From contig NZ_JAUNSF010000020.1 in the NCBI RefSeq assembly GCF_030539355.1, positions 1 to 33,689 of the forward strand: a DNA stretch of 33,689 nucleotides, given 5' to 3'. Under the pieces are notes generated by a model. That model was given only the letters and a program-made list of their open reading frames with translations. It did not search any database and was not told the origin of the DNA. The position numbers and the translations under genes were made by a program. The stretch comes from Sutterella sp. (GTDB lineage: Bacteria; Pseudomonadota; Gammaproteobacteria; Burkholderiales; Burkholderiaceae_F). This document shows, piece after piece, positions 1 through 33,689 of the stretch. Position 1 is the stretch's first letter. Each line of letters starts with the position of its first letter.

Positions 1-95
1 AGCCCAAGCCTGAACCCGGCAAGAAGAATCCCCCGAAGAAGGATCCTCCGCCGAAGGACGGACGTCCTCCCGAGGAGGAACGCCGTCGCGGCTGA
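1..95 (+). CDS. C-terminal end of an unidentified protein (partial)
   Basis: An open frame entering from the left edge (first full codon at base 3) runs to a TGA at 93-95. The 30 visible residues are almost entirely Pro, Lys, Glu, Arg and Gly and end in EEERRRG. Such a charged, proline-rich tail is probably disordered and does not identify a family. A textbook terminator follows about 40 bases later, which supports this being a real gene end. The function cannot be told from this fragment. Confidence 0.55.
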   Translation, partial: PKPEPGKKNPPKKDPPPKDGRPPEEERRRG

Positions 96-135
96 TGCCT
101 CATCGGCAGCCTGACTGTCTCAGGCGGTCAGGAAG

Positions 136-158
136 AAGCGCCCTCCGGGGCGCTTTTT
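136..158 (+). terminator. Rho-independent terminator after the partial gene
   Basis: A 7-bp perfect GC-rich stem (AGCGCCC at 137-143 with GGGCGCT at 148-154) closes a TCCG loop and runs straight into a T-run at 154-158. This should end transcription of the gene whose stop is at 93-95. Confidence 0.85.
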
Positions 159-278
159 CAGTCTCTGATTGTTTCGATTAACGTAACAGTCAGTTGATTG
201 TACAGGTATTTATTGATCTGTATGCCTTCAATATCCTTTCCTTCGACGGTCAGTCACGACCGGAAGGAAGAATTCAAC

Positions 279-1250
279 ATGAAGCACTTTGAGCCGGCGC
301 TCCCGCGCCGTCGTTTTCTCTCAGGCGCCTGCGGCACCGCGGCCCTGATGCTTGCGGGCGGCGTTCCGTCGCTTGCGGCCGCCTTGTTTGCTCCTGAGGC
401 CCGTGCCGCGGGGCGTGAGATGAGTTCCGAGGAGGTCTCGCGTGCCTTCGAGCGGTTCGCCGACACGCGGAGGATGGATCCCGAACTCGGCGCCTGGCTC
501 GGGGACAGAGCGATCCAGGAGATCGATCCGTACCGCGCCTTTGACAACGTCTGGAACGTCGGCATCCGCTGGGTGTCGGCCTGGGCGATCCGCACGAGCG
601 AGGGCGTGATCCTCATCGACACGCTCCACGAGCCCTTCGCCGAGCGCCTTCTCGCGAACCTCGCCGCCGTCGGCGTCGGCCGCGAGGAAATCCGGTATGT
701 GCTGATGACGCACGGGCACTTCGACCACGTGGGCGGCTACGAGCGGCTGCTCAAGGTCCTCCCCAACGCGCGCTTCGGCATGAGCGAGCGCGGCTGGGCC
801 GAGGCGAAGCATCACGCCGGTGAAGGACGCTTCCGCATTCCGCGCATCGACATGGTCCTCCGGGACGGCGACCCGGTGACGCTTGGGCAGACGACGGTCA
901 CGGTGCTCGAGACCCCGGGGCACACCTGGGGAACCTGCTCCTACATGTACCCGGTCTTTCTCGCCGGGGAGCGCCACACAGGCGTGACGATCGGCGGGCA
1001 GGGACTCAACGCCATGGACGACCCGAAGCAGCTCGCCGCCTACATCGCAAGCATGAAGCGGCTCGGCAGCGACGAGCTCGGGATTGACGTCGACCTCACC
1101 GCGCACCCCTTCAGCACGGGTTTGACCGAGCTCATTCCCGCGGTGCGCTCGTGGAAGCCGGGATCGGCCCATCCGCTCGTCAGCCGCCCCGAGTACCTCG
1201 GTCGGCTCGATCGTCTGATCCGCCGCGCCGAGGGTTATGTGAAGCGCTGA
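279..1250 (+). CDS. Tat-exported metallo-beta-lactamase-fold hydrolase (class B3-like)
   Basis: The 323-residue protein starts with a Tat-type signal peptide: RRRFLSG at residues 10-16, a hydrophobic stretch and a probable AxA cleavage site near residue 44. It should therefore fold in the cytoplasm and act in the periplasm. The full zinc-ligand set of the fold is present: THGHFDH at 144-150, His215 in ETPGH and His276 in AHPF. This pattern resembles subclass B3 beta-lactamases and their many hydrolase relatives, so the substrate (beta-lactam, lactone or thioester) is unknown. The ATG at 279 is preferred because a purine-rich GGAAGGAAG lies upstream and the signal peptide begins there; an upstream TTG at 198 would bury the signal. 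It is probably monocistronic, lying between two terminators. Confidence 0.85.
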   Translation: MKHFEPALPRRRFLSGACGTAALMLAGGVPSLAAALFAPEARAAGREMSSEEVSRAFERFADTRRMDPELGAWLGDRAIQEIDPYRAFDNVWNVGIRWVSAWAIRTSEGVILIDTLHEPFAERLLANLAAVGVGREEIRYVLMTHGHFDHVGGYERLLKVLPNARFGMSERGWAEAKHHAGEGRFRIPRIDMVLRDGDPVTLGQTTVTVLETPGHTWGTCSYMYPVFLAGERHTGVTIGGQGLNAMDDPKQLAAYIASMKRLGSDELGIDVDLTAHPFSTGLTELIPAVRSWKPGSAHPLVSRPEYLGRLDRLIRRAEGYVKR

Positions 1251-1312
1251 GAAAAGCGCTTCCGCAGAAGGTTTCCTTCCTTCGCGGTCAAGGCCGCGGG
1301 TCTCCCAGGGTA

Positions 1313-1366
1313 GAAAAAGGCCGCGCTTCCTGCCTCAGGTCATGGGCAGGCGGCGCGGCCGTTTTG
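1313..1366. terminator. Bidirectional terminator between convergent genes
   Basis: The arms GGCCGCGC (1319-1326) and GCGCGGCC (1353-1360) enclose a second pair, CCTGCC/GGCAGG. An A5 run (1314-1318) precedes the stem and GTTTT follows it, so it can stop the metallo-hydrolase transcript on the plus strand and the META lipoprotein transcript on the minus strand. A further 7-bp hairpin (GAAGCGC 1241-1247 with GCGCTTC 1256-1262) overlaps the plus-strand stop codon but lacks a T-run. Confidence 0.8.
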
Positions 1367-1383
1367 TCCGGGAATGCCGCGTG

Positions 1384-1824
1384 TTACTCGCAGCGTCCGG
1401 CGCGCTCGGGCACGAGCGTGACGACCTTCTCGCCGGCCTCGTTCCAGAGATCGATCGCGTCCTCGCCCGACTTCGTGGCGTAGGCGGTCTGGTTGAGGAG
1501 GGCGAGGAAGTCCTGCTCGACCTTCATGAAGGCCGGGCCGCAGAGCTTCATCGTGGTGCCGATCTCGCCGAGGTCAAGCCTGACGCCTTCCTGGGTGTAG
1601 CGGCCGAGGAGGCGGTTGCAGCCCGCGAGTCCCGAGATGCGGCCGTCCTCGCTGAAGGCGATCGTGGGCGGCAGTTCGCATTCCTCGCTCACGCCGCCCG
1701 ACCACATGAAGGTCTTTCCGGCGAGCTCGGGGGCGTCGCCCTCCGGGGCGTTCGAGCCGCCCGTGGCGGCGCAGCCGACGAGCATGGCGGCGGAGAGAAG
1801 AACGGGGAGCAGTGCCTTGTGCAT
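1384..1824 (-). CDS. META-domain (HslJ-like) lipoprotein
   Basis: The 146-residue protein opens with a lipoprotein signal peptide whose lipobox LVGC ends at Cys18, predicting a membrane-anchored periplasmic protein. After a short Gly/Pro/Glu linker comes one META (DUF306) domain. Typical elements are ISGLAGCNRLLGRY, then EIGTTMKLC and a VEQDFLALL helix. The two domain cysteines (in AGCN and KLCG) match the family. HslJ-like proteins are linked to heat and antibiotic tolerance in enterobacteria, but no reaction is established. A good Shine-Dalgarno sequence (AGGAG) sits about nine bases before the ATG. It converges on the metallo-hydrolase and shares its terminator. Confidence 0.85.
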   Translation of the reverse strand: MHKALLPVLLSAAMLVGCAATGGSNAPEGDAPELAGKTFMWSGGVSEECELPPTIAFSEDGRISGLAGCNRLLGRYTQEGVRLDLGEIGTTMKLCGPAFMKVEQDFLALLNQTAYATKSGEDAIDLWNEAGEKVVTLVPERAGRCE

Positions 1825-2052
1825 CGGGAAGTCTCCTGGAAAAAGAGATGTCGGGTCTCAAGGTCCCGTCTCGGGCCTTGCTGGAAATTGCCTCTGATGC
1901 TACCGCACAAAGTCTGCGTCCACGCTGAAGCCGCATCGGACTGTTACCTTTGTCCGCGGTATTCCTTTGAGGCAGGGCTCCGGCGGAACGGCTCAAACAG
2001 CGCGGCCGGGACAAGCTTTAAACTCAGCGGCCTGAAATGATGTCGACTGTCT

Positions 2053-2985
2053 ATGAGTGCACTGCTCTTCCTTGAGGTCTTTCTCGCCAATGTCCTGACG
2101 CGCGCCGCGGCGATCGGCTGCGCCTTCTGGCTCGTCGCCCGTCCGTTCGCGCGTCACGCGGACGCGATCCTCGCGGCCGCCTGCGGGTTTCTCGTCACGA
2201 TGCCGCTCACGCATCTCCTCCCCGAGGCCTTCGAGGCGCCCGGGGCGGATCCGCATGCGCTCGGTCTCGCGATGCTCGCGACGATGGGCGTCTTCCTCGC
2301 CGCCGAGCACCTGCTCGGCACGGGACATGCGCACGAGGCGCATCATGATGACCATGACGGCCATGCGGAGCATGTGCTGCCGGCTCTGCCGGGGCTCTTC
2401 ACCGCCGCCGCGCTCCACAGCTTCGTCGACGGCATCCTGATCGCCACGACCTTCTTCCTTGACGAGCGCGCGGGCTGGCTCGCCGCCCTGGCGGTGCTCG
2501 CGCACGAGCTTCCGCAGCAGACCGGGTACTTCGTGATCCTGAGCTCCGCCGGACGCTCGCGCCGCTTTTCGCTTCTCTTCTGCTCAGGCATTGCCGCGGC
2601 CGCCGTGCTCGGAGGCTTCCTGGGGCTCGGCACCATCCACGCCTTCGAGGGGTTGCTCCCCTATGCGCTCGCCATGTCCGCGGCCTCGTTCCTCTACATC
2701 ACGCTCACCTCGCTCCTCCCGGAGGCCTTCGAGGGCGCGCGCGGTCTGCGCGGGAATCTCTCCCGGCTCGCGCTCGTCGCACTGGGCGGCATTCTCTCCA
2801 TCGTGCTCCTCGGCTTCGCGCACGGGCACGACCACGCGGATCATGTGCATGAGCATGCGCATGTGGAAGCGCATGTGCATGACCATGCCGAACAGCATGC
2901 GGATGACCATGAGCATGAGGTGCATGACCATGAGGCTCACGACGATCGTGCCCGGGATCATGCTGCGGAGGAGGCCGCGCGCTGA
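2053..2985 (+). CDS. ZIP-family divalent metal transporter
   Basis: This 310-residue inner-membrane protein has about eight hydrophobic segments and the two ZIP metal-site helices: HSFVDG at 122-127 in the TM4 region and HELPQQ at 151-156 in TM5, the equivalents of HNFPEG and HEIPEG. ZIP proteins import Zn, Fe or Mn. A cytoplasmic-loop-type His/Asp cluster occurs at 92-107. After the last helix a tail of about 50 residues (257-304) is dominated by His, Asp and Glu. Variant residues (Val-Asp for Pro-Glu in TM4, Gln-Gln for Glu-Gly in TM5) leave the metal preference open. There is no clear Shine-Dalgarno before the ATG, and no recognisable Zur or Fur box was found in the 228-base upstream gap. 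Confidence 0.88.
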   Translation: MSALLFLEVFLANVLTRAAAIGCAFWLVARPFARHADAILAAACGFLVTMPLTHLLPEAFEAPGADPHALGLAMLATMGVFLAAEHLLGTGHAHEAHHDDHDGHAEHVLPALPGLFTAAALHSFVDGILIATTFFLDERAGWLAALAVLAHELPQQTGYFVILSSAGRSRRFSLLFCSGIAAAAVLGGFLGLGTIHAFEGLLPYALAMSAASFLYITLTSLLPEAFEGARGLRGNLSRLALVALGGILSIVLLGFAHGHDHADHVHEHAHVEAHVHDHAEQHADDHEHEVHDHEAHDDRARDHAAEEAAR

Positions 2986-3049
2986 GTCAAGCGCCTCCCG
3001 GCGTTTGAGCCGGGGACAGTTCCCGGGAAAACTTTTAAGGGCGGCCCTG

Positions 3050-3094
3050 CCTGCGGTCGGTACAATCGAAGGCTGAACCGAATCAGGCCGCAGG
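3050..3094 (+). promoter_or_regulatory. Candidate promoter of xseB-ispA-dxs inside an inverted repeat
   Basis: A -10-like TACAAT lies at 3061-3066, 80 bases before xseB. No good -35 is visible at 16-18 bases upstream. The hexamer sits between 7-base arms CCTGCGG (3050-3056) and CCGCAGG (3088-3094), which could be an operator or a leader stem. Judged on sequence likeness only. Confidence 0.3.
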
Positions 3095-3145
3095 ACCCCC
3101 AGTCTCACTCTTCCTGTCGGCGTCTCCCACCGCAAGGATTCACCA

Positions 3146-3412
3146 ATGACCGAAGCCGGCGAAAACAATCTTCCCGATGTCTCGACGCTCTCCTTTGAGC
3201 AGGCGCTTGAGGAGCTCGAGCGGCTCACGGCACAGATGGCCTCGGGGAACGTGACGCTCGAGGAGAGCGTGCGCAGCTACGAGCGCGGCGCGAAGCTTCT
3301 GCAGCGCTGCCGCTCCGAGCTCACGCGTGCGCGCGAGGCGATCGAGCGCATCCGCGCCGAGACCGGAGCTCCGACGGTCGCCGATTCCTATGCTGACGGC
3401 GATCCGTTCTGA
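3146..3412 (+). CDS. xseB: Exodeoxyribonuclease VII small subunit
   Basis: XseB binds the large subunit XseA in a multimeric nuclease that degrades single-stranded DNA from either end; it is used in mismatch and other repair. The 88-residue length fits the family. The signature FEQALEELERLTAQMASGNVTLEES is spread over residues 17-41 and is followed by SYERGAKLLQRC, forming the helical hairpin typical of XseB. A variable tail follows. It is the first gene of a xseB-ispA-dxs cluster, an arrangement widespread in proteobacteria; ispA begins 45 bases downstream. xseA is not in the window. Confidence 0.95.
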   Translation: MTEAGENNLPDVSTLSFEQALEELERLTAQMASGNVTLEESVRSYERGAKLLQRCRSELTRAREAIERIRAETGAPTVADSYADGDPF

Positions 3413-3457
3413 CGCGGCCTTTTCCCCGATCAAGTTCAAACGAGGAGCGTCCTGAAG

Positions 3458-4414
3458 ATGACGTCCAGCGAAAAAGAAGGCACGGTGACGGAAGCGCCCG
3501 CCGAACCAAATTTCACCGTCTGGTCGCGCGAGCGCGCCCGCCACTTCGAGTGGGTCGCGGAGCGCATGATGCCGCAGCCGGGCGGCGTGCCCAAGCGCCT
3601 CATCGGCGCGATGCGCTACTCGGTCCTCGGCGGCGGCAAGCGCATCCGCCCGATTCTCTGCTACGCCGCGGGCGAGGTCACCGGGGCGAGCGCCACGGTG
3701 CTTGACCGCGCCGCGCTCGCGCTTGAGATGATTCACAGCTACAGCCTCGTCCATGACGACATGCCGTCGATGGACAACGATACGCTGCGCCGCGGCCGCC
3801 CGACCTGCCACGTGCAGTACGGCGAGGCGCTCGCGATGCTCGCGGGCGACGCGCTGCAGGCCGAGGCCTTCACGGTGATCTCGTCGCCCGAGGTCCCCGG
3901 CATGATCGCCGCGCGTCTCACGCACATCCTCGCCCGTGCCGCGGGCGTCTGGGGCATGTGCGGCGGACAGGCGCTCGACCTCGGCATGGTCGGGCAGCAC
4001 CCGGACATCCCGGCGCTCTCGCAGATGCAGGCGATGAAGACGGGCGCGATGATCACCGCGAGCGTGCTCATGGGCGCGCAGGCGGGCGCCTGGGAAGCGA
4101 TCGGAGACGGTGCGAAGGCCGGTCTCGCCCGCTACGGCGAGGCGCTCGGCGTCGCCTTCCAGGTCGTGGACGACATCCTCGACTGCACGCAGGACAGCGT
4201 CACGCTCGGCAAGACCGCGGGCAAGGACGAAAAGGACGACAAGCCCACGTGGGTGTCGCTTCTCACGCTCGAGGGCGCAAGGAAGCGCGCGCGGGAGCTT
4301 GAGGAGGAGGCCATCGAGGCGCTCCGCCTCGTCACGGCCGATCCGGGCGCCGTCCCGGGCTGCGACCGCAGGCTCGCCGAGATTGCGCGATATGTGATAA
4401 ACCGTACTCACTGA
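3458..4414 (+). CDS. ispA: (2E,6E)-Farnesyl diphosphate synthase
   Basis: This trans-prenyltransferase condenses DMAPP and two IPP to farnesyl diphosphate, the precursor of undecaprenyl phosphate and ubiquinone/menaquinone side chains. The 318-residue protein has the GGGKRIRP substrate motif (58-65), the first aspartate-rich motif DDMPSMDND (100-108), GQALDLG (170-176), KTGAMI (194-199) and the second motif FQVVDDILD (234-242). Tyr95, five residues before the first Asp, is the bacterial chain-length pattern for C15. It carries an N-terminal extension of about 18 Glu/Pro-rich residues. The ATG has a GAGGAG Shine-Dalgarno about 11 bases upstream. It lies between xseB and dxs, as in many proteobacteria. 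Confidence 0.95.
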   Translation: MTSSEKEGTVTEAPAEPNFTVWSRERARHFEWVAERMMPQPGGVPKRLIGAMRYSVLGGGKRIRPILCYAAGEVTGASATVLDRAALALEMIHSYSLVHDDMPSMDNDTLRRGRPTCHVQYGEALAMLAGDALQAEAFTVISSPEVPGMIAARLTHILARAAGVWGMCGGQALDLGMVGQHPDIPALSQMQAMKTGAMITASVLMGAQAGAWEAIGDGAKAGLARYGEALGVAFQVVDDILDCTQDSVTLGKTAGKDEKDDKPTWVSLLTLEGARKRARELEEEAIEALRLVTADPGAVPGCDRRLAEIARYVINRTH

Positions 4415-4470
4415 TTCCGCGAATCCTCCGCCGCCAGTCACCGCCAAGAAAAAAGAGAAGAAACAAAGAT

Positions 4471-6393
4471 ATGTTCAAAGAGCACTTCAACGATCCCGAC
4501 GCGTCGATAGATTTCGGCGAGCCCATGGAATACCGTCTGCTTGACCGCATCGACGGGGTTGAAGCGCTCCGTGAACTCTCCGAGGAGGAGCTCCCCGAGC
4601 TCGCGCGCGAGCTCAGACACTTTCTCGTGAGGAGCGTCGCCGAGACGGGCGGCCACCTCTCGAGCTCGCTCGGCGCGGTCGAGCTCTCGATCGCGCTCCA
4701 CTACGTCTTCAACACGCCCCGCGACCGCATCGTCTGGGACGTGGGCCACCAGGCCTATGCGCACAAGATCCTCACGGGCCGGCGCGACGCGATGAAGGGC
4801 CTGAGGAAGCTGAACGGCATCTCGGGCTTCCCCAAGCCCGCCGAGTCGCCCTTCGACGCCTTCGGCACGGGGCACAGCTCGACCTCGATCTCGGCGGCGC
4901 TGGGCATGGCCGTGGCCTCCCACCTCGAGGGCGAGAGCGACCGCTGGTCGATCGCCGTGATCGGCGACGGCGCCATCACGGGCGGCATGGCCATCGAAGC
5001 GCTCAACGACTCGGGCGTCTGGAAGAAGGGCCTGAAGCTCCTCATCATCGTCAACGACAACGACTGCTCGATCTCGCCCCCGGCGGGCGCGCTCTCGCAG
5101 CACCTCGCCAAGATCGTCTCCACGCAGGCCTTCAACAGCGCCCGCGAGATGAGCAAGCGCATGATGAAGCCGATCCCGAGGCTCTGGGACGTGGCGAAGC
5201 TCTTCGAGCGCCAGACGATCGGCCTCGTTAGCCCGCAGTCGGCGCTCTTCGGGGCGTTCGACATCAACTACTACGGTCCGATCGACGGCCACGACCTCGC
5301 GAGCCTCGTGAAGGTTCTGCAGAACCTCCGAAAGATGGACCGTCCGCTCGTCCTGCACGTTGCGACGATCAAGGGCAAGGGCTACAAGCCCGCCGAGGCT
5401 GATCCGACGCTCTACCACGGCGTCTCGCCCTTTGACCCCGCGGTCGGCATCGTCCCCTCGGGAAAGAAGTCGAAGCCCACCTACACCGAGGTCTTCGGCA
5501 AGTGGATCTGCGACATGGCCGAGGTGGACAAGCGCCTCTACGCCATCACGCCGGCGATGCGCGAGGGCTCGGGTCTCGTCGAGTACGCGCAGCGCTTCCC
5601 CGACCGCTACCGCGACGTGGCGATCGCCGAGCAGCACGCGGTCACCTATGCCGCGGGCCTCGCCTGCGGCGGCATCAAGCCCGTCGTCGCGATCTACTCG
5701 ACCTTCCTGCAGCGCGGGCTCGACCAGCTCATCCATGACGTGGCGCTGCAGAACCTGCCCGTGATGTTCGCGATTGACCGCGGCGGCATCGTGGGTGCCG
5801 ACGGTGCGACGCACCAGGGTGTCTTCGACATCGCCGAGCTCCGGAGCGTCCCGAACATGTGCGTGATGACGCCCTCGGACGAACTTGAGACGCGCCTCAT
5901 GCTCTCGACAGCCTTCCAGATGGACTCCCCGGCGGCGGTGCGCTATCCGCGCGGCCGCGGCCCCGGCGTGGAGCCGGGAGATGACCTCGCGACCATCCCC
6001 GTGGGCGTCTCCAGAATGCTGCGGGAAGGGAGCCGCGTCGCCTTCCTCGGATTCGGCGCGATGACGAACGTCCTCGCCCCCGTGGCCGAGGCCTTGGGCG
6101 GCACTCTGATCGACATGCGCTTCGTCAAGCCCCTTGACCGCGACGCGGTGCTCGAGGCCGCCGTGAAGCATGAGCTCATCGTCACGGCCGAGGAGGGCGT
6201 GCTGATGGGCGGCGCGGGCGCGGCCGTGATGGAGGCGCTTTCCGACGCCGGCGTCGTCTGCGACGTCATGCGCTTCGGCATCCCTGACACCTTCATCGAG
6301 CAGGGCACCCAGGCCGAGCTCTACGAGCAGATCGGCCTCACGCCGGCGGCGATCGAGGCGAAGGTGCGCGAGCGTCTCGAATCCAACTCCTGA
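4471..6393 (+). CDS. dxs: 1-Deoxy-D-xylulose-5-phosphate synthase
   Basis: DXS joins pyruvate and glyceraldehyde 3-phosphate using thiamine diphosphate, the first step of the methylerythritol phosphate route to IPP and DMAPP; its products feed ispA next door. The 640-residue protein is of normal length. Seen in order: GGHLSSSLGAVE (60-71), DVGHQAYAHKI (90-100), GTGHSSTS (132-139), the ThDP/Mg motif from GDGAITGG (165-172) to VNDND, and the catalytic glutamate Glu387 in AIAEQHAVT with the preceding REGSGL loop. The C-terminal transketolase-like domain is complete. A weak purine-rich Shine-Dalgarno (AGAGAAG) lies upstream. It is the last gene of the cluster, 56 bases after ispA. Confidence 0.97.
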   Translation: MFKEHFNDPDASIDFGEPMEYRLLDRIDGVEALRELSEEELPELARELRHFLVRSVAETGGHLSSSLGAVELSIALHYVFNTPRDRIVWDVGHQAYAHKILTGRRDAMKGLRKLNGISGFPKPAESPFDAFGTGHSSTSISAALGMAVASHLEGESDRWSIAVIGDGAITGGMAIEALNDSGVWKKGLKLLIIVNDNDCSISPPAGALSQHLAKIVSTQAFNSAREMSKRMMKPIPRLWDVAKLFERQTIGLVSPQSALFGAFDINYYGPIDGHDLASLVKVLQNLRKMDRPLVLHVATIKGKGYKPAEADPTLYHGVSPFDPAVGIVPSGKKSKPTYTEVFGKWICDMAEVDKRLYAITPAMREGSGLVEYAQRFPDRYRDVAIAEQHAVTYAAGLACGGIKPVVAIYSTFLQRGLDQLIHDVALQNLPVMFAIDRGGIVGADGATHQGVFDIAELRSVPNMCVMTPSDELETRLMLSTAFQMDSPAAVRYPRGRGPGVEPGDDLATIPVGVSRMLREGSRVAFLGFGAMTNVLAPVAEALGGTLIDMRFVKPLDRDAVLEAAVKHELIVTAEEGVLMGGAGAAVMEALSDAGVVCDVMRFGIPDTFIEQGTQAELYEQIGLTPAAIEAKVRERLESNS

Positions 6394-6419
6394 TTCCCGG
6401 AAAGCTCCGGAAGACTCTG

Positions 6420-6449
6420 ACGGGCGGGGAAGCGGTTCCTCGCCCGTTT
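6420..6449 (+). terminator. Probable terminator after dxs
   Basis: An 11-bp stem with one mismatch (6420-6430 with 6437-6447) and a six-base loop ends in CCCGTTTCC. The T-run is short, so termination may be partial. Confidence 0.55.
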
Positions 6450-6487
6450 CCGTTCCGTCGCATTCCTGCGGCAAACCTGCGAGAGGG

Positions 6488-6513
6488 GCGGGATGCGTCC
6501 CGCTCCCTATAAT
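6488..6513 (+). promoter_or_regulatory. Candidate murB promoter
   Basis: A perfect -10 hexamer TATAAT at 6508-6513 lies 46 bases before the murB start. No TTGACA-like -35 is visible; instead the spacer region holds the palindrome GCGGGA-TGCG-TCCCGC (6488-6503), which could be an operator or chance in GC-rich DNA. Confidence 0.4.
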
Positions 6514-6559
6514 TCTTCAGGTACCCCGATTCCAACGTTGTGAGGACCCGCAGAACACC

Positions 6560-7597
6560 ATGATCAGAATTCAGACAGAAAAGAGACTCGACACCCTCAC
6601 AACCTTCGGCCTTCGCTCCACTGCGGAGGCCTTCGCGCAGGCGTCCTCCATCGAGGACCTGCAGGAAGCGGCCGCCGTCGCGCGCGAGCGCGGCTGGAAG
6701 CTTCATCTCCTCGGGGGCGGATCCAACACCGTCCTCATGAGCCGCGTGCCCGGCCTGGTGCTTCAGCCCGTCTTCCGCGGCATCCGCCGCGAGACCGACG
6801 CCTCGGGCTCGGTGCTCGTCGTCGCCGGCGCCGCCGAGGCGCTCGACGACGTCGTCGGCGCGACGCTGCAGCACGGCCTCGGGGGCCTCGAGAACCTCGC
6901 GGCCATCCCCGGCTCCGTGGGCGGCGCCATCGTGCAGAACGCGAGCGCCTACGGCCTTGAGATCGCCGAGCGTCTCGCCTGGTGCCGCGCCTGGGACCGC
7001 GAGACGGGCGAGATACGCCTGCTCACGACCGAGGACTGTGACTTCGGCTACCGCACGAGCTATTTCAAGTCCGAGGAAGGCCGCCGCCTCGTCATCATCG
7101 AGGCAGCCTTCCGCATGCCCGCCGAGTGGAAGCCCGAGATCTCCTACAAGGGGCTCGGCGCCCGCTTCGAGGGACGCGCTCCGGAGAGCATCCGCCCTGA
7201 GGAAGTCGAGGCCGCGGTGCGCGAGATCCGCGCGTCCAAGCTCCCCGATCCCGCGGAGACCGGGAGCGCCGGGTCGTTCTTCAAGAACCCGGTGGTGACG
7301 CGCATCAAGGCCCGCGAGCTCATCACGCTTCACCCGAAGCTCGTCACGTATCCGCTCGCCGGCAGCCGCTCGAAGCTCGCCGCGGGGTGGCTCATCGAGG
7401 CCGCCGGCCTCAAGGGCTACGCCGAGGAGACCGTGGGCGTCTGGCCCGCGCACGCGCTCATCCTCGTCAACCGCGGCGGCGCCACGGGCGAGGACGTGCT
7501 GCGCTTCGCCCGAGGGATCGCGGAGCGCGTGGAGCGCCGCTTCGGCGTCACGCTCGAGCCCGAGCCCGTCTTCGTGGGCACGGACGAGGCCTTCTGA
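6560..7597 (+). CDS. murB: UDP-N-acetylenolpyruvoylglucosamine reductase
   Basis: MurB reduces UDP-GlcNAc-enolpyruvate to UDP-MurNAc with NADPH and FAD in the cytoplasm, the second committed step of peptidoglycan synthesis. The 345-residue protein is a type I (E. coli-like) MurB: TTFGL near residue 14, the FAD-binding GGGSN (52-56) and IPGSVGGA (116-123), YGLE, GYRTSYFK (163-170), the proton-donor serine in GSAGSFFKNP (235-244), and the C-terminal catalytic glutamate region LEPEPVF. The Tyr-containing YRTSYFK loop is the type I hallmark. Its own promoter is likely because a terminator-like hairpin separates it from dxs. The ATG has only a distant GAGGA upstream. Confidence 0.95.
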   Translation: MIRIQTEKRLDTLTTFGLRSTAEAFAQASSIEDLQEAAAVARERGWKLHLLGGGSNTVLMSRVPGLVLQPVFRGIRRETDASGSVLVVAGAAEALDDVVGATLQHGLGGLENLAAIPGSVGGAIVQNASAYGLEIAERLAWCRAWDRETGEIRLLTTEDCDFGYRTSYFKSEEGRRLVIIEAAFRMPAEWKPEISYKGLGARFEGRAPESIRPEEVEAAVREIRASKLPDPAETGSAGSFFKNPVVTRIKARELITLHPKLVTYPLAGSRSKLAAGWLIEAAGLKGYAEETVGVWPAHALILVNRGGATGEDVLRFARGIAERVERRFGVTLEPEPVFVGTDEAF

Positions 7598-7624
7598 CCG
7601 CTTCCCGCTTGCCGTTCCTTCTTT

Positions 7625-7666
7625 GAAGCGCCTGTTGCAGTTCCTCTGAACTCGACCAGGCGTTTC
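7625..7666 (+). terminator. Nested hairpin after murB, possible terminator
   Basis: The outer stem pairs GAAGCGCCTG (7625-7634) with CAGGCGTTTC (7657-7666) using one G-T wobble. An inner stem, AGTTC/GAACT with a CTCT loop, sits inside. The flank AGCATTTGCATTTT is T-rich but interrupted, so this may be a weak terminator or a structured leader for the next gene. Confidence 0.45.
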
Positions 7667-7748
7667 AGCATTTGCATTTTGTAAGGGTTTCCCCTCGGTT
7701 TTTAACCCGCTATCAGCCGAAAGGATGATCAGAATGGATCCCATGGGC

Positions 7749-7776
7749 GCGGAACTTCTCTTTGAGTGGGTTCCGC
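7749..7776 (+). other. Inverted repeat in the hemolysin III leader
   Basis: Perfect 7-base arms GCGGAAC (7749-7755) and GTTCCGC (7770-7776) with a 14-base loop lie 37 bases before the start of the hemolysin III gene. No T-run follows. Candidate operator or mRNA hairpin, unproven. Confidence 0.3.
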
Positions 7777-7812
7777 AACGGATGGACCGCCGTTACTGCA
7801 TGGGGAAAAGGA

Positions 7813-8511
7813 ATGGTGAGGAAACACTCAAGGAAATCGGCGCTGAGGGCGCTCGGCCGCTACAGCCTCGGCGAGGAGATCGCCAATGCCGTCACGCACG
7901 GCGTCGCGGCGATCCTCTCGATCGTCGCGCTCGTCCTGATGATCATCTTCTCGGTGAAGGAGGAGGCGGGCCCCGTGGCGCTCGTGAGCATCATCGTCTT
8001 CGGCGCGGCGATGATCATCCTCTACACGATCTCGACGCTCTACCACGCGCTGCCGCAGCGAAAGGCGAAGCGCGTGCTCCAGGTCCTTGACCACAGCGCG
8101 ATCTACATCCTGATCGCGGGCTCCTACACGCCCTTCTGCCTGATCACCCTGGGCGGTCTCACGGGCACCATTCTCTGCACGGTCGTCTGGACCATCGCGC
8201 TCGCGGGCGCGGTTCTGCAGCCGATCCTCCTGCGGCACGCCGACTGGATCAACTGCGTGCTCTGCCTCGTGCTCGGCTGGTGCATCATCTTCGTGATCAA
8301 GCCGCTCTTCGATTCGCTCCCCGCGGGCGGCCTCTGGCTCCTCGGCGCGGGAGGCCTCGTCTACTCGGTCGGGGTGATCTTCTACCTCTGGGACCGGCTC
8401 CCCTTCAACCATGCGATCTGGCACGTCTTCGTGCTCGCCGGCACGACGCTGCAGTTCCTCGCCGTGCTTCTCTACGTGATTCCGTCCGCCTCGGCCCTGG
8501 CCGCCGCCTGA
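7813..8511 (+). CDS. Hemolysin III / PAQR-family membrane protein
   Basis: This 232-residue protein has about seven hydrophobic helices. It carries the family motifs: NAVTHGVAA near the first helix, STLYHALP after the second, LDHSAIYILIAGSYTP in the third, and the final FNHAIWHVFVLAGTTLQF. The conserved Ser/His/Asp/His residues (S and H of STLYH, D of LDHSAIY, H of HAIWH) are the zinc-site residues of PAQR hydrolases. Bacterial members (YqfA/TrhA) are inner-membrane proteins linked to membrane lipid homeostasis; the hemolysin name is historical. The ATG at 7813 is chosen because GGGGAAAAGG directly precedes it; the frame could extend to a TTG at 7762. GTG at 7816 is an alternative. Confidence 0.88.
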   Translation: MVRKHSRKSALRALGRYSLGEEIANAVTHGVAAILSIVALVLMIIFSVKEEAGPVALVSIIVFGAAMIILYTISTLYHALPQRKAKRVLQVLDHSAIYILIAGSYTPFCLITLGGLTGTILCTVVWTIALAGAVLQPILLRHADWINCVLCLVLGWCIIFVIKPLFDSLPAGGLWLLGAGGLVYSVGVIFYLWDRLPFNHAIWHVFVLAGTTLQFLAVLLYVIPSASALAAA

Positions 8512-8540
8512 GCGGCCCGAAGCGAAATTCGCAGGCAGTA

Positions 8541-8577
8541 AAAAAGCCCTCGGTCAGAGATTACCGGGGGCTTTTTC
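8541..8577. terminator. Bidirectional terminator between hemolysin III gene and rpsT
   Basis: A 10-bp stem with one wobble (8545-8554 with 8563-8572, loop CAGAGATT) is preceded by an A-run (8540-8545) and followed by T5 (8572-8576). It can end the plus-strand hemolysin III transcript and the minus-strand rpsT transcript. Confidence 0.85.
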
Positions 8578-8638
8578 GATCGACGCCTGATTGGCCGCCT
8601 GAGGGAACGGCTTTCAGGGTGTCAGGTGCGCGGCGTGA

Positions 8639-8908
8639 TTACGCGGCAGCCATCGCCTTGATTTCGGCGGAGAGGCGGCTCTTGTGGCGGGCAGCGGCGT
8701 TGCCGTGGAGCACGTGCTTGCGGGCCATCTTGTCGATCACGGATTCGGCAGCCTTGAAGGCTTCCTGGGCAGCAGCCTTGTCACCGGCAGCGACGAGCTT
8801 GCGCACCTTCTTGATGGCGGTGCGGTACTGGCTGCGCTGGGCGGAGAGATGCATGTTGCGCTCGGCGGTCTGACGGGCGCGCTTGCGAGCTTGCTTGGTA
8901 TTGGCCAT
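8639..8908 (-). CDS. rpsT: 30S ribosomal protein S20
   Basis: S20 is a primary binder of 16S rRNA in the small subunit. The 89-residue basic, helical protein starts [13 protein letters not shown] and continues with [14 protein letters not shown] and the C-terminal [12 protein letters not shown], all classic S20 blocks, at the usual length. It is read leftwards from a 290-base gap shared with divergent murJ, a frequent arrangement in betaproteobacteria. The leader contains AGGACAAATCAACAAA before the ATG. In E. coli S20 represses its own translation; nothing in this leader proves or excludes that here. Confidence 0.97.
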
Positions 8909-9082
8909 TTTGTTGATTTGTCCTAATGTAAATCAGTCGACGATCTTGGGTTTGGAGGAACCCGGCCGGCGCACAAAATTCACGGGGCGGCGGAGCGGGT
9001 TCGCATTGACGGGGTCCGCGGGCAGTCGCTTCCTTCACGTTGAAAGCGGCGCCGGCAAATGGTCGACCCCGAAAAGCCCTAG

Positions 9083-9091
9083 ACTATAGCA
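9083..9091 (-). promoter_or_regulatory. rpsT: Candidate extended -10 promoter for rpsT
   Basis: On the minus strand the sequence reads TGC-TATAGT, an extended -10 motif. It would give a leader of about 170 nucleotides before rpsT. The expected -35 position holds AGGAAC, which is poor, consistent with extended -10 promoters. The rest of the 8909-9198 gap contains no other gene. Near murJ it holds a perfect 10-base palindrome, ACCGGCCGGT, followed by eight T. Confidence 0.4.
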
Positions 9092-9198
9092 CCTTTCCCG
9101 GCGGAGTTCCTACCGGCCGGTGCAGTTTTTTTTCTTTTCCCGGAAGTCCTGCCGCTCCAGGCCGGTCGGACTCATCCGGGTCTTCCTGAAGGACAAGG

Positions 9199-10737
9199 AT
9201 GTCGCTTCTCAAGTCCGCAGCAACGATCTCGGGTCTCACGCTTCTCTCGCGCGTCACGGGCGTCATCCGGGACATGCTCATCGCCCGCTACTTCGGCGCC
9301 ACCGCCGAGACCGACGCCTTCTACGTGGCGTTCCGTCTCCCGAACATGCTCCGCCGGCTATTCGCCGAGGGCGCCTTCCAGCAGGCCTTCGTGCCGATGC
9401 TCTCCGAGGTCCACGAGACGAAGAGCGCCGACGAGGAGAAGCGCTTCATCGACCACGTGTTCTCGGTGCTCGCCACTGCGCTCCTCATCGTGAGCGTGCT
9501 CGGCGTCCTGGCCGCGCCGCTCCTCGTCTGGGCGATCGCGAGCGGTCTGCGCGAGAACCCCGAGGCCTTCGACCTCGCCACGCAGCTCACGCGCTGGATG
9601 TTCCCCTACATCGCCTTCATGAGCCTCGTGGCGCTCGCCGCGGCGATCCTCAACACGAGGAAGAAGTTCGCCGTGCCGGCGGCGACGCCGGTCCTTCTCA
9701 ACCTCTCCTTCATCGTCTGCGCGGTGCTTCTCGCCCCGCGTCTCGAGGAGCCGATCTGGGCGCTCGCGGCCGCGGTGCTGATCGGCGGCGTGCTGCAGCT
9801 CGGCACCCAGGTCGCCGCGCTCGCGCGCCTCGGCATCATCGTGCGTCCGAGGAACCTCCGGGAATCCTTCGGCGACGGCGCGGTGCGCCGCGTGCTGATA
9901 CTGATGGTCCCGGCGCTCTTCGGCGTCGGCGTCGCGCAGCTCTCGCTTCTCATCAACACGAACATCGCCTCCTGGCTCGGCCACGGCGCGGTGACGTGGC
10001 TCAACTACGCCGACCGCCTGATGGAGTTCCCGACGGCGCTGCTGGGCGTCGCGCTCGGCACCGTGCTCCTGCCCGGTCTTTCCGCTGCCCACGCCCGCGG
10101 CGACTTCGAGCGCTACAACGCGCTCCTCGACCATGGCCTGAGGCTCGTCGTTCTCGTCGGCATCCCCGCCTCCGTGGGCCTCTGGCTCACCGCGGACGCG
10201 CTCGTGAGCTTCCTCTTCCAGGGCCGCAGCTTCACCCCGGACGACGTCGCGAAGACCGCGGTCGCGGTGGTGGGCTACTCGGTGGGTCTGATGGGCCTGA
10301 TCGGCCTCAAGATCATCGCCCCGGCCTTCTACGCGAGGAAGGACATCCGCACGCCGGTGCGAGCGGCCTTCGTCTCGCTCATCGCCGTGCAGCTCATCAA
10401 CTGCGTCTCGGTGCCGCTCCTCGCCCACGCGGGCCTCGCGCTCTCCGTGGGTCTCGGGAGCTGCGTCAACGCCTGCATTCTCCTTGTGATCCTCTTCCGC
10501 CGCGGCATCTACACGCCCCGCGCGGGGTGGTTGAAGGCCATCGCGCGCGTCGCCGCGGGCTCGGCCGTCATGGGCGCGGGCCTCTGGTGGGCGCAGCGCG
10601 GCGTCGACTGGACGGCGCTCACCTGGACCGTGCGCGCCGCGGGCGTCCTCGGCATGGTCGCCGCCGCCGCGGTCGTCTACTTCGGCGTTCTCTGCGCGCT
10701 CGGCTGGAGGCCCTCCGAGCTGCGCCGCGCGCCCTGA
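9199..10737 (+). CDS. murJ: Lipid II flippase MurJ (MviN family)
   Basis: MurJ moves lipid-linked peptidoglycan precursor across the inner membrane. The 512-residue protein starts MSLLKSAATISGLTLLSR and continues with the family N-terminal block GVIRDMLIARYFGA, TDAFYVAFRLPN and RRLFAEGAFQQAFVP, whose arginines are needed for flipping. About 14 hydrophobic segments follow, with EFPTALLGVALGTVLLP in the middle and APAFYARKDIRTPV later. An AAGGA Shine-Dalgarno lies six bases before the ATG. It diverges from rpsT and is closed by a strong terminator. Confidence 0.96.
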   Translation: MSLLKSAATISGLTLLSRVTGVIRDMLIARYFGATAETDAFYVAFRLPNMLRRLFAEGAFQQAFVPMLSEVHETKSADEEKRFIDHVFSVLATALLIVSVLGVLAAPLLVWAIASGLRENPEAFDLATQLTRWMFPYIAFMSLVALAAAILNTRKKFAVPAATPVLLNLSFIVCAVLLAPRLEEPIWALAAAVLIGGVLQLGTQVAALARLGIIVRPRNLRESFGDGAVRRVLILMVPALFGVGVAQLSLLINTNIASWLGHGAVTWLNYADRLMEFPTALLGVALGTVLLPGLSAAHARGDFERYNALLDHGLRLVVLVGIPASVGLWLTADALVSFLFQGRSFTPDDVAKTAVAVVGYSVGLMGLIGLKIIAPAFYARKDIRTPVRAAFVSLIAVQLINCVSVPLLAHAGLALSVGLGSCVNACILLVILFRRGIYTPRAGWLKAIARVAAGSAVMGAGLWWAQRGVDWTALTWTVRAAGVLGMVAAAAVVYFGVLCALGWRPSELRRAP

Positions 10738-10756
10738 CCGATCTGACAGTCAAAAG

Positions 10757-10794
10757 AAAAGGGAGGCGTCTTCCGGAGACGACCTCCCTTTTTT
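10757..10794. terminator. Bidirectional terminator after murJ
   Basis: AAAGGGAGG pairs with CCTCCCTTT around an inner CGTCT/AGACG stem and a small loop, with T6 at the right and an A-run at the left. It serves murJ on the plus strand and the 102-residue protein gene on the minus strand. Confidence 0.85.
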
Positions 10795-10818
10795 CACGGG
10801 CCTGGGGTAGCGGGGTGA

Positions 10819-11127
10819 TTACTCCTCGACTTCCTCGCCCTCGTGCTCGATCTCCTCGAGCGTGAGGAACGGCATCCTTGCAGGCCAGGCGATGAGCTCG
10901 TCCTCGGAGAGGGCGTTGAGGGCCTCGGGGCCGAGACGGGCGGAGTTCACCGCGTAGTTGAGCTTCGCATAGACGTGGACGAGATCGTGCGAGAGGATAT
11001 CCTCGGCCGTCTCGCTGTCGGGGTGATCCTCGAGCTTCGCGAGCACTTCGGAAAGCTGCTCGGCGGCGTCGCCGAGCGTGGCCTGCAGCCACTGAGCGGA
11101 AATATCAGACATCTGGGAAACCTGCAT
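10819..11127 (-). CDS. Small acidic protein of unknown function
   Basis: The family is not recognised. The 102-residue product is acidic, lacks a signal peptide or membrane segment and looks largely helical. It has an LGDAAEQLSEVLAKLEDHP stretch, an LVHVYAKLNYAVNSARLG core and an acidic tail ending EHEGEEVEE. The frame shows normal high-GC3 coding bias and ends just before a good terminator, which supports a real gene. The start is uncertain. ATG at 11127 has AGGAG 14 bases upstream, whereas ATG at 11112 (MSDISAQW) has a weaker AGG at about eight bases. It diverges from the 413-residue unknown gene. Confidence 0.65.
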   Translation of the reverse strand: MQVSQMSDISAQWLQATLGDAAEQLSEVLAKLEDHPDSETAEDILSHDLVHVYAKLNYAVNSARLGPEALNALSEDELIAWPARMPFLTLEEIEHEGEEVEE

Positions 11128-11212
11128 TGGAGAAGGAATTTCTCCTGGAACGGGGAGAAACCGGGAGGGGCGCGGAGGCTCCTGACCGGAATGGAGAAAT
11201 TCACCGTTCTCT

Positions 11213-11218
11213 ATTGTA
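11213..11218 (-). promoter_or_regulatory. Candidate -10 for the small acidic protein
   Basis: The minus strand reads TACAAT, 86 bases before the ATG, with GTTTCG at the -35 position. The remainder of the 294-base gap (11128-11421) shows no other gene, and no clear plus-strand promoter beyond a TAGACT at 11321-11326. Confidence 0.3.
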
Positions 11219-11421
11219 GTTTCAGGGAATCGCGGCGAAACGCGCTCCCGTGCCCGCCGGAGGTGCGGTTTTCCCTGACACCGCCCGTCCGGGCGAAATA
11301 CGCGCTTAAGGTTGCGTCCCTAGACTCGCGGGTGTTCCACGGAAACCCTTCCCCCGGGGGAGGAGACCGTGAAATCCTGTCAAAGACAACAAGAGACCCG
11401 CCAAGAGGAGCGTCTGCCGCC

Positions 11422-12663
11422 ATGCCGAAGAGCAAAACCAGTCCCCGCCGTGCCAAGAAGCTTGAGAAGCGTGTTGCCAAGACGGCGCGCCGTTCGAGCC
11501 CGATGTCCTACGTCGACATGCTCGACCGCCTGCGCGAGACGTTGAACGCCCGCTTCTACGAGGAGCAGGGCTTCCCGCACCTTGAGATCCTCGCGGACAA
11601 CTATCAGGGGCAGGTGACGACGGGCGACCTCTCGGATCACCTCCAGCTCGAGCACCTCTTCATCGGCATGACCGTCGCGCTCTGCGACGCGATCCGCGCC
11701 GACAGCAAGAAGACGATGGAGCAGCGCGAGGACGCCTGCGCCGCCGTCGCCTACGCGATCGCCGCCACGCTGCTCGACCTGCGCCAGGACTTCCGCGACA
11801 CCTCCGGCTGGATGGGCCCGCAGGCGCTCGCCGCCGTCCGCGCCCGCTGGGGCGCGTCGAAGTTCCGCCTCTCGGGCCTCGAGGAGGCGGGCCGCACGAT
11901 GGACGACCGCAGCCTCGCGTGCTACTTCGGCATGGACTTCGTGATGACGCTCCTCGACCTCACGGGCGAACTCGCCCAGAGGGGCGGCGACTCGGTGATC
12001 TCGGTGACGACCTGCAAGGACGCCGTCGTCACGGCCTTCACGAGCTACGCCACGGCGAACCTCGCGCTCGCGGGCTCGAAGCTCGTCGACCTCGAGGAGC
12101 TCTTCGAGGAGAACCAGGTGACCGAGGAGTTCCGCAGCGAGTACCCGGCCTGGACGCCGGAGCCCGCTGATGCGTTGGTCGAGGTCTTCCTCGGCCTCAA
12201 TGCGCTCCAGGACCGCGACTACAACTTCATCGCGCAGATGATCCGCGACCCGCATTTCCTCCACGACATGCGCGCGCTCTACGTGCGCAGCGATCCCGAG
12301 AGCGTCCCGCAGGGGCGCCGCGAGGAGATCCTGATGAGCTACGCGCTTCGCTACGGCCCCCGCTCGACCGAGGCCTTCGCCGCGGACCGTGACCCGACCG
12401 AGGCCGAGATGGACCAGGACGCCGAGGCGATCAACCTCTTCGTGATGACGATGCTGCTCCAGGCGGACCCGGCGCCCGTCGAGGGCATCGACGAGGATCC
12501 CGAGGACGGGCTCGCCGCCGAGGCCGACACGCACACCTACCGCATCACGATGGACGAGCAGGCGCAGAAGGTCTTCGACGCCTGGAAGGACGAGCGCTTC
12601 GCGGTGCCGGCCGTCACGATGCCCGGCACGGATCTGCCCTACCGCGACGGCGAGAAGAGCTGA
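11422..12663 (+). CDS. Unrecognised 413-residue cytoplasmic protein
   Basis: No known family is recognised. The protein begins with a very basic stretch (MPKSKTSPRRAKKLEKR, about 25 residues) and then SYVDMLDRLRETLNARFYEEQGFPHLEIL. The body is helix-rich and acidic. It includes a Tyr/Ala-rich helical segment (VTAFTSYATANLALAGSKL) and an acidic C-terminal part containing DPTEAEMDQDAEAINLFVMTM. There is no signal peptide or membrane helix. The basic head could bind nucleic acid or ribosomes, which is a guess. The frame is open upstream to 10843, but ATG 11422 is preferred because coding character starts there and an AAGAGGAG lies about 12 bases upstream. A terminator-like hairpin follows. Confidence 0.75.
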   Translation: MPKSKTSPRRAKKLEKRVAKTARRSSPMSYVDMLDRLRETLNARFYEEQGFPHLEILADNYQGQVTTGDLSDHLQLEHLFIGMTVALCDAIRADSKKTMEQREDACAAVAYAIAATLLDLRQDFRDTSGWMGPQALAAVRARWGASKFRLSGLEEAGRTMDDRSLACYFGMDFVMTLLDLTGELAQRGGDSVISVTTCKDAVVTAFTSYATANLALAGSKLVDLEELFEENQVTEEFRSEYPAWTPEPADALVEVFLGLNALQDRDYNFIAQMIRDPHFLHDMRALYVRSDPESVPQGRREEILMSYALRYGPRSTEAFAADRDPTEAEMDQDAEAINLFVMTMLLQADPAPVEGIDEDPEDGLAAEADTHTYRITMDEQAQKVFDAWKDERFAVPAVTMPGTDLPYRDGEKS

Positions 12664-12723
12664 AATCCCGCCGAAGGCTTCTGAGAGGAGGCTCTCCTGA
12701 GCTTCCTCCCGCCTGAGACAACG

Positions 12724-12750
12724 ACGCCCGACCGATTACGGCCGGGCGTT
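12724..12750 (+). terminator. Probable terminator after the 413-residue gene
   Basis: An 11-bp stem with one wobble (12724-12734 with 12739-12749) closes an ATTA loop. The downstream TTCGCTTTC is only moderately T-rich. It lies between convergent genes. Confidence 0.55.
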
Positions 12751-12773
12751 CGCTTTCGGGGAGTGGAAGTTTC

Positions 12774-14711
12774 TCAGGCGGGATCGGCCGCCGCGGCGCT
12801 CTTCGCCTCGATCTCCTCGGAGAGCTCGAGCCAGCGCATCTCGAGCTCCTCGACCTGGGGGCCGAGCTCGCCGTGTTCCTTGAGCATCGCAGCGACCTTC
12901 TCCTGGTCGGCGTTCGTGTAGAAGTCCGGGTCCGCGAGCTCCGCGTCAAGGGCCTTGAGGCGCTCGGAGAGTTTGTTCATCTCACGATCGACCTTCGCGA
13001 GCTCGGCTTTGAGCGGCTTCGTGATCTGCGCGATGCGGGCGCGCTCCTGCGCGGCGAGGCGCCTTGCCTCGGACTTGTTGGCCGACGGGGCCGTGGGCTT
13101 CGCGGCGAGTCGCTCGGCCTTCGCTTCCGCGGCGGTCGTGCGGCGGTGCTCGAGCACGAGCTGGGCGTAGTCGTCGAGGTCGCCGTCAAAGGGCTCGCGC
13201 CGGCCGTCGTGCACGAGCCAGAGCTCGTCGGTGACGGCGCGCAGCAGATGGCGGTCATGCGAGACGAGAAGCACCGCGCCCTCGTAGGTCGAGAGCGCCA
13301 TCGTGAGCGCCTCGCGCGTCTCCATGTCGAGGTGATTGGTCGGTTCGTCGAGCACGAGGAGGTTGGGCTTCTTCCACGCGATGAGGGCGAGCGCGAGGCG
13401 GGCCTTCTCGCCGCCCGACATAGGACGCACGGGGCTCGTGGCGAAGTCGCCGGAGAAGCGGTAGGTGCCGAGGAAGTCGCGGAGCTCCTGCTCGCGCGTG
13501 TCGGGGGCGAGGCGCCTCAGGTGCTCGAGCGGCGTGTCATCGAGCCGCAGCTGGTCGAGCTGGTGCTGCGCGAAGTAGCCGATCTCGAGGCCCTGGCCGC
13601 GGCGCAGTTCGCCCCCGAGGGGCGGGATCTCTCCGACGATCGTCTTCACAAGCGTCGACTTGCCCGCGCCGTTCACGCCGAGGATGCCGATGCGCTCGCC
13701 CGAGCGGACGCTGAAACCCACCTGCGAGAGGATCCTCAGGTCGCCGTAGCCGCAGGAGAGGCCCTCGGCGTCGACGAGGTGCTCGGGGAGCCGCACGGGC
13801 TTCAGAAAGTTGAAGCGCCACTCGCGCTTCGCGCGCACGGGCTCCACGGACTCGAGGCGCTCGAGCATCTTGATGCGGCTCTGCGCCTGGCGGGCCTTCG
13901 TCGCCTTGTAGCGGAAGCGCTCGATGTAGCTCGTCAGGTGCGCGGCCTGCGTCTCGTAGGCGCGGCGCGCGGCGTCCTGCTGGCGGAGTTTCTCGACGCG
14001 CTCGCGCTCGAAGGCCGAGTAGTTGCCCGCGTAGCGGCAGATCGTGCCGTCCTCGACGGACCAGACGTTCTGGATCGCGCGGTCAAGGAACTCGCGGTCG
14101 TGCGAGATGATGACGACGGTCGATTCGACGCGCTTGAGCCAGTTCTCGAGCCAGATGAGCGAGTCGATGTCGAGGTGGTTCGTGGGTTCGTCGAGGAGGA
14201 GCAGATCGGCGGGGCGCATGAGCGCCCGCGCGAGCGCGATGCGGTTGCGCCAGCCGCCCGAGAAGTCGCGCACCGGGCGGTCGCCGTCCGACTCCTGGAA
14301 GCCGAGGCCGGCGAGGATGGTCTTGGCCTGCGCGACGACGGCGCCTTCGTTCACGTCGGCGAGCTCGCTGTGCGCCGCGGCGAGCGCCATCTCGTCGCCC
14401 GAGGCCTCGGCCGCGGCGAGGCTCTCGCGGGCCCTGATGAGGGGCGCGTGGCCCGAGAGCACGTAGTCGATGCAGTTGACGTCCTCGACCTGGAAGCTCT
14501 GCGCGACGTGCGCGATGCGCTCCTGCGGGGGCGTCTCGATCTCGCCCTCCTCGGCGCTGATCTCGCCGAGGATCGCCGCGAAGAGCGTGGACTTGCCGCA
14601 GCCGTTCGGGCCGACGAGGCCGATGCGCTCGCCCGGGCCCGCGATCAGCGTCGCGTGCGAGTAGAGCGTGCGGGTTCCGCGCATGAGCGAGAGGTTGAGA
14701 AGTCTGAGCAT
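12774..14711 (-). CDS. ABC-F family ATPase (YheS-like)
   Basis: This 645-residue soluble protein has two ABC domains and no membrane segments, the ABC-F layout of ribosome-associated translation factors. Domain 1 has Walker A GPNGCGKST (34-42), signature FSGGW (150-154) and Walker B LLLLDEPTNHLD (170-181). A charged linker follows at about 230-300. Domain 2 has GVNGAGKST (345-353), signature MSGGEKARLAL (431-441) and LLVLDEPTNHLD (451-462). A C-terminal coiled coil rich in Glu/Lys/Leu covers about 560-645. Length and order match E. coli YheS best; Uup is the main alternative. The ATG at 14711 starts the conserved MLRLLNLSL although no Shine-Dalgarno is obvious; the frame runs much further upstream but overlaps prmB. 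Confidence 0.9.
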   Translation of the reverse strand: MLRLLNLSLMRGTRTLYSHATLIAGPGERIGLVGPNGCGKSTLFAAILGEISAEEGEIETPPQERIAHVAQSFQVEDVNCIDYVLSGHAPLIRARESLAAAEASGDEMALAAAHSELADVNEGAVVAQAKTILAGLGFQESDGDRPVRDFSGGWRNRIALARALMRPADLLLLDEPTNHLDIDSLIWLENWLKRVESTVVIISHDREFLDRAIQNVWSVEDGTICRYAGNYSAFERERVEKLRQQDAARRAYETQAAHLTSYIERFRYKATKARQAQSRIKMLERLESVEPVRAKREWRFNFLKPVRLPEHLVDAEGLSCGYGDLRILSQVGFSVRSGERIGILGVNGAGKSTLVKTIVGEIPPLGGELRRGQGLEIGYFAQHQLDQLRLDDTPLEHLRRLAPDTREQELRDFLGTYRFSGDFATSPVRPMSGGEKARLALALIAWKKPNLLVLDEPTNHLDMETREALTMALSTYEGAVLLVSHDRHLLRAVTDELWLVHDGRREPFDGDLDDYAQLVLEHRRTTAAEAKAERLAAKPTAPSANKSEARRLAAQERARIAQITKPLKAELAKVDREMNKLSERLKALDAELADPDFYTNADQEKVAAMLKEHGELGPQVEELEMRWLELSEEIEAKSAAAADPA

Positions 14712-14733
14712 GACGGTCGGGAGAGAAGACGAT

Positions 14734-14758
14734 GGCCGCGTCCTGCAGGGGCGCGGCC
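14734..14758 (-). other. Palindromic hairpin between prmB and the ABC-F gene
   Basis: The arms GGCCGCG (14734-14740) and CGCGGCC (14752-14758) enclose a second CC/GG pairing around TGCA. On the minus strand it is followed by a pyrimidine-rich but not T-only stretch, so it may be a weak terminator or attenuator after prmB. Confidence 0.35.
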
Positions 14759-14788
14759 GGGAATCAGAGACGTTTGGGTACGGGCGGA

Positions 14789-15718
14789 TCAGGCGCCGAA
14801 GTATTCGACGAGGTCCTCGCGCGTGACGAGGAAGACCTGGTCGTCGCCGCCCGAGACGGAGAGCCACGTGATGGCGAGACCCGGATAGCGGGCCTCCATC
14901 GCCTCGAGCCCGTCGCCCACCTCGACGATGAGGATGCCGCCCTCCTCGAGGTGCTCGGCGCCGCCCTTGAGGATGCGGTCGACGACGTCCATGCCGTCGT
15001 CGCCCGCGGCGAGCGCGAGCGAGGGCTCCTGGCGGTACTCGGCGGGCAGCGCCTCCATCGAGCTCGTCCTCACGTAGGGCGGGTTGGAGATGATCACCGA
15101 GAAGCGGCGGCCCTGAAGGTTCTCGTAGAGGTCGCCCTGGACGAGCTCGAGCGTCTCCTCCATGCCGTAGTCGCGGCGGTTGATCTTCGCCACCTCGAGC
15201 GCGTCCTTCGAGATGTCCGAGCCCGTCACCTGCGCGTTCGGGAAGACGCCCTGGGCGAGGATCGCAAGGCACCCCGAGCCCGTGCAGAGGTCAAGGACGC
15301 TCTCGACGGCCTCCGGGTCCTCGACCCACGGGGCGAGGTCGTCCTCGAGGAGCTCGGCGATGTAGGAGCGCGGGATGAGCGCGCGCTCGTCGATGTAGAA
15401 GCAGTGGCCGGTGAGCCAGGCCTCCTTGAGGAGGTACGCAGTCGGCGTGCGGTCATGCACGCGGCGGTCGACCAAGTGCACGAGGCGCACGAGCTCGTTG
15501 TGCGTGAGCGCGGCGTCAAGGAACGTGTCAAAGCGCTCGAAGGGGAGCTTGAGCGCGCGGCAGATGAGGAACGAGGCGTCCTCGACCGCGCTGGGCGAGC
15601 CGTGCCCGAAGGTGAGTCCCGCGGTCTCCATCTCGGTCGCGGCCCAGCGCCAGACGTCGCGGATGGTCCGGAGATTGTGGATGGGATCGTCAAGAAGAGG
15701 AGCTGCTTCGTACAACAT
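14789..15718 (-). CDS. prmB: 50S ribosomal protein L3 glutamine N5-methyltransferase
   Basis: PrmB methylates a glutamine of ribosomal protein L3 using S-adenosylmethionine in the cytoplasm. The 309-residue length fits PrmB. The helical N-terminal part is followed by AYLLKEAWLTGHCFYIDERALIPRS, where PrmB/PrmC enzymes dock substrate. Then come the SAM motif VLDLCTGSGCLAI (141-153), GSDIS, and the catalytic NPPY at 212-215 that flips the glutamine amide. The region after NPPY (EYRQEPSLALAAGDDGMD) is more PrmB-like than PrmC-like. A Shine-Dalgarno AAGGA lies five to six bases before the ATG. The ABC-F gene follows 77 bases downstream on the same strand. Confidence 0.92.
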   Translation of the reverse strand: MLYEAAPLLDDPIHNLRTIRDVWRWAATEMETAGLTFGHGSPSAVEDASFLICRALKLPFERFDTFLDAALTHNELVRLVHLVDRRVHDRTPTAYLLKEAWLTGHCFYIDERALIPRSYIAELLEDDLAPWVEDPEAVESVLDLCTGSGCLAILAQGVFPNAQVTGSDISKDALEVAKINRRDYGMEETLELVQGDLYENLQGRRFSVIISNPPYVRTSSMEALPAEYRQEPSLALAAGDDGMDVVDRILKGGAEHLEEGGILIVEVGDGLEAMEARYPGLAITWLSVSGGDDQVFLVTREDLVEYFGA

Positions 15719-15790
15719 GGCCGTCCTTGCGGGAAATGCTCGAAATGCGGGGGATGCCGGGCCCTGAAACGGACCCGGGCGGAGGAATCG

Positions 15791-15805
15791 GCCATTATAA
15801 ATGGC
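15791..15805 (-). promoter_or_regulatory. prmB: Candidate prmB promoter inside a palindrome
   Basis: The minus strand carries a perfect TATAAT (15799-15794). It lies within the palindrome GCCATT-ATA-AATGGC (15791-15805), about 75 bases before prmB and 19 bases after the LysR stop codon. The -35 position is poor, which suggests dependence on an activator or a weak promoter. Confidence 0.4.
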
Positions 15806-15823
15806 GCCCTGCGGGTGGATTTT

Positions 15824-16750
15824 TCAGAGCAGGCGCTCGAAGTCCGAGAGCTCCCCGAGCATGCGGAAGAGCTGCAGCAGAACGGGAGAGTTGCTGCTCG
15901 AGAGCCTCATCGCCCGGATCTCGAGAAGGGAGTGCTCGAGCGCGAAGAGCTCGGTGTCGGGACCGAGCTTGGGCGCGGCGACCTCGGGGAGGATCGCGAT
16001 GCCGAGGCCCGCGTCGACGAAGCTCGCGATCAGGCCCACCGTGGGAAGCTTCATCGTCCGGCGCGGCACGAAGCTGAGCGCATTCTCGATCGAGACGGGC
16101 GATTCGTTCACGGTCTCGAAGAAGATGAAGGTCTGCTCCTTGAGCGACTTCGGATCGGGCCTGCCGTTCGCGAGCGTTTTAACGGTGCCCTTTCGCGCGA
16201 CGAGCGCGGCGCGGAAGCTCGTGAGCGGCACAGACACGGTGCCCTCGGGGAAGCTGATGCCGAAGGTGATGCCGAACATGCAGTCGATCTTCCCGTCGGC
16301 GAGGCGCTTCGCGAGCGCCGGGGGCGAGTCCTCCTCGGCGGTGATCTCGAGCTCGGGGAAGCGCCTTCTCGCCTCATGGAGAATCTTGGCGAGCAGCCCC
16401 GTCGCGATCGTGGCCGAGCAGGCGCCGATGCGGAGCGTCCCCGCGGGGCCGTCGAAGATGTCGGCGCTGTTGCGCACCGCGCGCTCCATGAGCGAGAGGA
16501 TGCGTTCGGCGTCGGCGAGAAACACCTCGCCCGCGGCGGTGAGCGAGAGCGTGCGGTTCGAGCGGTTGATGAGCGGCCCGCCCACCTCCTCCTCGAGCGC
16601 GCGGATGCGCGCCGTGAGCGCGGGCTGCGAGATGCCGAGCGCGGCGGCGGCACGTCGGAAGTGCATGAACTTCGCGAGCGTGACGAAGGCCTCAAGGTTC
16701 CTGGTGTCAAGCATGCTTCTGCGGGGTGATGTGGGCTGGAGTGCTTTCAT
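15824..16750 (-). CDS. LysR-family transcriptional regulator
   Basis: This is a DNA-binding regulator with a co-inducer domain. The N-terminal winged helix-turn-helix is typical: RNLEAFVTLAKFMHFRRAAAALGISQPALTARIRALEEEVGGPLI, shown here only to mark its extent over about 45 residues. A linker helix and a two-lobed LysR substrate domain follow, with LRIGACSATIATGLLAK and an AGLGIAILPEVAA block near the end. ATG 16750 gives 308 residues and has GAGG seven bases upstream. ATG 16714 gives the more usual MLDTRN start (296 residues) with a weaker ribosome site. The gene lies on the same strand directly behind the terminator of the hydrolase/reductase pair, which makes that pair its likely target. 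Confidence 0.9.
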   Translation of the reverse strand: MKALQPTSPRRSMLDTRNLEAFVTLAKFMHFRRAAAALGISQPALTARIRALEEEVGGPLINRSNRTLSLTAAGEVFLADAERILSLMERAVRNSADIFDGPAGTLRIGACSATIATGLLAKILHEARRRFPELEITAEEDSPPALAKRLADGKIDCMFGITFGISFPEGTVSVPLTSFRAALVARKGTVKTLANGRPDPKSLKEQTFIFFETVNESPVSIENALSFVPRRTMKLPTVGLIASFVDAGLGIAILPEVAAPKLGPDTELFALEHSLLEIRAMRLSSSNSPVLLQLFRMLGELSDFERLL

Positions 16751-16767
16751 CTTAAGGCCTCGTCTCG

Positions 16768-16810
16768 AAAAAGCGGACGGGCGGCCCCTCTGCCCGGAGA
16801 CCGCCCGTCC
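16768..16810 (-). terminator. Strong terminator after the hydrolase gene, just before LysR
   Basis: Perfect 10-bp arms GGACGGGCGG (16775-16784) and CCGCCCGTCC (16801-16810) are followed on the minus strand by GC and T5 (16772-16768). It ends 18 bases before the LysR ATG at 16750, so LysR transcription from the upstream pair would need readthrough. Confidence 0.85.
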
Positions 16811-16835
16811 GACCCTCACCACAAGGGATCTTTCA

Positions 16836-18725
16836 TCACTTCGCCGGGATCACCGGAACGAGGAGGTAGCTCTCGTACTTCCCGCCCGTGTGGATCTCGT
16901 GGCGCCCCTTGTTCATCGTGGCGGGCGAGGTGACGACTTCCTTCGGGTCGGCCACTTCCTTCGAGTTGCCGCCGATCGTCATCATCTCGACCTTCTCGCC
17001 CGGCGTGAAGGTGTAGCCCACCTTCGGGACGGAGATCCTCGCCTCGCCAAAGGGGATCGCAGCCTCGCCCGGACGGTAGGCACCGACCGTGAGCGCGAGC
17101 TGCTCACCCTTCTCGAATCTGAGGCCGATCGGCCAGATCTCGATGTCGACCGGCACGATCTCGCCGGGCTTCACCTTCTCGAACTTCTCGAATTTGTGGA
17201 CGGGCTCGCTCTCGGTGCTCCTCGCCTCGTCAAGCGCACGGAGCGAGACGCGCAGCTGCCCCGTGGCGGAGATCGGCATGCCGAGCGGGTCGCCGAGGGG
17301 CTTCCCTTCGGCGGAAAGCTTCTCGACCTTGACCGCGAGGTCCATGTCGTCGTGGTCCGGAGCCGAGACCCAGGCGCGCAGCTTCATGTAGCCCGTGATC
17401 TCGGTGGGCTCATCCATGCGGAAGCGGTAGACGACCGACGGGTTCTCGGCGCCCGAGTCGTAGCTGTCGACGGCCTCGACCGCGGGGAGCGCCTCGGTGA
17501 GAGCGTGGTCGGCGGCCGAGAGATAGAGCCGGCGGTACTCCGTGCGCGCGAGCGGGAACTCGTTCTCGACGCGGTTCACGATGTCCTCGCCGCCCGGGTT
17601 GAGAACCGAGAGGCGCACGCGCGGCGTCTGCTCCCAGCCGTTCTCGATGCCCTTGAGATAGTGGTCAAAGAACTTCCTCAGGTCCTCCACATTGGCCGGG
17701 GTGTAGTAGTCGTGCCATTCGTTCGTGTTGTGCACGCGCAGCCACTTCTCGGAGGAAGAGATATTGCGGAAGCCCGCGAAGGTGCCGTGCGTGTGCACGG
17801 GGTTCGTCCAGCTCGCGACGACGTAGGCGGGCACGGTGATGTTCTCAAGCCGCGCAGCCTTGTCCTTCCAGTAGTCGGTGAGGAGCGGCTCCTCGACGAT
17901 CATGCGGGGCTGGTCCTCGAGCACGCCCGAGTGCGAGGCGAAGGTCTCGGCGATCATCTCGGGGAACTCCGGTGTGGGGATGCCGCCGCGGGTGCCCGAC
18001 TCGCGGTAGTGGTTCGAGAACCCTTCCCAGGGCGCGATGGCGGCGAGGTGCTCCGGGCGCTCGGCGGCGATGAACCACTGCGAGACCGTGAGCCAGGAGT
18101 TGCCCGTCATGCCGACCTTGCCCGTGCACCAGTTCTGCTTGGCGATCCACTCGATCACGTCGCGTCCGTCGAGCGCGTCCTTGTGGCCCCAGTAGAGGAG
18201 GTCGCCCTCGCTCATGTAGGCGCCGCGCTTGTCGGGATTGATGACGGCGTAGCCGTGCGCGACCCAGTAGGCCGGGTCCGGCCCCTCGAACTTCTCGAGG
18301 CCCGAGGTCGCGGAGAGCGGCACGCCGGAGCGGCCCGGCACGTCGTCGAGCATCTGGCCGCCCACTTCCTTGCCGTAGGGACTCCAGGCGAGGAGCGCCG
18401 GGTACTTGCCGTCTCCGACGGGGCGGAAGACGTCGGTGTAGATCGTCACGCCGTCGCGCAGCTTCACCGGCACGTCGCGCTCGAGCAGGATGTCACAGGG
18501 GAGCGGCATCGCCCCCTCGCGGCGGATCGTGCCCTTCTTGAGAATCAGCGTCTCCTGTTTGAAGCCGGGATAGCGGGCGCGGTCGGCGGTGACGGGAAGC
18601 GCCTTGCGGGCGGGAATGGTGAGTTCCACGCCGTCCGCGGTTGTGAGGGAGACCGTGGCCGCGGCGGCGAGCGCGGGGGAGAGCATGGCCGCGCCGAGGG
18701 CGGCGGCGAGAAGCTTCGTGTTCAT
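16836..18725 (-). CDS. Secreted CocE/NonD-type (X-Pro peptidase S15 family) hydrolase
   Basis: The 629-residue protein has a Sec signal peptide (MNTKLLAAALGAAMLSPALA, cleavage after about residue 22) and is probably periplasmic. It combines an S15/CocE alpha/beta-hydrolase domain with a C-terminal jelly-roll domain (from about 380) characteristic of X-Pro dipeptidyl peptidases and cocaine esterase. The nucleophile is Ser210 in VGMTGNSWL; upstream are LRDGVTIYTDVFRP and WVAHGYAVINPDKRG. The region where cocaine esterase has its catalytic Asp reads ASWTNPVHTHGTF, with Asn308 at that place. A candidate catalytic His is in VHNTNEWHDYY (332 or 338). Substrate (ester or amide) unknown. Its ATG overlaps the stop of the flavoprotein gene as ATGA, so the two are co-translated. 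Confidence 0.88.
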   Translation of the reverse strand: MNTKLLAAALGAAMLSPALAAAATVSLTTADGVELTIPARKALPVTADRARYPGFKQETLILKKGTIRREGAMPLPCDILLERDVPVKLRDGVTIYTDVFRPVGDGKYPALLAWSPYGKEVGGQMLDDVPGRSGVPLSATSGLEKFEGPDPAYWVAHGYAVINPDKRGAYMSEGDLLYWGHKDALDGRDVIEWIAKQNWCTGKVGMTGNSWLTVSQWFIAAERPEHLAAIAPWEGFSNHYRESGTRGGIPTPEFPEMIAETFASHSGVLEDQPRMIVEEPLLTDYWKDKAARLENITVPAYVVASWTNPVHTHGTFAGFRNISSSEKWLRVHNTNEWHDYYTPANVEDLRKFFDHYLKGIENGWEQTPRVRLSVLNPGGEDIVNRVENEFPLARTEYRRLYLSAADHALTEALPAVEAVDSYDSGAENPSVVYRFRMDEPTEITGYMKLRAWVSAPDHDDMDLAVKVEKLSAEGKPLGDPLGMPISATGQLRVSLRALDEARSTESEPVHKFEKFEKVKPGEIVPVDIEIWPIGLRFEKGEQLALTVGAYRPGEAAIPFGEARISVPKVGYTFTPGEKVEMMTIGGNSKEVADPKEVVTSPATMNKGRHEIHTGGKYESYLLVPVIPAK

Positions 18726-20707
18726 CTGGTATTTCCTTGTGGTGAAAGCGGTGGACCGGACGCGGGCGCCTCGTCAGGTTGGCAGAGCGAGGCGCCCGGG
18801 GCCGGGGAGGAAAGGGGGCAGTCGGCGTTCTTCACCTTTGCCGCGGCATCCGCGCCGGCGATGCGGCCGCTGTTGTAGGCGAAGCCGAGTGCGAGGCCCT
18901 GGTAGGGCGGATAGGACGGGGCGGAGTAGAACCCGTAGGCGTTGTTGCCGACGGCGTAGAGTCCCTTGACGACCTCGCCGCTGCCGTTCAAAGCCTGCAT
19001 GTTCTCGTTGACGCGCACGCCGCCGAGCGTGGAGAGGCTCACGACACGGGCGCGGAAGGCGTAGAAGGGGCCCTTCTCGACGGTGAACTTCAGGAACTCC
19101 GCGGGTTTGCCGTAGGGGTCGGAACCCGTCCTCACGGCTTCGTTGTAGTCGGCGACCTCGCGCTCGAAGCCCGCCTCGAAACCGGTGAGCTTCGCGAGCT
19201 CCTCGAGCGTGTCGGCCTTGAAGCCGACGCCCTGGCGGACGGCCTCCTCGGCGAGCGCACGGAAGTCACCCTTTCCCTCGGGGTTGAGCGGCCCCGCGCC
19301 CGAGACTTCGAAGGGGAGGGCGTCCGCGGTGTAGGTGTCGAGCGTCGCCGCGTCACAGACGACGAAGTACTTGCCGCCGGCGGAGTATGCAGCGTTCGCC
19401 CAGAGGACGGTGTCGTAGATGAGTTCCTCGTTGGCGAAGCGCTTCCCCGACGTGTCGACCCACATGAGCGGGGTCTTCAGCACGCGCACGAGGAGGTTGG
19501 AGTCCTGCATCTGCGCGCCGCCCTTCGAGGCCGAGGAGGCGAGGCCGTCGAACTCCGCGCCGTGGATAAGTATGTCGCCTTCGCCCAATTTCTGCGCGCC
19601 GGCCTTCCAGGCCATCTCCAGACCCTCGCCGTTGTTCGACCAGGCGATGCGGTTCGTGACGTTCTCCGTCTCGAGCGCCCGGGAGAGGTGCTTCGCGTCG
19701 CCGCCGAAGCCGCCCGAGGCGATGATGACCGCCTTCGCGTGCACGGTGAGCTTCGCGCCGCCCGACTTCTCCGCAATGACGGCCGAGACGCTGCCGTCCG
19801 GGGCGGTCTCGATGTCATACGCACGGGCGCCGGTGATGAGCTCGCCGCCCATTTCCCCGAGCGCGGCGTACATGTTCTCGAAGGCCTTCGGGCTGTCGAC
19901 GTACTGGTGGTAGATCCTCCAGCGCAGCGGATAGGGGTTCTGGCCCTGCTGCAGGTTTTTGTCATCGATCCTGAGGTCCACGCCGTAGCCCTTCAGCCAG
20001 TCGACGGTCGAGGCGGAGAGGTCGATCACCTTCCGCGTGATGCGCGCGTTGCTCAGATAATGGTTGTAGTCCATCAGCTCCCGGTAGAGGTTGTCCTTCG
20101 TGAGGACCTTCATGAGCTCCGGGTCGCTGCCGTACTTTTCCTTCATGAGCGAGCTCTCGACCGCGAAGAGCCCCATGGCGATCTTCGAGGCACCGCCTGC
20201 GGCCGGGGCCTTCTCGAGCACGGTTACCCTGACGCCCGCCTCGGCGGCGGCGAGCGCGGCGGCTGTGCCGGAGGCACCCGCGCCGATCACGACCACGTCG
20301 GTGGTGATCTCCTCGGCGGGGAGCGCCGCCTTCTCGACCTTCACGTCGTAGGCCTTCGGGTCGGCGCCCGCCTTCGCGAGCGCGGCGACGACGGCCGAGC
20401 GGATGGCCTCCGAGGAGACGGTGGCGCCCGAGACGCCGTCGACGGCCGTGCTCTGGTGCTCGAGGATCGCGGGGACCATCTGCTTCGCGGCGGCGCCGCC
20501 GAGGTCGGGCGTCTCGCCCGAGACGTCCACCGAGAGATCGGTGATGCGGCCGGAGGCGTCGACGGTCACGGATGCGCGGACCGGGGAGAGCTTGCCGGCG
20601 GCCTCGGCCTCGTACGTGCCGGCGGTGACGGCGGCCGGGGAGACGATCGGCGTGAAGAGCGCCGCGGTGAGCGCGGCGGCGGTGAGTCGGTGCAGATGGA
20701 TGTGCAT
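18722..20707 (-). CDS. Exported FMN-binding/FAD flavoprotein reductase (flavocytochrome c-like)
   Basis: The 661-residue protein has a Sec-type signal peptide (about residues 1-28). An FMN_bind domain (about 29-112) has the flavinylation motif DGVSGATVSS (90-99), where ApbE attaches FMN through a phosphoester bond. An FAD_binding_2 domain follows, with the dinucleotide fold VVVIGAGASGTAAAL (138-152), GGASK (171-175), IIASGGFGGD (328-337) and GLYAVGNN (582-589). There is no CxxCH haem motif, so electrons must come from a partner. The family reduces C=C bonds of periplasmic acceptors such as fumarate or urocanate, but the fumarate-binding residues are missing here. A tail of about 35 residues (Cys630, Cys642) follows the fold. 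GGAG lies nine bases before the ATG. First gene of the pair with the hydrolase. Confidence 0.92.
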   Translation of the reverse strand: MHIHLHRLTAAALTAALFTPIVSPAAVTAGTYEAEAAGKLSPVRASVTVDASGRITDLSVDVSGETPDLGGAAAKQMVPAILEHQSTAVDGVSGATVSSEAIRSAVVAALAKAGADPKAYDVKVEKAALPAEEITTDVVVIGAGASGTAAALAAAEAGVRVTVLEKAPAAGGASKIAMGLFAVESSLMKEKYGSDPELMKVLTKDNLYRELMDYNHYLSNARITRKVIDLSASTVDWLKGYGVDLRIDDKNLQQGQNPYPLRWRIYHQYVDSPKAFENMYAALGEMGGELITGARAYDIETAPDGSVSAVIAEKSGGAKLTVHAKAVIIASGGFGGDAKHLSRALETENVTNRIAWSNNGEGLEMAWKAGAQKLGEGDILIHGAEFDGLASSASKGGAQMQDSNLLVRVLKTPLMWVDTSGKRFANEELIYDTVLWANAAYSAGGKYFVVCDAATLDTYTADALPFEVSGAGPLNPEGKGDFRALAEEAVRQGVGFKADTLEELAKLTGFEAGFEREVADYNEAVRTGSDPYGKPAEFLKFTVEKGPFYAFRARVVSLSTLGGVRVNENMQALNGSGEVVKGLYAVGNNAYGFYSAPSYPPYQGLALGFAYNSGRIAGADAAAKVKNADCPLSSPAPGASLCQPDEAPASGPPLSPQGNTR

Positions 20708-20992
20708 GGTGGACGTTCTCCGTTTGTTCCTTGCAGTTCTTTTCAGGGGCGATCTTTCATGCGGATGTGGGTGCCGGGGCAGGCGCCTGAAGCCTCGGAG
20801 AACCGGATCGCCTGAGAGTGAAGATAAGACACGTGGAAAGCGTCGGACTCGATTGCACGATAAATAAAACTGATCATGAGGGCATCCAGGGGCCTTTCCG
20901 GAGTCACCGTCACCCCGTGCGGAAATCTGCGCGAAAATGTCACCCGTCCGTCCGCTACCCCGGCTTATCCATTCCCATCAGGAGCACCTCCC
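20708..20992. promoter_or_regulatory. Divergent control region between the reductase pair and smc
   Basis: This 285-base gap must hold the promoters of the minus-strand reductase/hydrolase pair and of plus-strand smc. An A/T-rich patch (GATAAATAAAACTGATC, about 20860-20876) is the most promoter-like part. Neither a clean -10/-35 pair nor a convincing LysR T-N11-A box can be assigned. No gene is supported: the open frame over 20876-20992 is only the upstream extension of smc. Confidence 0.35.
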
Positions 20993-23900
20993 TTGCGACT
21001 TCGTCAGATCAAAATCGCCGGCTTCAAGAGCTTCGCCGATCCGACCGTGATCGATATCCGGGATCCGCTCATCGGAATCGTGGGCCCGAACGGCTGCGGC
21101 AAGTCGAACATCATTGACGCCGTCCGATGGGTGCTCGGCGAAGGCCGCGTGAGCGAACTGCGCGGCGGCGCGATGTCCGAGCTCATCTTCACGGGGTCGG
21201 CGAGGCGCGCGCCGCTCGGTCGCGCGAGCGTGGAGCTCCTTCTCGACAACAGCGACCACGCCGTCAAGGGCCCCTGGGGCCAGTACGCCGAGCTCTCGAT
21301 CCGCCGCGTGGTCACGACCGAGGGCGTCTCGGCCTACTACATCAATCACCAGCAGGTGCGAAAACGCGACGTGCAGGAGATCTTCCTCGGCACGGGCCTG
21401 GGCTCGCGGAGCTACGCCATCGTCTCCCAGGGCATGATCGAGCGCTTCACCTCCGCCAGGCCCGAGGAGATCCGCGTCTACCTCGAGGAGGCCGCGGGCG
21501 TGTCGCTCTACAAGGAGCGCCGCCGCGAGACCGAGTCACACCTGAGGCAGACGCAGGAGAACCTCGAGCGCGCGGCGGACCTGCAGAGCGTGCGCGCCGA
21601 GGAGATCGAGAAGCTTCGTGCGGAGGCGGCGACCGCCGCCCGCTGGCAGGAGCTTGACCGGAAGAAGACCGAGAGCGAGGCGCTCTGGTACTTCCTGATG
21701 AGCGAGAACGCCCGGCGCGAGGCCGACCAGGCCCGCGAGGCGATCACCCGCATCGAGAACGACATCGCGATGAAGCGCGCCGCCGTCGAGGAGTGCGAGG
21801 CCGCCCAGGAGGGGCTCGAGAACGAGGTGAAGAAGGCCGACGCCGAGCACGAGCGCATCTCCGGGGAATTCCGCGAGGCCGAGAAGGAACTCGCCCGTCT
21901 CGAGGGCGAGATGAGCCGCATCGTCGAGCGCCGGCGCACCGCCGAGCGCGACCGCACGCAGGCGGCCGAGACTATCGCCGCCAAGGAGAAGCTCATCAGT
22001 GAGATGACGCTCCGGCGCGAGGAGAGCTCGGAAAAGATCGCCGAGCTTGAGGCGCTCCTCGAGGAATTCGAGGAGATGAACGAGACGCGCGCCGAGGCGC
22101 TCGACGCGGCCGAGGAGGCCGAGCGCACGACCCGGGCCGCGGCCGAGACCGCGGGCGGGGCGCTCGCGCGCGCCCGCACCGCGCAGCAGGTCGAGGAAGT
22201 GAAGCTCTCGCGCGAGCGCGAGCGCGTGGGCGAGCTCGACCGCAGGCTCTCGCGCATCACCGAGGACGAGCGCGGCAGCGAAAAGCCCGACCCGGAGAAG
22301 GTCGAGGCGCTCGCCGAGGCGCTTGTCGAAGCGGGCGAGGCCGAGGAGGAGGCCGCCGCGAAGCGCGAGGAGGCGCTCGAGCGCGCCGAGACCGCCCGCG
22401 AGGCGGCCGCGCAGGCGAACGAAAAATACTTTGCCCTCCTTTCCGAACAGAAGTCTCTCTCGGCGAAGCTCTCGACCCTCGAGGAGGTGCAGCGCTCGGC
22501 CGAGAAGTCGGACGCGCTCTCGAAGTGGCTCGAGGAGACCGGCATCGCCGGCCTTCCCGAACTGATTGACTCGATCGAGGTGCCCGACGAACTCCTCACG
22601 GCGCTCGAGGCGGTGCTTGAGCACCGCATGCAGGCGCTGCTCCTGCGCGACCTGCGGGCCGCGGGTGATCTCGCCCGCAGCCGCCCGCCCGCGCGGCTCT
22701 CCTTTGCCGCCCCCGAGCCCGAGGGCGCCGCCGCCCCGGCGCTCGTCTGGGAGATCGAAGGAAGGCCCGTGATCCGCCTCTCCGAGCACGTCACGACGAA
22801 GCACCCGGCCGCGCGCGCCGCGATCGACGCCTGGGCCTCGTGCGCCGGACTCGCCCCGGACCTCGCCACGGCGCTCCGCGCCCGCACGACGCTCCCCGAG
22901 GGACACTGCTTCGTGACGCCGCAGGGCGACGTCGTGACCCGCTCCTCGCTCACCTTCTGGGCCGCGGAGGATCCGCGCCTCGCGCTCCTTTCCCGCGCGC
23001 AGGAGATCCGCGAGCTCTCGGCGCGCGTCGAGGCCTTGGACATCGAGGTCGGCCAGGCCGACGACCGCAGAAATGCGGCCGCCCGCGAGGAAACGGATTC
23101 CCGGCGCGCCGCGGAGCTCGCCCAGACCGCGGTCGCCGAGGCCGCCCGCCGCACCGCGGCCGCGAAGCTCGCCGAGCGCGAGGCGAGGCGCACGCTCGAG
23201 GAGGCGCTGCGCCGCGAGGCTGATCTCAAGCGCTCCCGCGAGGAGCTCGAGCGCGAGCGCGCCGAGGTCTCGGCGAGAGTCGACGAGATGCTCGAGACGA
23301 TGGACGGCCTTGCCGAGGCGCTCGAATCCGCGGAGACCGCCGCGGGCGAGGCCGCGGCCGCCTACGCCAGGGCGCAGGACCGGCTTGCCAATGAGCGCAG
23401 GGAGCAGACCGAGCTCATTCACCGCACGGCGATGAAGCGCCTCGAGATCCAGCAGGCCCGCGAGGGTGCGCAGCTCGACGAGCGCCGCATCGAGGAGGCG
23501 AAGGCCGACGTCGAGCGCGAGAAGACGCGACTTGCCGAGGCCGAGAAGCTTCTCGCCGAGGAGGACCAGGGCACGGTCGAGTCGGGCGCGAAGGCGCTCC
23601 TCGAGAAGAGCGCCGGTCTCGAGCGCGCCGCCGCGGACGCCCAGGGGCGTCTCGCCGAGACGCGCAGGAAGGCCGACGAGAACCGGAAGCTCGCGAAGAC
23701 CCTGACCGAGGGGATCCTGCCGCTCACGGAACAGCTCGGCACGCTGCGCGTCACCGCCGAGCAGAAGTCGGGGCTTCTCAGTCAGTTCAACGACCGCATG
23801 GAGGAGCTCGGTGCCGACTGGCAGACGCTCTCCGTCATCGCGCAGGAGCGCAAGGTCAAGGCCCCGGCCGTGAAGAGCGAGGTCACGCGCCTCATGAATG

Positions 23901-24547
23901 AGATCGCCGCGCTCGGTCCCGTCAACCACGCCGCGCTCTCGCACCTCGAGGCCGCCGAGGAGGCGATGCGCCTCGCCGAGGCCCAGATCAACGACCTGAA
24001 GCAGGCCGTCGAGACCCTCGAGGCGGCGATCCGCAAGATCGACTCGGAGACGCGCAGCCGCATGCGCGAGACCTTCGAGAAGGTGAACACGAACTTCGCC
24101 GAGACCTTCCGCGGTCTCTTCGGCGGCGGCGTCGCGTCGCTCACGCTCGTGGGCGACGAGATCCTCACCGCGGGCGTCGAGGTGCGCGCGCAGCCCCCGG
24201 GCAAGCGCAACCAGTCGCTCACGCTCCTCTCGGGCGGCGAGAAGGCGCTCACCGCGACGGCGCTCATCTTCGCGATGTTCCGCCTCAACCCGGCGCCCTT
24301 CTGTCTGCTCGACGAGGTGGACGCGCCGCTTGACGAGGCGAACCAGGGCCGTCTCGCGCGCCTCTGCCTCGGCATGAGCGAGGCGACGCAGTTCATCATC
24401 ATCACGCACCACCGCGTGACGATGGAGTACGCCTCGTCGCTCATCGGCGTGACGATGAAGGAGCCGGGCGTGAGCCGCGTGGTGAGCGTCGACATCGAGG
24501 AGGCCGTGCGCCAGTCCTCGGAGACGGTTGCGACAGCGGGCGCCTGA
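20993..24547 (+). CDS. smc: Chromosome partition protein SMC
   Basis: SMC is the long coiled-coil ATPase that, with ScpA and ScpB, compacts and segregates the chromosome. The 1184-residue protein opens LRLRQIKIAGFKSFADPT with Walker A VGPNGCGKSN, then a first coiled coil very rich in Glu, Ala and Arg. A hinge at about 500-650 contains GIAGLPELIDSIEVPDELL. A second coiled coil follows, and the C-terminal head has LLSGGEKALTATALIF and Walker B FCLLDEVDAPLDEAN. The start is a TTG at 20993: AGGAG lies eight bases upstream and homology begins exactly there. The open frame reaches back to an ATG at 20876 but those residues look non-coding. The ZipA-like gene and ligA follow, a known betaproteobacterial order. 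scpAB is not in the window. Confidence 0.96.
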   Translation: MRLRQIKIAGFKSFADPTVIDIRDPLIGIVGPNGCGKSNIIDAVRWVLGEGRVSELRGGAMSELIFTGSARRAPLGRASVELLLDNSDHAVKGPWGQYAELSIRRVVTTEGVSAYYINHQQVRKRDVQEIFLGTGLGSRSYAIVSQGMIERFTSARPEEIRVYLEEAAGVSLYKERRRETESHLRQTQENLERAADLQSVRAEEIEKLRAEAATAARWQELDRKKTESEALWYFLMSENARREADQAREAITRIENDIAMKRAAVEECEAAQEGLENEVKKADAEHERISGEFREAEKELARLEGEMSRIVERRRTAERDRTQAAETIAAKEKLISEMTLRREESSEKIAELEALLEEFEEMNETRAEALDAAEEAERTTRAAAETAGGALARARTAQQVEEVKLSRERERVGELDRRLSRITEDERGSEKPDPEKVEALAEALVEAGEAEEEAAAKREEALERAETAREAAAQANEKYFALLSEQKSLSAKLSTLEEVQRSAEKSDALSKWLEETGIAGLPELIDSIEVPDELLTALEAVLEHRMQALLLRDLRAAGDLARSRPPARLSFAAPEPEGAAAPALVWEIEGRPVIRLSEHVTTKHPAARAAIDAWASCAGLAPDLATALRARTTLPEGHCFVTPQGDVVTRSSLTFWAAEDPRLALLSRAQEIRELSARVEALDIEVGQADDRRNAAAREETDSRRAAELAQTAVAEAARRTAAAKLAEREARRTLEEALRREADLKRSREELERERAEVSARVDEMLETMDGLAEALESAETAAGEAAAAYARAQDRLANERREQTELIHRTAMKRLEIQQAREGAQLDERRIEEAKADVEREKTRLAEAEKLLAEEDQGTVESGAKALLEKSAGLERAAADAQGRLAETRRKADENRKLAKTLTEGILPLTEQLGTLRVTAEQKSGLLSQFNDRMEELGADWQTLSVIAQERKVKAPAVKSEVTRLMNEIAALGPVNHAALSHLEAAEEAMRLAEAQINDLKQAVETLEAAIRKIDSETRSRMRETFEKVNTNFAETFRGLFGGGVASLTLVGDEILTAGVEVRAQPPGKRNQSLTLLSGGEKALTATALIFAMFRLNPAPFCLLDEVDAPLDEANQGRLARLCLGMSEATQFIIITHHRVTMEYASSLIGVTMKEPGVSRVVSVDIEEAVRQSSETVATAGA

Positions 24548-24701
24548 CGCCGGGCGACCGGGCCGGCGGCGTCGCGCGGAGGTTACGTTTTGAATTTTGT
24601 TGCAGAGCACCGGCCTGCGGCAGAATCAAAATCTGGGCCGCAACTCATTAGAATGAGCGCCATCCGGATCAATTCCACTCCCTAAGGTTCCCTCTGTCGC
24701 C

Positions 24702-28332
<3,631 letters not shown>

Positions 28333-28335
28333 AAA

Positions 28336-29106
28336 ATGCTCGCACTGATCGGCGGAACCGGCTTTGAGAACGACGGCATCATCACGGACTGCGACGAGGT
28401 CCTCGTGGAGACGCCCTGGGGCGCCCCTTCCGCGCCCCTCGTCTTCGGATGCCTCGGCGGCGAGGAGGTGATTTTTCTCAGGCGCCACGGCGCGAGGCAC
28501 GAGTGGGCGCCGCACCGCATTCCGTACCGCGCGAACCTCTGGGCCCTGAAGAAGGCCGGCGCCACGGGCGTGATCGGCGTGGGCACGGTGGGCGGCATCG
28601 GCGAGGCGATGACGGCCGGCACGCTGATGGTGCCCGACCAGCTCCTCGACTACACCTGGGGCCGCGAGCACACGTACTACGACTCGCCCGAGGCGGGCGT
28701 GAAGCACATCGACTTCACGCTGCCCTTTGACGAGAACCTCTCGGGGCTCCTCGTCCGTGCGGCGCGCCGCACCGGGAACACCATCGTCGAGGGCGGCTGC
28801 TACGCCTGCACGCAGGGGCCGAGGCTCGAGACCGCCGCCGAGGTGCAGCGCTTCGCCCGCGACGGCGCCAACGTGATCGGCATGACGCTCTATCCGGAGT
28901 GCGCGCTCGCCCGCGAGCTTGAACTCCCCTACGCGGGACTCTGCGTCTCGGTCAATTCCGCGGCGGGTCTGCGCGAGTCGAGGAAGGTGATCCGCTTCGA
29001 GGCGCTCGCCGAGGCCGTGAACCGCGCGGTCGCCGGGGCCGTCGAGGTCGTGCGCGAGGCGCTCCGCCTCGAGCGGGAGCTGCGCGAGGAGAACGGCCTC
29101 GCCTGA
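28336..29106 (+). CDS. S-methyl-5'-thioinosine / thioadenosine phosphorylase
   Basis: This 256-residue PNP/MTAP-family enzyme cleaves a nucleoside with phosphate. It starts MLALIGGTGFEND with phosphate-binding Gly/Thr, then RRHGARHEWAPHRIPYRANLWALK, VGTVGGIGEAM, YACTQGPRLETAAE and GMTLYPECALARELELPYAGL. The motif order closely matches Pseudomonas-type methylthioinosine phosphorylase. Human-type MTAP on methylthioadenosine is the alternative; no residue read here decides between them. It salvages the methylthio product of polyamine and SAM metabolism. GGAGGA at the end of ligA serves as Shine-Dalgarno, so the two genes are tightly coupled. Confidence 0.88.
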   Translation: MLALIGGTGFENDGIITDCDEVLVETPWGAPSAPLVFGCLGGEEVIFLRRHGARHEWAPHRIPYRANLWALKKAGATGVIGVGTVGGIGEAMTAGTLMVPDQLLDYTWGREHTYYDSPEAGVKHIDFTLPFDENLSGLLVRAARRTGNTIVEGGCYACTQGPRLETAAEVQRFARDGANVIGMTLYPECALARELELPYAGLCVSVNSAAGLRESRKVIRFEALAEAVNRAVAGAVEVVREALRLERELREENGLA

Positions 29107-29113
29107 CCGGCTC

Positions 29114-29149
29114 CTCCGGATCGGCCCCGCTTGAAGGCAGGGCCCGGAG
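29114..29149 (+). other. Hairpin after the phosphorylase gene
   Basis: Two stacked 5-bp stems (CTCCG/CGGAG outer, GGCCC/GGGCC inner) lie eight bases after the stop codon. There is no T-run, so it may protect the mRNA 3' end or act as a weak terminator. Confidence 0.35.
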
Positions 29150-29190
29150 AGCGCGGAAGTATTTGGATACGTATTGACCTCTCCTTTGGT

Positions 29191-29220
29191 ACTACCTCTG
29201 TAGGGTAGTGTTCATATAAT
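29191..29220 (+). promoter_or_regulatory. Promoter with overlapping dyad, start of the gene-free stretch
   Basis: A perfect TATAAT at 29215-29220 is preceded by the inverted repeat ACTACC (29191-29196) / GGTAGT (29204-29209). The dyad covers the -35 position and spacer, and no TTGACA-like -35 exists. This arrangement suggests regulated initiation of a plus-strand transcript from about 29227, although no protein gene follows. Confidence 0.45.
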
Positions 29221-29223
29221 TCT

Positions 29224-29370
29224 TTCGACTTAGTGAGACGGAGCCAGACGCTGCGCATGTCGCAGCAGGACTGAAGCTCCGCCCTTCTGAAGTGTTCCGG
29301 GCACTCCTCCTCCCGACGTCACTCAATGCGCGCCTTTTCCGGTGGCGCGCCATCAGACTGAGTCGATCCA
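29224..29370 (+). ncRNA. Candidate structured small RNA with a CCUCCUCCC motif
   Basis: Downstream of the TATAAT, TCGACTTAGT (29225-29234) can pair with ACTGAGTCGA (29357-29366), nine Watson-Crick pairs and one wobble, closing a domain of about 140 nucleotides. Inside are the stems CGGAGC/GCTCCG around GCTGCG/CGCAGC, AGTG/CACT, and GCGCGCC/GGCGCGC. A CCTCCTCCC motif (29306-29314) is complementary to Shine-Dalgarno sequences. Only tiny open frames exist. It does not match 6S, 4.5S, tmRNA or RNase P RNA as far as can be judged by eye. The promoter, closing stem and absence of coding support it; it is unproven. Confidence 0.35.
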
Positions 29371-29371
29371 G

Positions 29372-29419
29372 AAAAAACGCCCCCGGACGGCTACTCCCTC
29401 TCAGAGCCGTCCGGGGGTG
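29372..29419 (-). terminator. Very strong terminator reading leftwards
   Basis: Perfect 13-bp arms (29380-29392 with 29405-29417), extendable by two pairs, enclose a 12-base loop. On the minus strand a T6 run (29377-29372) follows. On the plus strand the stem is followed only by TGCTGGATTTT, so its main direction is leftwards, ending a transcript that starts somewhere between here and the response regulator gene. Confidence 0.8.
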
Positions 29420-29612
29420 CTGGATTTTCCGGTGAGGTTCGCATGGCTCCCGCCGTGCACGCCTCTGGCTGCGGCCTGCGCGGACTTGTGAACCCTGCGG
29501 CAGACCGGACGGCGCGCTTTCTGTACGGGTGCGTGACCTCATTCCGGGAGCGCTGATGACTGCCGCACAAGGGCGGCGTCACAGCGTCGTTCCGATTCTA
29601 CAGAGAACCAAC
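29420..29612 (-). ncRNA. Candidate minus-strand untranslated transcript or long 3' UTR
   Basis: Between the AT-rich patch near 29620-29670 and the leftward terminator there are about 200 bases with no convincing open frame on either strand. The minus strand offers TTGTAA and TCTAAC at 17-base spacing just upstream as a weak promoter. The stretch may be a separate RNA or the 3' end of the response regulator mRNA, whose stop is at 29776 with no good terminator of its own nearby. Confidence 0.25.
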
Positions 29613-29624
29613 CGGGCAGTTAGA

Positions 29625-29666
29625 AAGTAATTTTTACTTGTTTACAAAGTAGTTCCGGTTGTAAAC
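29625..29666. promoter_or_regulatory. AT-rich patch with nested dyads, candidate operator
   Basis: AAGTAA-TTT-TTACTT (29625-29639) is a perfect palindrome. GTTTACAA (29640-29647) and TTGTAAAC (29659-29666) form a second perfect inverted repeat with an 11-base spacer; the repeats of GTTTAC and GTAAAC start 21 bases apart, two helical turns. This A/T-rich patch stands out in a GC-rich region and resembles a dimer-binding site. The rest of 29667-29775 shows no gene. Confidence 0.45.
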
Positions 29667-29775
29667 GATAAATTTCCCGCAAAAACAGGATCGAAATTCA
29701 AGGCCGTGTCAGGGGCCGGCAACGTCATTCGTGCGAAAAACAACACCGGCCGGGGCTCTCCGTGGGTGATTCGCG

Positions 29776-30426
29776 TCAGCTCTCTGCGTGCTCGAGGAGC
29801 GCCCGGATTTCCTCGGGCGTCTTCACGCCGAGCTTCCTCAGGATGCTCGCGCGGTGCACCTCGATCGTTCTCACGGCGTTGCCGAAGCGCTCGGCGATCT
29901 CGCGGTTGAGCATGCCCGCGGCGATGAGCTTCGCGATCTCCCGCTCGCGGCCCGTGAGCTTCGAGAGGCGCTCTGCGGCATCCTCGCCCGGAAGCCCCGC
30001 GGCGCGCGAGGCGCTCTGCCAGGCGGCCCAGGCGATCGACTTCAGCAGGCGCTCGTTGTCGATCGGCTTCTGGATGAAGTCCGCGGCGCCGTCCTGTAGC
30101 GCCGACACGGCCATCTCCACGTCGCCGTGCCCGGTGAGGAAGATGATCGGCAGCGTGATGCCGCGCTCGTTCATCGCGGCCTGCGCCTCGATGCCCGTCA
30201 TGCCCGGCATGCGCACGTCGAGCACCACGCAGCCCGGCTCCGACGGAGCGTCGCCGGTGAGGAACGCCGTCGCGGTCGGGTAGTCGGCCACGCGCCACCC
30301 CTCCATCTCGAGCACGAAGCGCAGCGCGTCGCGCAGCGCATCCTCGTCGTCCACGATGCGGATGAGGCACTTCGATCGTGCGAATTCAAGCTGCTCAGTC
30401 GTGAGATGTCTCTCTCTGGGGTTCAT
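29776..30426 (-). CDS. FixJ/NarL-type two-component response regulator
   Basis: The 216-residue protein has an N-terminal receiver domain with IVDDED acidic residues, the phospho-acceptor Asp in VVLDVRMPGMTG, Thr in FLTGHGDVEMAV and Lys in FIQKP. A C-terminal LuxR-type helix-turn-helix follows (LTGREREIAKLIAAGMLNREIAERFG, then VEVH-like IEVHRASILRKLGV). This is the FixJ/TtrR class of DNA-binding activators. The ATG at 30426 has GGAG six bases upstream and lies inside the end of the kinase gene, a 32-base overlap, so the pair is translationally linked. The frame extends further upstream but only as kinase shadow. Confidence 0.93.
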   Translation of the reverse strand: MNPRERHLTTEQLEFARSKCLIRIVDDEDALRDALRFVLEMEGWRVADYPTATAFLTGDAPSEPGCVVLDVRMPGMTGIEAQAAMNERGITLPIIFLTGHGDVEMAVSALQDGAADFIQKPIDNERLLKSIAWAAWQSASRAAGLPGEDAAERLSKLTGREREIAKLIAAGMLNREIAERFGNAVRTIEVHRASILRKLGVKTPEEIRALLEHAES

Positions 30427-32347
30427 CTGGGTCTCCGTCTTTTTCTTGTTCAGCGGGCGTCTCGCGTCCTTTCTGCGCGAGCGCGCGTTCGAGGTTCGGC
30501 ACCTGGGCGATGGCGGCGAGCCCGCCGCCCGAGAGCGCCGTGAAGCGCAGCCGCCCGCCCATGCGCTCGAGGATCGTGCGGACGATCGAGAGGCCGAGTC
30601 CGAGACCGTGGATCTTGGTGCTCGGCCCCGGTTCCTCGAGCGCCGCGAGCGTCTCCGGGGAGACAACGGCTCCGCCGTTGAGGACCGAGAGCTCGGCCGT
30701 GGCGTCGAATTCCGTGATCGTCACCGTCACCGCGGCACCGGGTACGTTCTCCACGGCCTCGAGCGCGTTCTTGATGAGGTTGAGCGCGACGAGCTCGAGC
30801 TCGAAGGGGGCGCCGAGCACCCTGACGTGCTCGTCACCGGCGAAGTTGATTTTCGCCTTCCAGCGCCCGGTTGAATTGAGCTCGGCGATCGCCTTCTGCA
30901 CGGGGTCGCACGCCTTCACGGGCACGTAGCCCGGGTTCTCGGACTTGGCGTAGGAGCGCACGCGGGTGACGATCTCGTCGGCGCGCGCGGTCTGCTCTGT
31001 GAGTTTCGCGAGGATCGTCGAGAAGCGCTCGGCGTCGAAGCGCCCCTCGGCGACGAGCTTCTTGAGGCCGAGCAGGTAGAGCGAGAGCGCGGCAAGGGGC
31101 TGGCGCATCTCGTGGGCGAAGATGGTCGAGAGCTGCCCGACCGCGCCGATCCTGCTCATGCGCTCGATGCGCTCGGTCGCGGCCTGCGCCTCGGCCTGAA
31201 GGCGCTTCTGGGTCACGAGGGCCTGCCTGAGGTGCTCGGTGCGCACGCGCACGAGCTGCGCGACGCGCACGCTGTGCCAGATGAGACCGGCGATCATGAG
31301 GAGCAGAACGACGAGCCAGACGCCGTACTTCTCGAGGAACTTCGTCATCGTCCAGTCGCGCAGGTACGCGTAGTGCCCGATCCTGAGCTCCTTGAAGACG
31401 TTATCGACGCCCGTGTAGTCGGTCGCGACGCCCCAGTGCAGATACTGCGCGCCGGAGGGCGGCATCTGCAGCAGCGCGCGGGTGACGAGGCGCGAGATCT
31501 GCGGCGCCGTCGCCGGGGTGGTGGCGAAGGTCCAGGACGGGTAGAGGGGTGTCGAGCGCACGCAGGCCTCCATCATCGCCGGGTCGTCGAGCCGGTTGAT
31601 CACCTTGAGCATCCCCCTGTCCTGGGGGTGCTTTCTGAGCCAGTCCTCGAGGTAGCAGAGGCGGAAGAAGCCGATGTCCGCGTCGCCAGCGAGGATCTTC
31701 GGGATCGCCTCGGACATCCGCTCACCGTCGCCGAGGTACTCGGTCGAGGAGAAGAACGTATCGGGGTCGTGCCCGTCGTGCAGGATGACGCTCATCGGCA
31801 GATGACGGCCGGTGAAGGCGCCGGGGGTGCTCGTCACGAGACGCGAGCCCTTCAGGTCGTCGAGCGTGTTGAGGTCCGTGCGGTTCGCGGCCACGAGGAA
31901 GGCCGAGCCGTCGTTGTGGTTGGGGTCGGGGTAGCTCGAGGAGACGACGGTCGCGAGCGCGCGGGCGCCGAGACGCTGCATGCGCACGAAGAATCCCGAG
32001 CTCGAGAGGAAGACGTCCACCGACCCGCGGGCGATCGCCTCCTGCAGCTCGACCAACGTGTATTCGCTCACGACGATGTTTTTGCTGCCGAACGTCTTCT
32101 CGAGCGCCTCGATCGTGGGCCTGATGATGGGTTCGTTCGGGGCCGGCCGCACGTACTTGACGATGCCGACGCGCACCGGCAGGTGATCGGTGGGGAACTC
32201 AAAGGCGAGCGTCGCCGCGCTCAGGGCGTCGGCCGGGGCGGGACTCTGGTCTGCGCGGGCGGGTGCGGGCCCGAGGAGAAGCGTCAGGAGCGCCGTCGAG
32301 CAGGCAAGCAGAAGCACCCGGCCGGGGAAATGGGAAAACGGACCCAT
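30395..32347 (-). CDS. TtrS-like sensor histidine kinase with periplasmic binding domain
   Basis: The 650-residue protein has a signal sequence (LLLACSTALLTLLLGPAPARA), then a PhnD/phosphonate-binding-type periplasmic domain at about 55-325 (VRVGIVKYVRP, VDVFLSSSGFF, GSAFLVAANRTDLNTLDDLKGSRL). A membrane helix lies at about 341-358, followed by a coiled linker. The dimerisation helix has His412 in FAHEMRQPLAAL, and the ATPase domain has N-box NLIKNALEAV (523-532) and G2 GLGLGL (581-586). The G1 box reads VLNGGAVV, lacking the usual Asp. The layout matches TtrS, the tetrathionate sensor, but the ligand is unknown. The last 30 residues are charged and overlap the regulator gene. There is no clear Shine-Dalgarno at the ATG. 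Confidence 0.92.
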   Translation of the reverse strand: MGPFSHFPGRVLLLACSTALLTLLLGPAPARADQSPAPADALSAATLAFEFPTDHLPVRVGIVKYVRPAPNEPIIRPTIEALEKTFGSKNIVVSEYTLVELQEAIARGSVDVFLSSSGFFVRMQRLGARALATVVSSSYPDPNHNDGSAFLVAANRTDLNTLDDLKGSRLVTSTPGAFTGRHLPMSVILHDGHDPDTFFSSTEYLGDGERMSEAIPKILAGDADIGFFRLCYLEDWLRKHPQDRGMLKVINRLDDPAMMEACVRSTPLYPSWTFATTPATAPQISRLVTRALLQMPPSGAQYLHWGVATDYTGVDNVFKELRIGHYAYLRDWTMTKFLEKYGVWLVVLLLMIAGLIWHSVRVAQLVRVRTEHLRQALVTQKRLQAEAQAATERIERMSRIGAVGQLSTIFAHEMRQPLAALSLYLLGLKKLVAEGRFDAERFSTILAKLTEQTARADEIVTRVRSYAKSENPGYVPVKACDPVQKAIAELNSTGRWKAKINFAGDEHVRVLGAPFELELVALNLIKNALEAVENVPGAAVTVTITEFDATAELSVLNGGAVVSPETLAALEEPGPSTKIHGLGLGLSIVRTILERMGGRLRFTALSGGGLAAIAQVPNLERALAQKGRETPAEQEKDGDPDEPQRETSHD

Positions 32348-32386
32348 GGACGGTAGGGAATGAGGTGGTTGGGATTTTCGGGCCGG

Positions 32387-32467
32387 GTGATGCCGTCCCC
32401 ATTTTCCACCATTTCCCCTTCGGCCGCGAGGGCATCACGCAGTGTCGCGACGGATTCGCGTGATGCC
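32387..32467. repeat. Three copies of GTGATGCC/GGCATCAC between amidase and kinase genes
   Basis: GTGATGCC occurs at 32387-32394 and 32460-32467, and its inverse GGCATCAC at 32431-32438. The last two belong to perfect 10-base arms, GGCATCACGC (32431-32440) and GCGTGATGCC (32458-32467). They lie in the 140-base gap upstream of the minus-strand kinase gene and downstream of the amidase stop. Candidate regulator-binding sites or an mRNA stem; no T-run follows. Confidence 0.5.
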
Positions 32468-32487
32468 GCCCGCGTCCGGGCGGTGCG

Positions 32488-33666
32488 TCACCCGAGGATG
32501 CGCTCGGCGACGGCGATCAGCCTGCGGTCCCAGCCGCGCGGGCCGATGAGGGAGAGGCCGACGGGCGCGCCCTCGAGCCGCCCGAGCGGGAGCGAGAGCC
32601 ACGGCAAACCAGTGAGTCCGCCGTGGCAGAGCGAAAGGAGCGAGAGCGTGCGGAAGTCGTTCACCTCGCTCTCCGGGGCCCCGCGCGGAACGGCCGGGCC
32701 GGGGAGCGTCGGGAGCACCATCACGCCGTCCGTGCCGAGCGTCTTCTCGAGGGCCGCGGTGGCGAGCCGCTGCTGACGGATCTCGCTGGAGAGGTCCTTC
32801 AGCGCAATCTTCCGCGCAAAAGCGAAGCGCTCCCTGACGCCGGGCCCGAGCGGCGGCTGATTTGTCTCGATGAACTCGCCGTCGCTCTGCCAGGCCTCCT
32901 GGGCCTGGAGCAGCCGGAAGGCCTCGGCATCGGCCTCCATGCCGTGGGGCGCGAGCTCGGCGGACACGGCCGGCCCGAACACTTCCTCGATGCGTCTCAC
33001 CGCCGGGGCGAGGCACTGCGAGACCTGCGCGCCGAACCGCTCGAAGACGTCATCGGCTCGCAGGATGCGGATCTCCGCGGGAAGAGGGGGCTCGGGCCCG
33101 AGGAGCACGTCGGCGACGCGCGCGAAGGTGCGGATGTCGCGCGCGAACCAGCCGACGGTGTCGAAGGACGGCGCGAGCGGGTGGCAGCCCTCGAGCGAGA
33201 TGCGCCCGTGCGTCGGGCGCAGGCCGAAGAGTCCGCACTGGCTCGCCGGGCAGCGGACCGAGCCGCCCGTGTCGGTGCCGATCGCGAACTCCGCGAGCCC
33301 GCAGGAGACGGCGGAGGCCGAGCCCGAGGAGGAGCCGCCCGTGGCGCGCAGCGGCGCGCCGCCGTTGACCGGAGCCCCGAAGTGCACGTTCTCGCCGGCC
33401 ATGGAATAGGCGAACTCGTCGGTGACGGTTTTTCCCACGAACTCGGCGCCTGCGGCCAGGAGCTGTTCCACGACCGCGGCGTGCCTGTCCTTCACGCCGG
33501 AGGCGGCGAGAAAGAGCGGGTTGCCGGCCGAGGTGGGATACCCCGCGACGTCATAGAGGTCCTTCACGGCGAAGGTGAGGCCGGAGAGCGGTCCGCCCGG
33601 GGCATGCGGGACGGGGGCCTTCGGGTAAGGCATGAAGGCGCGGGAGGCGCTGCGGGAAAACTGCAT
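32488..33666 (-). CDS. Amidase signature-family hydrolase
   Basis: The 392-residue cytoplasmic protein belongs to the amidase signature family (GatA, AtzF, plant AMI1-like). The Ser-cisSer-Lys triad is visible: Lys35 in FAVKDLYDV, the cis-serine in the GGSSSGSASAV loop (110-120), and nucleophile Ser136 in GTDTGGSVRCPAS. The length is nearer to single-domain AMI1-type amidases than to GatA (about 480), and no gatB or gatC is adjacent, so a role in tRNA amidation is unlikely. It hydrolyses an unidentified amide. The ATG is 23 bases from the window edge with only a weak AGAAGAG upstream, so an upstream operon partner may lie outside. It is followed on the same strand by the kinase and regulator genes. 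Confidence 0.9.
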   Translation of the reverse strand: MQFSRSASRAFMPYPKAPVPHAPGGPLSGLTFAVKDLYDVAGYPTSAGNPLFLAASGVKDRHAAVVEQLLAAGAEFVGKTVTDEFAYSMAGENVHFGAPVNGGAPLRATGGSSSGSASAVSCGLAEFAIGTDTGGSVRCPASQCGLFGLRPTHGRISLEGCHPLAPSFDTVGWFARDIRTFARVADVLLGPEPPLPAEIRILRADDVFERFGAQVSQCLAPAVRRIEEVFGPAVSAELAPHGMEADAEAFRLLQAQEAWQSDGEFIETNQPPLGPGVRERFAFARKIALKDLSSEIRQQRLATAALEKTLGTDGVMVLPTLPGPAVPRGAPESEVNDFRTLSLLSLCHGGLTGLPWLSLPLGRLEGAPVGLSLIGPRGWDRRLIAVAERILG

Positions 33667-33689
33667 TTGTCTCTTCTCTTTAAACAGTG

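Follow-up and report, generated by a model that had tools for sequence, protein, structure and literature searches.

Several flavinylated fumarate reductase-like enzymes are extracytosolic and respiratory, and the substrates of many members of this superfamily are not known (both from PMC8238504). Fumarate and urocanate reductases bind the carboxylate of their enoic substrate through Arg402, His504, and Arg544 (Fcc3 numbering; PMC7921117). The genome of Sutterella sp. analysed here has at least 45 flavin reductases of the FMN_bind/FAD_binding_2 kind, and a partner gene on the same transcript can be a hint at the acceptor of such a reductase. We describe one that lies beside a hydrolase gene; no published pairing of these two families was described in the titles and abstract openings covered by our literature searches, mostly of non-subscription papers. 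The window is the whole stretch of 33,689 nucleotides that was analysed (contig NZ_JAUNSF010000020.1), and the locus is laid out in it as follows.

14789..15718, minus strand: prmC-like methyltransferase gene, flanking (domain profile)
15824..16714, minus strand: LysR-type regulator gene, with an ATG at 16714 (the longest open reading frame reaches 16822)
16774..16811, minus strand: terminator-like hairpin and T run, 3' of the hydrolase gene (terminator scan and folding)
16836..18725, minus strand: gene of the CocE/NonD (S15) family hydrolase, 629 residues (open reading frame and domain profiles)
18722..18725, minus strand: ATGA in which the reductase gene ends and the hydrolase gene begins (sequence reading)
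18734..18738, minus strand: AAGGA, resembling a ribosome site, 5' of the hydrolase start (sequence reading)
18722..20707, minus strand: gene of the flavin reductase, FMN_bind plus FAD_binding_2, 661 residues, export probable (open reading frame and domain profiles)
20990..24547, plus strand: smc gene, flanking (SMC_N and SMC_hinge)

The plus-strand TCAT at 18722-18725 is the minus-strand ATGA that contains the stop codon of the reductase gene as well as the start codon of the hydrolase gene, which confirms the overlap claimed in the preliminary description along with the two open reading frames. The LysR gene, beyond the hydrolase gene on the same strand, completes a cassette with them. ATGA overlaps are frequent in bacterial operons. 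Since the corresponding reductase gene of a relative (G057, locus L016) overlaps its porin gene in the same way, such an overlap alone is no mark of a special pair, and we do not claim a structure-based coupling because the RNA fold at the overlap is little better than that of shuffled sequences (z = -1.06; 32 of 200 shuffles fold equally well or better). Just past the hydrolase stop stands a hairpin of 15 pairs, 12 of them G-C, followed by CTTTTTC (16811-16774). The whole scan returned 5 terminator-like sites where shuffled sequences gave 2.9 (sd 1.9); the weight of this hairpin therefore comes from its length and not from the site count; no sigma-70-type promoter was found between 14700 and 21200 in the terminator/promoter scan. 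With so strong a terminator-like hairpin after the hydrolase gene, the two genes look like a single transcript, and they are probably transcribed together. Both proteins begin with a hydrophobic segment that would fit a Sec signal peptide, as had been noted earlier, and their export is likely.

Further features of the reductase gene are relevant to its substrate and to the origin of the overlap.

20378..20590, minus strand: FMN_bind domain, reductase residues 40-110 (above curated cut-off)
20420..20440, minus strand: DGVSGAT (residues 90-96), a likely site of covalent FMN attachment
18932..20299, minus strand: FAD_binding_2 domain, residues 137-592 (above curated cut-off)
19415..19417, minus strand: Tyr431, aligned with Fcc3 Arg402
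19034..19036, minus strand: Leu558, aligned with Fcc3 His504
18914..18916, minus strand: Ser598, in SYPPYQG, aligned with Fcc3 Arg544
18725..18826, minus strand: C-terminal tail of about 34 residues, missing in four relatives
18756..18805, minus strand: hairpin without a T run, inside the codons of the tail (folding)

We take DGVSGAT to be the likely covalent FMN attachment motif, and the genome has one ApbE gene (G000:C183). The preliminary description proposes that an unsaturated acid is released from a conjugate by the hydrolase and then serves the reductase as terminal electron acceptor. The adjacency, the overlap, and the likely joint export of the two proteins agree with such a scheme, and a paper that reportedly names both esterases and hcrB (PMC11126511) was counted in its favour. 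A flavin reductase of lactobacilli reduces hydroxycinnamic acids (PMC10295242). The substrate pocket, however, argues against a free acid as the acceptor, since the Arg/His/Arg set of fumarate- and urocanate-type reductases is replaced by Y431/L558/S598 in the window reductase, as assigned by sequence alignment and not from a structure of this protein. The same Y/L/S triad is found in 3 relatives and in a second copy of the locus in the same genome (L018), while 15 of the 45 reductases of this genome keep R/H/R (in 7 of the 45 rows one or more of the three columns are gapped). Because the carboxylate-binding residues are replaced, an unsaturated acid set free by the hydrolase would not be expected as acceptor and is unlikely to serve as one; a pocket without the carboxylate clamp makes a neutral acceptor (a vinyl compound, enone, ester, or amide) likelier and narrows the search to non-acid compounds.

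Comparison with related loci suggests how the arrangement arose. The distance between prmC and smc is 179-878 bases in 9 of 11 loci of the same genus, versus 5.3 kb here, and the cassette is an insert between these two genes. No clean repeat at both cassette ends was seen among 20 of 46 direct-repeat families between 15600 and 21000. Elsewhere in the same bacterial family there are LysR/reductase/Porin_4 loci whose LysR and reductase belong to the same clades as those of the window, and in all four with a readable downstream region (L014, L015, L016, and the own-genome copy L018) a Porin_4 gene follows the reductase gene. The LysR proteins of these four loci are 40-48% identical to that of the window; the LysR gene is divergent in L014, L015, and L016 and downstream in the window, and in L017 the sequence ahead of the reductase gene gave no LysR match. 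The reductase and its LysR are the older unit, and in the window the hydrolase gene occupies the slot held by the porin gene in the related loci. The tail of about 34 residues brings the reductase frame to the hydrolase start, so creating the overlap. Hairpins are also present 3' of the reductase gene in L014, L015, and L018: a simple terminator scan of the reductase-to-porin spacers gave no site in L014 or L015 and a single short one in L018, and folding gave long hairpins in each of the three spacers, where a T run follows (by eye) in L014 and L018 and is missing in L015.

The preliminary description had proposed searching for the same adjacency across genera, and in the genomes sampled the pair was found once. 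Relatives of the hydrolase (E 1e-40) occur in 2 of 67 genomes of the family; only the window genome has one beside a reductase, the other carrying hydrolase and reductase ortholog on separate contigs of a draft assembly. No reductase lies within about 6 kb at any of 9 other hydrolase loci, 8 of them from Bacteroidales, and when five Bacteroidota genomes containing the hydrolase were compared with the reductase, no hit was better than E 3.3e-5, so that the hydrolase does not need this reductase there. Scans of viral contigs with patterns suited to close relatives only returned no relative of either protein. Together with the Tyr/Leu/Ser pocket, these results weaken the release and respiration of an unsaturated acid, which we now consider unlikely; what stands of the two exported enzymes expressed together is their likely export and likely shared transcript, given the domains, hydrophobic N-termini, overlap, and terminator-like hairpin, and not the proposed chemistry.

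The single occurrence also agrees with a hydrolase that was inserted and is co-transcribed with the reductase, acts on an unrelated substrate, and is accompanied by a LysR that senses the reductase substrate only. The hydrolase gene has its own neighbourhood in Bacteroidales, where an AraC-type gene is close by at 5 of 8 loci (divergent in L004, L006, L030, and L031, on the same strand in L032; none in L003 and L007, and a look-alike frame with no Pfam match in L005). At 4 of 43 other loci of the family an S15 gene lies no more than about 4 kb from a reductase-like match, which is near chance level, and we estimate the chance of an inserted gene landing next to a reductase at roughly 3% (45 reductases, about 2,900 genes assumed). 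Against this, the hydrolase frame is intact, its codon use resembles that of the host, and the overlap is tight, which suggests that the gene has been retained; it also sits precisely at the porin slot. We regard unrelated substrates as a substantial possibility, short of even. GC3 is 0.915-0.930 in the three cassette genes versus 0.923-0.935 in prmC, smc, and ligA, and the GC content of the hydrolase gene is 67% in the window versus 47-60% at six Bacteroidales loci; the cassette therefore seems to be an established part of this genome rather than the product of a chimeric assembly. The hydrolase is 71-75% identical to proteins of five Bacteroidota, and in a tree of 12 hydrolases the window protein is one branch of an open fork, which does not give the direction of transfer.

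Peptidase_S15 covers hydrolase residues 91-251 and PepX_C residues 362-547 (both above curated cut-offs), and the CocE_NonD model TIGR00976 scores 233.2 bits (cut-off 66.3). Xaa-Pro dipeptidyl-peptidase (PepX) was rejected as its identity, the equivalog and subfamily cut-offs being missed (42.8 vs 642, 23.3 vs 711, and 20.8 vs 881). Three positions bear on catalysis.

18096..18098, minus strand: Ser210 of GNSWL, nucleophile position (alignment)
17802..17804, minus strand: Asn308, the catalytic Asp in outgroup rows (alignment)
17730..17732, minus strand: His332, catalytic His position (alignment)

Ser and His of the triad are thus present and the Asp is not found at its usual place. Asn occupies that position in all 10 rows of the clade (the window and 9 others), two outgroup rows (G794) keep the Asp, and one clade row (G061) also lacks the His, a pattern that could reflect a non-catalytic protein with a binding role or in decay. 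The nucleophile Ser is nevertheless kept in 12 of 12 rows, the identity to five Bacteroidota relatives is 71-74% in this comparison, and the solved relative 3ib3/3iii likewise lacks an Asp at the aligned position, so that we hold loss of activity to be improbable. A literature search found no paper on 3ib3/3iii among the 8 of 506 matches listed. AlphaFold modelling of the hydrolase with six sequences gave a mean pLDDT of 41.9, and no fold search was based on the result.

We lean, by a little over even, towards a LysR-linked reductase locus in which a Bacteroidales-type hydrolase gene now stands instead of the porin gene, giving a co-transcribed, exported pair with a neutral C=C acceptor. The hydrolase gene, whose close relatives in our searches came mainly from Bacteroidales, would have taken the place of the porin downstream of the LysR-linked reductase, and both genes would be read into one transcript ending at the terminator. 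Once the proteins are exported, electrons would enter the reductase through its FMN domain and reduce a C=C bond of some small external molecule, and the hydrolase, located in the same compartment, would split an ester or amide linkage. In the simplest case the hydrolase would act on the compound that the reductase reduces or on a precursor of that compound, with hydrolysis preceding or following the reduction. The two enzymes may act jointly on a single non-acid compound; a substrate common to both enzymes is speculative and somewhat less probable than its opposite, gene order being the evidence for joint function in this single instance. More tentatively still, a hydrolase from, or shared with, Bacteroidales and the reductase might form an exported unit that trims an ester or amide and reduces a C=C bond without a free acid, turning a compound that neither enzyme could use completely by itself into an electron acceptor. 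The locus illustrates rebuilding, with the porin out, the hydrolase in, and the reductase frame extended to the new gene.

Among described systems, FccA, UrdA, and their kin share with the window reductase the FAD_binding_2 and FMN_bind domains and a likely ApbE flavin site, but have the Arg/His/Arg carboxylate set that it lacks by alignment. The best NCBIfam model for the window reductase is the vinyl phenol reductase VprA (NF053717, over residues 136-622), although as a specific identity this was rejected (267.7 bits vs a cut-off of 600). Seven places in the same genome score higher, none showing the full R/H/R (L041 is cut by the contig end). VprA of Lactiplantibacillus plantarum, compared through this model, is adjoined by VprR (PMC10295242), and the window reductase has a LysR nearby. 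For the hydrolase the nearest solved relative is the CocE/NonD protein 3ib3/3iii (E 1.4e-102, residues 78-547). This is presumably a Staphylococcus aureus protein; the window hydrolase is set apart from it by a hydrophobic N-terminus and, at the Asp position, by Asn and a one-residue gap.

The window encodes a flavin reductase gene and a hydrolase gene that overlap by an ATGA at 18722-18725, as the preliminary description had stated, and this arrangement was borne out with the expected domains in both products. Each protein has a hydrophobic N-terminus. The cassette and its flanks are laid out as follows.

Features of the reductase-hydrolase cassette
18722-20707, minus strand: flavin reductase gene, with FMN_bind and FAD_binding_2 domains
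18722-18725, minus strand: ATGA overlap of the reductase and hydrolase genes
16836-18725, minus strand: hydrolase gene, with Peptidase_S15 and PepX_C domains; passes the CocE_NonD cut-off
16811-16774, minus strand: 15-pair hairpin with a T run, 3' of the hydrolase gene
15824-16714: LysR gene, beyond the hydrolase gene and the hairpin
Cassette flank: prmC-like gene
Cassette flank: smc

Reductase, hydrolase, terminator-like site and LysR gene, in that order, form the natural unit, and we are highly confident that reductase and hydrolase share one two-gene transcript. Measured between alignment starts, the prmC-smc distance is 5.3 kb in the window but 179-878 bases in nine of the 11 smc loci from the same genus, and the cassette is therefore an insert. 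prmC was not found in the fetched stretch of locus L074, which ends about 620 bases past smc, or in that of L077. Codon use in the cassette (GC3 of 0.926 for LysR, 0.930 for the hydrolase and 0.915 for the reductase) matches that in prmC (0.935), smc (0.929) and ligA (0.923).

Same-clade reductases, 66-71% identical, were detected at E 1e-110 in 5 of 67 family genomes, the window's own genome (G000) included. Three of their loci (L014, L015 and L016) have a LysR gene divergent upstream of the reductase and a Porin_4 gene downstream by Pfam, while contig C62 of the own genome (L018) carries reductase, porin and LysR in order on one strand. A second own-genome copy, L019, has LysR upstream of the reductase and reaches the contig end; since the L018 and L019 LysR proteins are 74.5% identical, these are two separate loci. 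At L017, which also reaches a contig end, no LysR match was found. The L018 porin (4690-5880) looks by eye to have lost its frame between the signal peptide and the mature protein, possibly an assembly error, and in genome G057 a stop near residue 205 interrupts the orthologous reductase frame (L016:6043-7959). A porin lies 3' of the reductase in all 4 loci with readable downstream sequence, and the window alone has a hydrolase in that position.

The window reductase extends about 34 residues past the point where four relatives end in Lys and a stop. Long hairpins lie 3' of the reductase in L014, L015 and L018, and the window has a hairpin without a T run (18756-18805) within the extra reductase codons. 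From this we infer that the old reductase stop, along with a terminator if one existed, was lost on the way to the overlap. The reductase end and porin start of L016 also overlap by ATGA; the hydrolase is thus not the only downstream gene to be joined this tightly. The window gives a genuine and neat example of a rebuilt reductase locus, observed a single time.

The hydrolase is single-copy in its own genome at E 0.001, and at E 1e-40 relatives occur in 2 of 67 family genomes, its own and G061, where a 53% identical protein is encoded on contig 32 and the reductase ortholog on contig 30. A pattern scan of the species-genome collection, which detects close relatives only, returned 11 stretches, 5 of them encoding hydrolase relatives, all from Bacteroidota and 71-75% identical. 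Sampled genomes matched the hydrolase in 5 of 393 cases in the order of P. coprocola (G069) at E 1e-120, two of these being already among the pattern-scan relatives, and in 2 of 369 in the window's class at E 1e-90 (its own and G794). In L004, L006, L030 and L031 an AraC-type gene lies divergent to the hydrolase, and in L032 it is a same-strand neighbour; none was found beside the hydrolase at L003 or L007, and an L005 ORF of similar appearance had no Pfam match. By eye, 4 of 6 Bacteroidales hydrolase N-termini have a lipoprotein-like Cys after the hydrophobic stretch. The more distant G794 relative (L033:2504-7593), with the usual Asp, adjoins opposite-strand genes of aldehyde ferredoxin oxidoreductase type (AFOR_N, AFOR_C) and FAD-linked oxidase type (FAD_binding_4).

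Within about 6 kb around the hydrolase, the 45 own-genome reductases gave no match at E 1e-10 in nine outside loci (L003-L007 and L030-L033; eight from Bacteroidales plus G794), and when five of those genomes were searched whole with the window reductase, two weak matches came up, the best at E 3.3e-5. Another 43 S15 loci were compared; together with the window they make up the best 44 S15 matches, and they mostly include about 4 kb each side, some being cut by contig ends. Four of them contained a reductase-like match at E 1e-10, in one case only 53-55 residues long. These matches lie 1.4-2.4 kb from S15 open frames of 354-377 aa, compared with 645 in the window. By our rough estimate, chance would place about 1 in 9 S15 genes near a reductase when a genome carries 45 of them.

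All 12 hydrolase rows compared retain the nucleophile Ser, and 11 of them the catalytic His, the exception being G061. Asn replaces the usual Asp in the window and in the nine further rows of its clade, among them G101 and G061; both G794 rows keep Asp, and in the alignment the nearest solved relative also lacks it. The predicted hydrolase is likely active, and it is possible, though we hold this tentatively, that the two enzymes share a single substrate compound.

It had been proposed that the hydrolase frees an unsaturated acid that the reductase then respires, which we now consider quite improbable. One carboxylesterase was found among 75 ORFs flanking own-genome reductases. At L057:4027-7339 (own-genome contig C91, about 13.4-16.7 kb), a 535-aa COesterase with an RR-type start by eye is divergent to a reductase 115 bases away that keeps the Arg/His/Arg carboxylate set. 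Of the 67 family genomes, 8 have a match to the esterase at E 1e-60, and in three of these eight loci (own, G052 and G055) a reductase lies within 1.5 kb. This pair fits the proposal better than the window pair.

Tyr431, Leu558 and Ser598 of the window reductase align with Arg402, His504 and Arg544 of flavocytochrome c3 (Fcc3), of which we take the latter two to correspond to His520 and Arg560 of urocanate reductase. In an alignment leaving out L017 and L019, the window, three relatives and L018 all carry the Tyr/Leu/Ser set. Of the 45 own-genome reductases (ORFs of at least 350 aa), which serve as an internal control, 15 keep Arg/His/Arg in the same alignment, 7 show a gap in one or more of these columns and 23 carry other residues. 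The own genome holds at least 45 such ORFs related to the window reductase and one ApbE gene (C183:11979-12818), directly preceded by a short match to the reductase N-terminal part; L037:4230-7558 encodes tandem 499-aa reductases on one strand with identical residues at the three positions. In urocanate reductase the carboxylate is contacted by Arg411 (equivalent to Arg401/402 of Fcc3), His520 and Arg560, and these contacts are reported to be conserved across fumarate reductases (PMC7921117). The window reductase ranks eighth in its genome against a vinyl phenol reductase model, and none of the seven places above it shows the full Arg/His/Arg triad. These residues point to a putative neutral acceptor for the window reductase; the LysR-controlled VprA reduces vinyl phenols, which are without a carboxylate (PMC10295242).
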